This document shows, in pieces, positions 1-64,000 of a DNA stretch of 64,000 nt (the first letter of the stretch is position 1; each line of letters opens with the position of its first letter). This DNA is from Aureimonas sp. SA4125 (GTDB taxonomy: Bacteria; Pseudomonadota; Alphaproteobacteria; Rhizobiales; Rhizobiaceae), in NCBI RefSeq assembly GCF_019973775.1, contig NZ_AP025032.1, positions 2,976,001 through 3,040,000 on the forward strand, given 5' to 3'. The notes below the pieces were generated by a model. It did not search any database. It was not told the DNA's origin and saw only the letters and a program-made list of their open reading frames with translations. A program made the translations under genes and the position numbers.

Positions 1-175
1 CGACGACGTCTTCGCGCGCCTGCAGACCTTTCCGAACGTCCTCATCACCGGCCACCAGGGTTTTTTCACCGCCGAGGCGCTGAGCGCCATTGCGGAGACG
101 ACGATCGCCAACATCACCGCCTTCGAGGAGACGGGGGAGCCGCTCCACCCGGTGGCCGCCCCACCGCCCGCCTGA
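1..175 (+). CDS. D-lactate dehydrogenase / 2-hydroxyacid dehydrogenase, C-terminal fragment
   Basis: This is the last 57 codons (frame starting at base 2) of a gene that begins before the window, ending in TGA at 173-175. The visible stretch contains [13 protein letters not shown] followed by an Ala/Glu-rich helix, which is the typical C-terminal end of LdhA-type NAD-dependent D-lactate dehydrogenases in the 2-hydroxyacid dehydrogenase family. The His in TGHQGF corresponds to the catalytic His region of that family. The tail after the helix is Pro/Ala-rich. The gene converges with the minus-strand hut operon, 39 bases apart. The assignment rests on one short conserved block, so the exact substrate is uncertain. 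Confidence 0.7.
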
Positions 176-214
176 CCAAAGACCTCGGAGCGCCCGGCAG
201 CGGCCCCCGGGACG

Positions 215-1357
215 TCAGCCCTTCTTTCCCGCCAGTGCGGCGAAGGAGAACGCGTCGATCGGCAGCGACGTCCCGCCGTTCATCGCAAGATCGGCCAGGA
301 TCTCCCCGACGACGCTGGCGAACTTGAAGCCGTGGCCCGAGCAGGGCGAGGCGACGACGATCCGCGGCTCGCCCGGAAGGTGGTCGAGGAGGAAGTCCTC
401 GCCCGGCAGCATGGTGTACCGGCAGGTGATCGCCGCCCGCCGCTGGCCCACTGCCACCGGAATGCGCCGTGCGACGAAATCGTCGAGCATGGCAAGGTCC
501 GCTTCGTTGACCGGCGGATTGGATTGGTCGGGATCCACCGGCTCCATGAAATGGGCGTGCTTGCCGACCTTCAGCCCGTCCGGCCCGAGCGCGGGCACGC
601 CGAAGAAGGATCCGCCCTCCGCCTCGTCGAGGAGGAAGGGGAGCATCGGCCCGAGTGTCGCCGATACGCCATCGCGCGGCGTGTACCAGGCGACCACCTG
701 GCGGATCGGCCGGGCGATGCCCGCCAGCGCCGGGACGAGGTCCGCGATCCAGGGGCCCGTGGCGACGATCACCTTCCGCGCCCGGACGCGCGAGTGATCC
801 GAAACGAGGGTCACGCCCGCATCGTCCGGCTCGATTGCGGTGACCTTCTCGCCGAGCCGCAGCATGGCCCCTGCCCCCGTAGCCACTCTCAGATGCGCCA
901 TGACCGCGGTCTCGGGCCGGAGGAAGCCTCCCTGCGGCTCCAGCACCGCGACCTCGTCCGGCTCGAGGCGCACCGCCGGGAACCGCACGGCACTCGCGGC
1001 GGCATCCAGAACCTCGTGCGAAAGACCATGCAGTGTGCAGGAGGCGATGGTACCGGCGACGATGCCGCTCTCCGGTCGGCCGATCTGCAGGATGCCGGAG
1101 ACGGTCAGGATGTCGGCGCCGCTCGCCGCTTCCAGCGCCCGCCAGTTGGCGTAGGCGCGGTGCAGCAGCGGCACATAGGCCGGATCCTCGAAATAGCCGA
1201 GGCGGATCAGTCTTGTATCGCCGTGCGATGAGCCGAGCGCATGCGCCGGGAACGCGGCCTCGAAGCCGATGACCCGCACGCCACGCTCCGCCAGATGCGC
1301 GACCGCGGCGCTGCCCATGGCACCGAGGCCGATGACGGCGACATCGAAGTCGCTCAT
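215..1357 (-). CDS. FAD-dependent oxidase, SolA / N-methyltryptophan oxidase-like
   Basis: A 380-residue flavoprotein of the monomeric sarcosine oxidase / N-methyl-L-tryptophan oxidase family, expected to oxidise a secondary amine with O2. It opens with the FAD-binding GLGAMG motif at residues 10-15. It then has the family block [22 protein letters not shown] near residue 45, quoted here only as a recognition region, and a CRYT motif whose Cys is about residue 312, matching the Cys that carries covalent FAD in MSOX/MTOX. The ATG overlaps the TGA of hutH by four bases (ATGA), so it is translationally coupled to the hut operon. The substrate is unknown. A role in histidine-derived amine metabolism is suggested only by position. 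Confidence 0.8.
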
Positions 1358-2889
1358 GCCGGGATCGCGACGACGCCGGGCAGTGACCCACCGGCGGCGG
1401 CAAGCGCGCCGCTGACGACGAGCGCCGTCGCCTTTTCCATGTCGGGCGCGAAATAGCGGTCTTCGCCCAGCATCGGCACCTCGGCCCGGATCACCCTGCG
1501 CGCCGCTTCCAGCAGCGGGCTGGAGGTGAGCGGCGCGTGGAAATCGCAGCCCTGCGCGGCCGCCAGGAGTTCGATGCCGACGACATGGGCGACGTTCATC
1601 GCCATCGGCCCGAGGCGCCGCGCGCCGTGCGTCGCCATGGAGACATGGTCTTCCTGGTTGGCCGATGTCGGGATGGAATCGACGCTTGCGGGAAAAGCGC
1701 GACTCTTGTTTTCCGAGACGAGCGCGGCGGCCGTCACCTGCGGCAGCATGAAACCGGAGTTGAGACCGGGCGTCGCCGTCAGGAAGGCCGGCAGGCCCGA
1801 CAGCACCGGGTCGACCAGCATGGCGATGCGCCGCTCGGTGATCGACCCGATCTCGCAAAGCGCGATGGCGATCATGTCGGCGGCGAAGGCCACCGGTTCG
1901 GCGTGGAAATTGCCGCCGGAAATGACCTCGCCGGTCTCGGCGAAGACCAGCGGATTGTCCGACACGCCGTTCGCCTCGATGGCGAGCGTCGCGGCCGCCT
2001 GGCGCAAGAGGTCGAGGCAGGCGCCCATCACCTGCGGCTGGCAGCGCAGGCAGTAGGGATCCTGCACGCGGCTGTCGCCGACCAGGTGCGACTGCCGGAT
2101 CGCGCTTCCGGCCATCAGGCCGCGCAGGGCCTTGGCCACCTCGATCTGGCCGCGGTGGCCGCGCAGCGCATGGATACGGGGGTCGAAGGGGCCGTCCGAG
2201 CCGCGCGCGGCATCGGTCGCGAGCGCCCCGGTCACCAGCGCCGACTGGAACACGCGCTCGGCCGCGAACAGGCCGGCCAGCGCCAGGGCGGTCGAGACCT
2301 GCGTGCCGTTGAGGAGGGCGAGCCCCTCCTTCGGGCCAAAGGCCGAAGGCGTCATGCCGGCCTTGGCCAGCGCCTCGGTTGCGGGCATGCGCTCGCCCCT
2401 CAGGATCGCCTCGCCGACGCCCATCAGTACGGCGGCCAGATGCGCCAACGGCGCGAGGTCGCCCGAGGCGCCGACCGAGCCCTGGCCGGGAATGACGGGA
2501 ATGAGATCGTTGTCGAGACATGCCTGCAGCGCCTGCAGCGTCTCCCAGCGCACGCCCGAGGCGCCGCGGGCAAGGCTGGCGAGCTTCATCGCCAGGATCA
2601 GCCGGACCACCGGCACCGCCAGCGGCTCGCCGACGCCGGCGGCATGCGACAGGACGATGTTCTCCTGCAGCCGGGCGAGGTCGGCATCGGGAATGCGCAC
2701 GGTCGCGAGCTTGCCGAAGCCGGTGTTGATTCCGTAGACCGGCTCGCCCTTGGCGACGATCGCCGCGACGGTGGCGGCACTGGCGAGGACTCCGTCGCGG
2801 CAGGCGGGATCGAGGTGCACGGACGCGCCGAAATAGATCGCGCGCCAGTCAGCGAGACTGACGGCGCCGGGGGTGAGAAGCTTGGTCAT
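1354..2889 (-). CDS. hutH: Histidine ammonia-lyase
   Basis: A 511-residue enzyme that deaminates L-histidine to urocanate, the first step of histidine degradation. The catalytic methylidene-imidazolone (MIO) precursor triad Ala-Ser-Gly is present at residues 141-143 within [14 protein letters not shown]. The catalytic Tyr lies in YGINTGFG near residue 52, and SHAAGVG, NGTQ and QEDHVSMA are all intact, so it should be active. The start is the ATG at 2887-2889, which overlaps the hutI stop as ATGA; a longer open frame upstream is just hutI read in another frame. Length matches the family (about 510). This is the functional lyase of the locus, in contrast to the paralogue at 4159-5673. Confidence 0.97.
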
Positions 2890-4166
2890 TGGCCTTGAAA
2901 GATCCTTTGGTGCAGCGGGTTGTAGCCGATGCGGTAGACGAGTTCGGCGGGACGCTCGATGTCCCAGATGGCGAGGTCGCAGGATTTGCCGCGCTCCAGT
3001 GTGCCGATGTCGGCGAGCATGCCCAGTGCCCGCGCCGCCTCGCGCGTGACGCCGGCAAGGCACTCCTCCACCGTCATGCGGAAGAAGGTGGCGGCCATGT
3101 TCATGGTGGTGAGCAAGGAGGTGATCGGCGCCGTTCCCGGATTGCAGTCGGTCGCCACCGCCATCTTCACGCCGAAGCGGCGAAACGCCTCGATCGGCGG
3201 CTTTTGCGTCTCGCGCAGCACGTAGAAGGCGCCGGGCAGGATCACCGCGACGGTGCCGGCAGCGGCCATCGCCGCGGCGGCCGCGTCGCTGGTATATTCC
3301 AGATGATCGGCCGACAACGCACCGAATTCGGCCGCGAGCCCCGCGCCGCCGAGATCGGAGAGCTGGTCGGCATGCAGCTTGACCGGCAGGCCCAGCACTT
3401 CGGCAGCGGCGAAGACCCGCGCAACCTCATCGGTCGAAAAGGCGATGCCCTCGCAGAAGGCATCGACCGCATCGACGAGGCCTGATTTGGCGAGGTCGGG
3501 CATGACCGTATCGCAGACAAGATCGAGATAGCCTTGACGGTCCTCGGCATATTCCGGCGGCAGGGCATGTGCGCCGAGATAGGTCGTGGCGATCCGGACG
3601 GGTCGATGCCTGCCGAGGTCGCGCGCGGCTTCCAGCATGGTGCGCTCGGCCCGGGCGTCGAGACCATAGCCCGACTTCACCTCGGCCGTGGTCACGCCTT
3701 CCGCGAGAAGCGCGTCGAGCCGCTTCAGCGCCGAGGCGACGAGGTCCTCGCGGCTGGCGGCGCGGGTGGCGCGCACGCTCGACAGGATCCCGCCGCCGGC
3801 CGCGGCGATCGCCTCGTAGCTCGCCCCGTCCAGCCGCATCTCGAATTCGAGCGCCCGGTCGCCGCCGTGGACGAGGTGGGTGTGGCAGTCGATCAGCCCC
3901 GGCGTTACCCAGCGCCTGCCGAGATCGACAACGGTCGTCGCCGCGAAATCCACGGGAAGGTCGGCGCGCGCGCCGACGAAGACGATGCGGCCGTCGCGGG
4001 CGGCGATCGCGCCATCTTCGACGATGCCAAGGCCCGGCAGCGCCGGGTCGAGCGTCGCGAGGCGCGCATTCGTCCACAGCGTGTCGGCGGACGTGTTGGC
4101 AGGCGTGGAACCGGGGGCAGGACGGCCCGTCGGAGCCGTTGGTCTCGGCGCGGTCCTGTCACTCAT
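2886..4166 (-). CDS. hutI: Imidazolonepropionase
   Basis: A 426-residue metal-dependent amidohydrolase that opens imidazolone propionate to N-formimino-L-glutamate, the third step of histidine degradation. The metal-binding HxH is visible in [12 protein letters not shown] (His 95 and 97), followed by [27 protein letters not shown] and TDCNPGT blocks typical of HutI. I chose the ATG at 4164-4166, which overlaps the preceding lyase-like gene by eight bases. An in-frame ATG at 4188-4190 would add eight residues. The N-terminus carries about 25 extra low-complexity Pro/Ala/Thr residues. The stop overlaps the hutH start. Confidence 0.96.
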
Positions 4167-5673
4167 CGTGCCCCTCCTGTCTCGGCGCATGGCCCGGCGG
4201 CGGCGCGGCGACGATGAGGTCGTGCGCGCGCGTCATCTCGCCCGACAGCGCCCGATCGTCGCCATAGCGGGCGATCGCGGCCCGAAGATGCGCGTAGACC
4301 GGTTCCGTACCCGCAGCCCGCGCGGCCACGTCCCCCAGCGCATCGTGCGCGTCGCATCCTGCCAGATATTCGATGCCGAGGATCATCGCGGCATTGTCGA
4401 TGATGGCGAGGCATTTCGTCGAGGCCGCCGTGGCGTGGGCGAGAAAATCCTCCTGCAGGCCGGAGGTCACGCCACCGTCGAGGCTTGCCGGCGCCGCCAG
4501 CCGGCGGTTCTCGCAGACGAGGCCAAGGGCGGTGTATTGGGCGATCATGAAGCCCGAACCGGAGCCGGGGTCGAGGGCGAGGAAGGGCGGCAGTCCCGAA
4601 ACCAGCGGGTTGATCAGCCGGTCGAGGCGGCGCTCGGCCATGGCGGCGACCTGCGCCACGGCGACGCCGAGCGAATCCAGCGCCTGACCGAGAGCCGGCG
4701 CGACGGCATGTGCCTCGGAATGAACACGTGGATCCTCGGCCGTGCCGGAGACCATCGGATTGTCGGTCACCGCCGCAAGCTCACGATCGACCACGGCGGC
4801 GGTGACGGCGAGAACGTCACGAGCGGCGCCATGGACATGCGGGATGGCGCGCAGGCTGAGCGCATCCTGCGTCCGGGCGCCGAGCGCCCTCGCGATCAGG
4901 CCGCTGCCGAAAAGCCGCATCCTGAGGCTGCGCCCGACCTGCTGAAGCCCCTCCGAGGGGCGGACGGCGAGAACCCCCTCGTCGAAGGCCGAGGTCTGCC
5001 CGCCCAGCGCTTCCAGCGACAGCGCGGCAAGGGCGTCGGCCCAATCGAGCACGCGCTCGGCGCGCGCCAGCGCCAGTGCCGCGAGCCCGGTGGCGCAGGG
5101 ACTGCCGTTGACCATGCTGAGACCTTCCTTCGCCTCCAGCACGACAGGCGCCTGACCGATCCGGGCCAGCGCCCCGGCGCCCGTCATGCGCTCGTCGCCA
5201 ATGCGGGCGAAGCCCTCGCCGATCAGCACCAGGCCGATATGCGCCATGTGGGTGAGATAGCCGACCGATCCCCGACCGGGGACTTCCGGGACGACACCGC
5301 CCGACAGCAGCCCCAGCATGGCCTCGACCGTGGCCGGGCGCACGCCCGAGCGTCCGTGTGCAAAATTGTTCACCTGAACCGCGATGATGGCTCTCACCTC
5401 CTCCGAGGGTAGCGGCGCGCCGACGCCGCAGGCATGGCTCATCAGGAGATTGCGCGCGAAGCGGCGCTGTGATTCCCGGTCGACGACCGTGTCGGACAGG
5501 GCGCCGACGCCGGTATTGACGCCATAGGCGCGGATGCCGCGATCAAGGATCGCCTCGACGATGTCGCGCGCGGCCGCAAGTCGCTGCCAGGCCGCGGCGG
5601 ACAGCGAAAGCTCCTCCCCACCCGCCACACGGACGATGCCGCGCCAGTCGAGCCCGGTGTCGAGGATGATCAT
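4159..5673 (-). CDS. Aromatic amino acid lyase (HutH) paralogue lacking the Ala-Ser-Gly MIO triad
   Basis: A 504-residue member of the HAL/PAL fold. It keeps the Tyr of YGVNTGVG (residue 50), MSHACGVG (80), [13 protein letters not shown] and [10 protein letters not shown], but the active-site segment reads [15 protein letters not shown] (132-146). In hutH of this operon it is [17 protein letters not shown]. The three residues that cyclise to the MIO electrophile are therefore deleted, or replaced by Ser-Val-Gly. Family chemistry predicts no classical ammonia-lyase activity. It could be a subunit, a regulator or an enzyme with another mechanism. It sits between hutF and hutI on the same strand, 130 bases after hutF. 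The reading frame is intact and of full length, which argues against simple decay. Confidence 0.9.
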
Positions 5674-5803
5674 GCCCTGTCCTCAAACGCCGTCATGCGC
5701 CCGAGGCAACTTGATGCCGCAAACCCGGCGCCGCATCCGCGCCGAGCCTGTCCGAACGACCGCCCGGCGCGCCCCGGAAAGAGACTGCAGAGGTTTCGCG
5801 CGC

Positions 5804-7183
5804 TCATGCTGAAGCCAGCCGATCGAGCGCTGCACGAAAGTCCCGGTCGATCGCCTCCGCGTTTGCATGGCGACGGTCGCGGATGACCCAGCGGCCGGCG
5901 ACCATGACGTCGCGCACGACCTTGCTGCCACGGGCGAAGATCCACCGGTCGAGCACCCGGTCGCCCTCCGAGGTCGCGATGAAGGCGTCGTCGCCGTCGA
6001 GAACGGTGAAGCTTGCTGGCGCACCGACGGCGATCCGCCCGCCGGACGCCGCCCCGAGCGCCGTGACGCCGCCGTCCAGCGCCGCGTCGAACAGCCGCCG
6101 GCCGGTGGACCGGTCGGGACCGCCGGCCAGAACATTGCGCCGCCGTGCCTGCAGCCGCTGGCCGTATTCGAGCATCCGCAGTTCCTCCGCGACGGAGGTC
6201 GCGACCTGGCTGTCCGAACCGATGCCGAAGCTGCCGGCCTTGCCGAGATAGGCCTCGGCAGGGAAGATGCCGTCGCCGAGATTGGCCTCCGTCGCCGGGC
6301 AAAGGCCAACCACCGCGCCAGAGGCGGCAAGGTCCCGGACCTCGCCATCTTCCAGGTGGGTCGCGTGGATCAGGCACCAGCCCTTGCCCGCGCCGATCTC
6401 GTCGAGGAGGAGGCGCACCGGTCGCCTGCCGCTCCAGGCGAGGCAGGCCTCGACCTCGGCGGTCTGCTCGGCGGCATGGATGTGGATCGGCCCCGAGGCA
6501 AGGCCCGCGCCGAGGATCGCGCGCATCTCGCCCGGTGTCGCGGCGCGAAGGGAGTGGAAGGCCAGACCCAGCGTCGCCGTCGTGCCGAGTTCGGTGCGCA
6601 GCCGTTCGAGCAGCGACAGAAAGGCATCCGGAGAATGGACGAAACGGGCTTGCCTTTCCTGCGGCGGCGCCCCGCCGAAGTCGGAATGGGCGTAGAAGAC
6701 CGGCAGCAGGGTCAGGCCGATCCCGGCACGGCGGGCGGCATCGGCGATGCGCAGCGACATCTCGGCCGGGTCGTCATACGCGCCGCCGCCCGCCGCATGG
6801 TGAAGATAGTGAAATTCGCCGACCGCGCCATAACCGCCCTTCAGCATCTCGACATAGAGTTTCGCCGCGACAGCGCCCGCGTCCTCCGGGGAAAGCAGGC
6901 CGGCGATGCGGTACATGACATCGCGCCAGGTCCAGAAGCTGTCGGCCGAACTGCCGGCAACCTCGGCCTGGCCGGCCATGACATACTGAAACGCGTGACT
7001 GTGGAGGTTGGGCATGGCCGGAACGAGCGGCCCCGCCACCCGCTCGGCACCCGCAGGCTCGGCGCCGACCGCGATTGCGGCGATCCGGCCGTCGGCGCCG
7101 ATGTCGAGGCGCACATCGCCAGCCCAGCCGTCCCGGAGAAGCGCTCTTCCGGCGAACAGCGAAGAGGGGTAGACAAGCGACAT
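5804..7183 (-). CDS. hutF: Formimidoylglutamate deiminase
   Basis: A 459-residue amidohydrolase converting N-formimino-L-glutamate to N-formylglutamate plus ammonia, the fourth step of the five-step hut pathway. The metal-binding HxH is in NLHSHAFQ (His 61 and 63). Further family blocks are FWTWRDVMYRI, VGEFHYLHH, IHIHAAEQ, LIHATHL, LCPATEANLGDG and GSDSQV. It is the first gene of the minus-strand hut operon and starts just downstream of a HutC-type palindrome at 7198-7211. The next enzyme needed, N-formylglutamate amidohydrolase (HutG), is not in this cluster. Confidence 0.95.
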   Translation of the reverse strand: MSLVYPSSLFAGRALLRDGWAGDVRLDIGADGRIAAIAVGAEPAGAERVAGPLVPAMPNLHSHAFQYVMAGQAEVAGSSADSFWTWRDVMYRIAGLLSPEDAGAVAAKLYVEMLKGGYGAVGEFHYLHHAAGGGAYDDPAEMSLRIADAARRAGIGLTLLPVFYAHSDFGGAPPQERQARFVHSPDAFLSLLERLRTELGTTATLGLAFHSLRAATPGEMRAILGAGLASGPIHIHAAEQTAEVEACLAWSGRRPVRLLLDEIGAGKGWCLIHATHLEDGEVRDLAASGAVVGLCPATEANLGDGIFPAEAYLGKAGSFGIGSDSQVATSVAEELRMLEYGQRLQARRRNVLAGGPDRSTGRRLFDAALDGGVTALGAASGGRIAVGAPASFTVLDGDDAFIATSEGDRVLDRWIFARGSKVVRDVMVAGRWVIRDRRHANAEAIDRDFRAALDRLASA

Positions 7184-7197
7184 GCGAAACCCATCAG

Positions 7198-7211
7198 CTT
7201 ACATATACAAG
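7198..7211. promoter_or_regulatory. Probable HutC operator upstream of hutF
   Basis: CTTACATATACAAG is a near-palindrome fitting the CTTGTATATACAAG type of site bound by HutC repressors. It lies 14 bases upstream of the hutF ATG and about 80 bases upstream of hutC, so a repressor here would cover the hutF promoter and possibly hutC itself. A second, better copy lies at 8098-8111. The identification is by similarity of the two copies and their positions; binding is inferred. Confidence 0.7.
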
Positions 7212-7291
7212 CACCATATCCAGCCCGCTCTCTCGCGCAAGCCATTTTTGACGTGTGGTTTGATCGAGGTCGGGCCCGAGCGGCCTGGGTC

Positions 7292-8032
7292 ATGAGCCAG
7301 AAGCGCGCCGCCTTCCTCATCCGAAACGGAGACAACCCGCTCTACGCCGGGGTCAAGCAGGCGATCACCGCCCGCATCCGTTCGGGGGAGTGGCAGCCGC
7401 GCGGCCGCATCGCCTCGGAAAACGAACTCGTCGCCGCGCTCGGCGTCAGCCGGATGACGGTGAACCGGGCCGTGCGGGAGCTGGCGGCGGAGGGCGTTCT
7501 CGTCCGAATCCAGGGTCTCGGCACCTTCGTAGCCGAAGGCAAGGGCCAGTCGAGCATGTTCGAGGTGAAGAACATCGCCGAGGAAATTTCCGCACGAGGA
7601 CATGTCCACCGCGCCGTGGTGACCCTGCTCGACGCCGTCAAGGCCTCCCCCGAGGTAGCCGAAGAACTCGGCATCGCCGTCGGCGATCCGGCCTTCCACT
7701 CGATCATCGTCCACCACGAGAACGACGTGCCCGTCCAGCTCGAGGACCGCCACGTCAACGCAGCCATCGCACCCACCTATATCGACCAGGACTTTACGCA
7801 GACGACTCCCAACGCTTTCCTCACCGCTCTCGTCGCCTGGACCGAAGCCGAGCACGAGATCGAGGCGACACTGCCGGCGAGCTGGGAGGCGCGGCTCCTG
7901 TCGATCGGCCGCGCCGATCCCTGCCTTCTGATGCGCCGGCGAACCCTTGCCTTCGACCGCGTCGTCACTTCGGTTCGCCTGCTCATTCCCGGCGGACGAT
8001 ACCGGCTGCAGGGACGCCACCAGCCGCAGTGA
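7292..8032 (+). CDS. hutC: Histidine utilisation repressor, GntR family
   Basis: A 246-residue regulator with an N-terminal GntR winged helix-turn-helix (about residues 12-78, including [22 protein letters not shown] in part) and a C-terminal UTRA ligand-binding domain (about 95-240). HutC proteins bind urocanate and release hut operators. I chose the ATG at 7292 because it gives the usual family length; the frame stays open far upstream, but that is antisense to hutF. The gene is divergent from hutF and followed by hutU on the same strand, with operator-like palindromes on both sides, consistent with autoregulation. Confidence 0.93.
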
Positions 8033-8097
8033 AAGGATGGCGGATCGGGATGCCGGTCCACCGCGTTGCATTGACAGAGCGCCGGAATTGATCCTAG

Positions 8098-8111
8098 CTT
8101 GTCTATACAAG
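8098..8111. promoter_or_regulatory. Probable HutC operator upstream of hutU
   Basis: CTTGTCTATACAAG is an almost perfect palindrome (one non-palindromic central pair) sharing the CTTG/CTTA...TATACAAG pattern with the site at 7198-7211. It is 22 bases before the predicted hutU start, so a bound repressor would block hutUD transcription or its initiation. The pairing of two such sites, one before each hut arm, supports a HutC operator. Confidence 0.75.
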
Positions 8112-8132
8112 TTCTACAGGATGGCCGAGATG

Positions 8133-9806
8133 ATGAGCAATACCCGCTACCGCGACGTCGAGATCCGGGCCCCGCGCGGTCCGGAGATCTCCGCCAAGAG
8201 CTGGCTGACCGAAGCGCCGCTGCGCATGCTCATGAACAATCTCGACCCCGACGTCGCCGAGAACCCGAAGGAGCTCGTCGTCTACGGCGGCATCGGCCGG
8301 GCAGCGCGCGACTGGGAGAGTTTTGACCGCATCGTCGCCTCGCTGAAATCACTGGAGGCGGACGAGACGCTGCTCGTCCAGTCCGGCAAGCCCGTGGGCA
8401 TCTTCCGCACCCATGCCGATGCGCCGCGCGTCCTCATCGCCAATTCCAACCTCGTGCCGCACTGGGCGACCTGGGAGCACTTCAACGCCCTCGATCGCGA
8501 GGGGCTGATGATGTACGGCCAGATGACGGCTGGCTCCTGGATCTACATCGGCAGCCAGGGCATCGTGCAGGGCACCTACGAGACCTTCGTCGAGGCGGGG
8601 CGCCAGCACTATGGCGGGTCGCTCGCCGGCCGCTGGATCCTCACCGCCGGCCTTGGCGGCATGGGCGGCGCGCAGCCTCTGGCGGCAAGCTTTGCGGGCG
8701 CGGCCTCGCTCACCATCGAATGCCGCCAGGACGGCATCGATTTCCGCCTCCGCACAAAATATGTCGACGTCCAGGCGAAGGATCTCGACGACGCCCTGCG
8801 CCTCGTCACCGAAGCCTGCGCGGAGAAGAAGGTGCTGTCCGTCGCCCTCCTCGGCAATGCTGCGGAGATCCTGCCCGAACTCGTGCGGCGCGGCGTCAGG
8901 CCGGACATGGTCACCGACCAGACCTCGGCGCATGATCCTTTGAACGGCTATCTGCCGATCGGCTGGACCTGGGCCGAGTACCGCGAGCGTTCGCGCTCGG
9001 AGCCGGAGGCCGTGGTCAGGGCGGCGAAGGAGTCCATGGCCGTGCATGTGCGCGCCATGCTGGACTTCCACGCGCAAGGGGTGCCGACGCTCGACTACGG
9101 CAACAACATCCGCCAGATGGCGAAGGAAATGGGTGTTGCCGACGCCTTCGATTTTCCCGGCTTCGTCCCCGCCTACATCCGCCCGTTGTTCTGCCGGGGT
9201 GTCGGGCCGTTCCGCTGGGTGGCGCTGTCGGGCGATCCCGAGGACATCCGGAAGACCGATGCGAAGGTGAAGGAGCTCCTGCCCGACAACAGCCATCTCC
9301 ACCGCTGGCTCGACATGGCGCAGGAGCGCATCGCCTTTCAGGGCCTGCCGGCGCGGATCTGCTGGGTCGGCCTCGGCGACCGCGCCAAACTCGGCCTCGC
9401 CTTCAACGAGATGGTCCGGAGCGGCGAACTGACGGCACCCATCGTCATCGGCCGCGATCATCTGGATTCCGGCTCCGTCGCGTCGCCCAACCGCGAAACG
9501 GAATCGATGCGCGACGGCTCGGACGCCGTCTCCGACTGGCCGCTCCTCAACGCCCTCCTCAACACCGCCTCGGGCGCGACCTGGGTCTCGCTGCACCATG
9601 GCGGCGGCGTCGGCATGGGCTTCTCGCAGCATTCCGGCATGGTCATCGTCTGCGACGGGTCCGAGGATGCCGACCGGCGGCTTGCCCGCGTCCTCCACAA
9701 CGATCCCGCCACCGGCGTCATGCGCCATGCCGATGCCGGCTACGACATCGCCATCGACTGCGCCCGCGAAAAGGGCCTGAACCTGCCCATGCTCGGGGGC
9801 GGCTGA
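8133..9806 (+). CDS. hutU: Urocanate hydratase
   Basis: A 557-residue enzyme converting urocanate to imidazolone propionate using tightly bound NAD+, the second step of histidine degradation. Visible family blocks include [40 protein letters not shown], the NAD-binding [40 protein letters not shown] and [17 protein letters not shown]. Three in-frame ATGs occur at 8121, 8130 and 8133. The AGG at 8118-8120 is too close to the first, so I favour 8130 or 8133. The gene ends two bases before hutD and is likely co-transcribed with it under the operator at 8098-8111. Confidence 0.97.
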
Positions 9807-9808
9807 AC

Positions 9809-10366
9809 ATGGCGGTAACGGTCATCGGAGCGACGGATCATGCAAGGATGCCCTGGGCGAACGGCAGGGGCATGACAGTCGAGCTGGTGCGCCGGGAGGA
9901 CGCGGATGGGCGCCTCCTGTACCGGCTGTCGGTGGCGGACGTCGTTGCGGCCGGACCGTTCTCGTCGTTGCCCGGCGTCGATCGCCAGCTTGTCCTCATC
10001 GAAGGAGCCGGATTCGACCTCATGCACGAGGGCGAGACGGCGACGATCCTGCCGCTGGTGCCGGTGGCCTTTTCCGGCGATGCAGATGTCGAGGCGGTGG
10101 ACGTCCGCGGGCCGTCGCGCGATCTGAATGTCATGACGGGACGCGGCCTTGCGACGGCAGGCGTGACCGTCCACCGCCACGGCGTCCGCCACCAATGCGC
10201 GGACATCACCTTCGGCTACGTCGTTTCGGGAAGCTTTGCCTGCAAGGGGCTTGCCATCGCGGCGCGTGACCTTGTCGCGCTGGAGGGCGAGGACATGGTC
10301 GACATCAGCGGCGACGGCTGCCTTGTCCTGGTCGACATTTCGCTCCCCGCGCCCGAGAAGGTCTGA
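9809..10366 (+). CDS. hutD: HutD family protein
   Basis: A 185-residue HutD protein, a cupin-like fold family found in hut operons. It has been proposed to set an upper limit on histidine-pathway activity rather than to be a catabolic enzyme. Recognisable features are MPWANGRGMT near the N-terminus, YRLSVADV, the GPFSSLPGVDRQLVLIEG region and a cupin-like core. The start lies two bases after the hutU stop, so translational coupling is likely. It converges with the histidine kinase gene downstream, 39 bases apart. Confidence 0.9.
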   Translation: MAVTVIGATDHARMPWANGRGMTVELVRREDADGRLLYRLSVADVVAAGPFSSLPGVDRQLVLIEGAGFDLMHEGETATILPLVPVAFSGDADVEAVDVRGPSRDLNVMTGRGLATAGVTVHRHGVRHQCADITFGYVVSGSFACKGLAIAARDLVALEGEDMVDISGDGCLVLVDISLPAPEKV

Positions 10367-10405
10367 GCGCGGCGCGAGATCGCCCTCGTCTTGGACCCTG
10401 TGCGT

Positions 10406-12337
10406 TCAGTCCACCATTACCTGGTCGATGAGCCGCACCAGATCCTTCTGGCGGAAAGGCTTGGACAGCATCGGCAGCGCCGAGTCGATCCCGGGCGGAA
10501 GCTCGATATAGCCGGTTGCCAGCACGACCGGCAGTTTGGGACGCTCGGCATGGGCGACCGTGGCAAGTTCCAGGCCGGTCATGTGCGGCATCGCATAGTC
10601 GGTGATCAACAGATCGATCGACTTTTCTCGCCGCAGGATATCGAGCGCCTGCTTGCCCGAACAGGCATCGAAGACGGTGTGGCCGAGATCCTCGAGCAAT
10701 GCGACGGTGTTCATGAGGACGAGCGCGTCGTCGTCGACCGCCAGGATGACGAACTTCCGCCCTTCGCCTGACTCAGTCCGCCCCGCTGCGCATTTTGAGG
10801 ACTTGGCGACGAGGGGCATTGCCGGCAGCCATAGCTCGGCTGTCGTTCCCTCCCCCTTCACGCTTTTCAGGACGAGGCGTCCGCCAGATTGGTCGGTCAG
10901 GCCGTCCACCATCGACAGGCCGAGGCCGGTTCCCTTGCCGATGCCCTTGGTGGTGAAGAAGGGTTCCCGGACGCGGGCCAGCGTCTCGGCGTCCATGCCG
11001 TCGCCCCTGTCGGTGACCGACAGGCAGATATAGGCACCCGGCTTCAGCCCGGTGCTGTGGCCCGGAAGCACCTTTTCAGATCGCGCGGCGATGACGATCG
11101 GCTCCCTGCTGCTGTTGGCGTCGGAGGCATTCATGGTCAGGTTCAAGAGCGCCAGTTCGATCTGGTTCGGGTCGGCGAAGATCGGTTCGATGTCCTCCGG
11201 AATATCGAACTTGAGGGCGCCGACGGACCCGAGCGATCGGGTGAGAAGGTCGGTAATGCCGCTCACCAAAGTCTGCAGGTCGACCGACACGGGTTCCAAC
11301 GCCTGTCGCCGGGCGAAGGCAAGCATGCGCTGGGTCAGCGCCGCACCGCGCTCGGCGCCCTTGATGGCGTTGTCGATGAGCGGCCGGACGCGCGGATCGG
11401 GCGGCAATCGCAACTTCAAGAGTTCCAGGCTACCGAGGATGGCCATCAGCAAATTATTGAAATCATGGGCGATGCCGCCCGTCAGCCGACCAATGGCTTC
11501 CATCTTCTGCGCCTGGAAGGCGATCTCCCGAGCCTCCAAGAGAGCCAAATCGGCGTCCCGCTTGGCTGTGGTGTCGCGCGTGACCTTGGCAAAACCGACG
11601 AGCTCGCCGCGATCGCTGCGGATGGGGTTGATGACGACGGTCGACCAGAAGCGCGACCCGTCCTTGCGCTGGCGCCACCCCTCCCCCTCGTAGCACCCAT
11701 CGCGCTTGGCTGCCTGCAGCGACCAAGTCGGCAGCCCGCTTTCCCGATCCTCGGGCGTGTAGAAGCGTGAGAAATGCTCACCGATGATCTCGGCTGGCGC
11801 GTAGCCGCTGATGCGCTCGGCGCCGAAGTTCCAGCTCGTGATCCTGCCGAAGGTATCGAGCATGTAGAGGCCATGATCCTTCACGCCCTGCACGAGCAGG
11901 CGGAACTGCTGTTCGCTCTGCTGCAGCGCCTCCTCGGCGATCTTGCGCTCGGTCAGGTCGCGGGTGATCTTGGCAAAGCCGAGGAGCTTTCCATCCGGCG
12001 AGCGAATTGCGTCGATGACCACATGCGCCCAGAACCGGCCGCCGTCCTTGCGCAGGCGCCAGCCCTCGGCTTCAAATCGCCCGACGGACGCTGCCGTATC
12101 CAGCGCTCTCTGCGGAACGCCCGACGCGCGCTCCTCCGGCAGATAGAAGCGCGAAAAATGCTCGCCGATGATTTCGAAGTCCGCATAGCCCTTGAAGCGC
12201 TGTGCCCCAGCGTTCCAGCTGGCGACGACACCGCTTGGATCCAGCATGTAGATCGCATAGTCGGTCACAGCCTCGACGAGAAGCTGGTAGCGGCTGGCTG
12301 CCAGTTGGGGCGGTTCAAAGCAGTCGGAATATTCCAT
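10406..12337 (-). CDS. Hybrid sensor histidine kinase, PAS-PAS-HisKA-HATPase-REC
   Basis: A 643-residue soluble hybrid kinase with no membrane segment or signal peptide. Domains in order are PAS (about 15-130), PAS (about 140-258), dimerisation/phosphoacceptor with His 291 in GGIAHDFNNLL, ATPase with N-box NLTMNASDA and GKGTGLGLSM, and a C-terminal receiver with Asp in LLITDYAMPH. The two PAS domains are close copies (EIIGEHFSRFY occurs in both), pointing to an internal duplication. GAGGTG lies nine bases upstream of the ATG. No response regulator gene is adjacent. The signal is unknown; the cytosolic PAS pair suggests an internal cue. Confidence 0.9.
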   Translation of the reverse strand: MEYSDCFEPPQLAASRYQLLVEAVTDYAIYMLDPSGVVASWNAGAQRFKGYADFEIIGEHFSRFYLPEERASGVPQRALDTAASVGRFEAEGWRLRKDGGRFWAHVVIDAIRSPDGKLLGFAKITRDLTERKIAEEALQQSEQQFRLLVQGVKDHGLYMLDTFGRITSWNFGAERISGYAPAEIIGEHFSRFYTPEDRESGLPTWSLQAAKRDGCYEGEGWRQRKDGSRFWSTVVINPIRSDRGELVGFAKVTRDTTAKRDADLALLEAREIAFQAQKMEAIGRLTGGIAHDFNNLLMAILGSLELLKLRLPPDPRVRPLIDNAIKGAERGAALTQRMLAFARRQALEPVSVDLQTLVSGITDLLTRSLGSVGALKFDIPEDIEPIFADPNQIELALLNLTMNASDANSSREPIVIAARSEKVLPGHSTGLKPGAYICLSVTDRGDGMDAETLARVREPFFTTKGIGKGTGLGLSMVDGLTDQSGGRLVLKSVKGEGTTAELWLPAMPLVAKSSKCAAGRTESGEGRKFVILAVDDDALVLMNTVALLEDLGHTVFDACSGKQALDILRREKSIDLLITDYAMPHMTGLELATVAHAERPKLPVVLATGYIELPPGIDSALPMLSKPFRQKDLVRLIDQVMVD

Positions 12338-12653
12338 AACGAATCACCTCGGCACCCAACTGAGAGTTCGTCTCATTAGCAGCCCTAAATCACTGAAAGC
12401 AAAGAGTGGTTTGGATCGTTACCCTGGCACGGGATCTGAATCTCGAGGTGACTTCGCGGAAGAAGGCACGCTCGGGCACCGAAAGAGAATAACATTCGCG
12501 GTGCCCAGACTACTCAGGGCCTCGCTGCGCAATGCGTGCGCCAGTGGAGGCAAATGCCTCTGCCAGAAGAGAATGCCGACGGGGTACCGAGTAAGGTCTA
12601 CCAAAGGCCGCGGGGACCGGTCGCGTCGTCCTGTCTGCAAGCGGGAGATCTGC
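12338..12653. other. Divergent intergenic region (histidine kinase / xthA)
   Basis: 316 bases separating the divergent histidine kinase and exonuclease III genes. It must hold both promoters. I see no RNA gene, no repeat and no convincing palindrome. The plus-strand frame of xthA is open back to 12411, but the upstream part has no conserved protein character, so it is treated as leader. Confidence 0.6.
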
Positions 12654-13424
12654 ATGAAGGTAGCCAGCTACAATATCAACAACGTGACCAGACGCCTGCC
12701 CAATCTTCTGGCGTGGCTGGACAGGGCAGGCCCTGACCTCGTCTGTCTGCAGGAACTGAAGGCCGCCCAGTCCAAATTTCCGCAGCAGGAGCTCGCGGCA
12801 GCCGGCTATCACGCGGTATGGCGGGGAGAAAAGCAGTGGAACGGCGTCGCCATTCTCGCCCGCGGCTCCCTGCCGATCGTCACCAACGATGCGCTCCCCG
12901 GCGACCCTGGAGACGGGCAGAGCCGCTACATCGAGGCCGCCTATCAGGGGGTGCTCGTCGCCTCGATCTACCTGCCGAACGGCAACCCGCAACCCGGGCC
13001 CAAATTCGACTACAAGCTTGCCTGGTTCGAGCGACTGATCGATCATGCCGCGACGCTGCAGGCGGCCGGCCTGCCGGTGATCCTTGCCGGCGATTACAAC
13101 GTCGCTCCGACCGATCGCGACATCTACTCCGTGAGGTCGCTGGCGGACAACGCATTGGTGCAGCCGGAAAGCCGCAAGGCATTCGCGCGCCTCCTGGCGG
13201 CCGGGTGGACCGATGCCGTCCGGACCCGGCATCCGGATGCGCCCATGTACAGTTTCTGGGACTACAAGCGCGAGGCCTGGGAACGCGATCACGGCATGCG
13301 TCTCGATCACCTTCTTCTCAGCGACAGCATCGCGCCGCGGCTTCTTGATGCCGGGGTCGACCGGAATGTCCGCGGGGAGAAAGGCGCCAGCGATCACGCA
13401 CCGGTCTGGGCAACGTTCAGATGA
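12654..13424 (+). CDS. xthA: Exodeoxyribonuclease III (AP endonuclease)
   Basis: A 256-residue endonuclease/exonuclease/phosphatase-fold enzyme that incises abasic sites and removes 3' blocking groups in base excision repair. It begins MKVASYNINNV and has the metal ligand Glu in CLQELK, GVAILAR, the catalytic Asp/Asn of AGDYNVAPTDRD, RLDHLL and the terminal GASDHAPVWA containing the catalytic Asp-His pair. The ATG at 12654 gives the normal family length and is preceded by GGGAG. It stands alone as a single gene, divergent from the histidine kinase. Confidence 0.95.
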   Translation: MKVASYNINNVTRRLPNLLAWLDRAGPDLVCLQELKAAQSKFPQQELAAAGYHAVWRGEKQWNGVAILARGSLPIVTNDALPGDPGDGQSRYIEAAYQGVLVASIYLPNGNPQPGPKFDYKLAWFERLIDHAATLQAAGLPVILAGDYNVAPTDRDIYSVRSLADNALVQPESRKAFARLLAAGWTDAVRTRHPDAPMYSFWDYKREAWERDHGMRLDHLLLSDSIAPRLLDAGVDRNVRGEKGASDHAPVWATFR

Positions 13425-13598
13425 GGCCATTTGCGGCGGGGGCAAGGGGCGATTGGGATGAGACACCACGAGGGGCACCTCATCGGCGCTGTCTCGAATA
13501 CCTTGGCGACGCAGCGCAACCTCCGTCCGGACTGACCGTTGAACAGGGCCGCCGAAAGTGCTCCAGGGGTATCGCATCCCGCCGCGACGAGGACCTCC

Positions 13599-15614
13599 AT
13601 GCCGACACCTTCTCGCCTGCCGGAAACGATGCGCAGCGACATACCAGCCATTGCGCCCGGCGCGGGCCTCCAGAGCCTTGCCGTTTCCGTCGTGGTGATC
13701 GCGGCGCTCTACTTCGGGCGCGACATCTTCGTTCCGCTGGCGCTGGCGACGCTTTTGAGCTTTGCCCTCGCGCCGATCATCTCGAAGCTTCGCCGCCTGC
13801 ACGTGCCGCGCACGCCGGCCGTGATCTTCGTCGTCCTCATGGCCTTCATCGCCATTCTGGGATTTGGCGCGCTGGTGGCCGGACAGGTCTCGCAGCTCGG
13901 CAGCAACCTGCCGAAATACCAGTACAACATCCAGACGAAGATCCGCGACCTGCGCTCCAGCGCCACCGGCGGCGGCGTCATCGAACATGCTTCCGAAATG
14001 CTTCAGAAGCTGAGCGAGGAGATCGACGAACCCGATGAGGCGCCGGCCAGCACCCGGGCGACCACATCCACGTCGACCGAGCCCGCACCGCCGGAACCGA
14101 TCCCCGTCCGGATCCAGCAGCCTGATCCCGCACCGTTCGAGATGCTGCAGACCATCGTCGGACCGCTGATCTCGCCGCTGGCGACGGGCGGCGTCGTGAT
14201 CGTCTTCGTCATCTTCATCCTCCTGCAAAGAGAGGACCTCCGTGACCGCTTCATTCGGCTTGCGGGCGGCAATGACCTGCACCGTACGACACGAGCGCTC
14301 AGCGATGCTGGCAAGCGCGTGGCGAAATACCTGCTGATGCAGCTCGTCGTGAACACCACCTACGGCATCCCGATCGGTGTCGGCCTCTGGTTCATCGGCG
14401 TCCCCAATCCGCTTCTCTGGGGCATGCTCGCCACCGTCCTGCGCTTCGTTCCCTATATCGGCCCCTTCATCGCCATGCTCTTTCCCATGGTGCTGGCGGT
14501 GGCGGTCGACCCCGGCTGGTCCATGCTGTTCTGGACAGCGTCTTTGTTCATCGGCATCGAGCTGGTCAGCAACAATGTCGTCGAACCCTGGCTTTATGGC
14601 GCCAGCACGGGTCTTTCGTCGGTGGCGATCATCGTCGCCGCGATCTTCTGGACATGGTTGTGGGGTCCTATCGGGCTGCTGCTGTCAACGCCGCTGACCG
14701 TCTGCCTCGTCGTCCTCGGCGAACATGTTCCGCAGTTTTCCTTTCTGCATGTGCTTCTGGGAAGCCAACCCGTGCTCTCCCCGCATGAGCAGATCTACCA
14801 GCGGCTTCTGGCTGGGGACCCCTATGAGGCGACGGAAAAGGCCGAAGACTACCTTGAAGAGCACTCGCTGCGCGACTTCTACGACGACGTGGCGCTGCCA
14901 GCGCTCGCGCTTGTCGAGCAGGACCGGGCACGCGGCGTGCTGGACGAAGTCCGCCGGGCCCGGGTCGCCGACGGGGCACGCACCCTCGTCGACAACCTGT
15001 CCGACCATCAGGATGTCGTTCCCGCCGAGGCTGACGTAGAGCCCAAGGATACCCCCGAAAGCATCGTCGTTGAAGGCGAGGAGGTTCCTCCCCTGGTCTA
15101 CGCGACGCGCCCCGGCTGGGAAAAAGACGCCGTGCTGTGCGCAGGCGGACGCGGCAATCTCGACGACGTGGCGTCGGAAATGCTGGCGCAAGTTCTCTCG
15201 CAGGATGCGATCGGAACGCAGGCCGTGTCCTTCGAGGAACTTGCGGCAGAAAAATATACGAGGCTGGACCTGCAGGGTGTCCAGATGATCTGCCTTTCCT
15301 TCATGAATGCCGAGTCCGTCGTGCATGCCCGCTATCTCGTCCGGCGCCTGCGACGCCGCACGAGCGTTCCGATCCTCGTCGGCTTCTGGTCGTTACCTCC
15401 GGGGGAAGCTGACCGGCTGGAGCTCGTGAAGACGACGCGCGCGGACATGTCGGCGACGACTTTGGCCGAGGCGATCACGCAGATCGAGGCGCGCGCCAAG
15501 GTCGCCGTCGAACAGGAGGCGATCGTCACGCCCGAAACGCCAGACGCGGCGACCGTCGTCGCAGAAGATCCCACCGAGCCGCTGGCGCCCGGCTGGCAGC
15601 CTCTTCCTGGCTGA
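13599..15614 (+). CDS. AI-2E family transporter (PerM-like) with long C-terminal cytosolic extension
   Basis: A 671-residue membrane protein. Residues 1 to about 380 form the PerM/AI-2E transporter domain, with an N-terminal helix pair, a Pro/Thr-rich linker about residue 155-190, and the conserved VPNPLLWGMLATVLRFVPYIG and GLLLSTPLTVC regions. Members of this family act as exporters or ion antiporters, and substrates vary. The last 290 residues are soluble. About 500-620 resemble the alpha/beta cobalamin-binding-like fold (VLCAGGRGNLDDVASEMLA, VPILVGFWSLP) but lack the DxHxxG B12 ligand motif. The ATG at 13599 follows a GAGGA ribosome site; the frame is open 60 bases further. Confidence 0.85.
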   Translation: MPTPSRLPETMRSDIPAIAPGAGLQSLAVSVVVIAALYFGRDIFVPLALATLLSFALAPIISKLRRLHVPRTPAVIFVVLMAFIAILGFGALVAGQVSQLGSNLPKYQYNIQTKIRDLRSSATGGGVIEHASEMLQKLSEEIDEPDEAPASTRATTSTSTEPAPPEPIPVRIQQPDPAPFEMLQTIVGPLISPLATGGVVIVFVIFILLQREDLRDRFIRLAGGNDLHRTTRALSDAGKRVAKYLLMQLVVNTTYGIPIGVGLWFIGVPNPLLWGMLATVLRFVPYIGPFIAMLFPMVLAVAVDPGWSMLFWTASLFIGIELVSNNVVEPWLYGASTGLSSVAIIVAAIFWTWLWGPIGLLLSTPLTVCLVVLGEHVPQFSFLHVLLGSQPVLSPHEQIYQRLLAGDPYEATEKAEDYLEEHSLRDFYDDVALPALALVEQDRARGVLDEVRRARVADGARTLVDNLSDHQDVVPAEADVEPKDTPESIVVEGEEVPPLVYATRPGWEKDAVLCAGGRGNLDDVASEMLAQVLSQDAIGTQAVSFEELAAEKYTRLDLQGVQMICLSFMNAESVVHARYLVRRLRRRTSVPILVGFWSLPPGEADRLELVKTTRADMSATTLAEAITQIEARAKVAVEQEAIVTPETPDAATVVAEDPTEPLAPGWQPLPG

Positions 15615-15749
15615 CGGATCAACTGAGCCGCGAGGTTGAGAGAAACGGCACAGGAGAAGGCTGGTCAACGGGACCCGCCTCCCTTAAACACGCGGCATGT
15701 GCCGCCAAAGGTCGAAATTCTTCGAACTGCCGAACCGTCCCGTCGCCCC

Positions 15750-16334
15750 ATGCAGCCCCTGCTCCTGATCAGCCGTTCCATCGACCGAATGAATGCCGGC
15801 TTCGCCGTGATTGCCGACTACTGCGTGCTGTTCGCCGTCCTCATCAGCGCGGCCAACGCGGCGGTGCTCTGGCTGGTCGGGCGCATTCCGTCCTGGCTGA
15901 ACCCGGTTCCCGACGGCATCATCAACAATTTCTCCAACAGCTTTCTCGAGATCCAGTGGTATCTCTTCGCCGCGGTGGTGATGCTCGGTGCATCCTACAC
16001 GCTGAAGCTCAATGGGCATGTGAGGGTGGATATCATCTATTCCTCCCTCAGCGACCGCGGCCGGCTCAAGGTCGACATCTTCGGGATCCTCGTCTTCATG
16101 ATGCCGATCCTGACATTCTTCCTCTGGCTTTCCTGGCCGTTCTTCTGGCAATCCTTCGTATCGAGCGAGATGTCGAACAATGCCGGCGGGCTGATCCTCT
16201 GGCCGGCCAAGCTGATGTTGCCGCTGGGATTTACGCTGCTGTGGCTGCAAGGCGTGTCTGAATTGATCAAGCGTGTCGCCGCCATGATGGGCCTGATCCG
16301 GCTCGAAACGAGATACGACAAGCCGACGCAATAG
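15750..16334 (+). CDS. dctQ: TRAP transporter small permease (DctQ)
   Basis: A 194-residue protein with four predicted membrane helices, the DctQ subunit of a TRAP dicarboxylate/keto-acid type importer. The family features are visible: the first helix with AVLISAANAAVLWLV, the EIQWYLFAAVVMLGASYTLK block and the NGHVRVDI motif before helix three. I chose the ATG at 15750 (MQPLLLIS); earlier in-frame codons lie in a stretch without membrane or family character. It is followed after 93 bases by the large permease gene. The matching binding protein is encoded on the opposite strand downstream. Confidence 0.9.
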   Translation: MQPLLLISRSIDRMNAGFAVIADYCVLFAVLISAANAAVLWLVGRIPSWLNPVPDGIINNFSNSFLEIQWYLFAAVVMLGASYTLKLNGHVRVDIIYSSLSDRGRLKVDIFGILVFMMPILTFFLWLSWPFFWQSFVSSEMSNNAGGLILWPAKLMLPLGFTLLWLQGVSELIKRVAAMMGLIRLETRYDKPTQ

Positions 16335-16427
16335 CGGCGCTGGCGACACCCCTGGATCACCGCACCCCGGACGAGCCGAGCGGTCAAGCATCCAGCCTCT
16401 GAAGCACTGGGCGGAACGCAGAAGCAC

Positions 16428-18050
<1,623 letters not shown>

Positions 18051-18110
18051 GTTTTGAAGTTTGGGCAGCAAGCCGTGGCGCATGCGCCCAGGCCGCCGCC
18101 GCCATCTGGT

Positions 18111-18245
18111 CGTCCTCGCGCAAGGCGCGGGGATCCATGCCGAAACGCCATCATCGCTGATCTGGATCAGGACGGCACCGTCTACCGTCCTCGAACGCGA
18201 ATGGCGGGTTGGCATGGATCCCCGGGGCGACAGCCCCGAGGAGGA
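18111..18245. repeat. Inverted pair of REP-like elements
   Basis: Two copies of GTCCTCG-[GC-rich hairpin]-GGGGATCCATGCC lie head to head. Perfect 14-base arms CGGGGATCCATGCC (18128-18141) and GGCATGGATCCCCG (18211-18224) are separated by 69 bases. Outside each arm is a small stem: CTCGCGC/GCGCGGG on the left and GGGGC-GACA-GCCCC on the right. Between them GGACGG/CCGTCC can also pair. The pattern matches the widespread alphaproteobacterial interspersed palindromes found between convergent genes, here between dctM and dctP. It may act as a bidirectional mRNA end or a mobile REP pair. Confidence 0.7.
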
Positions 18246-18295
18246 CGAACTGAGGAGGCGCCCCTCGCCGCCACCAGACGGGGGGGCGTCTTGCT

Positions 18296-19564
<1,269 letters not shown>

Positions 19565-19588
19565 TCAGCCCGAGATGGCCATTTTCGC

Positions 19589-20374
19589 TCAGCTGCCGCA
19601 CGCCCCCAGACTTGCCCGACCGTCCGTTGCCGCAGCTTCCAGAAGGCCGGACAGATAGGACTTGGCTGCCGCACAGGCATCAACGAGCCCGTCGCCGCGT
19701 GCAAGCCGGACCGTGATCGCCGTGGCAAGGCGGCAGCCGGTACCGCGCAGATTCGCCGGCGCGCGCCGTGACGAAATGCGCCGGGGCGCGCCGCGGTGGC
19801 GCTCGAATAACAGGTCCTCAGCCTCCGCCCCTTCCGCATGCCCGCCCTTGACGAGAATCGCCCGTGCACCCGCGCGCATCACGACGACCGCCTGCTGCGC
19901 GACCGAGTCTGCCGGGGATGCGCCGAGGAGAAGCGACAGATGGCGCAGCTCCAGAAGGTTCGGCGTCACCAGCGCGGCGATGGGCAAGAGGCACTCGACG
20001 AGCGCCAGGACGCCCGCATCGTCCAGAAGCCTTGCCCCCGAGCTCGACATCAGCACGGGATCGACGACCACGGGGCGATGTTCGGCAAAATTGTGCAGCG
20101 TCGCGGCAACGGCCTCCACGCAGGCGGCGTTGCCCAGCATGCCGATCTTGATGCCGCGGACGAGCCCGTCGGCGAGCGCCATGTCGATCTGCCGGCAAAC
20201 AAGCGCCGGCGGCAGGTCGTGCACCGCGCCGACGGCGTCGTCTGTCTGGGCGGTCACGGCGGTGACCGCCCAGCGCAGCCTCGCCCCGAACGCCTCGGCC
20301 GCCAGAAGATCGGCCGCAAGGCCGGCGCCGCCGCTGGAATCCGATCCGGCAATGGCAAGGACCGTCGGCGCCAT
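19589..20374 (-). CDS. thiD: Hydroxymethylpyrimidine / phosphomethylpyrimidine kinase
   Basis: A 261-residue ribokinase-fold kinase that phosphorylates HMP and HMP-P to HMP-PP for thiamine synthesis. Seen in the sequence are the N-terminal AIAGSDSSGGAGLAADL, the substrate region AVTAVTAQ, DPVLMSSSG, TPNLLEL, VKGGHAEG and the anion-hole block GTGCRLATAI. The ATG overlaps the thiE stop (ATGA), making it the last gene of the thiCOSGED operon. Codon 262 is the stop. Confidence 0.95.
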   Translation of the reverse strand: MAPTVLAIAGSDSSGGAGLAADLLAAEAFGARLRWAVTAVTAQTDDAVGAVHDLPPALVCRQIDMALADGLVRGIKIGMLGNAACVEAVAATLHNFAEHRPVVVDPVLMSSSGARLLDDAGVLALVECLLPIAALVTPNLLELRHLSLLLGASPADSVAQQAVVVMRAGARAILVKGGHAEGAEAEDLLFERHRGAPRRISSRRAPANLRGTGCRLATAITVRLARGDGLVDACAAAKSYLSGLLEAAATDGRASLGACGS

Positions 20375-21039
20375 CACGGCAGCACTCGCCGCGGCATGGC
20401 CTCGGCGCGGATGGAGCCGGCACGCCGCGCCGCCGTCGCGTCGAGCCATTGCCGGCAGCGCGCTCCCGGATCGGCATGGCGGGTGATGTCGGTGACGACC
20501 GCGGCACTGTCGGCGCCTTCGGCAAAGACGAGCGGCAGCCGCTCCACCGTGACGCCGCCGATCGCGACGAGCGGCAGCGCGCCGATCCGGGCCCGCCAGG
20601 CGCGCAGGCGCTCGGGTGTCTGCGGTGCCCAGGGCATCTGTTTCAGGATGGTCGGCCAGATCGGTCCGAGCGCGACATAGTCGGGCCGGGCGGCCAGCGC
20701 GGTCTGCAGTTCGGCCTCGTCGTGGGTGGACAGGCCGAGTTTCACGCCGGCGCTTGAGATCGCGCCACGATCGGCCGCGGCGAGATCCTCCTGCCCGAGA
20801 TGGACGATGTCGCAGCCCTCCTCGATCGCCAGACGCCAGTGATCGTTGACGACGAGTTGGCAGCCATGCGCCGTGCAGACGGAGCGGGCAGCACGGATCT
20901 CGGCTCGCAGCGCCGGTGCCGGCAGGTCTTTCACCCTCAATTGCACGAGCCTGACGCCGAGCGGCACCAGCCGCTCGATCCACGCTGCCGTATCGACGAT
21001 AAGGTAGAACGGATCGAGCCGCAGCGGCGCCGCGCTCAC
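20374..21039 (-). CDS. thiE: Thiamine phosphate synthase
   Basis: A 221-residue TIM-barrel enzyme joining HMP-PP and thiazole phosphate to thiamine phosphate. Family blocks visible are [61 protein letters not shown] and [11 protein letters not shown]. The start is a GTG at 21037-21039 overlapping the thiG TGA by four bases (GTGA); there is no suitable ATG nearby and this gives the family length. A C-terminal tail of about 25 residues extends beyond the barrel. Confidence 0.94.
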
Positions 21040-21827
21040 GCCAGCACCGCCTGGCCGAACACCGGCGTCGAGGGGGCAGCCATGTCGCGCGGGTTCATCA
21101 GTCCTGCCTCGTAGCCGAGCCGTCCGGCCTCCACGGCAAGTGCAAAGGCCTTCGCCATCCCGGCGGGATCGTCGGCGCCCGCCACCGCCGTGTTCAGGAG
21201 CACGCCGTCGAAGCCGAGTTCCATCGCCGCAGCCGCATGCGAGGGAGCCCCGATGCCGGCGTCGATGATCATCGTGACACCAGGAAAATGCGCACGCAGC
21301 GAGCGCAGGCCGTAGACGTTGTTCAACCCGCGGGCCGAACCGATCGGCGCGCCCCAGGGCATCAGCACGCGGCAGCCGGCCCGCAGCAGGCGCTCGGCGG
21401 CGACCAGGTCCTCCGTCATATAGGGCAGAACGTCGAACCCCTCGCTGACAAGAATGCCGGCCGCCTCGACGAGGCCGAAAAGGTCGGGCTGCAGGGTATC
21501 GGCCTCGCCGATGACCTCGAGCTTGATCAGCGTCGTGCCAAAGACCTCGCGCGCCATGTGGGCGGTCGACACCGCCTCCTTCACCGAATGGCAACCGGCG
21601 GTGTTCGGCAGGATGGCGACGCCGAGGTCCCTCACCAGCTGCCAGAAGTTCTGGCCCGCGGCATCCTGCCCCGCCCCACTTTGCCGGCCGAGCGTTTCGC
21701 GGCGGAGCGACACGGTGACGAGCGCCGGGCCCGCCGCCCTCACAGCCCCGGCGAGGATCGCGGGCGAGGGATATTGCGCCGTGCCGAGCATCAGCCGCGA
21801 CGAAAAATTCTGTCCGTAGATGTCCAT
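21036..21827 (-). CDS. thiG: Thiazole synthase
   Basis: A 263-residue TIM-barrel enzyme forming the thiazole phosphate ring from deoxyxylulose phosphate, ThiS thiocarboxylate and dehydroglycine. The active-site Lys lies in LIKLEVIGE, with [21 protein letters not shown] and [12 protein letters not shown] also visible. GGGAGG sits five bases before the chosen ATG (21825-21827); this ribosome site is inside the end of thiS, so the two genes are closely coupled. It follows thiS by one base. Confidence 0.96.
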
Positions 21828-21828
21828 C

Positions 21829-22026
21829 TCAACCTCCCTGCATCGGCGCGAGGATCTCGACCGCATCGCCATCCAGAAGCCGCGTCCCGGGCCGGTCGCA
21901 TGCCGGCACGAATTCGCGGTTCACCGCGGTGCCGACGACCGCTCCGGCAAGACCGAGCTCCAACATGGCCTCGTCGAGTGTCCCGGCGCTGAGCTCCCGG
22001 CTTTCGCCATTGACGGTGATCCTCAT
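21829..22026 (-). CDS. thiS: Sulfur carrier protein ThiS
   Basis: A 65-residue ubiquitin-fold sulfur carrier ending in the required Gly-Gly (PMQGG), which is adenylated and thiocarboxylated to deliver sulfur to thiazole synthase. It begins [12 protein letters not shown], typical of ThiS. The ATG overlaps the thiO stop (ATGA) and the stop is one base from thiG. No thiF adenylyltransferase is seen in the operon, so a homologue elsewhere must activate it. Confidence 0.94.
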
Positions 22027-23060
22027 GCGACCCTCCTCGGTCCTGCGGCCGCCCTGATCTCGTCCGCGATGCGCTCGGCAAAGGACGGCGCGAGGAGAAA
22101 GCCGTGGCGGTAGAGGCCATTGAGGCTGAGACCTTCGGCTCCCCGCCCGATCCGGGGCAGGTTGTCGGGAAAGGCCGGTCGGAGGCCCGCGCCGGTCTCG
22201 ATGATCGCGGCCTCGCCAAAACCCGGATGCAGCGCCACGGCGGCGTTGAGGAGATCCATGATCGAGCGGGCGGTGATGGGGCCGGCCGCCGCACTCTCGA
22301 TCTCGGTCGCGCCCAGCATGAACACGTCCTTGCCGCGCGGCACGACATAGAGCGGATGGCGCGGATGCAGGAGCCGCACCGGCCGGGAAAGCGAGACGCC
22401 GGGGGCATGGAGGATCAGCATCTCGCCGCGGACATGCCGCAGCGCCGGGTCCGGCGCCGCCGAACCGCGGCAGTCGATCACCCGCGCACCTTTCCCCACC
22501 GCCAGGTGCACCGGGTCGACGGCGGCATTCATAACCAAGGTCCCGCCCAGTGCGATGAATCGCTCGGCCAGCGCTTCGAGGGCTGTTCGCGGATCGAGAT
22601 GGGCCTCGTCGGCGAAGAACAGGCCGGCGGCAAAGCGCCCGGCGAGATCCGGCTCGATGGCGGCAAGGCCGGCCGCGTCGAGAAGCTCTCCGCCCTCCGT
22701 CCGGCGGGCAAAACGCGCCACCTCCCCGGCGTCGCGCGAGAGCGCGACGACGAGGGTGCCGCGCCGTTCGACGCCGGGCACGCGGTCGGCCCACCACTCG
22801 ATGGCGGCGAGCCCCGGCGCAACGATCGAGGCATCCGCCTTTTCCGCCTCGCAATGCGGCGCCAGCATGCCCCCGGCAAGCCAGGATGCCGCGCCTTGCC
22901 CCAGCCTCGCGGTGCGGTCGTAGAGCGTGACGGGCATGCCGCGCTCGGCCAGCGTGACGGCCGTCGTAAGGCCGGCAACGCCCGCACCGACGATGGCGAT
23001 CGCCCCAATTCCCTCATGCCGAGCCTGTCGAAGCACGAGGGACCGGCACGCCCCCGGCAT
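22023..23060 (-). CDS. thiO: Glycine oxidase ThiO
   Basis: An FAD-dependent glycine oxidase of about 345 residues supplying dehydroglycine for thiazole formation. The FAD motif AIVGAGVAGLTTAV lies about 20 residues from the start, followed by LGQGAASWLAGGMLAPHCEAEKA in part, DPRTALEALAERF, RGEMLILHAPG and GLYRHGFLLAPSFAE near the end. The start is uncertain. The ATG at 23058-23060 gives a short N-terminal extension encoded by an interspersed repeat (23011-23041), and a GTG at 23067-23069 or a GTG inside the repeat are alternatives. It follows thiC by 11 bases. Confidence 0.92.
   Translation of the reverse strand: MPGACRSLVLRQARHEGIGAIAIVGAGVAGLTTAVTLAERGMPVTLYDRTARLGQGAASWLAGGMLAPHCEAEKADASIVAPGLAAIEWWADRVPGVERRGTLVVALSRDAGEVARFARRTEGGELLDAAGLAAIEPDLAGRFAAGLFFADEAHLDPRTALEALAERFIALGGTLVMNAAVDPVHLAVGKGARVIDCRGSAAPDPALRHVRGEMLILHAPGVSLSRPVRLLHPRHPLYVVPRGKDVFMLGATEIESAAAGPITARSIMDLLNAAVALHPGFGEAAIIETGAGLRPAFPDNLPRIGRGAEGLSLNGLYRHGFLLAPSFAERIADEIRAAAGPRRVA
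23011..23041. repeat. Interspersed palindromic repeat inside the 5' end of thiO
   Basis: A 31-base unit bounded by CCCTC and GAGGG with core GAGCCTGTCGAAGCAC. It matches the common alphaproteobacterial repeat usually found between genes (CCTTCGACAGGCTCAG type on the other strand). Here it falls within the thiO reading frame, where it would encode roughly VLRQARHEG just before the FAD-binding motif. A weaker partial match (GAGCCTGTCCGAACGAC) is near 5745-5761 between hutF and the lyase paralogue. Confidence 0.6.
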
Positions 23061-23071
23061 GCCCGACACCC

Positions 23072-25075
<2,004 letters not shown>

Positions 25076-25127
25076 AGCCTAGCGAGCTGCACCATTCTGT
25101 CAAGCAAGGCTTCCAGTCAGGCATTCA

Positions 25128-25169
25128 TAAGGTGGCGGCCCTGCGGGCCGGCTTCGCCGGCTCGCCTTA
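25128..25169. repeat. Small palindromic element with two hairpins
   Basis: A 42-base element bounded by TAAGG and CCTTA, enclosing two adjacent stems, GGCCC-TGC-GGGCC and GCCGGC-TTC-GCCGGC. It sits in the 415-base interval between thiC and the diguanylate cyclase gene, upstream of the riboswitch region. The compact double-stem form is like REP sequences, but only one copy is seen in this window. The rest of 25170-25287 shows nothing recognisable apart from presumably a promoter. Confidence 0.45.
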
Positions 25170-25287
25170 CGCCAGGAAATACCCGGTAGTTTCAAGGGCT
25201 TGTGAACAGCACGTTAGGCCCCTACAGAATGTCTTCATATGCTGGCGTTACCGTCGGCCTTGAACCTGAACGGTCTGGTAGTTCGCA

Positions 25288-26403
25288 ATGGCAGGCACAT
25301 CGTCCTTCGCTTCCGTCGTCCTCGTTCCGTCAGGCGGGAAAGGGGGCTTGGGAAGCATCGACTCGCGGGCGTCCTGTCCGCTGCTGGATCCCCTGGCCTC
25401 GCCATCGCGCGCGCCCCTGGAGGGCGAGTTCTGCCCGTTGCACGAGAGCCCGCTGGGCGTCGTCGGTCGTCTGGAGACGTTGGTCCGCGAACAGGAGGCG
25501 ATTCTGCGCCAGCAGGCCGACGCGCTTGCCGAGGGGCGCCGGAGCTTCGAGCGCGCGTCTGCCGCCGCCCGGATCGGGTTCTGGGAATGCCGGCTGGCAG
25601 ACAACGTGCTGACATGGTCGGATATGGTCTACGATCTCTTCGACATTCCCCAGGGATCGAGCCTCGATCGTGCGAAAACGGTCGAGTACTACAGCCCGGC
25701 CTCCAAGGAGGCGCTCAACGCTCTGCGGAGTCAGGCGATCGCGCAGCGTTCCGGCTTTTCGCTGGATGCCGAGATCATCACACCGAAGGGGCGGCACCGC
25801 TGGATCCGGCTGACGGCGACCGTCGAATCCGATCGAGGCGACGACGGCCGCATCTTCGGAATGAAGCAGGATATCACCGAGGAGAAGATCCGCGCCGACC
25901 GGACGCGGTTTATGGCAGAGTTCGATTGCATGACGGGACTGGCGAACCGTCACCGCTTCCAGGATCGGCTCTCCGCGAGCCAGAGCGACCCGGCGGCCGC
26001 CCTCGGCGCGCTGCTTCTCGTCGATCTCGACGGGTTCAAGCAGGTCAACGACACGTTCGGCCATGCGCTGGGAGACGCGTGCCTGATTGAAATGGCGGCG
26101 CGCCTTGCCAAAGAATGCAACGGCGCCGAACTCGTCGCACGGATCGGCGGCGACGAATTCGCCGTGCTGATTGGGCCCGATCTGAGCGATCTGGTGGTCG
26201 CCGGCTACGCTGCACGCATCGTCCACGCGCTGAGCCAGCCGGTCAAAACCGCCGATGCGACGGTCGCGATGAGCGCCTCTGTCGGCATCGCCTACGTCCG
26301 CGGGTGTCAGCCGTCCGAACTGTTTCGCAACGCCGATAGCGCCCTCTACGCAGCCAAGGCGGCCGGGCGGAACACATTTCGGTTTTTCCGGCAAGCCCGT
26401 TGA
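25288..26403 (+). CDS. PAS-GGDEF diguanylate cyclase
   Basis: A 371-residue soluble protein with a short coiled region (about 60-88), one PAS domain (about 90-200) and a GGDEF domain (about 205-370). The catalytic motif is intact as GGDEF at residues 287-291, with the metal Asp in VDLDGFKQVND, so it should make cyclic di-GMP. The product-inhibition site RxxD five residues before the motif is absent (NGAE instead), suggesting no classical feedback control. No phosphodiesterase EAL domain is present. The first 50 residues are low complexity and an internal start is possible. Confidence 0.88.
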   Translation: MAGTSSFASVVLVPSGGKGGLGSIDSRASCPLLDPLASPSRAPLEGEFCPLHESPLGVVGRLETLVREQEAILRQQADALAEGRRSFERASAAARIGFWECRLADNVLTWSDMVYDLFDIPQGSSLDRAKTVEYYSPASKEALNALRSQAIAQRSGFSLDAEIITPKGRHRWIRLTATVESDRGDDGRIFGMKQDITEEKIRADRTRFMAEFDCMTGLANRHRFQDRLSASQSDPAAALGALLLVDLDGFKQVNDTFGHALGDACLIEMAARLAKECNGAELVARIGGDEFAVLIGPDLSDLVVAGYAARIVHALSQPVKTADATVAMSASVGIAYVRGCQPSELFRNADSALYAAKAAGRNTFRFFRQAR

Positions 26404-26463
26404 GCCGAGACGCGCGGAGCGAGCGGGATCGCCCGGTCCCCCGGGAGGGCGGCGCCGGGCTGA

Positions 26464-27687
26464 ATGGACATCCCCGATGATTCACGCTTTAGCTCGGGCA
26501 TGACAGATCGATCGGGCGCCGAGACGCCGTCACGCCTTGCCGCCATCGCTGCGGCGACCGACCTTCGCGAAGGCGCCGAGGGCGTGGCACTGATCCTGCG
26601 CACGGCGTTCCGCGACGGCCCGCTGCTCCTGCGCGACCTGGCAAAGGCCGTGCGCATGCCGCTGCCGGTCGTCGGTGCCGTCCGGCGCGAACTGGAGCGG
26701 ACGGGGCTGCTCGATCGTGGCCAGGGCGTCGAGCTCAGCGTGACCGGCAAGGCGTTCTGCCGCGACACTCTCGGCATTTCCGCCCGGCACGATCCGCGCT
26801 GCGCATGCTGCCACGGGCACGGCGTCGTCGTGGCGCCGGAGCTGGCGCCGGCGCTGCGCCTCATCGAAGAGCACGCGGCCCTCGGCCCCCCGGTCGACGT
26901 GACGCTCGATCAGGCGCCCTGCACGCCGGAAACGGCCCTGCGGCGCGCGCTCGCGATGCACGAGGCCGGCGCGCTGGACGGGCGCTCGATCATCATTCTC
27001 GGCGACGACGATTCCATGTCCGTGGCGCTGACGCTGCTGGCTCGGGCTATCGGTGCAGCGCCGCGGCGGGTGACGGTCCTCGAGCTCGATCCCGGTCGCA
27101 TCGCCCATCTCGACGCCGCGCGGCAGCGGCACGGCCTCGATTTCGAGGTCATCGCCCATGACCTTCGCGATCCGCTGCCGGCGGATCTGCGCGGACGCTT
27201 CGACGTGTTCGAGACCGATCCGCCCTACACGGTCGACGGCATGAGCCTGTTCGTCTCGCGTGGTCTGGAGGCCCTGCGCTCCGAGCCCGGCCTGCCCGGC
27301 TTCCTGTCCTATGGCGATCTTGCCCCCGACGATCTCCTCGACCTGCAGTCGCGGCTGACGGACATGGGGCTCGTCGCGACGCGCATAAGACCCTCGTTCA
27401 ACGCCTATCAGGGCGCCTCCATCCTCGGCTCGGTCGGCCAGTTGATCGATCTGCGCACGACCCGCCGGACCAAGGCCCTGACGGAGGCGGAAGCGATCTT
27501 CGCCGCGCCGATCTATACCGGCGAGGTTCGCCCGCGCGAGCGGCGCTATCAATGCCGGGCCTGCGGCGCGGTCACCGGTATCGGAACGGGCGAAGCCTTC
27601 GCGACGATCGAAGCACTGAAGACGGCAGGCTGCCCGGCCTGCGGCGAGACCGTCTTCAAGCGCCTGCACGCCAAGACGACCTACTGA
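26464..27687 (+). CDS. Bis-aminopropyl spermidine synthase-like protein (BpsA family)
   Basis: A 407-residue protein of the BpsA / former DUF43 family. Characterised thermophile members transfer aminopropyl groups from decarboxylated AdoMet to spermidine, giving branched polyamines. It has a winged-helix-like N-terminal part (about 40-100), a CxxC at 113-116, a Rossmann methyltransferase-like core with GDDD at 180-183 and DPPYT at 252-256, and a C-terminal zinc ribbon with Cys 364/367 and 390/393. The GDDD and DPP motifs are the aminopropyl-acceptor and donor-site motifs of the family. It converges with the ACP gene, two bases apart. The start could instead be the ATG at 26500. The acceptor here is unknown. 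Confidence 0.82.
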   Translation: MDIPDDSRFSSGMTDRSGAETPSRLAAIAAATDLREGAEGVALILRTAFRDGPLLLRDLAKAVRMPLPVVGAVRRELERTGLLDRGQGVELSVTGKAFCRDTLGISARHDPRCACCHGHGVVVAPELAPALRLIEEHAALGPPVDVTLDQAPCTPETALRRALAMHEAGALDGRSIIILGDDDSMSVALTLLARAIGAAPRRVTVLELDPGRIAHLDAARQRHGLDFEVIAHDLRDPLPADLRGRFDVFETDPPYTVDGMSLFVSRGLEALRSEPGLPGFLSYGDLAPDDLLDLQSRLTDMGLVATRIRPSFNAYQGASILGSVGQLIDLRTTRRTKALTEAEAIFAAPIYTGEVRPRERRYQCRACGAVTGIGTGEAFATIEALKTAGCPACGETVFKRLHAKTTY

Positions 27688-27689
27688 CG

Positions 27690-27935
27690 CTATCGGCGCA
27701 AGGCTGCCGCCTCGAGGGCGGCGAGAAGTCCGCGGATGCCGCCCGCGGTCTCGATCTCCGCCATGGTCAGCGCAACGCCGAACTGCGCTTCGGCTGCCAG
27801 GACGATCCGGACCTGGCCGAAACTGTCCCAGGCGGCGATGTCGGCGCCCTGTGTTTCCAGGCCGAGGCTGGTCGCCGGCACTTGCAGCACGTCGGAGACG
27901 AGCTGGACGACGGCGTCGAGGTTTACATCACTCAC
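27690..27935 (-). CDS. Acyl carrier protein
   Basis: An 81-residue carrier protein with the 4'-phosphopantetheine attachment Ser in WDSFGQVRIV (about residue 41) and the usual four-helix pattern. It starts with a GTG at 27933-27935 that overlaps the stop of the FkbH-like gene (GTGA), so the two are translated together. This pairing is typical of FkbH systems, where the HAD protein loads a three-carbon glyceryl unit from 1,3-bisphosphoglycerate onto a dedicated ACP. It is not the fatty-acid AcpP, judging by sequence and context. Confidence 0.88.
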   Translation of the reverse strand: MSDVNLDAVVQLVSDVLQVPATSLGLETQGADIAAWDSFGQVRIVLAAEAQFGVALTMAEIETAGGIRGLLAALEAAALRR

Positions 27936-29638
27936 GCATGTCTCCCGTTCAGTCGATCGATCATCGCAATGCCCTGCGGCGGGCTGTCGAGTGCGGCGGC
28001 CCTGCCCGTCAGATCCACCTGCCATTCGCCATTGCGCTCGGCAAAGCCGTGGCGCGCCAGGCAATCGCGCGCCGGCTCATTGCGTTCGAGGATTTCGATC
28101 CGGCCGAGGATGCGCGTGAGACCGAGTTCCCTCGCCCGGAGTGCGAGGGCATGGAGCATGGCGCTCTCGACGCGCCGCTGCAGCGCACGGCAGCTGAGGC
28201 AGAAGGCGTCGATCATGGCGGCATCGCCGCGCTGCGACGCCAGTACCAGGCCGACGAGGCCATGCGCGCCGAATGCGTCGTCGAGCCGCGCCATGAAGTC
28301 GAGCCCGCTCTGCCGGGTGCCGAGCTGCACGAGATTCGGGCGAAGCGCGGTGAACCGGAACTGATTGACGCGCGCCGCAAGCTCGGCCGCACGTGGCAGG
28401 AGGTCGGTCGCAAGCGGCTCGATCGTCACCTCGGTCTTCAGGCTGTGAAGAAAAACCGCATCGTCCGCCGCATCCGCCCGCAACCGCTCGACGGCCGCCC
28501 TGCGACCGTACTGCTCGGCCCGCAGCGGCGCATCGGCAGGCTGCGCTCCCGCCAGCAGCGGGTCCGCCAGAAGCGCCTGCGCGAAACTCTCGCCGGCATA
28601 GCGGCGCACGTCCATGTCCGGAAAACGGGCGGCGACCTTGGCGCAATTCACCGGATCGTCGTCGATGAAGACCGTATGCCCGGACGAAAGTCCCAGCCTT
28701 TCCAACACGTCCGCGACGAGGCTCGGCTTGTCCGACCAGCCGATGGAGCAGGCGGAAAAGTCGTCGATGCCGAGCGGCGCGTCGTCGAGCGTCGCAAAAT
28801 GTCGCTCGACCTCGGCCGCATCGTTGCGACTGGCCAAGGCGAGGACGAACCCCCGTAGCCGAAGCGCTGCCAGCGCCTCCGCATAGGCGTAACGGAGGGT
28901 CGGCGCCCCGCCGCCCGCCTCTCCGAGGACGCCGCCCCACAGCGTCTCGTCGAGATCGGTGACGACGAGCTTGGGCGCCTTTCCCTTCAGCCGGGCAGCA
29001 AGGCCCGCCGCCGCATCGGCGAGCCGGTCGGCCGCATCGGGCTTCAAAATGGTACCGAAGGTCGACGCGAAACGGGTATCGAAGACCGCAGCCCCACCCG
29101 TCGGCAAGTCCAGCGGGATCACGCCATGGCCGGCCCCATGCGGTACCGCGCCGCCGGCGGAAAAGCGCGCGACGGCAACCGGCGCCAGCGTGCGTGCCGC
29201 GAGCCTTGCGGCGAGATCGGCAACGAGCGCATCGCTCTCGCCCGTCGCATCCGGCACGAAGACCAGGCTGAGGTCGGCGTCCGCAAGACGGTCCGACGAG
29301 GGATCGGCCAGCGTTGCGCGGAGGTCGAGAAGGCCTTCGATGGCGCGGATCTCAACGGAAAACCCGGCAATGGCAAAGGCAAGACGCAGGGTTTCTTCCA
29401 GCGCCTGCGGCTGCTGGGTGGTGACGAGCAGCAACCGGAACGGCTCGCCGAACGGTCTCGGCGCCTCGGCTGAGGCCAGACGCAGCAGCGACGCCGCCCG
29501 CGACGTCCCCAGAACGGCGCGTGCCTCGCGCAACTCCCGCCCCAGGGCACCTCGACCGATGGCGGCAGCGCCGGCGATCGCGCTCGCCGACGGCAGCGCG
29601 TCCCCGGACGGTACGAAGCGCCACCAGTCGGCGGTCAT
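27932..29638 (-). CDS. FkbH-like HAD-IIIC protein with C-terminal GNAT-like domain
   Basis: A 568-residue protein. The N-terminal 210 residues are an SGNH-like/FkbH N-domain. The HAD-IIIC domain follows, with catalytic DLDET at 228-232 in DLDETLWGGVLGE and acidic FIDDDPVNC about 320. The last 150 residues look like a GNAT acyltransferase fold (LVGLVLASQRGDAAMIDAF, RILGRIEILERNEPARDCLARHGF). FkbH proteins capture a glyceryl unit as glyceryl-S-ACP. The ATG overlaps the SpeD-like stop by one base and the stop overlaps the ACP start. The ACP partner next door strongly supports carrier-protein chemistry. The final acceptor is unknown. Confidence 0.85.
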   Translation of the reverse strand: MTADWWRFVPSGDALPSASAIAGAAAIGRGALGRELREARAVLGTSRAASLLRLASAEAPRPFGEPFRLLLVTTQQPQALEETLRLAFAIAGFSVEIRAIEGLLDLRATLADPSSDRLADADLSLVFVPDATGESDALVADLAARLAARTLAPVAVARFSAGGAVPHGAGHGVIPLDLPTGGAAVFDTRFASTFGTILKPDAADRLADAAAGLAARLKGKAPKLVVTDLDETLWGGVLGEAGGGAPTLRYAYAEALAALRLRGFVLALASRNDAAEVERHFATLDDAPLGIDDFSACSIGWSDKPSLVADVLERLGLSSGHTVFIDDDPVNCAKVAARFPDMDVRRYAGESFAQALLADPLLAGAQPADAPLRAEQYGRRAAVERLRADAADDAVFLHSLKTEVTIEPLATDLLPRAAELAARVNQFRFTALRPNLVQLGTRQSGLDFMARLDDAFGAHGLVGLVLASQRGDAAMIDAFCLSCRALQRRVESAMLHALALRARELGLTRILGRIEILERNEPARDCLARHGFAERNGEWQVDLTGRAAALDSPPQGIAMIDRLNGRHA

Positions 29639-30000
29639 CAGGCGACCGGCGTCTCGAGGGATTCGATCGAGCGCGTGACGTAGCTGCGTTCGACGAGACC
29701 GTCGGGGCAGAGCCAGCGCGCCACTTCGTCGACGGCCGCATCCTCCGACATGTCGGGATTGCACAGGAGGATGTCGACCAGCACCATTCGATATTCCGGC
29801 CAGGTCGTCAGCATGATGTGGCTCTCGGCGAGAAACACCACCAGCGTGATGCCGTGCGGCACGTAGCGCTGGGCGTGCTCGCCGATGATCGTCGCGCCGG
29901 CCGCCGTCGCCGCGGCGAGCGCCGCATCGCGCAAAACGATCTCGTCCTCGATCTGGGGACCGCAATTGCGCATGTCCGCCAGGACCTGCCGAATTTTCAT
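29638..30000 (-). CDS. SpeD-like pyruvoyl-dependent decarboxylase, divergent active site
   Basis: A 120-residue homologue of prokaryotic S-adenosylmethionine decarboxylase. It retains the self-cleavage Ser 60 in LAESH, WPEY (67-70) and Cys 80 in LLCNP (equivalent to the catalytic Cys of SpeD). The His of the usual HTWPE motif, needed for processing in characterised enzymes, is Thr 65 here (TTWPE). The GHH/D-rich N-terminal block of classical SpeD is also weak. SpeD homologues have been shown to evolve into arginine or ornithine decarboxylases, so the substrate is open. It heads a three-gene operon with the FkbH-like and ACP genes. Confidence 0.8.
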   Translation of the reverse strand: MKIRQVLADMRNCGPQIEDEIVLRDAALAAATAAGATIIGEHAQRYVPHGITLVVFLAESHIMLTTWPEYRMVLVDILLCNPDMSEDAAVDEVARWLCPDGLVERSYVTRSIESLETPVA

Positions 30001-30204
30001 GGCGTCACCATCCCTTGGGAGGCTTGTCGCCCGTCCCGGGGTCCGCAGCCCGTGTCGGCCGCGTCCTGCTTCGTCTGGCGGTAGCCCGCCGGGTGGGCTT
30101 TCTATAGGGGCTGCCCGGCAGAGCGGCAAGACTTGCGGAAGGCGGCGGCGGCTTGGTACGACATCCCGGCGCCGGAAAGCCCCGCGCCCTGGAAGAAAGC
30201 TGCG

Positions 30205-30759
30205 ATGTCCCGCGAGAACGAAACCGTCGATCCGGCCTCGCCCCACGGGTCTCCCTTTCGCCCGACACCAAAAATCCGCAACTTCAAGCCGGCCGACATC
30301 GATGCCGTCGCCGGCTTCGAGGCGGAAATCGCCGTCCGCTCCTTCGCCGAGGAGGCGGTGACCGATCTCGACCACTACCGCAAGAAGCTCGGCAAGCTCC
30401 TGAAATACGGCGACGACTGGACGAAGGTGCTCGTGCTGACGGACGACCGGGGAGCGGAGGCCGTCGTCGGCTGGGCCTGGGTCGCGCCGCGGCAGAACTT
30501 CATCACCGGCGATACCTATGCCGATTTCCGCAGCCTTTACGTCGACGGTGCCAAAGCCGGCCCGTCGGCCGCCATCATGCTCCTACGCGCCGTGCTGGCG
30601 CACTGCGAAGCGAAAGGTTTCACCCGCATCGTCGGCCGCACGGCAACCAGCAACGCCGCGATGCGCTCGCTCTACGCGCTGGCCGGATTCCAGGAGCGCC
30701 ATGTCGTCTACGAACTGGACATCGGCCCGTCGGCCGAAGGACGGCGCCCGACGGGCTGA
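30205..30759 (+). CDS. GNAT family N-acetyltransferase
   Basis: A 184-residue protein with the GNAT fold. The core shows FRSLYVDGAKAGPSAAIMLLRAVLAHCE as the acetyl-CoA-binding helix region, then IVGRTATSNAAMRSLYALAGFQER, the classical motif B with Asn and a Tyr. It is divergent from the SpeD-like gene, 204 bases away, so it may share a promoter region with that operon. Acylation of an amine product would fit the neighbouring polyamine-type genes, but that is inference. GGAAG lies eight to twelve bases before the chosen ATG. Confidence 0.8.
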   Translation: MSRENETVDPASPHGSPFRPTPKIRNFKPADIDAVAGFEAEIAVRSFAEEAVTDLDHYRKKLGKLLKYGDDWTKVLVLTDDRGAEAVVGWAWVAPRQNFITGDTYADFRSLYVDGAKAGPSAAIMLLRAVLAHCEAKGFTRIVGRTATSNAAMRSLYALAGFQERHVVYELDIGPSAEGRRPTG

Positions 30760-30777
30760 CCGCTCCCGGCCAGTGCT

Positions 30778-31539
30778 TCAGATCGAGCCGGCCTCGACCA
30801 TGAAGTTGTTCGCCGTGCACATCGCGGCATCGTCGGAGGCGAGAAAGAGCACCATGCGGGCGAGATAGACCGGCGCGATCTCGACGGGCAGGCACTGACG
30901 CTCGAGATTGGCCGCGAGCGATTCCGGGGTCACCCAGAGTTCCTTCTGGCGCTCGGTCATCACCCAGCCCGGCACGACCGTGTTCACCCGGATGAGGTGC
31001 TTGCCGAGGTCACGGGCGAAGGAACGCGTCATGCCGTGCACCGCCGACTTCGCCGTGGTGTAGACCGGCATGTTGCCGACAGCCTGCCACCAGGAGTTCG
31101 AGCCGAGATTGATGATCGAGCCCTTGCGCGCCGCGATCATCCCCGGCGCTACGGCCTGGATGGCAAAGAACATATGGCGAAGATTCGTGGCGATGCGCTC
31201 GTCGTAATAGTCGGGCGTGACGTCTTCCCAGCCATGCCTGTCGTCGCGGGCGGCATTGTTGACGAGAACGCCCGCCGGGCCGTTGGCGGCTTCGAGGGCC
31301 GAAAAGGCGGCCTTCAGTGCGTCGATATCCTTGAGATCGCAAGCCTCGAAGGCGACCCGCCCCCCTGCATCCGAGATCTCAGCGGCCAGCGCTCTGCCAC
31401 GCGCATCATCAATGTCGACGAACCCGACCTTGGCATCCTGCGCCGCAAACGCGCGGACGATGTCGGCCCCGATGCCCGAGGCACCTCCCGTGACGATGAC
31501 GGCGACGTTCTTCAAGCTGGGATAACTGGCAAACTGCAT
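30778..31539 (-). CDS. SDR family oxidoreductase
   Basis: A 253-residue short-chain dehydrogenase. The NAD(P) motif TGGASGIG is near residue 18, Asp 43 in FVDID suggests NAD preference, NNAA is near 95 and the catalytic Ser...YTTAK (about 160-164) is intact. VVPGWVMTERQKELWV is seen in sugar/polyol dehydrogenases of the family, such as L-arabinose or D-galactose 1-dehydrogenase types. The substrate cannot be fixed from sequence. It converges with the GNAT gene, 18 bases apart, and lies before the tspO gene on the same strand. Confidence 0.88.
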   Translation of the reverse strand: MQFASYPSLKNVAVIVTGGASGIGADIVRAFAAQDAKVGFVDIDDARGRALAAEISDAGGRVAFEACDLKDIDALKAAFSALEAANGPAGVLVNNAARDDRHGWEDVTPDYYDERIATNLRHMFFAIQAVAPGMIAARKGSIINLGSNSWWQAVGNMPVYTTAKSAVHGMTRSFARDLGKHLIRVNTVVPGWVMTERQKELWVTPESLAANLERQCLPVEIAPVYLARMVLFLASDDAAMCTANNFMVEAGSI

Positions 31540-31645
31540 CTTCGACTCCGTTATCGGTCCGCGCGATCGGGCTGCGGCCTGTCACCGGCTTGCAGCATTC
31601 CTGCTGCGACCGGTCAAGAGAACCAGCAAACCCCGCCCGAACGGA

Positions 31646-32122
31646 TCAGGACGCGACAAAACTATTCGGATTACGGCGCCAGACCGAGCGGTTGAGGCAG
31701 CCGGCGATCGTTACCCAGCAGAGATAGGGCACGAGCAGCCAGGCGGCCGTCGCACTGATCGGCGCGAAGGCCGCGATGGTGGCGGCAATCGACAGCCAAA
31801 GCGCCACGAGGTCGAAGAAGGCGATGTCCGGACGTCGCCGACGGAAGAAGATGTAGGACCACAAACCGTTGAAAAGATACTGCAGGCCATAGGGAATGAA
31901 GGCCGCTGTCAGTCCGGCCGCGCCCCAGACGATCCAGCCGGAGACCGCAATCATCACGTAGAGCACCGACCAGACTAGGGGGAAGGCCCAGTTCGGTGGT
32001 GTCCAGGAAGGCTTTTCGAGGTCACGGTACCATTCATCCGGCTTGAAGATCGCACCGCTCGACGCGACGGCGAAGGCGATGACGATGAAGACGAAAAGCG
32101 CAAAGGCCGAGGCGAGGGTCAT
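31646..32122 (-). CDS. tspO: TspO/MBR family tryptophan-rich sensory protein
   Basis: A 158-residue protein with five hydrophobic helices and the family signature WYRDLEKPSWTPPNWAFPLVWSVLYVMIAVSGW (given here as a region around residues 28-60) plus WVTIAGCLNRSVWRRN at the end. TspO proteins bind tetrapyrroles and can regulate photosynthesis or stress responses in alphaproteobacteria. I chose the ATG at 32120-32122 (MTLASAF), because upstream in-frame residues lack conservation and overlap the divergent glycosyltransferase leader. Confidence 0.93.
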   Translation of the reverse strand: MTLASAFALFVFIVIAFAVASSGAIFKPDEWYRDLEKPSWTPPNWAFPLVWSVLYVMIAVSGWIVWGAAGLTAAFIPYGLQYLFNGLWSYIFFRRRRPDIAFFDLVALWLSIAATIAAFAPISATAAWLLVPYLCWVTIAGCLNRSVWRRNPNSFVAS

Positions 32123-32273
32123 CGGTCTGTCCGATCGGTTGAAGAGATGGCTGGAGATAGTGCAGCACAGCATCGCGTCAGTAGTGACACGTCGTCACCA
32201 CCGCGTCACGGCTTTGCCTGCGACCGGCAAAGCCGCTAAGGCAGACGACGTCAGTCGCCTCCCGGACACGCCC

Positions 32274-33461
32274 ATGCCTTCCGCTCCCGCTCGGGGAAAA
32301 CTCGTCTTCGTCGTCACCGAGGACTGGTTCTTCGTCTCGCATTTCCTGCCGATGGTGCGCGCCGCGCGAGAAATCGGGCTCGCCGTCGTCGTCGTCACGC
32401 GGGTGCGCGCCCATGCCGACCTGATCGAGGCGGCCGGCGCGCGCGTCGTGCCGCTCGAGGCCGAGCGCCGCAGTGTGAACCCGCTGGCGATTTCGGCGAC
32501 GGTCGGGCGACTGGCCCAGATCCTCCGGGAAGAGCGGCCGGACATTGTCCACTGCATCGCGCTGAAGTCGATCCTCGTCGGCGGCATGGCGGCGCGGCGT
32601 ACCGGCATCGACCGCCGCATCTATGCCCTGACGGGATTGGGTTTCATCGGCGCCAAGCGCGATCTCGTCGGGCGCCTGGCGCGGGCCGGCCTGCGCCTGG
32701 CACTCCGCGGGGCCCTGCAGACCGCGCAGACGCGCTATCTCTTCGAAAATGTCGACGACCCCCTTCTTCTCGGGCTCGATCCGGCCGGCGAAAGGGTGAC
32801 GATCGTCGGCGGCGCCGGCATCGATCCCGACAGGTTGACACCGAGCCCCCTGCCCGGTCTGCCGCCGCTGAGGGTCGCCGTCGTTGCCCGGATGCTCTGG
32901 TCGAAAGGCATCGACGTCGCGGTGGAGGCAACGCGGCTGGCACGGCTGGCGGGCGCCGACGTCACGCTGTCGCTGTTCGGGGCACCGGATCCATCCAATC
33001 CCAGGGCCATTCCGGCGGAGACGCTGGAGGCCTGGTCGCGGCAGGACGGTGTCACGTGGCATGGCCGGGCCGACGACATCGCCACGGTGTGGCGAGATCA
33101 TCATGTCGCCTGCCTGCCGTCGCGCGGCGGCGAAGGCCTGCCACGCACGCTGCTGGAATCGGCAGCCTGCGGGCGGGCAATGGTGACGACCGATGTTCCG
33201 GGCTGCCGCAGTTTCGTGCGTGAAGGACGGGACGGCCTGATCGTGCCACCGGGCGATGCCGCCGCCCTCGCCGCCGCCTTCGCAAGACTGGCCGGAGATC
33301 CGGGAGAGGTCGCCGACATGGGACGATCGGCGCGCGCGCGCGCGCTTTCAGGCTATACCGAGCGGCACGTCATGGACGCGGTCGCGGCACTCTACGAGAG
33401 CATGCTGAACCGCCGAGCGACAGACACGACCGCTCCGGCTGCCCGGCGTCTGGAACCCTGA
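32274..33461 (+). CDS. Glycosyltransferase family 4 protein
   Basis: A 395-residue GT-B fold glycosyltransferase. The N-terminal domain starts FVVTEDWFFVSHFLP, followed by the RPDIVHCIALKS region. The C-terminal domain has VVARMLWSKGIDVAVEA and the donor-binding E-x7-E-like stretch RGGEGLPRTLLESAACGRAMVTTDVPG. Such enzymes act in polysaccharide or lipopolysaccharide assembly; partner and acceptor are unknown. The frame is open upstream to 32043, but the ATG at 32274 begins the conserved fold. It stands without other polysaccharide genes nearby. Confidence 0.88.
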   Translation: MPSAPARGKLVFVVTEDWFFVSHFLPMVRAAREIGLAVVVVTRVRAHADLIEAAGARVVPLEAERRSVNPLAISATVGRLAQILREERPDIVHCIALKSILVGGMAARRTGIDRRIYALTGLGFIGAKRDLVGRLARAGLRLALRGALQTAQTRYLFENVDDPLLLGLDPAGERVTIVGGAGIDPDRLTPSPLPGLPPLRVAVVARMLWSKGIDVAVEATRLARLAGADVTLSLFGAPDPSNPRAIPAETLEAWSRQDGVTWHGRADDIATVWRDHHVACLPSRGGEGLPRTLLESAACGRAMVTTDVPGCRSFVREGRDGLIVPPGDAAALAAAFARLAGDPGEVADMGRSARARALSGYTERHVMDAVAALYESMLNRRATDTTAPAARRLEP

Positions 33462-33480
33462 CCGGGGGGCGGGGCCGCCG

Positions 33481-35136
33481 TCACGCTTCCGCGGGCGCCA
33501 CGCCGGTGCCCTGCATGATGCGGCGAACCTCCCGCTCGGCGCGCTGCAACGCCTCGAAGGCAGCGAACTTGCGGGCGTGGAACCCGGCGATCGCCCCGCC
33601 CACCGGCAGGATCTCCTCGCTCACCCTGCACATTCCGGCTGCAGCCGCGTGGAGATCCGGATAGGCGCCGCCCGCGACCGCCCCGACCATGGCGCTGCCG
33701 AGGAGCACCGGCTCGGCCGTCGCCGGCAGCGCCACCTTCAGGCCCGTCGCATCCGAGAGGATCCGCCTCAACAGGGCGCTGCGCGCCGCGCCGCCGCTGA
33801 CGACGATGGTCTCGATGGCGACGCCCCGATGCCGCAACGCCGCCTCGATCTGCCGCGTGCCATAGCAGAGGCCGCAGAGCGCGGCGACGAACAGCCGGAC
33901 GAGACTGTCGCGGCTGGTCCCGAGCGTCAGGCCGGCCAGAGCCGCCGTCGCCTTGGGATCGGCTTCCGGCGACCGGTTGCCGAGGAACTCCGGCACGACG
34001 TGGACGCCCTCTGCGAGGCGCGCCGCCTCCTCCAGCGATCCGGCCAGCGCGATGGCGCGCCGTTCGAGATAGTCGAGGACCGCGATTCCCTCTGTCGCGG
34101 CCGCCTCGCGGGCGGCCGGAAAGGCAGGGTGCATCGCGACGAGGTAATCGATCGCCGCGCCATAGGCCGACTGGCCGCCCTCGAGCAGCCAGTGACCCGG
34201 CAGCATGGCGCCGTAATAGGGCCCCCAGACCCCGTCGACGAAGGCCGGATCGCGCGTCGCCGCCATGACGCACGAGGATGTGCCCATGATCAGCGCCGCC
34301 TCTGCCGAAGCATCCGCGACCGTTCCATCCGGCCGACGCCCCCCCAGCGTCCCCACGCCGCCGGCATGGGCATCGATCAGCGATGCCCCGACCGGCACCC
34401 CGGCGCGCAGTCCGAGTTCGGCGGCAGCCTTTTCGGTCAGCCCCGATCCGATCGGTGTCGCGATGTCGACAACCTCCGTCCCGATCCGGTGAAAATTCTC
34501 GTCGGCCAGCTCACCAAGGCCGATCGTGCGGAAATAGTCCGCGTCCCAGCGACCCTCATGGGCGAGATAGGTCCATTTGCAGGTGAGCGTGCAGACCGAC
34601 CGCTGCAGGCTGCCGGTCGCCCGAAAGGACAGAAAATCCGCAAGATCAAAGAAATGGCCCGCCGCGGCAAAGGTGGCCGGCCGATTTTCCTTCAGCCAGA
34701 GGAGTTTCGGTGTCTCCATTTCCGGCGAGATCTGCCCGCCGACATAGGTCAGAACCTTGTGCCGGGTCGCGTTGATCCGCCGCGTCTGGTCCATGGCGCG
34801 GTGGTCCATCCAGACGATGACGTCGCGGGCCGGGTCCTCGGACGGGCCGACCGGCAGGGATCCGCCCTCCGCATCGAGGACGACGAGCGAACAGGTCGCG
34901 TCGAAGCCGATACCTGCGACATCGCGGGCCTCGGCGCCCGACAGATGCACCGCCTCGCGCACCGAGGCGGTCACCGCCGTCCATATGTCGACCGACGACT
35001 GCTCGACGAAGGAGTCATCGTCCTGCCAGGTCCGGATCGGTCTCCTGGCCGTGCCGAGGAGGGCTCCGCGCGCGTCGAAGACGCCTGCGCGGGCGCTTCC
35101 GGTGCCGACATCCACCCCAATGAACACGCCCGTCAT
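33481..35136 (-). CDS. FGGY-family pentulose / carbohydrate kinase
   Basis: A 551-residue sugar kinase of the FGGY family, ribulokinase-like subgroup. It has the N-terminal phosphate motif FIGVDVGTGSARAGVFD, the catalytic region GASLIDAHAGGVG and the C-terminal VVSGGAARSALLRRILSDATG adenosine-binding block. It follows mannitol 2-dehydrogenase in the polyol operon by about 115 bases. It probably phosphorylates the ketose formed by that enzyme (fructose or ribulose/xylulose type), although the exact sugar is inferred from context only. Confidence 0.88.
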   Translation of the reverse strand: MTGVFIGVDVGTGSARAGVFDARGALLGTARRPIRTWQDDDSFVEQSSVDIWTAVTASVREAVHLSGAEARDVAGIGFDATCSLVVLDAEGGSLPVGPSEDPARDVIVWMDHRAMDQTRRINATRHKVLTYVGGQISPEMETPKLLWLKENRPATFAAAGHFFDLADFLSFRATGSLQRSVCTLTCKWTYLAHEGRWDADYFRTIGLGELADENFHRIGTEVVDIATPIGSGLTEKAAAELGLRAGVPVGASLIDAHAGGVGTLGGRRPDGTVADASAEAALIMGTSSCVMAATRDPAFVDGVWGPYYGAMLPGHWLLEGGQSAYGAAIDYLVAMHPAFPAAREAAATEGIAVLDYLERRAIALAGSLEEAARLAEGVHVVPEFLGNRSPEADPKATAALAGLTLGTSRDSLVRLFVAALCGLCYGTRQIEAALRHRGVAIETIVVSGGAARSALLRRILSDATGLKVALPATAEPVLLGSAMVGAVAGGAYPDLHAAAAGMCRVSEEILPVGGAIAGFHARKFAAFEALQRAEREVRRIMQGTGVAPAEA

Positions 35137-35253
35137 GGTCCCTCCCGCGATCGTTCAGAAAGGAACTAGAACATCGCGGGGTCAAGCGGAAGCGTGTCGC
35201 TCCCGAAGCCAGGCGTCACAAATCCTTTGGCCCGCCCTGGCAGGGCCGACGTC

Positions 35254-36720
35254 TCAGGCGAGATACGACTTCAGCGTCGCTTCGACGCCCTTTTCCCAAA
35301 GCGATCGCAGCATGAAGGCAAAGCGCTCGCGGAAGATCGCGTCATCGGCGAGGTCGCCATAGACCTCGGTCAGCGCCAGGAAGGCGTCGGGATCGGTCCT
35401 GGCTGCCTCGGCGGCTGCGCGGATGCGGCCGAGATTGGGATCGACCAGCGGCATGTCTTGCCCGGTCTCCGACTGTCCGCCGAGGGCCCGGCACCACATC
35501 GCCGAAACGAGCGCGAGGCCATCGATGCCCTGCCCCGCCGCCAGCCGGTCGCGGATGGTCGGCACGATGAATTTCGGCTGCCGGTTCGAGCCGTCGAGGG
35601 CCAGGCGGGCGACGGTGTCGGCGATCTTCGGATTGAGGAAACGGTGTTCGATCAGTTTCCGGTAGTCTTCCAGCGCCGTCCCCGGCACGGGCGGCACGAC
35701 GGGGATGATCTCGTCCTTCGTCAGCTTCTCCAGGAAGGCGGCGATGAGCGGATGCTCCATCGCCTCGTGGACATACTGGATATCGAACAGGATGCCGGGA
35801 TAGGCGATCGCCGCATGGCCGCCATTGAGGATGCGGATCTTCATCAGCTCCCACGGCGCGACATTGTCGACGAAGGTGACGCCGACCTTATCCAGCGCCG
35901 GCCGCCCGGCGGGAAAATTGTCCTCCATCACCCACTGCTTGAATTCCTCGCAATAGACCGGCCAGTTATCGGCGATGCCGAACTCCGCCTCGAGCATGTC
36001 GATCTCGCGCGGGCTGGTCGCCGGGGTGATGCGGTCGACCATCGAATTGGGGAAGGCGACGTTCTCTCGGATCCAGTTGGCCAGCGCCGGGTCCGACAGC
36101 GCGGCGGTGCCGGCGACGGCGTCCCGGGCGACGACGCCATTGTGCGGAATGTTGTCGCAGGACATCACGGTAAACGGGACAAGACCCTTCTCGCGCCGGG
36201 CTTTCAGGCCCGCGGCGATGAGGCCGAAGACCGTCTTCGGGTTCTCGGGGTTGTGGCCGTCGTCGACGATCGGCTTTTGCGTCGGGTCGAAATGACCTGA
36301 GGCATCGACGAAATAGCCGCCCTCGGTGATCGTCATCGAGACGATGCGGATCGCGGGATCGACGAGCTTTTCGATGATCGCCTTGCCGTCGCCGATCGGC
36401 AGATAATCGATCATGGCGCCGGTGACGCGCGCCGCGGTACGGTTGTTGTCCTGTTCGACGACGGTGGTGAGAAAATCCTGCGCCGCGAGCTTGTCGCGCA
36501 TCGCGGTCTCGAAAGGCAGCATGCCGGCGCCGACGATGGCGAAGTCGTGCCCTTCGCCGAGATTGAACAGGTCGTCGAGATAGACCGCCTGATGCGCCCG
36601 GTGGAAGTTGCCGACGCCGAAATGCAGGATGCCGGCGGAAAGAGACGACCGGTCGTAGCCCGGGATGGCAACGGTCTCGGCCGCCGCAGGAAGGGTCGCG
36701 GAGGACAGCCTGACGCTCAT
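35254..36720 (-). CDS. mtlK: Mannitol 2-dehydrogenase (long-chain polyol dehydrogenase)
   Basis: A 488-residue polyol-specific long-chain dehydrogenase oxidising mannitol (and often arabitol or sorbitol) to the ketose with NAD+. The N-terminal nucleotide region GILHFGVGNFHRAHQAVYLD, SCDNIPHNG and DRITPAT are visible. The catalytic Lys-Asn-His set is in MKIRILNGGHAAIAY. It lies about 150 bases after smoK in the same transcription direction, matching the smoEFGK-mtlK gene order of Rhodobacter and rhizobia. Confidence 0.94.
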   Translation of the reverse strand: MSVRLSSATLPAAAETVAIPGYDRSSLSAGILHFGVGNFHRAHQAVYLDDLFNLGEGHDFAIVGAGMLPFETAMRDKLAAQDFLTTVVEQDNNRTAARVTGAMIDYLPIGDGKAIIEKLVDPAIRIVSMTITEGGYFVDASGHFDPTQKPIVDDGHNPENPKTVFGLIAAGLKARREKGLVPFTVMSCDNIPHNGVVARDAVAGTAALSDPALANWIRENVAFPNSMVDRITPATSPREIDMLEAEFGIADNWPVYCEEFKQWVMEDNFPAGRPALDKVGVTFVDNVAPWELMKIRILNGGHAAIAYPGILFDIQYVHEAMEHPLIAAFLEKLTKDEIIPVVPPVPGTALEDYRKLIEHRFLNPKIADTVARLALDGSNRQPKFIVPTIRDRLAAGQGIDGLALVSAMWCRALGGQSETGQDMPLVDPNLGRIRAAAEAARTDPDAFLALTEVYGDLADDAIFRERFAFMLRSLWEKGVEATLKSYLA

Positions 36721-36873
36721 GGTTTCGGTTCCTGAAAAGGGTCGGGAGCGGCCACGTTCAGTTGAAACCGGACCGCCCTCTCCTGCTGCGTATCATTCGT
36801 TGCCCCGGGAAGCGCCTTTCGGCACCCAGAGCGGAGCGCTCCCGGGCGGCCAAACCGACCGGGCTCGATGGAT

Positions 36874-37881
<1,008 letters not shown>

Positions 37882-37895
37882 GGCGATCCCTTTCC

Positions 37896-38726
37896 CTACT
37901 TGACGGCGCCGAAAGTCAGACCGCGCACCAGCTGCTTCTGCGAAAACCAACCGATGATGAGGATCGGGGCGATCGCGAGCGTCGAGGCGGCGGAAAGCTT
38001 GGCGTAGAAATTCCCCTGGGGGCTCGAGAACGACGCGATGAAGGCGCTGAGCGGCGCGGCGTCCGTCGTCGTCAGCAGCAGCGTCCAGAATGCCTCGTTC
38101 CAGGCGAGAATGACGTTGAGGAGGATCGTCGAGGCGATGCCGGGGATCGCCATCGGCGCCAGCACCTGCGTCAGTTCCTTGCGAAGGTTCGCACCGTCCA
38201 TGCGCGCCGCCTCGAGGATGTCGACGGGGATCTCCTTGAAGTAGGTGTAGAGCATCCAGACGATGATCGGCAGGTTGATCAGGAAGAGGATCATGATCAG
38301 GCCGAACCGCGTGTCGAGCAGGCCGAAGTTGCGGAACAGGATGGTGACCGGAACGAGCGCGCCGACCGCCGGCATCATCTTCGTCGACAGCATCCAGAGC
38401 AGCACGTCCTTCGTGCGCCGGGTCGGCGAGAAGGCCATGGCCCAGGCCGCGGGAATGGCGAAGCAGAGACCGACGAAAGTCGAGCCGAGCGCCAGGTAGA
38501 TCGAGTTCATCAGGAAGGCAAAATAGTTCCGTTGCTCCTGGATCGCGACGTAGTTCTCGGTCGTCCAGTCGAAGAACAGGAATTTCGGCGGGATGGAGAT
38601 CGCGTCGAGTTCACTCTTGAACGAGGTCAGGATCGTCCAGAGGATCGGGAAGAAGATCAGGAGACCGACGACCCAGGCGAGAGCCGTCATGCCGATCTTG
38701 CGACGTGTCGAGATGGCGCGCGCCAT
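37896..38726 (-). CDS. smoG: Polyol ABC transporter permease (SmoG)
   Basis: A 276-residue MalG-type inner-membrane permease with six predicted helices. The EAA loop contacting the ATPase reads [25 protein letters not shown] (recognisable about residue 170-195). It begins after the first permease with a three-base gap and precedes smoK. It forms the translocation channel with the other permease. Confidence 0.94.
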
Positions 38727-38729
38727 GTC

Positions 38730-39593
38730 TCAGCCCTCCAGGTTCTTGCCGACGACGCGGATGAGGAGAAACGCGACGATGTTGGCGACGATGACCGCCA
38801 CGATACCGCCGGCCGACGCCGTCCCCACATCGCCTTCGAGCGAGATGATCGAGGCGATGAGGAAGGGAAGATTGGAGGAGGCCTCGCCGCCGCCCGTCGT
38901 CACCGCGATCTCCGCATAGACAGACAGAAGGAAGATCGTCTGGATCAGGATGACGACGGTGATCGCCCGCTTCATGTGCGGCAGCGTGATGTAGAAAAAG
39001 ATCGAGAGAGCGCCCGCGCCGTCCATTTCGGCGGCTTCCTTCTGGTCCTGCGACAGGGACTGCAGCGCGGTCAGAAGGATGAGGACGGAGAACGGGAGCC
39101 ACTGCCAGGCGACGATGATGATGATCGAGGTGAGCGGCAGATTGGTCAGCCAGTCGACCGAGCCGATCCCGACAGCGTTCAGCATCTGCCCGATGACGCC
39201 GTAGACCGGATTCATCATCATGTTCTTCCAGACCAGCGCCGCCACCGTCGGCATGACGAAGAACGGCGCGATCACGAGAAGCCGCACGATCGTCTGCCCG
39301 AAAACCTCCTGGTCGAGGAGAAGCGCGATCAGGATGCCGCCGATGATGGTGATGCAGAGCACCCCGAAGACCAGCAGCAGCGTGTTCTGGAAAGCGCTGA
39401 GGAACCGCGGGTCGGTGAGGAAATAGGTATAGTTCTCGAAACCGACGAAGGGCGTTTCCGGATTGTAGAACCCGTAGCGCAGCGTCGAGAAATAGAGCGT
39501 CAGAAAGAGCGGAACGATCATCCAGATGAAGAGGACGATCACGGACGGCGTCATCATCAGCCGTGCGACGGACTTCGTTTGGGTTGTCGCCAT
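38730..39593 (-). CDS. smoF: Polyol ABC transporter permease (SmoF)
   Basis: A 287-residue MalF-type permease with six helices and the EAA loop EAAEMDGAGALSIFFYITLPHMK. I chose the ATG at 39591-39593 (MATTQTKS); an in-frame start 30 bases upstream adds residues without family character. It lies about 200 bases after smoE, separated by a strong stem-loop, and is three bases from smoG. Confidence 0.94.
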   Translation of the reverse strand: MATTQTKSVARLMMTPSVIVLFIWMIVPLFLTLYFSTLRYGFYNPETPFVGFENYTYFLTDPRFLSAFQNTLLLVFGVLCITIIGGILIALLLDQEVFGQTIVRLLVIAPFFVMPTVAALVWKNMMMNPVYGVIGQMLNAVGIGSVDWLTNLPLTSIIIIVAWQWLPFSVLILLTALQSLSQDQKEAAEMDGAGALSIFFYITLPHMKRAITVVILIQTIFLLSVYAEIAVTTGGGEASSNLPFLIASIISLEGDVGTASAGGIVAVIVANIVAFLLIRVVGKNLEG

Positions 39594-39749
39594 GGTCCTG
39601 TTCCGACAAGGGGCCGCGCACAAAGGCTGGGGCGGCCGAAACCAGTCTACGGGCGGCGGGGCTCGGCCCGGCTTGCCGGGTAAAGACGGCCATCGTCAGC
39701 GGATCGCCGAGAACCGCGTCTCGCGCTGAGCGGTGTGTTTTTTGGAAGC

Positions 39750-39779
39750 TCGACAGGCCGGCAGATGCCGGCCTGTCGA
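39750..39779. promoter_or_regulatory. Intercistronic stem-loop between smoE and smoF
   Basis: A perfect 13-base inverted repeat, TCGACAGGCCGGC / GCCGGCCTGTCGA, with a four-base loop, located 16 bases after the smoE stop. On the minus (coding) strand no run of T follows the stem (poly-A instead), so it is a poor intrinsic terminator for smoE transcripts. It more likely stabilises the 3' end of the smoE mRNA, a common way to overproduce the binding protein relative to the permeases. Confidence 0.6.
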
Positions 39780-39795
39780 TGCGGGCCTTTGGAGC

Positions 39796-41112
39796 TTACT
39801 TGATGTAGCCGCCGCGGGTCATTTCGCGGACCGCCTGAGCCTGGGCGGCGGCGAGCGCCGCTTCGACGGTGGTGGAGCCGGACAGCGCGGCTGCCATCTG
39901 CTGGCCGACGGCCGTACCCAGCCCCTGGAACTCGGGAACGGCGGCAAACTGCAGGCCGACATAGGGCTTGCCCTCGCCGATCGACGGATCAGCCTTGTTG
40001 ATCGCCGCGAGCGTGGCTTCGGCGAACGGCGCCGCCTTCACATATTCCGGGTTCTCGTAGAGCGAGGTGCGCGTGCCCGGAGGAACGTTCGCCCAGCCCT
40101 CCTTGGAAGCGACGAGTTCCAGATAGGCCTTGGACGTCGCCCAGGAGATGAACGTCTGCGCGGCTTCCTGCTTGCCGGACGAGGCCGGAACGGCGAGCGA
40201 CCAGGCCCAGAGCCAGTTTGCGCCCTCGTTCGGGCAGTTCTCGATGCCGCAGGGGCCGGGCGCGAAACCGACCTTGTCGGGGACCTGGCTCTGCTTCGGA
40301 TCGGTCACGAAGGAGGCGGCGACGCTCGCATCCATCCACATGCCGCATTTGCCCTGGCCGAACAGCGAGAGGTTCTCGTTGAAGCCGTTGGCGGCGGCGC
40401 CCGGAGGTCCATACTTGGTCAGCAGGTCGACGTAGAGCGTGACGGCCTTCTTCCAGCCTTCGCTCTCGAACTGCGGCTTCCAGTCGGCGTCGAAGTAGTT
40501 GGCACCGAAGGAACGCGCCATATTGCCGAGGAAGGCCATGTTCTCGCCCCAGCCCGGCTTGCCGCGCAGGCAGATGCCGTAGACCCCGGTCTCCTTGTTG
40601 GTCATCTTCTCCGCGGCTTCCGCGATGAAGTCCCAGGTCGGCTTCTCCGGCATGGTGAGACCGGCGGCTTCCAACAGGTCCTTGCGGTACAGCGTCAGCG
40701 TGCTCTCGGCGTAGAAGGGCGCAGCATAGAGCGTGCCGTCGGTCGACAGCGCATTGCGGATGGCGGGGATCAGGTCGTCGGCGTCGTAGTCGGCGCCGAG
40801 CTTGTCGAGCGGGGCGAGCCACTGCTGCTTCGACCAGATCGGGACCTCGTAGGTGCCGATGGTCATCACGTCGAACTGGCCGCCCTTGGTGGCGATGTCG
40901 GTCGTGACGCGCTGGCGCAGGATATTCTCCTCGAGCGTCACCCAGTTCAGCTTGATGTCGGGATGGGCGGCGGTGAAGGCGTCCGTCAGACCCTGCATGC
41001 GGATCATGTCGCTGTTGTTGACGGTGCCGATGGTCAGCGTGGTCTCGGCCTGCGCAACCGCAGCGAAGGCCAGCAGCGACGCGGCGCAACCAAGGGTTTT
41101 CATGGCGGACAT
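39796..41112 (-). CDS. smoE: Polyol ABC transporter substrate-binding protein
   Basis: A 438-residue periplasmic binding protein with an N-terminal signal peptide ending in VAQA before ETTLTIGT. The mature protein shows AFTAAHPDIKLNWV, FDVMTIGTYEVPIW, LYAAPFYAESTL, GKPGWGENM and GKCGMWMDA, matching sorbitol/mannitol-binding proteins of the extracellular family 1. GGGAGG lies six bases before the ATG at 41110-41112. It is the first transporter gene and follows the regulator gene in the same direction. Confidence 0.93.
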   Translation of the reverse strand: MSAMKTLGCAASLLAFAAVAQAETTLTIGTVNNSDMIRMQGLTDAFTAAHPDIKLNWVTLEENILRQRVTTDIATKGGQFDVMTIGTYEVPIWSKQQWLAPLDKLGADYDADDLIPAIRNALSTDGTLYAAPFYAESTLTLYRKDLLEAAGLTMPEKPTWDFIAEAAEKMTNKETGVYGICLRGKPGWGENMAFLGNMARSFGANYFDADWKPQFESEGWKKAVTLYVDLLTKYGPPGAAANGFNENLSLFGQGKCGMWMDASVAASFVTDPKQSQVPDKVGFAPGPCGIENCPNEGANWLWAWSLAVPASSGKQEAAQTFISWATSKAYLELVASKEGWANVPPGTRTSLYENPEYVKAAPFAEATLAAINKADPSIGEGKPYVGLQFAAVPEFQGLGTAVGQQMAAALSGSTTVEAALAAAQAQAVREMTRGGYIK

Positions 41113-41284
41113 TCGGTGCCTCCCAGCAATTTTGAGCATTTGACCAGTGTCCGGGCAAAATCCCACCGACACGCTTGGCTGTCAAATGAATCCCGTGCGG
41201 CGTCGCAGCAATTCTGTGGGCATCTTCGGGATGGTTGTCGCCGAAGGTTGAAAATCCAAGCCGTGAAATACGGCAACGCGCGGA

Positions 41285-42241
41285 TCAGATGCCGATGAGG
41301 ATCCGCGCCGTCGCCTCGTCGGTGATCAGCCCATTGACGAGCCGGCCGCTCATCGCTGCACGGATCGCCGGCGCTTTCGCGGAGCCCATCGCGACGAGGA
41401 CCACCTCGCTTGTTTTCGTCGAGGGGATTCTTGCGCTGGCGACGCGATCGTTGAATGGGCAGTCGATGATCTTGCCGGCTTCGTCGAAGACCCAGCCGAC
41501 GATCTCGCCGACCCCGCCGACGCTGTTGAGGAGATCCCGGTCCTCCGCAGTGATGAAACCGTCGACGACGAGGGGTGCCTTCAGACCGAGTTCACCGACG
41601 CCGACGAAGGTGAGGTCGGCCTTTGCGGCGAGCGCCAACGTGCTCTGGACGACCTTCTGCTCGTGCAGGAGAGCCCGTTCTTCGGGACTGGAGACGACGA
41701 CGGGCAGCGGCATCGGATAGTGCCGCGCCTGGATGGCGTCCGCCATGGTGAAGATGACGTTGTAGACAGATGCCGAGCCATCCAGCGCGATGTTGCCGGT
41801 GAGGGAGACGATCCGGTGCTGGCTGCAGGTCATCTTCGGCAGGCGCTCCACCGAGGCCTTCAGCGTGCGCCCGGTGCCGAGCGCCATGATGACGGGTTCG
41901 GCCCGCATCAAACGGCGTTCCATCTCGGCCGCACAGGCCTCGGCGATGCCGATGGTCGTGGACAGGGAACTGGGATCAGACGGCACGACCTCGCAGAACG
42001 ACAGGCCGAACGTCTCCCGCAGGGATCGCGCCTGCTCGAGGCACGAGGCGATCGGGTGGTCGATCCGCACCTTGACGAGACCCGCCGAGACCGACAGCGA
42101 CACCAGCCGCTGCGCCGACTGGCGCGACGTGCCGAGCTTGGCGGCGATCTCCTCCTGGGTGTTGCCGGCGACGTAATAGAGCCAGCCGGCGCGCGCCGCC
42201 TCATCGAGGCGCAACAGATCTTCTTCCCGTCTCTTTGCCAA
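41285..42241 (-). CDS. SorC/DeoR-type sugar-binding transcriptional regulator
   Basis: A 318-residue regulator with an N-terminal helix-turn-helix (about 25-55, NTQEEIAAKLGTSRQSAQRLV) and a SorC-type sugar-binding domain (about 65-315) with MALGTGRTLKA and the VGVGELG phosphosugar/effector loop. It is upstream of smoE on the same strand, the place of the polyol regulator in rhizobial smo clusters. It probably senses a polyol or its phosphorylated product and controls smoEFGK-mtlK; activation or repression cannot be told. Confidence 0.9.
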   Translation of the reverse strand: MAKRREEDLLRLDEAARAGWLYYVAGNTQEEIAAKLGTSRQSAQRLVSLSVSAGLVKVRIDHPIASCLEQARSLRETFGLSFCEVVPSDPSSLSTTIGIAEACAAEMERRLMRAEPVIMALGTGRTLKASVERLPKMTCSQHRIVSLTGNIALDGSASVYNVIFTMADAIQARHYPMPLPVVVSSPEERALLHEQKVVQSTLALAAKADLTFVGVGELGLKAPLVVDGFITAEDRDLLNSVGGVGEIVGWVFDEAGKIIDCPFNDRVASARIPSTKTSEVVLVAMGSAKAPAIRAAMSGRLVNGLITDEATARILIGI

Positions 42242-42425
42242 TGCCGCCTCCTGCCAGCGTCATTGTGTAGGGCTGAGATCGGGGATTGCGCAAGTCGGGC
42301 CGGCCTCGCCCGCGACGATGCCCACCCCGGTCAGATTCCCATGTTGCCGTTATTCGTCGAATGGGTCCCTTGATTTTCCGGCTTTGGGCTTCTCTTCTAG
42401 GGCAAGAATCGCAAGGAGAGTTGCC

Positions 42426-43841
42426 GTGAAGCCGTTTGACGAGATGCTGACGGAAGTGGAGGGGGAAGTCCGGCAGCCGTACGAGCGTTTCCATGCCTGG
42501 TTCGGGCAGCAGGACCCGGAATCGCTCGTCGAAAAGGCCAGCGAGGCCGAAGGCTTCTTCCGGCGCACCGGCATCACCTTTGCCGTCTACGGCGAGGCGG
42601 AAGCAGCCGAGCGGCTGATTCCCTTCGATCTCGTGCCGCGCATCATCAACAATCGCGAGTGGCAGAGGCTGGCCGAAGGCATCGAGCAGCGGGTCCGCGC
42701 GCTCAACATGTTCCTGCACGACATCTACCACGACCAGGAAATCGTGAAGGCCGGCATCATGCCGGCGCGGCTGATCGAGGGCAACGACGCCTTCCTGCCG
42801 GAGATGATCGGGTTCACGCCTCCCGGCGGCGTTTACACGCACATCATCGGCACCGATATCGTGCGCGTCGGCGAGGACCGGTTCTACGTTCTGGAGGACA
42901 ATGCCCGCACCCCCTCCGGCGTCTCCTATATGATCGAGAACCGGGAGACGATGATGCAGATGTTTCCCGAACTGTTCGCGCAGAACCGCGTCAGGCCGGT
43001 CGAGACCTATCCGAACCATCTCCGGCGCTCGCTTGCTGCCGTCGCCCCGCCGCTCTGCGAGGGCGCACCGACGATCGCGGTGCTGACCCCCGGCATCCAC
43101 AATTCCGCCTACTACGAGCATGCGTTCCTTGCCGATCAGATGGGCGTCGAGCTCGTCGAGGGGGCCGACCTGAAGATGGTGGACGGTCGCATCAAGATGC
43201 GCACCACCCAGGGCTTCAAGACGATCGACATCCTCTATCGCCGCGTCGACGACGAATATCTCGACCCCGACGTGTTCAAGTCCGACTCCATGCTCGGCGT
43301 CGCCGGGATCATGAAGGTCTACAAGGCCGGCGGAATCACCATCGCCAATGCTCCGGGGACCGGCATTTCCGACGACAAGGCGATCTATTCCTACATGCCC
43401 GAGATCGTCGAGTTCTATACCGGCCGGCCGGCCCTCCTCGAAAACGTTCCGACCTGGCGCTGCGCCGACGAGGACAGCCTTGCCTATGTCCTCGATCATC
43501 TCGACGAACTGGTGGTGAAGGAAGTGCACGGCTCCGGCGGCTATGGGATGCTGGTCGGGCCGACGTCGACGGCCGAGGAGCGCGAGATCTTCGCCCACAA
43601 GCTGCGCGGCAGGCCGAGCAACTATATCGCCCAGCCGACGCTGGCGCTGTCGACCGTCCCGATCCTCGGCGAAAAGGGCCTGTCCCCGCGGCACGTCGAT
43701 TTGAGGCCCTTCGTCCTCGTCTCGGACAAGGTCAAGATCATCCCGGGAGGGCTCACGCGCGTCGCCCTCAAGGCAGGCTCGCTCGTCGTCAATTCGAGCC
43801 AGGGCGGCGGCACCAAAGATACCTGGGTTCTGGAGGACTGA
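42426..43841 (+). CDS. Circularly permuted ATP-grasp protein
   Basis: A 471-residue circularly permuted type 2 ATP-grasp protein. Recognised blocks are RALNMFLHDIYHDQEIVKAGI, YVLEDNARTPSGVSYMIENRE, ILYRRVDDEYLDPD, AGGITIANAPGTGISDDKAIYSYMPE and VKEVHGSGGYGMLVGP, each recalled as a region. The start is a GTG at 42426 with AAGGAGAG five bases upstream. This family clusters with alpha-E and Anbu genes, as here, and is thought to form a peptide-like or amide bond; the product has not been established to my knowledge. The alpha-E gene follows after six bases. Confidence 0.92.
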   Translation: MKPFDEMLTEVEGEVRQPYERFHAWFGQQDPESLVEKASEAEGFFRRTGITFAVYGEAEAAERLIPFDLVPRIINNREWQRLAEGIEQRVRALNMFLHDIYHDQEIVKAGIMPARLIEGNDAFLPEMIGFTPPGGVYTHIIGTDIVRVGEDRFYVLEDNARTPSGVSYMIENRETMMQMFPELFAQNRVRPVETYPNHLRRSLAAVAPPLCEGAPTIAVLTPGIHNSAYYEHAFLADQMGVELVEGADLKMVDGRIKMRTTQGFKTIDILYRRVDDEYLDPDVFKSDSMLGVAGIMKVYKAGGITIANAPGTGISDDKAIYSYMPEIVEFYTGRPALLENVPTWRCADEDSLAYVLDHLDELVVKEVHGSGGYGMLVGPTSTAEEREIFAHKLRGRPSNYIAQPTLALSTVPILGEKGLSPRHVDLRPFVLVSDKVKIIPGGLTRVALKAGSLVVNSSQGGGTKDTWVLED

Positions 43842-43847
43842 TTTCGC

Positions 43848-44795
43848 ATGGCTCTACTTGGACGGACGGCCCAGGGCCTTTTCTGGATGCACCGCTACAT
43901 CGAGCGTGCCGAGAACATGGCGCGCCTGATCGATGCGGGCCTCAGGCTGTCGCTGACCAACCTCTCTTCCGAGCAGGACGAGTGGCAGTCGGTGCTGGTC
44001 ACCGCCGGCGTCGAGGCCGCCTACAAGGCGAAATATGCCGACTTCGAGGCCCGGCAGATAATCGACTTCATGCTGTGCGATTTCGACAATCCGTCCAGCG
44101 TCCTGTCCTCCATCGAATCGGCACGCACGAATGGCCGCATGGTGCGCACGGCCCTCACCCGCGAGACCTGGGAGGCGCTGAACGAAAGCTGGATTCTCCT
44201 GAAGCGGCGCCTGCAGATGCCGCTGCGCGACGGCCAGCTGCCGGCCGTTCTCGACATGGTGAAGAAGCAGACCGCCTACATGCGCGGCGCGTTCTACGGC
44301 ACCATGCTGCGCAACGAGATCTTCGACTTCTGCAATCTCGGCACCTTCGTCGAACGCGCCGACAACACCGCCCGCATTCTCGACGTGAAATACTGGGTGC
44401 TGCTGCCGACCCATTCCTCCGTCGGCTCCTCGCTGGACAACTTCCAGTGGGGCTCGATCCTGCGGTCGGTCTCGGCGCATCGCTCCTATATCTGGGAGTA
44501 CGACGCGGAGTATCGGGCCTCGGACATCATCGATTTCCTGATCTTCAACGAGCGGATGCCGCGATCCCTGGCCTATTGCTACAGGAACATCGTCGAGATC
44601 CTCGACCGCCTCGCCCGGACCTATGGGACCGAGCATGTCTGCCGGGAGACGGCGGACCGGTTGTGTGTTGGATTCACGGACTCCGACGTCGGCAAGGTCA
44701 TCGAAGGCGGTCTGCACCAGTTCCTGACCAAGTTCATGGTTGATCACAACCGGCTTGCCGTGGAGATCGCGCAAGGATACCGCTTCTACTTGTGA
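43848..44795 (+). CDS. Alpha-E domain-containing protein
   Basis: A 315-residue all-alpha protein of the alpha-E (former DUF403) family. It begins LLGRTAQGLFWMHRYIERAENMARLID, the typical signature, and ends with HHFL-type helices (VIEGGLHQFLTKFMVDHN). It nearly always accompanies the circularly permuted ATP-grasp gene. It starts six bases after that gene's stop and is surely co-transcribed. Its molecular role is not known; a joint ligase complex has been suggested. Confidence 0.93.
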   Translation: MALLGRTAQGLFWMHRYIERAENMARLIDAGLRLSLTNLSSEQDEWQSVLVTAGVEAAYKAKYADFEARQIIDFMLCDFDNPSSVLSSIESARTNGRMVRTALTRETWEALNESWILLKRRLQMPLRDGQLPAVLDMVKKQTAYMRGAFYGTMLRNEIFDFCNLGTFVERADNTARILDVKYWVLLPTHSSVGSSLDNFQWGSILRSVSAHRSYIWEYDAEYRASDIIDFLIFNERMPRSLAYCYRNIVEILDRLARTYGTEHVCRETADRLCVGFTDSDVGKVIEGGLHQFLTKFMVDHNRLAVEIAQGYRFYL

Positions 44796-45003
44796 CCGGA
44801 CAGGCGCGGCGGGCCCGGGCGAAATGGTAGGCAATCCGTCCCGCTTCGCCCCCCGGACTTGAGAGGTCGGCTGGGGAGAATGTCGGTCTGCGCTTGCGGC
44901 GGCCGATCATCGATCGTAGACCGGGCGTCCGACGGGTGCGGGCCCGCGTCTGGTTGCGTCATTCGCACCGCGCGCCCGGCCGTCCTTGAGGGATTTCAAA
45001 CCC

Positions 45004-45753
45004 ATGACGTATTGCGTCGGATTGCTCGTTGACCGCGGTCTGGTGTTCATGTCCGACACGCGGACGAATGCCGGCATCGACAACATCTCCGTGGTCTCCA
45101 AGATGAAAACCTGGTCGGTGCCGGGCGAGCGCTTTCTGTGCCTGCTCAGCGCCGGCAACCTCGCGACGACCCAGTCGACGGTCTCGCTGCTCGAGGAGCG
45201 GGGCATTGCACCCGCGGACCGCGAACCGGCGATTCTCAACCAGCCGTCGATGTTCCAGACCGCCAAGCTGATCGGCGATACCCTGCGCGAGGTGATCTCC
45301 TATACCAGCCCCTCCGGGCAGAAGGCAGACGGTCGTTTCTCCGCCTCTTTCGTGCTGGGCGGCCAGATCAAGGGCGGCCGCCCCCGCCTCTTCATGATCT
45401 ATCCCGAGGGAAACTTCATCGAGGCCGGGGCCGACAATCCCTTCTTCCAGATCGGCGAGCACAAATACGGCCGCCCCATCATCATCCGCACCTACGATCC
45501 CGGGATGGCGCTGGAGGAGGTCGCCAAGCTGCTCCTGGTCTCCTTCGACTCGACGATTCGCTCGAACCTCTCGGTCGGCCTGCCGATCGACCTGCAGTTC
45601 TACGAGGCCGATAGTTTCGAGCCCGGCTATCGTCACCGCTTCGATCAGCGCGATCCCTACTACCAGCTGATTTCCGAAGGATGGTCCGACTCGCTGAAGT
45701 TTGCCTTCGACCAACTGCCGGCTTTCCAGAAATCCAGCGACGACGCCGCCTGA
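45004..45753 (+). CDS. Anbu, proteasome-type peptidase
   Basis: A 249-residue member of the Ntn-hydrolase proteasome-like family (Anbu). Thr 2, exposed as Thr 1 after Met removal, begins TYCVGLLVDRGLVFMSDTRTNAG, with Asp 19 and Lys 35 positioned as in HslV-type enzymes. Anbu proteins form ring or helical assemblies and belong to a conserved set with alpha-E, ATP-grasp and transglutaminase-like genes. The upstream TTG at 44986 is unlikely as it would block Thr 1. It lies 208 bases after the alpha-E gene; the transglutaminase is missing. Confidence 0.9.
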   Translation: MTYCVGLLVDRGLVFMSDTRTNAGIDNISVVSKMKTWSVPGERFLCLLSAGNLATTQSTVSLLEERGIAPADREPAILNQPSMFQTAKLIGDTLREVISYTSPSGQKADGRFSASFVLGGQIKGGRPRLFMIYPEGNFIEAGADNPFFQIGEHKYGRPIIIRTYDPGMALEEVAKLLLVSFDSTIRSNLSVGLPIDLQFYEADSFEPGYRHRFDQRDPYYQLISEGWSDSLKFAFDQLPAFQKSSDDAA

Positions 45754-45873
45754 CAGGCCGACGCGCCGGAGAATGCAGGCTCGGATTATCTGCTGCGCCG
45801 CACCACAACCATGAGTGATTGCATTAACACTTTTTGATGAAGATGGCGGGCGGGGATAACCGGTCCAGATCAC

Positions 45874-46674
45874 ATGGCTTTTCAGAGCGCGGGCAGTCCG
45901 CTGACATGGCGAGAAGTGTATAGCCTGACCTGGTTGACGCTGGGCGGCATCGCTGTCTGCATGGCCGTATCGGTTGTCTTCAATCTCTGGCTTTTTTGGA
46001 CGTCGGGGCCCGACGCGTTCTTCAGGAGCATGTTGGGCGCGATCGTTCTGCCGGTGCTTCTCGCCGGTCCGCTGTTCGTCGTCATCTCGCTGAAACTGCG
46101 CCAGGCGGCGATCCTCAATCGGGAACTTCAGCATACCGCCAGCCATGACGGCCTGACATCGATCCTCAACCGCAGCGCGTTCACGCGGATCGTGCATGGA
46201 AAGCTCGACGAGATCGACAATGCCGAGGGCGGGCGAGGCGCGCTGCTTCTGGTCGACGCAGACTTCTTCAAGGCGATCAATGACCGCTGGGGTCATCCCG
46301 TCGGTGACGAGACCCTACGCCGGATTGCGAGACTATTGGTCGAGGTCACACGGGCCGGTGACGTCGTGGGGCGTCTCGGCGGCGAGGAATTCGGTATCTT
46401 CCTGCCCGGCGCCGGCCTGCTGTCGGCGGAAGCGACGGCCGAGCGGCTGCGTGCCGTCGTCGCCGAGACCGACATCGTCACACCGACCGGCGAGGCCATT
46501 TTGGTGACGGTCAGCGTCGGCGGCGTCTTCTTTCGCAATGCCATTACCTACGAGATGCTGTTTCACCGCGCCGACCGCAAGCTCTACGACGCCAAGGCGA
46601 ACGGTCGAAATCGCGTCGAGATCGAGGAATTCCGCCCGGAGGGCGTTACCAAGAGGCTCGCGACGACCATCTGA
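45874..46674 (+). CDS. Membrane-anchored GGDEF diguanylate cyclase
   Basis: A 266-residue protein with two membrane helices (about 20-42 and 54-74), then a GGDEF domain. The active motif is GGEEF at residues 169-173, a functional variant, with VDADFFKAINDRWGH as metal site. RAGD at 160-163 is exactly five residues upstream, a full RxxD inhibitory site, so feedback inhibition by cyclic di-GMP is expected. It has no sensor domain except the short periplasmic loop. It is probably a single-gene unit. Confidence 0.9.
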   Translation: MAFQSAGSPLTWREVYSLTWLTLGGIAVCMAVSVVFNLWLFWTSGPDAFFRSMLGAIVLPVLLAGPLFVVISLKLRQAAILNRELQHTASHDGLTSILNRSAFTRIVHGKLDEIDNAEGGRGALLLVDADFFKAINDRWGHPVGDETLRRIARLLVEVTRAGDVVGRLGGEEFGIFLPGAGLLSAEATAERLRAVVAETDIVTPTGEAILVTVSVGGVFFRNAITYEMLFHRADRKLYDAKANGRNRVEIEEFRPEGVTKRLATTI

Positions 46675-46745
46675 ACGGGGCGGCAACGTGCTCCCGTGGG
46701 GCGCCACCGTCACGCAGCAACCGTGAGGGCTCTCGCCCCGCTCGC

Positions 46746-47111
46746 TCAGCCCTCCCGCCGCAGACCCTTCGCCTGCAGCTCCGCCAGATATTCCGCCCAC
46801 AGCTCCCCGCCGCTCTTTCCGAGTTCGGCAAGATAGTCCCAGGTGAACAGGCCGGTGTCGTGGCCATCGTCGAAGACGATGCGGATGGCGTAGTGACCGA
46901 CTGGGACGATGTTGGCGATCCCCACATCCTTCTTGCCGCCGACGGTCACCCGCTGTGCGGCCGAATGCCCCTGGACTTCGGCCGAAGGCGACAGGACGCG
47001 CAGCATCTCGGCCGAAAACTGATCGCTGGCGCCGTCAGTCGAGCGGATGGTCAGCGTCCGCCTGTCCTTGGAAACGCGGATCTCCTGCGGTGCGGTGGTG
47101 GATGAGGACAT
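46746..47111 (-). CDS. DUF971 (gamma-butyrobetaine hydroxylase-like N-terminal domain) protein
   Basis: A 121-residue protein of the DUF971 family, whose fold matches the N-terminal domain of gamma-butyrobetaine hydroxylase. Seen are the [13 protein letters not shown] start, [31 protein letters not shown] and a C-terminal helix. It is divergent from moaA, and DUF971 genes often lie by molybdenum-cofactor or iron-sulfur genes, hinting at a metal-centre role. Function is unproven. Confidence 0.88.
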
Positions 47112-47249
47112 GGCTTCTTCTCCTTGGCGGCCGGGAACTGCACCCGGCAAAGGGGCCACGACCGACTTGACCGGAGGCCTGTGACCTTCCATCTCTTTGC
47201 AATGACCGATGCTATGAACCAAGTGCCCGGACGCCGCAATCTCCTGGGG

Positions 47250-48278
47250 ATGACGAGCGACATCGAGGTTCCCGCAAAGCCGGCCGAGATGATCGACCCT
47301 TTCGGTCGGGCGGTCACCTATCTGCGTGTGTCGGTGACCGACCGCTGCGACTTTCGCTGCGTCTACTGCATGGCGGAGGACATGACGTTCCTGCCGAAGC
47401 GCGATCTGCTGACGCTGGAGGAACTCGACCGGCTCGCCAGCGCCTTCGTCGACAAGGGCGTGCGGCGCCTTCGACTGACCGGCGGCGAGCCGCTGGTCCG
47501 CAAGAACATCATGCACCTGATCGCCGGCCTGTCCCGCCATTTGCAGAGCGGCGCGCTGGACGAGCTGACGCTGACCACCAATGGCTCGCAGCTGCAGCGC
47601 TATGCGTCGGAGCTTGCCGGGCACGGGGTCAGGCGCCTGAACGTCTCGCTCGACACACTCGATGCGCAGAAGTTCAAGGCGATCACCCGCTGGGGAGAAC
47701 TCGACCGGGTGCTCGCGGGCATCAAGGCGGCGCAGGCCGCCGGCATCAAGGTAAAGCTGAACGCCGTCGCGCTGAAGGGTTTCAACGACCTCGAGATCCC
47801 GGAGATGATCCGCTGGGCGCACGGTGAGGGCATGGATCTGACGCTGATCGAGACCATGCCGATGGGGGAGATCGACGAGGACCGGACCGACCAGTACCTG
47901 CCGCTGAGCCAGGTGCGCGCCGATCTCGAGGGACGATTCAGCCTGCGGGAGAACGACTACAAGACCGGCGGCCCCGCCCGCTACGTCACCGTGGCTGAGA
48001 CCGGCGGGCGCCTCGGCTTTATCACGCCGATGACGCACAACTTCTGCGAAAGCTGCAACCGGGTGCGCGTCACCTGCACGGGGACGCTCTATATGTGCCT
48101 CGGGCAGGAAGACGCCGCCGACCTGCGCGCGCCCTTGCGCGCCTCGGAGGGCGACGAGCTTTTGTCGCAGGCGATCGACGAGGCGATCGGGCGCAAGCCG
48201 AAGGGCCACGACTTCATCATCGACCGCACGACCCGCCGTCCCGCGGTGTCACGCCATATGAGTGTCACGGGAGGCTAG
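47250..48278 (+). CDS. moaA: GTP 3',8-cyclase (molybdenum cofactor)
   Basis: A 342-residue radical-SAM enzyme performing the first step of molybdenum cofactor synthesis from GTP. The N-terminal [4Fe-4S] motif CDFRCVYC and the C-terminal cluster [11 protein letters not shown] are both present, with TGGEPL and LTTNGS. The protein normally ends in Gly-Gly, and here it ends TGG. The start is uncertain: ATGs at 47202, 47214 and 47250 are in frame. I favour 47250, which gives the family length just before [13 protein letters not shown]. It is followed by the next gene after one base. Confidence 0.95.
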
Positions 48279-48279
48279 A

Positions 48280-48759
48280 ATGACGGCTTGGCGGCAGCTT
48301 TTCCTGGGATTGACCGGCACCTTGGTTCTCGGCGCGACGATCGCGGTCGCCGACGACGTGACCTATCGCAACGACCGTTTCGGCACTGAGGCACGCTTCC
48401 CCGCGGAGGCTTTTCCGGTCGCACAGCCCGAGCCGGTCAACGGCGACGGCCGCGCCTGGACGGCCCCGAACGGCGCGGAGCTCTTCATCTATGCCCGCGC
48501 CAATCGCGGCGGCGAGACGCCCCGCTCGATCATCGCCGATCGGGCGGCCGATGACACTGTCACCTACAAGAAGGCGGGCAAGCGCTGGGTCGTCGTGTCC
48601 GGCTACCGCGACGGCAAGATCTTCTACGAACGCTATATTTTCCGGGGCGACCTCGTCCACTCCGTCGCCATCCGCTATCCCGAGGCGGCACGGAACCGGT
48701 ACGACAAGCTGGTCGGCCCGATTACCAACTCGCTGCGAGCCAGGGCATCGTCGTCGTAG
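48280..48759 (+). CDS. Secreted hypothetical protein
   Basis: A 159-residue protein not recognised. It starts with a signal peptide (about residues 1-23, LFLGLTGTLVLGATIAVA before DDV). The mature part has a compact beta-rich look with RFGTEARFPAE, a conserved-looking GRAWTAPNGAELFIYA and KKAGKRWVVVSGYRDGKIFYERYI. A periplasmic location is expected. The ATG lies one base after the moaA stop, so it is probably co-transcribed with moaA, but no link to cofactor synthesis is evident. Confidence 0.75.
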   Translation: MTAWRQLFLGLTGTLVLGATIAVADDVTYRNDRFGTEARFPAEAFPVAQPEPVNGDGRAWTAPNGAELFIYARANRGGETPRSIIADRAADDTVTYKKAGKRWVVVSGYRDGKIFYERYIFRGDLVHSVAIRYPEAARNRYDKLVGPITNSLRARASSS

Positions 48760-48846
48760 GACATCCCGCTTGCGGCAAGCGCTCTTCATGCCCCTGTCGG
48801 GAACGGCGTCTGGGACGACGTCGCACGCTCATTTGGGCAGCGCGTT

Positions 48847-49419
48847 TCAATCGGACCGGTAGAGGTCCTTGACCGCTCCCACCGAAACGATGCCCTTTGT
48901 CGACGACCGCACCGAGACAGTTTCCCTGAGATCGCCAGCCTGCCGATAGGCAAAGGTAATCGGCAGGAACTCGTTGCGGCTGATGAACCAGTCGATGAGA
49001 TGTCGGACACGCTCGGGGTCGGGGCCATAAGGCAGGACAACGTTTTCGGCCTTCGCCGCGCTGGCCGCCTGCTTCTCGACTTTGTCGTTGTTCTGAGGGA
49101 CGGTCGCCAACGACCAGGTATCCCCAAGCCCCGTGAGCCGCGATCCGGCCGCGCCCGGTTCTGCTGCCTTCATGGCGATGTCGAGCGTGGATGACGTCGG
49201 TGGCGTCGGGCCGCTGGAAAGAGCTTCCGGTGTCAGCGAAACGGCTGAGTGCGGCAGGACCCATGTCTCATCCACGGAGGCGATCGCCGTCTCGACGCGC
49301 GCGTCGCCCGAAAGGTGAGCTGTTTGAACCGCCGCGGCCTGCACGGGAGCCGGATCGGGTTCCGGCCGCCGCTCGGGACGCACGGCCGATAGAGGCTGGA
49401 TGGCATCGAATGCCCCCAT
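48847..49419 (-). CDS. Hypothetical protein, unknown function
   Basis: A 190-residue protein not recognised. Residues 1-130 are Pro/Ala/Thr/Ser-rich and probably disordered. The last 60 residues (RVRHLIDWFISRNEFLPITFAYRQAGDLRETVSV) look folded. There is no signal peptide or membrane segment. AAGGA is seven bases before the ATG, supporting a real start. It is convergent with the secreted protein gene and divergent from the DMT transporter gene. Confidence 0.55.
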   Translation of the reverse strand: MGAFDAIQPLSAVRPERRPEPDPAPVQAAAVQTAHLSGDARVETAIASVDETWVLPHSAVSLTPEALSSGPTPPTSSTLDIAMKAAEPGAAGSRLTGLGDTWSLATVPQNNDKVEKQAASAAKAENVVLPYGPDPERVRHLIDWFISRNEFLPITFAYRQAGDLRETVSVRSSTKGIVSVGAVKDLYRSD

Positions 49420-49649
49420 GGCGATTTCCTTCGTTTCATATGCAGCCGCATAAAGGTCGCAGGAAAAAATCGATGGATCGCTACACCAATCGTTAGGATT
49501 TGCTCGATTCGCGGTTTTCCTCGCGGACGTCGGCCAGCCGGATGCGGGCGGAATCGCGCGGGTGCCGAAAGACTTTCTGCCGCGATGGTCGCGCTCTTGG
49601 GGCGCAGGGAGTAGAGGATGGTCGCCTCTCTCGCTGTCCTGGAATCCGC

Positions 49650-50618
49650 ATGCCCTCCCTTCCCTCCCCGCCGATGTCGGCCAATCTGCGCGCCGGTCTC
49701 TGCATGCTGGCCGCCATGGCGGCCTTCGTCGTCAACGACAGCCTCGTCAAGCTCGCCTCCAGCGACATGGGCGTCGCGCAGATCATGGCCGTACGCGGCG
49801 TGATGGCGACGGCGATTCTGACCGGACTCGCCGTCTGGCAGGGTGCGCTTTGCCCGCTCGGCACCATGCTGCGGCCCATGCTGCTCTTGCGCACCCTCGC
49901 CGACATCCTGGCGACGCTGACCTATATCTCCGCCCTCCGCTCCCTTCCTCTCGCCAACACGACGGCGATCTTCCAGGCATTGCCGCTCGCGGTGACGCTG
50001 GGTGCCGCCCTGTTCTTCGGCGAACGCGTCGGCTGGCGGCGATGGACGGCGATCCTGGTCGGCTTTCTCGGCGTGATGATCATCGTGCGTCCGGGCCTGG
50101 AGGGCTTTACCGTCGCCTCGATCTACGTCCTTCTGTCCGTCGTTTGCGCCGCGACGCGCGATCTTGCGACGCGGCGTCTGCCGAAGGGCATCCCGTCGCT
50201 CTACATCTCGATGACGACCGCGCTCGCCGTCTCGATCACGGGCTGGGCGCTCCTGCCCTTCGACGCATGGCGCCCGATGGCGGCGCCGCAGTTCCTCACG
50301 CTGGGCGGCGCAGCGGTCCTCATCACGATCGGCTATTTCTTCATCGTCGAAGCCATGCGCGGCGGCGACATCAGCTTCGTCGCGCCGTTCCGCTATTCCG
50401 TCCTCGTCTTCGCGCTCCTGATCGGCATCGTCGGCTTCGGCGAACGGCCGGACGGCTTCGTCGTCCTTGGATCGCTGATCATCGTCGGCAGCGGCGTCTA
50501 CACGCTCTACCGCGAGCGGGTTCGCGGCGGCAGCCTCCCGGCGACGACATCCCTGCCGGCAGAGGCTGGAGCGATGCCGCTCGTCGCGAGCACCAGCGAC
50601 AAGGTGGAGCCGAGATGA
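49650..50618 (+). CDS. DMT superfamily (EamA) transporter
   Basis: A 322-residue membrane protein with ten hydrophobic helices in two EamA repeats (about 12-145 and 155-290). The first helix is GLCMLAAMAAFVVNDSLVKLA and a conserved FFGERVGWRRWTAILVGFLGVMIIVRPG lies at the end of repeat one. Such proteins usually export amino acids or metabolites. The ATG at 49650 was chosen; MSANL at 49674 is an alternative. A 30-residue hydrophilic tail follows. Confidence 0.88.
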   Translation: MPSLPSPPMSANLRAGLCMLAAMAAFVVNDSLVKLASSDMGVAQIMAVRGVMATAILTGLAVWQGALCPLGTMLRPMLLLRTLADILATLTYISALRSLPLANTTAIFQALPLAVTLGAALFFGERVGWRRWTAILVGFLGVMIIVRPGLEGFTVASIYVLLSVVCAATRDLATRRLPKGIPSLYISMTTALAVSITGWALLPFDAWRPMAAPQFLTLGGAAVLITIGYFFIVEAMRGGDISFVAPFRYSVLVFALLIGIVGFGERPDGFVVLGSLIIVGSGVYTLYRERVRGGSLPATTSLPAEAGAMPLVASTSDKVEPR

Positions 50619-50969
50619 CGAGGCATGCGCCTGCCGCGCTTGACCCCGGCGAGCGCGCCCGGGATCTGCCGACCGGCGGCTGCGCGCCGGCGGCCTCGCC
50701 GGCAGCCAAGGCTGGCCGGGAACCTTGAGTTGCTCGGTATATGTCGGCGAAGCATCCTGAAAACGGGGCAAGCTGGTGGCCCCGCGGCCGGGCGACACGC
50801 GTGCCAAACCAGCGCGCTGCGCGGACTTTTTTCGCGACAGGTTGAAAACCAAACGAAGCGTGATCTCGCCTGTTGCGCTCCCCGCGAAAACAGTGGGAGT
50901 ATCGCCTGCATAAGAGGCATGCCCAATGCAGAGGCTGGGCGTGGTTCGCACTCACTTTCGGAGAACTCC
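50619..50969. other. Intergenic region before the amino-acid ABC operon
   Basis: 351 bases between the DMT transporter and the binding-protein gene. It is open in several frames but has no conserved protein. It contains GC-rich palindromic bits and a TTTTTT run at 50826-50831, which might end the upstream transcript. I see no RNA gene or repeat; the promoter for the ABC operon should lie in its second half. Confidence 0.45.
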
Positions 50970-51770
50970 ATGCGTTTTGCCCGTACCGTCACCCTCGCCG
51001 TCGCGGCCCTCGCCATGGCGGGCAGCTTCGCGCCCGCCCGTGCCGACGATTCGGCCAAGGACTGGTCGACGATCAAGATCGGCACGGAGGGTGCCTATCC
51101 CCCGTTCAACTTCCTGACCGCCAGCGGTGAGCTGACCGGCTTCGACCTCGACATTGCCAAGGCCCTTTGCGACAACATGAAGGTCACCTGCACCTTCGTC
51201 GCGCAGGATTGGGACGGCATGATCCCGGCGTTGCAGAACAACAAGTTCGACGCCATCATCGCCTCGATGTCGATCACGCCCGAGCGCCAGCAGCAGATCG
51301 ACTTCACCAACAAGTACTACAATACGCCGCCGGCGATCGCTGTCCCGAAGGACAGCGCGATCACCGAGACGACGAAGGAAGCTCTCGCCGGCAAGACCAT
51401 CGGAGCGCAGGGCTCCACGACCCATTCCCAGGCGGCCGAGGTCCTGTTCCCCGACAGCGAGATCAAGGTCTATCCGACCTCCGAGGAATACAAGCTGGAC
51501 ATCGGCAATGGCCGGCTCGACGCCGTGATGGACGACGTCGTCGTGCTGTCGCAGTGGATCGACAGCCCGGATGGCGCCTGCTGCAAGGTTCTCGGCACGC
51601 TGCCGGCCGATCCCAAGATCTACGGCGTCGGCGCCGGCATCGGCCTGCGCAAGGGTGACGAGAAGCTGAAGAAGATGTTCGACGACGCGATCGTCGCCAT
51701 CCGCAAGGACGGCACCTACAAGACGATCCAGGACAAGTACTTCAAGTTCGACGTCTACGGCGCCGAGTAA
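50970..51770 (+). CDS. Polar amino-acid ABC transporter substrate-binding protein
   Basis: A 266-residue periplasmic binding protein of the lysine/arginine/ornithine type, with signal peptide (about 1-25, ending PARA). The mature domain shows IKIGTEGAYPPFNFLTASGELTGFDLDIAKALCD, WDGMIPALQNNKFDAIIASMSITPERQQQIDFTNKYY and EYKLDIGNGRLDAVMDDV, typical of HisJ/ArgT proteins. A Cys-Cys pair occurs late (ACCKVLG). GGAGA lies nine bases before the ATG. Permease genes follow after 147 bases. Confidence 0.93.
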   Translation: MRFARTVTLAVAALAMAGSFAPARADDSAKDWSTIKIGTEGAYPPFNFLTASGELTGFDLDIAKALCDNMKVTCTFVAQDWDGMIPALQNNKFDAIIASMSITPERQQQIDFTNKYYNTPPAIAVPKDSAITETTKEALAGKTIGAQGSTTHSQAAEVLFPDSEIKVYPTSEEYKLDIGNGRLDAVMDDVVVLSQWIDSPDGACCKVLGTLPADPKIYGVGAGIGLRKGDEKLKKMFDDAIVAIRKDGTYKTIQDKYFKFDVYGAE

Positions 51771-51917
51771 GGTCGCAGGCGCGGCGGCACTGTTGCCGCG
51801 CCGTTTCGCTCGGGTCCCGGGCCGCGTATGCACTCCCGCACGTCGCAGGTCCGGTCCTCAGGCGCCGGCCCGGACCATCCGGTTGTAAAGATCGAAACAT
51901 GACACTGCGGGGCGTGC

Positions 51918-52628
51918 ATGGAGAGTAACTGGGCGCTGATCGGCTTTGGGCCGAACGGTTGGGGCGACGACATTCTGGCCGGCGTGCTCGTGACGGTGTC
52001 GCTGGCACTGGCGACCCTGCCGCTCGGCATCGCGTCCGGCTTTCTCCTTGCCCTTGGCAAGATGTCCGAGGACAAGGCGCTGCGCCTGTCCGCCAACATC
52101 TACACCACGATCTTTCGCGGCCTGCCCGAGCTTCTGACGCTGTTCCTCGTCTATTTCGGCGGCCAGAGCGCAATCAATGCCCTGACCGGCGCGGTCGGCC
52201 TGCCCGAGCTCACCGTCTCCTCCTTTCTCGCCGGGATGATCGCGCTCGGGCTCGTCTTCTCGGCCTTTGCCAGCGAGGTCTTTCTCGCCGCCTTTCGCGC
52301 CATCCCCCACGGACAGACCGAGGGCGCCATGGCGCTCGGCCTGTCGCGCTGGCGGATCATGCTCCTCGTCCTCATTCCGCAATTGATCCGGATCGCGTTG
52401 CCGGGCCTTGCCAACCTCTGGATGAACCTCCTGAAGGACACCGCGCTCGTCTCCGTCGTCGGTCTTGCCGACACGCTGCGCCAGGCGGGCATCGCTTCGC
52501 GCGTGACCCGCGAGCCCTTCCTGTTCTTCGGCGTCGCCTGCGCGATCTTCCTGGTGCTGACCATGCTGTCGTCGATCGTCATCGGCCGGATCGACACCTG
52601 GACACGGCGCAGCGGGGTCTCCCGATGA
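51918..52628 (+). CDS. Amino-acid ABC transporter permease (HisQ type)
   Basis: A 236-residue inner-membrane permease with five helices, His/Glu/Gln/Arg/opine family. The EAA-type loop is GAMALGLSRWRIMLLVLIPQLIRIALPG and GLPELLTLFLVYF is typical of HisQ. Its stop overlaps the ATG of the second permease (ATGA). The ATPase (HisP) is not encoded next to it. Confidence 0.93.
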   Translation: MESNWALIGFGPNGWGDDILAGVLVTVSLALATLPLGIASGFLLALGKMSEDKALRLSANIYTTIFRGLPELLTLFLVYFGGQSAINALTGAVGLPELTVSSFLAGMIALGLVFSAFASEVFLAAFRAIPHGQTEGAMALGLSRWRIMLLVLIPQLIRIALPGLANLWMNLLKDTALVSVVGLADTLRQAGIASRVTREPFLFFGVACAIFLVLTMLSSIVIGRIDTWTRRSGVSR

Positions 52629-53422
52629 GCCTGGCGCCACCGCCGGTCGTCCGGCGCCCCTACGGCAAGGCCGGCGTCATCACGCTCGGCCTTTGGCTCC
52701 TCACCGGCCTCGGTCTCGTCTACTATCTCGTCTCCGCCTACAATCCCGAGCTGATCGCCCGCTACTTCCCGCTCTACCTGAAGGGGCTGTGGACGACGAT
52801 CTCGCTCGTCCTCATCTCCTTCGTCATCGGCGCCCTGATCTCGATTCCGATCGCGCTCGGCCGGCGATCGCAAAGCCGGATCGCGCGGGGCCTCTCCTTC
52901 GTCTTCGTCTATTTTTTCCGCGGCACGCCGCTGATCGCCCAGATCTTTCTCGTCTATTACGGATTTGGCCAGTTCCGCGGCGCCTTCGAGAGCATCGGGC
53001 TCTGGTGGTTCTTTCGCGAGGCCTGGTACTGCGCCATCTTCGCGCTCTCCCTGAACACGGCGGCCTATCAGGCGGAGATCCTGCGCGGGGCGATCGAGAG
53101 CGTCGGCCGCGGCCAGTGGGAGGGAGCGCGCGCCCTCGGGCTGCCCCGCCTCGTCATTTTCTGGAAGATCGTCCTGCCGCAGGCGATGATCGTGGCGCTC
53201 CGGCCCTATGCCAACGAGATCATCCTGATGATCAAGGCCTCGGCGATCGTCGCCATCATCACGGTCTACGACCTCTTCGGCGAGACCCGAAGAGCCTATT
53301 CCCGGACCTTCGACTTCCAGACCTATATCTGGGCCGCCATGTTCTACCTCGCTATCGTCGAAGTCCTGCGCAATCTGACCGCCATCGCCGAGAAGCGGTT
53401 GATCCGCCATCTCAAGCGGTAG
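52625..53422 (+). CDS. Amino-acid ABC transporter permease (HisM type)
   Basis: A 265-residue permease. After a cytosolic N-terminus it has five helices, RGTPLIAQIFLVYYGFG and the EAA loop GARALGLPRLVIFWKIVLPQAMIVALRPYANE. Coupled by a four-base overlap to the HisQ-type gene. After its stop a weak stem CCGGGC-TC-GCCCGG (53427-53440) occurs without a T-run. No ATPase gene follows; the next gene is a dehydrogenase. Confidence 0.93.
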   Translation: MSLAPPPVVRRPYGKAGVITLGLWLLTGLGLVYYLVSAYNPELIARYFPLYLKGLWTTISLVLISFVIGALISIPIALGRRSQSRIARGLSFVFVYFFRGTPLIAQIFLVYYGFGQFRGAFESIGLWWFFREAWYCAIFALSLNTAAYQAEILRGAIESVGRGQWEGARALGLPRLVIFWKIVLPQAMIVALRPYANEIILMIKASAIVAIITVYDLFGETRRAYSRTFDFQTYIWAAMFYLAIVEVLRNLTAIAEKRLIRHLKR

Positions 53423-53564
53423 CAACCGGGCTCGCCCGGATCCGGAGCGACGCGGGCCACCAGCGCGACGACAGGATTTTTCGCTTTGTGCACCGGCGTC
53501 ATTCGTCTAACCCCTGACAGGGCAAGAGGCGCGGAAAGCGTCTGGGACAGGGAGACGGCAGGCA

Positions 53565-54434
53565 ATGGCAAAGGTCGCATTCATCGGACTGGGCGTGATG
53601 GGCTATCCCATGGCGGGACATCTCAAGACGAAAGGCGGCCATGACGTCACCGTCTTCAACCGGACAAATACCAAGGCCGAGAAATGGGCCGCAGAGTTCG
53701 GCGGGACGGCGGCTGCTACCCCGCGGGCGGCGGCGGAAGGCGCGGATTTCGTCTTCTGCTGCGTCGGCAATGACGACGACGTGCGCTCCGTCCTCCTCGG
53801 CGAGGACGGCGCGATGGCCGGCATGGCCCCCGGCGCGACGCTGATCGACAACACCACCGCATCGGCAGAGCTCGCCCGCGAATTGGACGCTGCCGCGCGC
53901 GAGAAAGGTCTGAAGTTCCTCGACGCGCCCGTTTCGGGCGGACAGGCGGGCGCCGAGAACGGCGCGCTGACCGTCATGGTCGGCGGCGATCAGGCCGATT
54001 TCGACGCGGCCCAGCCGGTCATCGCCGCCTATGCCAAGATGGTCGGGCTGATGGGTCCCGCGGGCTCCGGCCAGCTCACCAAGATGATGAACCAGATCTG
54101 CATCGCCGGCCTCGTCCAGGGTCTCTCCGAAGCCATCGCCTTCGGCCAGAAGGCCGGCCTCGACATCGAGAAGGTGGTGGGCGTCATCTCCAAGGGTGCC
54201 GCGGGTTCCTGGCAGATGGAGAACCGCCACAAGACGATGGCAGCGGGACAATACGATTTCGGTTTTGCGGTCGAGTGGATGCGCAAGGATCTCGGCATCT
54301 GCCTCTCAGAAGCCCGTCGCAACGGCGCGGCACTGCCGGCGACCGCGCTGATCGACCAGTTCTATGCCGAGGTCGAGAGCATGGGCGGCAAGCGCTGGGA
54401 CACGTCCTCGCTCCTGGCGCGCCTGCAGCGCTGA
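53565..54434 (+). CDS. 3-hydroxyisobutyrate / beta-hydroxyacid dehydrogenase family protein
   Basis: A 289-residue NAD(P)-dependent beta-hydroxyacid dehydrogenase. The N-terminal FIGLGVMGYPMAGHL motif, DAPVSGGQAGAENGALTVMVGG and the catalytic Lys in GSGQLTKMMNQICI are present, with LSEAIAFGQKAGLD. The substrate may be 3-hydroxyisobutyrate, tartronate semialdehyde or glyoxylate-type acids; the sequence alone does not decide. It lies 51 bases before the target duplication of the IS5-like element and appears intact. Confidence 0.9.
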   Translation: MAKVAFIGLGVMGYPMAGHLKTKGGHDVTVFNRTNTKAEKWAAEFGGTAAATPRAAAEGADFVFCCVGNDDDVRSVLLGEDGAMAGMAPGATLIDNTTASAELARELDAAAREKGLKFLDAPVSGGQAGAENGALTVMVGGDQADFDAAQPVIAAYAKMVGLMGPAGSGQLTKMMNQICIAGLVQGLSEAIAFGQKAGLDIEKVVGVISKGAAGSWQMENRHKTMAAGQYDFGFAVEWMRKDLGICLSEARRNGAALPATALIDQFYAEVESMGGKRWDTSSLLARLQR

Positions 54435-54484
54435 AGCTTGGCTCACCTGCGGTAGCAGGCAGTTGAATCACCAAGTGAGGAGGA

Positions 54485-54490
54485 TGATTC
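54485..54490. repeat. Left target-site duplication TGATTC
   Basis: TGATTC directly abuts the left 13-base inverted repeat and is repeated immediately outside the right one. Confidence 0.65.
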
Positions 54491-56062
54491 GTCGCCCGTG
54501 AAGTATCCCTAACCCGTTGATCTTCGAGTATTTCTTGATTTCGGGAAGATCTCGTTTTTGCCAGTTTCTGTCTCTGTGGAGCGCGGAAACTTGCAAATTG
54601 CGCGCGGCGTGAAGGCGTGATTCCATGGCTTTGGAGCAACTGGAAACGGAGCCAGGGGATGCGGCCGAGGGAGCGTCGGGACAGCGGTCAGAGCGATCTT
54701 TTCCGAGCCCGGCTCGACCAGATCGTCGACATGAGGCACCCGCTGGCCAGGCTCGGCCGGGTGATCGACTGGCGGTTTCTGGAGGAGCGCTTCGGCACGG
54801 TCTATTCGGATGGGCCGGGCCAGCCGCCTCTGCCGACGCGGCTGATGGCGGGCCTGGCGATCCTGAAGTCGATGCACGATCTCTCCGACGAGGCGCTGTG
54901 CGATCGCTGGGTGGAGAACCCTTACTTCCAGCTCTTCTGCGGCGAGGAATTCTTCCGCCACGCGCTGCCCTTCGACCGCTCGTCGATGACGCGCTGGCGC
55001 CAGCGGATGGGCGAGGAGAGGCTGAACGCCCTGGTGCAGGAGAGCCTCGCCACGGCGTTGCGCACCGGCGCTGCCAAGCCCGCGGACTTCACCAAGGCGG
55101 TGGTCGACACGACGGTGCAGCCCAAAGCCGTGGCGCATCCGACCGATGCCAGGCTGATGCACCGCGCCCGCGAGCGCCTGGTGCGGCTGGCCAAGACGCT
55201 GGGGCTCGATCTGCGCCAGTCCTACGCCCGGCTCGGCAAGATCGCCTTGATCCGGCAGCAGCGCTATGCCCATGCCAAGCAGTTCAAGCGGGCTGGCAAG
55301 GCGTTGCGGACCTTGCGGACCTATCTCGGCCGCGTCATCCGCGACATCGTGCGCAAGGCCAAGGGCGACGCCGAGCTCGAGGCGGCCACCGCGCAGGAAC
55401 TCATGCTCGCTCGGCGGGTCCATGCCGGCAACCGGAACCTCAACCGCGTCAGGGGCATGCCGAGGGATGCCGACCTCAGGGTGTTCAGCCTGCATGCGCC
55501 CGAGGTCGAATGCATCGGCAAGGGCAAAGCCCACCGGCCTTACGAGTTCGGCGTCAAGGTCTCGGTCGCCACCACGCTCACGCGCTCCAAGGGCGGCCAG
55601 TTCGTCACCCACGTCGCGGCCCTGCCGGGCAAGCCCTATGACGGGCATACGCTGGCCGCGGTCATCCCCGCCATCGAGGCGCAGATCGGCGCGACGCTGA
55701 CGCGGATCATCGCCGACGCCGGCTACAAGGGCCACAACGCCCCGCAGAGCCACCGCTTCAAGGTCTACACCGCGGGCCAGAAGCGCGGCATGACCGACCA
55801 GATCCGCCGCGAGATGCGCCGCCGCTCGGCCGTCGAGCCCGTCATCGGCCATCTGAAAGAAGACCACCGCATGGGCCGCAACCACCTCGCCCACACAATC
55901 GGCGACGCCGCCAACGCCGTCCTCGCCGCCGTCGGCTACAACTTCAGACGGATCCTCGCCTGGCTCTCGCTTTGGCTGGCCATTCTCTGGTCAACTCTCA
56001 TCGCCTCGACAGGCCAAAACCTTCAGCCCGAAACCGCCTGATGGGCGTTCTTCACGGGCGAC
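54491..56062 (+). mobile_element. IS5-like insertion sequence with 13-bp inverted repeats
   Basis: A complete 1572-base element. Ends are GTCGCCCGTGAAG (54491-54503) and CTTCACGGGCGAC (56050-56062), perfect inverted repeats. The flanks repeat TGATTC on both sides (54485-54490 and 56063-56068), a target duplication of six bases. The match continues as GTCGC beyond the right copy, so the exact boundary is ambiguous. The single gene inside is an intact transposase. The undamaged ends and frame suggest a recent, possibly active insertion. Confidence 0.8.
54659..56041 (+). CDS. IS5 family DDE transposase
   Basis: A 460-residue transposase of the IS4/IS5 DDE superfamily. The N-terminal domain (RLDQIVDMRHPLARLGRVIDW, PTRLMAGLAILKSMHDLSDEALC, FDRSSMTRWRQRMGEE) is followed by the DDE core: Asp in VVDTTVQPKAVAHPTDA, Asp in IIADAGYKGHNAPQ, and Glu in RRRSAVEPVIGHLKEDHRMGRN. 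The frame is intact without frameshift. The ATG at 54659 follows AGGGG; an earlier in-frame start at 54617 lacks a ribosome site. Confidence 0.92.
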   Translation: MRPRERRDSGQSDLFRARLDQIVDMRHPLARLGRVIDWRFLEERFGTVYSDGPGQPPLPTRLMAGLAILKSMHDLSDEALCDRWVENPYFQLFCGEEFFRHALPFDRSSMTRWRQRMGEERLNALVQESLATALRTGAAKPADFTKAVVDTTVQPKAVAHPTDARLMHRARERLVRLAKTLGLDLRQSYARLGKIALIRQQRYAHAKQFKRAGKALRTLRTYLGRVIRDIVRKAKGDAELEAATAQELMLARRVHAGNRNLNRVRGMPRDADLRVFSLHAPEVECIGKGKAHRPYEFGVKVSVATTLTRSKGGQFVTHVAALPGKPYDGHTLAAVIPAIEAQIGATLTRIIADAGYKGHNAPQSHRFKVYTAGQKRGMTDQIRREMRRRSAVEPVIGHLKEDHRMGRNHLAHTIGDAANAVLAAVGYNFRRILAWLSLWLAILWSTLIASTGQNLQPETA

Positions 56063-56068
56063 TGATTC
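56063..56068. repeat. Right target-site duplication TGATTC
   Basis: Second copy of TGATTC, directly outside the right inverted repeat. The next bases GTCGC also equal the start of the left repeat, by chance or insertion preference. Confidence 0.65.
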
Positions 56069-56146
56069 GTCGCGCGAATTGTCAGGCGCAAGGGATTCAG
56101 GCAACACGCGTTTCCGGCCGCTCCCTGCCTTCCCTCCTCAACGGTC

Positions 56147-56177
56147 GTCATCCCGGCCTTGCGCCGGGATACACGCC
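56147..56177. repeat. REP-like interspersed palindrome
   Basis: GTCATCCCGGCC-TTGC-GCCGGGATACACGCC is a stem (ATCCCGGC with GCCGGGAT) plus a short tail, resembling the common GTCATCC...GGATCCATGCC repeats and the pair at 18111-18245. It lies between the IS element and the Lrp gene. A single copy is present here. Confidence 0.55.
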
Positions 56178-56256
56178 AGGCCCTGAAAGGCCCGAAGGCG
56201 ACTGGAGCGCGGCCATCGTCGGCAACACCCCGCCCCGCCCGCGCGACAGGCAGCCG

Positions 56257-56742
56257 TCAAACCTCGCGCGGCTCCTTGTCGAGGATGATGTAGTCCAACG
56301 GCATTTCGGTCGTGTATTTGATCTGCTCCATCGCGAAGGACGAGGATACGTCGCGGATCTCGATGCGGGCGATCAGGCGCTTGTAGAAGGCGTCATAGGC
56401 GGCGATGTCGGGCACCACGACGCGCAGGAGATAGTCCACGTCGCCGCTCATGCGGTAGAACTCGACCACCTCGGGAAAGTCGCCGACGACTTCCGAAAAG
56501 CGCTTCAGCCACTCGTTCGAGTGCGAGTTGGTCCGGATCGAGACGAAGACGGTAACGCGCAGGTTGACCTTTGCCGGGTCGACGACGGCCACGCGCCGGC
56601 GGATCACGCCCTCCTCCTCGAGCTTCTGTATCCGCCGCCAGCAGGGCGTGGTCGACAGGCCGACGCGTTTGGCGATCTCTGCCACGGCGAGCGTCGCATC
56701 CTCCTGCAGGAGCCGCAGAATCTTCTTGTCGAGCCGGTCCAT
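56257..56742 (-). CDS. Lrp/AsnC family transcriptional regulator
   Basis: A 161-residue regulator. The N-terminal helix-turn-helix (about 5-50, EIAKRVGLSTTPCWRRIQKLEEEGVI) is followed by the ligand-binding RAM domain (about 70-150) with VVEFYRMSGDVDYLLRVV. Lrp family members respond to amino acids and oligomerise. Its target is not evident. It is divergent from no clear partner; the GST gene lies upstream on the same strand about 100 bases away. Confidence 0.92.
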   Translation of the reverse strand: MDRLDKKILRLLQEDATLAVAEIAKRVGLSTTPCWRRIQKLEEEGVIRRRVAVVDPAKVNLRVTVFVSIRTNSHSNEWLKRFSEVVGDFPEVVEFYRMSGDVDYLLRVVVPDIAAYDAFYKRLIARIEIRDVSSSFAMEQIKYTTEMPLDYIILDKEPREV

Positions 56743-56841
56743 CGTGCTGCCTCGTTGCCGCGTCCGCCGTCCTTATAGCAGGTCGGCCGGCTGCGTCAGA
56801 TTCATCACCAAGCTTCGGGCGCCGGTGCCGGCAACCCGCCG

Positions 56842-57453
56842 TCAGGCTCTGGCGCTCGGCCGCGCCGACATCTCGGCATGCCAACGCCTGACATGGACGA
56901 GGCCTTCGGGCAACGCGATCCGTGCCGGCTTCATGAAGTCGATCGCGACGAGGCCCGTGATGTCGGCGATCGAGAACGCCTCCCCGGCGACAAAGCGGTT
57001 CTCGGAGAGACGAGCATCGAGAATGCGCAGAAAGGCTTCGGCCTTCGGCTTGTTCGCTTCGCCCCAGGACGCGATCTGCGGCACCTCCCATTCGCGCATG
57101 GCGGGATGGAGATGGCGGAAGGCGGCGGCGACGCTGGCGAGGAGATTGAGTTCGAGCCTCCGGTTCCACTCCTCCACCCGTGCCCGTCCGAGCGCCCCGG
57201 TGCCGAACAGCGGCGGCTCGGGGTGACGCTCCTCGAAATATCGGCAGATGGCGACCGATTCCGTCAGAACGGACCCGTCGTCGAACTCGAGCACCGGCAG
57301 CCGCTGCAGAGGATTGCGAGCGGTGACACCGTCGCCGCGATGCTCGAATGCCGCCATGTCGACAGGCACGAGCGGAACGTCGATCCCCTTTTCGGCCAGA
57401 AAGATCCGGACGCGGCGTGGGTTTGGCGCCAGCCCGCCGTCGAAAAGCTTCAT
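56842..57453 (-). CDS. Glutathione S-transferase family protein
   Basis: A 203-residue GST. The thioredoxin-fold N-domain has LAPNPRRVRIFLAEKG, NPLQRLPVLEFDDGSVLTESVAICRYFEE (glutathione site, ES) and an all-helical C-domain (about 85-200) with AFSIADITGLVAIDF. GST with such a Ser/Asn N-terminus may conjugate electrophiles or act as a chaperone. The ATG at 57451-57453 starts the conserved MKLFDGG; a longer frame adds seven residues only. Confidence 0.9.
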   Translation of the reverse strand: MKLFDGGLAPNPRRVRIFLAEKGIDVPLVPVDMAAFEHRGDGVTARNPLQRLPVLEFDDGSVLTESVAICRYFEERHPEPPLFGTGALGRARVEEWNRRLELNLLASVAAAFRHLHPAMREWEVPQIASWGEANKPKAEAFLRILDARLSENRFVAGEAFSIADITGLVAIDFMKPARIALPEGLVHVRRWHAEMSARPSARA

Positions 57454-57596
57454 CCTGTCCTCCCACGACCTCACGGCTAAGCACTCAGTGCATCGACACG
57501 GCGCATTTTCGCGATTGCTTAAGGTATTTTTTTAAACTTTCGGAAAGATGATGGATCGGTCGAAGCGCGAAGTTGGAAGCGATCCAAACCCCCGTC

Positions 57597-59102
57597 ATGT
57601 CCGTCGCAGCCCCCCCCAGTTACGACAAGAATATTGTCGAGCGCCGCAGGGTTCCGCGCAATGCGGATGTCTCGCGCACGCTGAGGATGGCGCGCGGGCG
57701 CTTGACCTCGGGCAGCGGCATCGAGCCGCGATTCGATCGAGAATTGCTGCTTCAGCACGCTCAGGCTCTGAAATCCTGCGCCGTCGTCATGCCGCTGCCG
57801 ATCCTCTTGATCGGCTTCGGGCTGATGTCCTTTCTCGGCAACGAGATCGCGGCGCTCTGGGTCGCCATTGCGGTGGCCGGCTATGCGGTCCTCTACCTGA
57901 TCACGCGAGACTTCCGGTCGCTCGGCGACCAGCCTGTCGACGCCGTGCAATGGAATCGCCGCTTTCTCGTCGGACATTTCGCCGCCGGCGCCGGGTGGGC
58001 CTATCTCGCTGCCGTCGGATGCGAGGCCTGCGGGCCGCTGCGTTTCGAGATCTTCCAGCTCGCCGTTCTGCTCATCGCCGTCGCGATGACAGCGATGGTC
58101 TCCTCGACCCTTCGTGGGGGCGTCGTCGCGGCATTCCTGCCGCTGATCGCCGTTCTCGTCTTTAAGATGGCCGACGAGGCCGAGCCGATCGCGATCGTCA
58201 TGCGGGCCGTGATCATCGGTGCCGTGCCGTTCTTCACCTTCGTCGCCGAGCATCTCCGGCGAATCAGCATCGAGCGGATGCGGCATCAGGCGGAAAAGGA
58301 TGAGCTGATCGCCGAGCTGGACACGGCGCGCGTCATCTCCGACGAGGCGCGCCGGCGGGCGGAAGAGGCCAATCTCGCCAAATCGCGGTTCCTTGCCACG
58401 ATGAGCCACGAACTGCGCACGCCGCTCAACGCGATCCTCGGCTTTTCCGAGGTGATCGCCAAGGAAATCCTCGGACCGATCGGCAACCCGACCTACAAGG
58501 ATTACGTTCAGGACATCAACGCATCGGGACAGCACCTCCTCGACCTGATCAACGAGATCCTCGACCTGTCGAGAGTCGAGGCCGGACGCTACGCCCTCGA
58601 CGAGGAGGCCGTCGATCTCTCGCGCATCGCCCGCGATTGTCTGGCTTACGTGCAGTTGAAGACCGAGGCGAAGGGCATCGTGCTGCAGATCCAGTTCGAA
58701 CCCGAGCTGCCGCAGCTCTGGGCCGATGAACGGTCGATCCGGCAGATCATCCTGAACCTTCTGTCCAACGCGGTGAAGTTCACGCCGCGCGGCGGCACGA
58801 TCACCATCCGCGTTGGCTGGACGGCCGGCGGCGGACAATATGTGTCGATTCGAGACACCGGACCCGGCATTCCCGAGGAGGAGATCCCGATCGTCCTCTC
58901 ATCCTTCGGCCAGGGCTCGATCGCCATCAAGAGCGCCGAACAGGGAACCGGGCTTGGCCTGCCGATCGTGCAGGCCCTCGTTCACCTGCACGACGGCGAA
59001 TTCGTCCTGAAGTCGCGCCTGCGCGAAGGCACCGAGACCATCGCCATCTTCCCGCATGCGCGCGTGCTCGAGGTGATGCCCGCCTACCAGGACATGGTCT
59101 GA
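57597..59102 (+). CDS. Membrane sensor histidine kinase (multi-TM, HisKA-HATPase)
   Basis: A 501-residue kinase with five or six hydrophobic helices (about residues 60-225), then a short coiled linker, HisKA with the phosphoacceptor His in MSHELRTPLNAILGFSE, and HATPase with ILNLLSNAVKFTPRGG, DTGPGIP and GTGLGLPIVQ. There is no receiver domain and no adjacent regulator. The C-terminal kinase resembles the PdhS/DivJ group of alphaproteobacteria. A TTG at 57573 is an alternative start; I chose the ATG. The unusual multi-helix sensor has no recognised ligand domain. Confidence 0.9.
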   Translation: MSVAAPPSYDKNIVERRRVPRNADVSRTLRMARGRLTSGSGIEPRFDRELLLQHAQALKSCAVVMPLPILLIGFGLMSFLGNEIAALWVAIAVAGYAVLYLITRDFRSLGDQPVDAVQWNRRFLVGHFAAGAGWAYLAAVGCEACGPLRFEIFQLAVLLIAVAMTAMVSSTLRGGVVAAFLPLIAVLVFKMADEAEPIAIVMRAVIIGAVPFFTFVAEHLRRISIERMRHQAEKDELIAELDTARVISDEARRRAEEANLAKSRFLATMSHELRTPLNAILGFSEVIAKEILGPIGNPTYKDYVQDINASGQHLLDLINEILDLSRVEAGRYALDEEAVDLSRIARDCLAYVQLKTEAKGIVLQIQFEPELPQLWADERSIRQIILNLLSNAVKFTPRGGTITIRVGWTAGGGQYVSIRDTGPGIPEEEIPIVLSSFGQGSIAIKSAEQGTGLGLPIVQALVHLHDGEFVLKSRLREGTETIAIFPHARVLEVMPAYQDMV

Positions 59103-59182
59103 AACTTCCAAGCTCTTGTCTGGGAAACGGCGATCCTTACATTGCGCTCTCCAGCCCACCGGGCCGCCGGCGACGGAGCGAC

Positions 59183-59395
59183 ATGTCGATCGAATCCCCT
59201 TGCACGAAGATCTGCGTCATCGAGCCTGGCAGCGGGCACTGCCTCGGTTGCGGGCGCAGCGGCGAGGAGATCGGAAGCTGGATGGCCTATTCGCCGCAAC
59301 AGCGGCGAAGTGTCATGGCCCTCCTGCCGGCACGGATCGCAGCCCTGTCGGGCAGAGAACCGGAGGCGCCCCCCTCCCCGGCGAAAGGGGCCTGA
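59183..59395 (+). CDS. DUF1289 family protein
   Basis: A 70-residue Cys-rich protein of the DUF1289 family. SPCTKICVIEPGSGHCLGCGRSGEEIGSW shows the conserved four Cys residues, probably binding iron-sulfur or zinc. It lies four bases before the aspartic protease gene, with which it often pairs in Rhizobiales. The start ATG is unambiguous. Confidence 0.9.
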   Translation: MSIESPCTKICVIEPGSGHCLGCGRSGEEIGSWMAYSPQQRRSVMALLPARIAALSGREPEAPPSPAKGA

Positions 59396-59399
59396 CGGC

Positions 59400-60107
59400 A
59401 TGCGCGACAATCGCCTCCTGCTTTTCCTCCTTGCCGCCATCGCCGTCGTCGTCGCATTCCTCGTCTTCAACGACGACGGCACGGTCGCAGGGATCGGGGA
59501 AGGTCAGTTCGCCGATGTCGCCTACCTCTCCGTGTGGGTCCTCGTCCTTGCCTCGAGCATGTTCTTCGTCTTCCGCGGCAACCTCAGCGGCGCCGTGAAG
59601 AGCCTTGCCATCTACGCCCTCGGCTTCGTCCTCCTGATCGGGCTTTACGGCTATCGCGCCGAACTGAGGGAGGTCGGTGACCGCTTCCTGGCGGAACTCA
59701 TCCCCGGGCGCGCCATCGCCATTGCCGGCACCGACGGTCGCCAGTTCATGGTCATGCGCGGCGACGACGAGCATTTCCACGTCGCGGCCGAGGTCGACGG
59801 CAGGCCGGTCGAGTTCCTCGTCGACACCGGCGCCAGCGTGGTCGCGCTGGATCGCCGGGCGGCGGCCGCGATCGGCATCGACGTGGCAAGCCTTGCCTAT
59901 ACCAGCCGGGTGATGACCGCCAACGGCATCGCCCGATCAGCGCCCGTCGTTCTCGGCACCGTGCGAATCGGCGAGATCGAGCGCGCCAATGTCCAGGCGG
60001 TGGTGATGGACCGCGACGACGATGGCATCAGCCTGCTCGGCATGAGTTTTCTCGGTACGCTGTCGTCCTTCGATTTTCGCGGCGAGAGGCTCGTTCTCAG
60101 CGACTGA
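59400..60107 (+). CDS. TIGR02281 family clan AA aspartic protease
   Basis: A 235-residue membrane-anchored retropepsin-like protease. Three N-terminal hydrophobic helices (about 5-23, 40-58, 66-82) anchor it, and the domain at about 120-230 contains the catalytic DTGAS (VEFLVDTGASVVALD). Family members are single-motif proteases acting probably as dimers in the periplasm; substrates are unknown. It overlaps no gene and follows DUF1289 by four bases. Confidence 0.9.
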   Translation: MRDNRLLLFLLAAIAVVVAFLVFNDDGTVAGIGEGQFADVAYLSVWVLVLASSMFFVFRGNLSGAVKSLAIYALGFVLLIGLYGYRAELREVGDRFLAELIPGRAIAIAGTDGRQFMVMRGDDEHFHVAAEVDGRPVEFLVDTGASVVALDRRAAAAIGIDVASLAYTSRVMTANGIARSAPVVLGTVRIGEIERANVQAVVMDRDDDGISLLGMSFLGTLSSFDFRGERLVLSD

Positions 60108-60119
60108 TCGGCTCTGCGA

Positions 60120-61181
60120 TCAGGCCGCTTCCCGGACCGGGACGTCCAGATCGACATGCGACAGCGCCTCGAAGAAGAGCTCCGGGCCCGCGTCCCGGCG
60201 GCTGCCGGCGTCCGACAGGGTCTGGCGCCAGCGCCGGGCTCCGGGCAAGCCGGTGAAAAGTCCGGTCATATGGCGGGCGACATGGACGAGGCGCCCGCCG
60301 GCGGCGATGTGCCGGGCCGCGTATTCCGCCATCGTCTCGACCAGCTGCCGGTAGTCAGGAGCATCCGGTTGGGCGCCATAGAAAAGCGTGTCGACGACCG
60401 AGAGCTGCCCGGGCGTCTGGTAGGCGCCCCGGCCCATCATCACGCCGTCGACCAGAGACAGTTGCTCCAACGCTTCCTCGACCGTGCGGAGACCGCCGTT
60501 GAGGCCGACGAACATGGCCGGCAGCCGCGCCTTCAGACGATGCACGCGGCCGTAATCAAGCGGCGGGATGTCGCGGTTTTCCTTCGGGCTGAGCCCTTGC
60601 AGCCAGGCCTTCCGCGCATGCACCCAGATCCCGGAGACGCCTGCCGCCACGGCGCAATCGGCGAGCGCGTCGAGCGCGGCCTCAGGATCCTGATCGTCGA
60701 CGCCGATGCGGCATTTCACCGTCACCGGAACATCCGAGGCCTCGCGCATGGCCTGCAGGCACTCGCCGACGAGCAAGGGCTCGCGCATGAGACAGGCGCC
60801 GAACGCTCCCGACTGCACCCGGTCCGAGGGGCAGCCGACATTGAGGTTGATCTCGTCATAGCCATAGGCCGCCGCAAGGCGTGTCGCGCGCGCCAGCTTC
60901 TCCGGATCCGAACCGCCGAGTTGCAACGCGACCGGGTGCTCCTCGGCGTCGAAACCAAGGAGGCGCTCGCGATCCCCGTGGATCACCGCATCCGCCACCA
61001 CCATCTCGGTATAGAGCAGCGCCCGGCGCGTCAGCTGGCGATGGAAGAAGCGGCAGTGTCGATCCGTCCAGTCGATCATCGGCGCGACGGCGAAGGCGAC
61101 CGGGCGAGCCGGCTCCACGGCGGAAGCGCTTGTGGCCGCCGAGCGCTGGTCTCCGGTCAGGGGCTGGTTGTCTGAATGCAT
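60120..61181 (-). CDS. dusA: tRNA-dihydrouridine(20/20a) synthase
   Basis: A 353-residue FMN-dependent enzyme reducing uridine 20/20a of tRNA. Motifs PVAFAVAPMIDWTDRHCRFFHRQL in part, LNVGCPSDRVQSGAFGACLM with the catalytic Cys, TVKCRIGVDDQD and VHARKAWLQGLSPKENR are diagnostic for DusA. I chose the ATG at 61179-61181 (MHSDNQPL); an upstream open frame would reach 61400 across the porin terminator and is not real. Convergent with the protease gene. Confidence 0.96.
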   Translation of the reverse strand: MHSDNQPLTGDQRSAATSASAVEPARPVAFAVAPMIDWTDRHCRFFHRQLTRRALLYTEMVVADAVIHGDRERLLGFDAEEHPVALQLGGSDPEKLARATRLAAAYGYDEINLNVGCPSDRVQSGAFGACLMREPLLVGECLQAMREASDVPVTVKCRIGVDDQDPEAALDALADCAVAAGVSGIWVHARKAWLQGLSPKENRDIPPLDYGRVHRLKARLPAMFVGLNGGLRTVEEALEQLSLVDGVMMGRGAYQTPGQLSVVDTLFYGAQPDAPDYRQLVETMAEYAARHIAAGGRLVHVARHMTGLFTGLPGARRWRQTLSDAGSRRDAGPELFFEALSHVDLDVPVREAA

Positions 61182-61361
61182 GGCGCTGCCGTCGATCTCC
61201 GTTGAATGTCCATACGGTCCTCGCCGGCTGGACGCAACGTTGGCGAAGCACAGGGAAGCTAAGGCTGACCGGCGTTCCCCTGCACCATGGACCGGAGTTT
61301 CCTCATACGCGCCCGTTCGGCAGTCGCCGTGTTGCCCACCGCTACCGTCACACCGGACATA

Positions 61362-61392
61362 ACAAAAAACCCCGCCGAGAGACTCGGCGGGG
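61362..61392 (-). terminator. Rho-independent terminator of the porin gene
   Basis: On the minus strand CCCCGCCGAG-TCT-CTCGGCGGGG forms a ten-base stem with three-base loop, followed directly by TTTTTTG. It lies about 50 bases downstream of the porin stop (61445) and is a textbook terminator. It also separates the porin from dusA. Confidence 0.93.
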
Positions 61393-61444
61393 TCTAGCAA
61401 TTTCCCGAGGTTGCCCGGCTTACGCCGAGCCTCTCTCGAAAGAT

Positions 61445-62689
61445 TTAGAACGTGCGGATGAACTCAACGTAACCGAAGGTCTGGTCGGCGTCGTTGATGC
61501 CTGCGTCGCTATCGATGTCGCGGTACGACACTTCGGCGCTAACCGCAAAGTTCGAGGTAACCTGGTAGCCCAGGTTAGCAGCAACGCCCCAGTACTCGCC
61601 GCCGTCAAGCCCGACGACGGTGTCGACCAGCAGGCCGCTGTCCAGCGTGTCGAGGAAGAGGTTGGAGTCGAAGAGCTCGCCGTACACACCGGAAACGATA
61701 CCGGTGAACTTGCCGAACGTCTGCTGATAGGCAGCGCCCACCTGCCACTCGCTCGGGGTTGCCAGACGATTCGCGCCGCCGAGGTAACCACCTGGCTCGA
61801 GCGAAGCGTATTCGGTCGGATCGAAGGCGTAGTGACCCTCGATCTTGAACATCGAACCAGCCGCCAGCAGATCCTTGAGCTCAATGCCGGCCTTCAGAGC
61901 AAAAGCGCCGTCCGAAGCGTCGTCAAAGTTGTACTCGTCGAGGAAGTAGAACGAGTTGATGCCGACGTTGGTCGTGTAGAAGCTGCCGCTATAGGCATCT
62001 TCGTCGTAGACACCGGAGATGTAAGCACCGCCCCAGGCGCCTTCGTAGGCCAGCTGGGCAACGATGTCCGGCATGAAGTCGCCGTCGCCATCGTCTTCGA
62101 GCGAGGCCGCGGCAGTGAAGCCGTTCGCGGCATAGGTGTAGGAAATGCGGTTCACCGAGATATCGCCAACCGACCAGTCGTTGTCGGTGAAGAGACCGTC
62201 ACGCTCGGCCCAGAGCGAGTCGAGCTTGCCCATGGTCAGGCCACCCAGCTGGATGTAGGCCTGGTCCATGATGTAGCCGTTGCCCTCGGTGCCGTAGCCA
62301 CGGTTGTTGAAGCTCGTGTTGGTGGCCTGGACGCGGGCATAAGCGCGGAGGGTACCGAGCTCGGTCTCTTCGCGAACGTCGAAGTTCAGACGAGCGCGGA
62401 CGCGGCTGTGGAAATCGTAGCCTTCGCTGCCGTCGAGGTTAGAGGCGTCGAGGAAGTCGGCGTCGTCCGAAACCTTGCCGGTCGTCTCGAGGCGCATGCG
62501 GACGTAGCCGCCGATCTTCAGGCAGGTCTCGGTGCCGGGGATGTAGAAGAAGCCCGTGCCGTAGACGTCGCAAACGCGGACGTATTCAACCGGCTCCGGC
62601 TCAACCATCACAACGGCGTCGGCAGCGCGGGCGCCGGAAACTGCGACGAGTGCCGCAGCGGATCCGAGCAGGATGCTCTTGATGTTCAT
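61445..62689 (-). CDS. Omp2b-type outer-membrane porin
   Basis: A 414-residue general porin of the alphaproteobacterial Omp2 family. The signal peptide (1-22, ending SGARA) precedes the typical AVVMVEPEPVEYVRVCDVYGTGFFYIPGTETCLKIGGYVRMR region with two Cys. Alternating beta strands follow, ending in the aromatic EFIRTF needed for membrane assembly. Strongly acidic, Asp-rich loops are visible. Codon use in this gene looks less GC-biased than in its neighbours, fitting very high expression. GGAGG is seven bases before the ATG. Confidence 0.95.
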   Translation of the reverse strand: MNIKSILLGSAAALVAVSGARAADAVVMVEPEPVEYVRVCDVYGTGFFYIPGTETCLKIGGYVRMRLETTGKVSDDADFLDASNLDGSEGYDFHSRVRARLNFDVREETELGTLRAYARVQATNTSFNNRGYGTEGNGYIMDQAYIQLGGLTMGKLDSLWAERDGLFTDNDWSVGDISVNRISYTYAANGFTAAASLEDDGDGDFMPDIVAQLAYEGAWGGAYISGVYDEDAYSGSFYTTNVGINSFYFLDEYNFDDASDGAFALKAGIELKDLLAAGSMFKIEGHYAFDPTEYASLEPGGYLGGANRLATPSEWQVGAAYQQTFGKFTGIVSGVYGELFDSNLFLDTLDSGLLVDTVVGLDGGEYWGVAANLGYQVTSNFAVSAEVSYRDIDSDAGINDADQTFGYVEFIRTF

Positions 62690-63176
62690 GTCCTGACCTC
62701 CAGTCAAGTTGATAGGTGAGGGTTGGGCCTTGTTGTGAAGGACAAAACCTTCCCTGCCCCGTCCCCTGCGTCGAAAGTCCGAAGCAACTGCTGCGTCCTG
62801 TCGAGACAGAACATCCAACACTCGGCCCCCCGATGCAATCCGCAAACCGTGCGGCGGCAGGCTTGGGAGCATCTTGGCCACACCGCTGTTGCGGCAATGT
62901 CACAAGTCGATCGAGGGCCGGTTCGGTTAAGTTAAGATAAGGTTAACGCGGGTCAGATAAATGCACCGAATACGCCGTTGCACGGCCCTTCCCTTGGCCA
63001 CCGTGGCATGACGGCCACCGATCCCGCCGAGCCACCAGCAGCGGTTCGCGGACGCGTCGCTTGGTAGTGTCCGCGCTCGTGGTGGAAATTCCGACATTGA
63101 AAGGTGTGGCTGAGGCGGTCACCGGATAGGGCGGCTAAGGTGGAGTTGCGAGACTTCAACCTGACCGGAGAACCCG
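62690..63176. other. Long porin upstream region and start of an insertion sequence
   Basis: 487 bases upstream of the porin. It must contain the porin promoter and a long 5' leader. A CtrA-type site lies at 62932-62947. From about 63063 (GGTAGTGTCC) the sequence probably belongs to the IS256-family element whose transposase starts at 63177; its left end cannot be proved as the right end is outside. No other gene is seen. Confidence 0.5.
62932..62947. promoter_or_regulatory. Putative CtrA binding site (TTAA-N7-TTAAC)
   Basis: TTAAGATAAGGTTAAC fits the full CtrA consensus exactly (TTAA, seven bases, TTAAC). A further TTAA (62927-62930) is adjacent. It lies about 245 bases upstream of the porin ATG in a low-GC patch. 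CtrA is the master cell-cycle regulator of alphaproteobacteria; regulation of the porin is inferred. Confidence 0.5.
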
Positions 63177-64000
63177 ATGACCGAGGACAGACTACCGCTT
63201 GCCGAGCTTTTTGCGAAAGCCGGGGACGGCGATTTCCTGAGAACGATAGCCGAGAGCGTGATGCAGCTCCTTATGGAGGTCGACGTTGAAGGCATGATCG
63301 GCGCCGGGCGCCACGAACGGACGCAGGAACGGGCGACTTATCGCAATGGCTACCGCGACCGCTCGCTCGACACGCGGCTCGGCTCGTTGCAGCTTCGGAT
63401 ACCCAAGCTTCGGCAGGGCAGCTACTTCCCGCCGTTCCTGGAGCCGAGAAAGCTCTCGGAGAAGGCCTTGGTTGCCGTCATTCAGGAAGCTTGGATCAGC
63501 GGCGTTTCCACCCGGCGGGTCGACGATCTGGTACAGGCCATGGGGCTGTCGGGGATCGGCAAGAGCACCGTATCGAAGCTGTGCAAAGACATCGACGAAC
63601 GCGTCGGCGGCTTCCTCGACCGTCCTCTCACTGGCGACTGGCCCTACCTCTGGCTGGATGCGACCTACCTGAAGCAGCGCGAGGGTGGACGCATCGTTTC
63701 GGTCGCCGCCATAATCGCCGTGGCCGTGAACACGGACGGCAAGCGCGAGATCGTCGGCCTTCACATCGGCCCCTCGGAAGCGGAGACGTTTTGGTCGAGC
63801 TTCCTCAAGAGCCTCGTGCGCCGCGGCCTGTCCGGCGTGAAGCTCGTGATCTCGGATGCTCACGAAGGGCTGAAAGCCGCCATTCGCCGGGTGTTCAGCG
63901 CCTCCTGGCAGCGCTGCCGGGTGCATTGGATGCGCAACGCCCTGTCGTATGTCCCGAAGGCGCAGCAGAGCATGGCGGCGGCCGCGCTGCGCCAAGCCTT
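63063..64000 (+). mobile_element. IS256-family element, left part
   Basis: The left part of an insertion sequence running off the window. The transposase gene starts at 63177. The presumed left end (about 63063, GGTAGTGTCCGC) resembles ends of IS256 members but is not proven. Confidence 0.5.
63177..64000 (+). CDS. IS256 family transposase, N-terminal part
   Basis: The first 274 codons of a mutator-type transposase. The N-terminal part has ERTQERATYRNGYRDRSLDTRLG and LRIPKLRQGSYFPPFLEPRK, both typical of IS256. The first catalytic Asp is in WLDATYLKQREGG and the second in VISDAHEGLKAAIRRV; the final Glu lies beyond the window. CCGGAG is eight bases before the ATG. The frame is open to the end of the window. 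Confidence 0.93.
   Translation, partial: MTEDRLPLAELFAKAGDGDFLRTIAESVMQLLMEVDVEGMIGAGRHERTQERATYRNGYRDRSLDTRLGSLQLRIPKLRQGSYFPPFLEPRKLSEKALVAVIQEAWISGVSTRRVDDLVQAMGLSGIGKSTVSKLCKDIDERVGGFLDRPLTGDWPYLWLDATYLKQREGGRIVSVAAIIAVAVNTDGKREIVGLHIGPSEAETFWSSFLKSLVRRGLSGVKLVISDAHEGLKAAIRRVFSASWQRCRVHWMRNALSYVPKAQQSMAAAALRQA

What the first reader, a model, noticed from the sequence alone, without database searches (positions are those of the whole stretch)
26464..30759. Candidate uncharacterised pathway: BpsA-like aminopropyltransferase with SpeD-like decarboxylase, FkbH-like HAD/GNAT protein, dedicated ACP and GNAT
A SpeD-like pyruvoyl decarboxylase, an FkbH-like protein and an acyl carrier protein form a minus-strand operon with 1-base and 4-base overlaps. 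A bis-aminopropyl-spermidine-synthase-like gene converges with it two bases away, and a GNAT gene diverges from it. Known families: SpeD makes the aminopropyl donor (or has become an amino-acid decarboxylase), BpsA attaches aminopropyl groups, FkbH loads a C3 glyceryl unit on ACP, and GNAT acylates amines. Combining polyamine chemistry with carrier-protein chemistry in five adjacent genes is not a standard polyamine operon. Inference: the locus makes an aminopropylated, glyceryl- or acyl-linked small molecule.
Basis: partly seen in the sequence, partly recalled or inferred. Interest (0 to 1): 0.8.

Follow-up and report, generated by a model that had tools for sequence, protein, structure and literature searches.

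The report
Carrier-protein-linked polyamine gene cluster
Five neighbouring genes in an Aureimonas-like bacterium are kept together in its relatives and most likely make an unusual polyamine that is lengthened by an aminopropyl unit and then capped with a small acid handed over by a carrier protein, a combination I did not find described in the open-access papers I could search.

Summary
In detail: coordinates, overlaps, 2-base convergence and all five family assignments are right. The cluster is real. All five genes are present in 10 of 10 Aurantimonadaceae-type genomes found with a ribbon-type BpsA (contiguous in 9).

(1) The wider-spread core is a triad, SpeD-BpsA-GNAT: it stands without FkbH/ACP in three same-order genomes, and natural fusions (BpsA+GNAT, BpsA+SpeD) tie its members together. 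FkbH+ACP looks like an addition. (2) Four of the 10 genomes carry a long form with about 11 extra biosynthetic genes in two arms flanking the same five genes.

The SpeD belongs to a subfamily with Thr/Ser where Thermotoga SpeD has His68. The BpsA has a zinc-ribbon tail instead of the acidic carrier tail. The GNAT lacks the CoA-loop Arg in the 10 FkbH/ACP-linked copies opened, although some copies of unknown context lack it too. No SpeE was found, so BpsA is the only visible user of dcAdoMet.

Best reading: dcAdoMet-dependent aminopropylation of a polyamine, then N-acylation with a C3 (glyceryl) unit from ACP. The first half is well supported, the second inferred; no product is known.

The parts
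26464..27687 (+). BpsA-type aminopropyltransferase with C-terminal zinc ribbon (407 aa)
27690..27935 (-). Dedicated acyl carrier protein (81 aa, GTG start, Ser38 in WDS)
   Evidence: PF00550 30.5 bits; Ser invariant in 6 of 6 aligned
27932..29638 (-). FkbH-type HAD/acyltransferase protein (568 aa)
   Evidence: TIGR01686 186.9 bits; DLDxTLW, SRN, Lys304, DDD and SCRAL residues invariant in 6 of 6 aligned
29638..30000 (-). SpeD-like pyruvoyl decarboxylase, Thr65 variant (120 aa)
   Evidence: PF02675 75.3 bits; residues aligned to Thermotoga SpeD; model pLDDT 94.6, closest fold Thermotoga SpeD
30205..30759 (+). GNAT acyltransferase, divergent from SpeD (184 aa from the ATG)
   Evidence: PF00583 24.5 bits; 66-84% identity to six relatives; CoA-loop Arg absent
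30778..31539 (-). SDR dehydrogenase: constant flanking gene that marks the cluster's edge, not claimed as part of the pathway
   Evidence: Next to GNAT in the six short forms and in G002; outside the arm in the long form of G1002

Best explanation
The five genes encode a small dedicated pathway for an aminopropylated, N-acylated polyamine. Step 1 (inferred, well supported): the SpeD variant self-processes at Ser60 and makes decarboxylated AdoMet. Step 2 (inferred, well supported): the zinc-ribbon BpsA transfers aminopropyl from it to a polyamine; homospermidine, made by the HSS encoded elsewhere in the genome, or putrescine is the likeliest acceptor. Step 3 (inferred from family knowledge): FkbH loads a C3 glyceryl unit from 1,3-bisphosphoglycerate onto the dedicated ACP. 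Step 4 (inference): the stand-alone GNAT takes the acyl group from the ACP and caps an amine of the new polyamine. Shown here: gene content, conserved linkage, motifs, folds, no SpeE-family match, one SpeD, an HSS. Not shown: any activity or product.
For: Five-gene linkage in 10 of 10 Aurantimonadaceae-type genomes with ribbon-type BpsA. Triad SpeD-BpsA-GNAT in 3 of 3 order-level genomes opened. Fusions: BpsA+GNAT (P0066) and BpsA+SpeD with the canonical GVSG/ESH/IHTWPE signature (L069). Own genome: one SpeD, no SpeE-family match at E 0.001, HSS present. BpsA keeps GDDD, the Asp of TDPP and the Tyr of FNxY, which by my count of the alignment fall on Tk-BpsA Asp159/160, Asp225 and Tyr290 (residue roles from PMC12979288, section read). 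SpeD keeps the residues aligned to Thermotoga Ser63, Glu72 and Cys83, with Tyr at Phe49. GNAT loop Arg and Gly kept in 4 of 4 copies without FkbH/ACP and in 0 of 10 with them. FkbH+ACP are proposed to make glyceryl-ACP in tetromadurin biosynthesis (PMC7489565, passages). An acetylated branched polyamine is known in Thermococcus (PMC12979288, passage).
Against: SpeD has Thr where the position equivalent to human His243 (equivalence recalled) helps complete pyruvoyl formation, and it misses the NCBIfam equivalog cut-off (67.9 of 75.65 bits). BpsA lacks the acidic C-terminal residues that carry aminopropyl in Tk-BpsA. The GNAT is a divergent transcription unit. Its loop change is no clean marker of FkbH/ACP: of 20 more distant catalogue copies of unknown context 6 lack the Arg and 13 lack the Arg-Gly pair, a basic residue (or Gln) sits one position earlier in 8 of the 10 FkbH/ACP-linked copies, and only 2 of the 4 triad or fusion copies have the full motif. 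FkbH and ACP are the least conserved proteins (46-69% and 40-73% to the window against 74-98% for SpeD). No acceptor for the C3 unit is identified; the DNA between SpeD and GNAT is not conserved.
Confidence: 0.4

Rival explanations
1. Two linked but chemically separate modules: SpeD-BpsA-GNAT make an acetylated aminopropyl polyamine with acetyl-CoA, while FkbH/ACP supply a C3 unit to another acceptor such as a polysaccharide or, in the long form, a larger metabolite.
For: Triad exists without FkbH/ACP. FkbH relatives occur in unrelated loci: 6 of 7 found, one (Granulicella) with an ACP-like frame beside it. Long-form arms hold a second ACP, AMP-ligase, GT2 and others. GNAT loop loss is also seen in some copies of unknown context.
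Against: In the short form (6 of 10 genomes) none of the arm genes is linked, yet FkbH/ACP stay with SpeD (DegT relatives at 33-34% about 1 to 2.5 kb beyond the SDR in three of them are not counted as arm genes). The GNAT loop Arg is absent in 10 of 10 FkbH/ACP-linked copies and present in 4 of 4 without.
Confidence: 0.24
2. The SpeD variant is a neofunctionalised pyruvoyl decarboxylase of ornithine, arginine or another amino acid, as described for bacterial SpeD homologues, and BpsA acts with another donor or on its product.
For: A SpeD without SpeE is the sign used in PMC10407285 (abstract and parts 1-2 of 3 of the Results read) and is seen here. The His68 position is Thr/Ser in 120 of 120 listed relatives.
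Against: BpsA needs dcAdoMet and no other SpeD was found in the genome. A natural BpsA-SpeD fusion carries the canonical AdoMetDC signature. The catalytic Cys and Glu and an aromatic at Phe49 are kept.
Confidence: 0.17
3. The zinc ribbon makes this BpsA act on a macromolecule (RNA or protein) and GNAT then acylates that, so the locus is a modification system.
For: Ribbon in 120 of 120 listed relatives. After the BpsA chains, the next structural matches are RNA methyltransferases (METTL5).
Confidence: 0.1
4. Accidental neighbourhood of unrelated genes.
For: None found.
Against: Order and orientation kept over 40-70% protein identity while surrounding genes differ; fusions; shared catalogue contig lengths 8, 14 and 11 for the three gene pairs against about 0.6, 0.4 and 0.7 expected.
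Confidence: 0.01

Closest known systems
BpsA branched-chain polyamine synthase system (Thermococcus, Thermus)
   Same: PF01861 fold, GDDD motif, acceptor-site residues; needs dcAdoMet from SpeD; acetylated product known in Thermococcus
   Different: Alphaproteobacterium; zinc ribbon in place of the acidic carrier tail; dedicated SpeD variant, GNAT, FkbH and ACP
SpeD class 1b AdoMet decarboxylase and its SpeDA/SpeDC derivatives
   Same: Fold, pyruvoyl Ser, Glu72, Cys83 equivalents; solitary SpeD without SpeE
   Different: Thr/Ser for His68 and Thr for Ser55 in the 120 relatives listed; BpsA as the linked partner instead of the SpeE, HSS, SpeY or CASDH neighbours described for them
FkbH/ACP glyceryl-loading pairs (tetronate and methoxymalonate pathways)
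   Same: FkbH with a stand-alone ACP, motif residues kept
   Different: No FabH-like enzyme, no O-methyltransferase and no PKS in the five-gene form; polyamine genes instead

Membership tests
SpeD (AdoMet decarboxylase, class 1b) | Pfam AdoMet_dc over cut-off and SpeD fold | tested here: met
   75.3 against 25 bits; Foldseek top hits Thermotoga and Aquifex SpeD
SpeD (AdoMet decarboxylase, class 1b) | NCBIfam equivalog TIGR03330 cut-off | tested here: not met
   67.9 against 75.65 bits
SpeD (AdoMet decarboxylase, class 1b) | Pyruvoyl Ser, Glu72 and Cys83 equivalents | tested here: met
   Present in the window and in 120 of 120 listed relatives for each
SpeD (AdoMet decarboxylase, class 1b) | His68 processing residue | tested here: not met
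   Thr in the window; Thr 103 and Ser 17 of 120 relatives; His in 11 of 11 readable of 15 weaker-scoring family SpeD places
SpeD (AdoMet decarboxylase, class 1b) | Decarboxylates AdoMet | not testable with these tools
   Needs assay
BpsA | BpsA_C domain, GDDD motif, BpsA fold | tested here: met
BpsA | Acidic C-terminal aminopropyl-carrier cluster | tested here: not met
   Zinc ribbon instead; 3 acidic residues in the last 40
BpsA | Makes branched polyamine | not testable with these tools
   Needs assay and LC-MS
FkbH | FkbH domain over cut-off, motif residues, partner ACP | tested here: met
   186.9 against 146.65 bits; residues invariant 6 of 6; ACP gene overlaps by 4 bases
Tetronate or methoxymalonate operon | FabH-like enzyme, or two dehydrogenases plus O-methyltransferase | tested here: not met
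   None among the five genes; only one SDR beside them
SpeDA/SpeDC (SpeD-derived ADC/ODC) | SpeD without SpeE and with ADC or ODC activity | tested here: inconclusive
   No SpeE match, but BpsA needs dcAdoMet; activity untested

The most novel reading that the evidence does not exclude
A carrier-protein branch of polyamine metabolism: a dedicated FkbH/ACP pair charges a C3 acid, and a GNAT that has given up CoA binding passes it from ACP to a branched or aminopropylated homospermidine. The dcAdoMet comes from a SpeD subfamily that forms its pyruvoyl group with Thr/Ser in place of His. In Aurantimonas and Mangrovicella the product is built into a larger, radical-SAM-tailored natural product.
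Probability: 0.22. Interest if true: 0.8.

Novelty: new variant of a known kind. Interest (0 to 1): 0.6.

Why it matters
It would join two chemistries that are treated as separate, polyamine extension and carrier-protein-bound acyl units, and explain why some alphaproteobacteria keep BpsA, whose branched products a 2026 review (PMC12979288, abstract) places predominantly in thermophiles. It also defines a testable SpeD subfamily with a changed processing residue, a BpsA subfamily with a different tail, and a natural comparison: the same five genes with and without two flanking arms, inside one genus.

Tried and rejected
Chance neighbourhood: rejected. Phage or plasmid origin: no confirmed BpsA relative in IMG/VR by two peptide patterns; no SpeD match in PLSDB; one distant BpsA-like match in Nonomuraea with no SpeD beside it. 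A conserved operator between SpeD and GNAT: the gap does not align. NRPS link of the BpsA-SpeD fusion in G1419: unrelated-looking genes lie between, so no claim. SpeE in the own genome: none at E 0.001; among the 13 other genomes of that call nine have hits of 20-33 bits or, in G819, up to 54 bits, not opened. Fifteen further class genomes with weak PF01861 hits (17.8-27.5 bits, one over the Pfam cut-off) were taken for ordinary methyltransferases and not opened. GNAT loop as a clean marker of FkbH/ACP: weakened on recount; for this I lowered the main confidence from 0.42 to 0.40 and the novel case from 0.25 to 0.22, and raised the two-module rival from 0.22 to 0.24. Literature: eight searches, of which I saw the listings; none showed this cluster; subscription papers are not covered. 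Papers: PMC12979288 abstract, one section and passages; PMC10407285 abstract and two of three parts of the Results (term search without a hit); PMC3975893, PMC7489565 and PMC12766979 passages only (the last-named is about an unrelated enzyme also called BpsA).

Caveats on counts: searches cover the best 120 of 128 SpeD, the best 120 of 390 BpsA and all 60 GNAT hits, collected by shared words, so they favour close relatives. In one search four of 22 family SpeD places were not read by my motif search, nor was one of the four distant hits. That the 14 genomes with weaker-scoring SpeD lack BpsA rests on their handle numbers lying in the sample (G684), whose rows without a match are mostly not printed. 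In one search the pattern G[DE]DD[ST] matched 101 of 120; GDDD with any next residue is in 118. One search used 119 of 120 SpeD contig lengths, as one hit has none.
Full report
What is there. The window lies in a 5.1 Mb genome (G000) whose nearest named relatives in the protein catalogue are Aureimonas; 'Aurantimonadaceae-type' below is my label for Aureimonas, Aurantimonas and Mangrovicella. SpeD-like, FkbH and ACP form one minus-strand operon with overlapping stops and starts; the BpsA-like gene ends two bases from the ACP gene; the GNAT ATG lies 204 bases from the SpeD start in the other direction. Each of the five passes a curated cut-off of at least one library.

Conservation. In a SpeD search of 40 genomes (own included), 10 matched; the five other genomes of the genus hit at 75-98% identity and the four others are distant. 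Opening the neighbourhoods gave the full five-gene order in G001, G003, G004 and G005, and in Mangrovicella endophytica (L012, the same contig as G855 by its coordinates); G002 is 65% complete and its contig ends after SpeD. A BpsA search of 394 genomes of the wider family found 11 with a match. Ten have all five genes (G000, G001, G003, G004, G005, G854, G855, G1002, G1097, G1164), in G1097 with about 5 kb inserted between BpsA and ACP. The eleventh, G947, has a different pair, SpeD plus a BpsA without the ribbon, and no GNAT, FkbH or ACP match in the 19 kb taken. The cluster is rare: one full-strength BpsA in 385 class genomes (a second, G047, passed the Pfam cut-off at 27.5 bits on a part match), 2 of 397 in the order and 2 of 398 in the phylum, the window's genome being one in each.

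A smaller core. In three order-level genomes (G790, G805, G819) the neighbourhood holds SpeD (50-57% identity), BpsA (44-47%) and GNAT (38-39%), with no FkbH or ACP match in the 19.9 kb taken from each. Some catalogue relatives at this distance are named Rhodopseudomonas. Of 60 genomes around G790 only these three had the BpsA. Two natural fusions support the functional tie: P0066 is a 599-residue BpsA with ribbon fused to a GNAT, and G1419, of another class, encodes a 501-residue BpsA with ribbon fused to a SpeD with the classical signature. In the protein catalogue, listed BpsA, SpeD and GNAT relatives share contig lengths far more often than jittered lengths do (8, 14, 11 against 0.6, 0.4, 0.7); this is circumstantial, and includes the Aurantimonadaceae-type contigs.

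A larger form. In 4 of the 10 genomes (G1002, G1164, G1097, G855) the five genes sit between two arms. The GNAT side has a PLP decarboxylase, an aminotransferase, a family-2 glycosyltransferase, a B12-binding radical SAM protein, a second ACP and a radical SAM protein; the BpsA side has PIG-L, AMP-ligase, DegT aminotransferase, Gfo/Idh and AsnB. Not every gene was seen in every genome, partly because the stretches end; of the GNAT-side arm of G1097 only the B12 radical SAM was seen. The five genes therefore behave as a unit that stays when both arms are missing. The B12 radical SAM is absent from G000 at E 1e-20; the other arm genes were looked for only in the window and the stretches taken.

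SpeD. Aligned to Thermotoga SpeD (1tlu, whose chain numbering gives the positions; roles partly from PMC3975893, passages, partly recalled), the window protein has Ser60 at the pyruvoyl Ser63, Glu69 at Glu72, Cys80 at Cys83, Tyr46 at Phe49, but Thr52 at Ser55 and Thr65 at His68. In the 120 listed relatives position 52 is Thr in 120 and position 65 is Thr in 103 and Ser in 17. A scan of 272 family genomes separates two groups: seven places at E 5.9e-33 or better carry Thr and all seven genomes have BpsA (in G947 without ribbon); of 15 weaker places in 14 genomes 11 could be read and all have His, and no BpsA was reported for these genomes. [quoted passage not shown] that is inference. The same paper notes that a Thermotoga S55A mutant was still activated. 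The AlphaFold model (pLDDT 94.6) is closest to Thermotoga SpeD.

FkbH, ACP, GNAT. FkbH keeps its motif residues and the ACP its Ser in 6 of 6 aligned. FkbH-like enzymes with a stand-alone ACP are proposed to make glyceryl-ACP in tetromadurin biosynthesis (PMC7489565, passages). In the GNAT CoA loop (R-x-x-G-x-A/G, recalled motif), Arg and Gly are kept in the four copies without FkbH/ACP (three genomes and the fusion; full motif in two) and in none of the ten opened copies with FkbH/ACP beside them. In the catalogue the 40 close relatives lack the Arg, while of 20 distant ones 14 keep it and 7 keep Arg and Gly. This fits a change of donor from CoA to ACP, but the FkbH/ACP-linked copies are one clade, a basic residue one position earlier may compensate in most of the ten, and some distant copies of unknown context lost the loop as well.

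Setting. The genome has one SpeD match, no spermidine-synthase family match, and a homospermidine synthase close to solved bacterial enzymes. General polyamine supply is thus plausibly covered by HSS, and the cluster is an addition whose dcAdoMet has one visible user, BpsA.

Verdict. The linkage and the first half of the pathway are well supported, the acylation half is a reasoned inference, and the product is unknown. Every protein has a known family; the combination and the deviations of SpeD and BpsA are what is new, hence a new variant of a known kind. In the listings of eight library searches I saw no description of it.

Noticed in passing
window 19589-24871: Thiamine biosynthesis genes (ThiD-, ThiE-, ThiG-, ThiO- and ThiC-like, recalled from the ORF translations) upstream of the cluster.
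   Followed up: no
window 25288-26403: GGDEF-type signalling gene (name recalled) on the same strand, 60 bases before BpsA; among the stretches compared it is kept beside BpsA only in the closest relative G003.
   Followed up: partly
L062:930-7688: The long-form cluster of G1002 lies near magnesium-chelatase-type and flavin amine-oxidoreductase-type genes, which by recall resemble a photosynthesis gene cluster.
   Followed up: partly
L061:8942-10449: G947 carries a SpeD-BpsA pair (BpsA without ribbon, SpeD with Thr at the His68 position) in a stretch with lower GC3 than the genes on one side of it.
   Followed up: partly
   Followed up: partly
L060:10472-14569: A 1365-residue open frame beginning like a HigA-type regulator (recalled) lies between BpsA and ACP in G1097.
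   Followed up: no
window 31646-32173: TspO-like gene (name recalled) beside the SDR; a similar frame also lies near the cluster in G1002 (L062:3267-3893).
   Followed up: no
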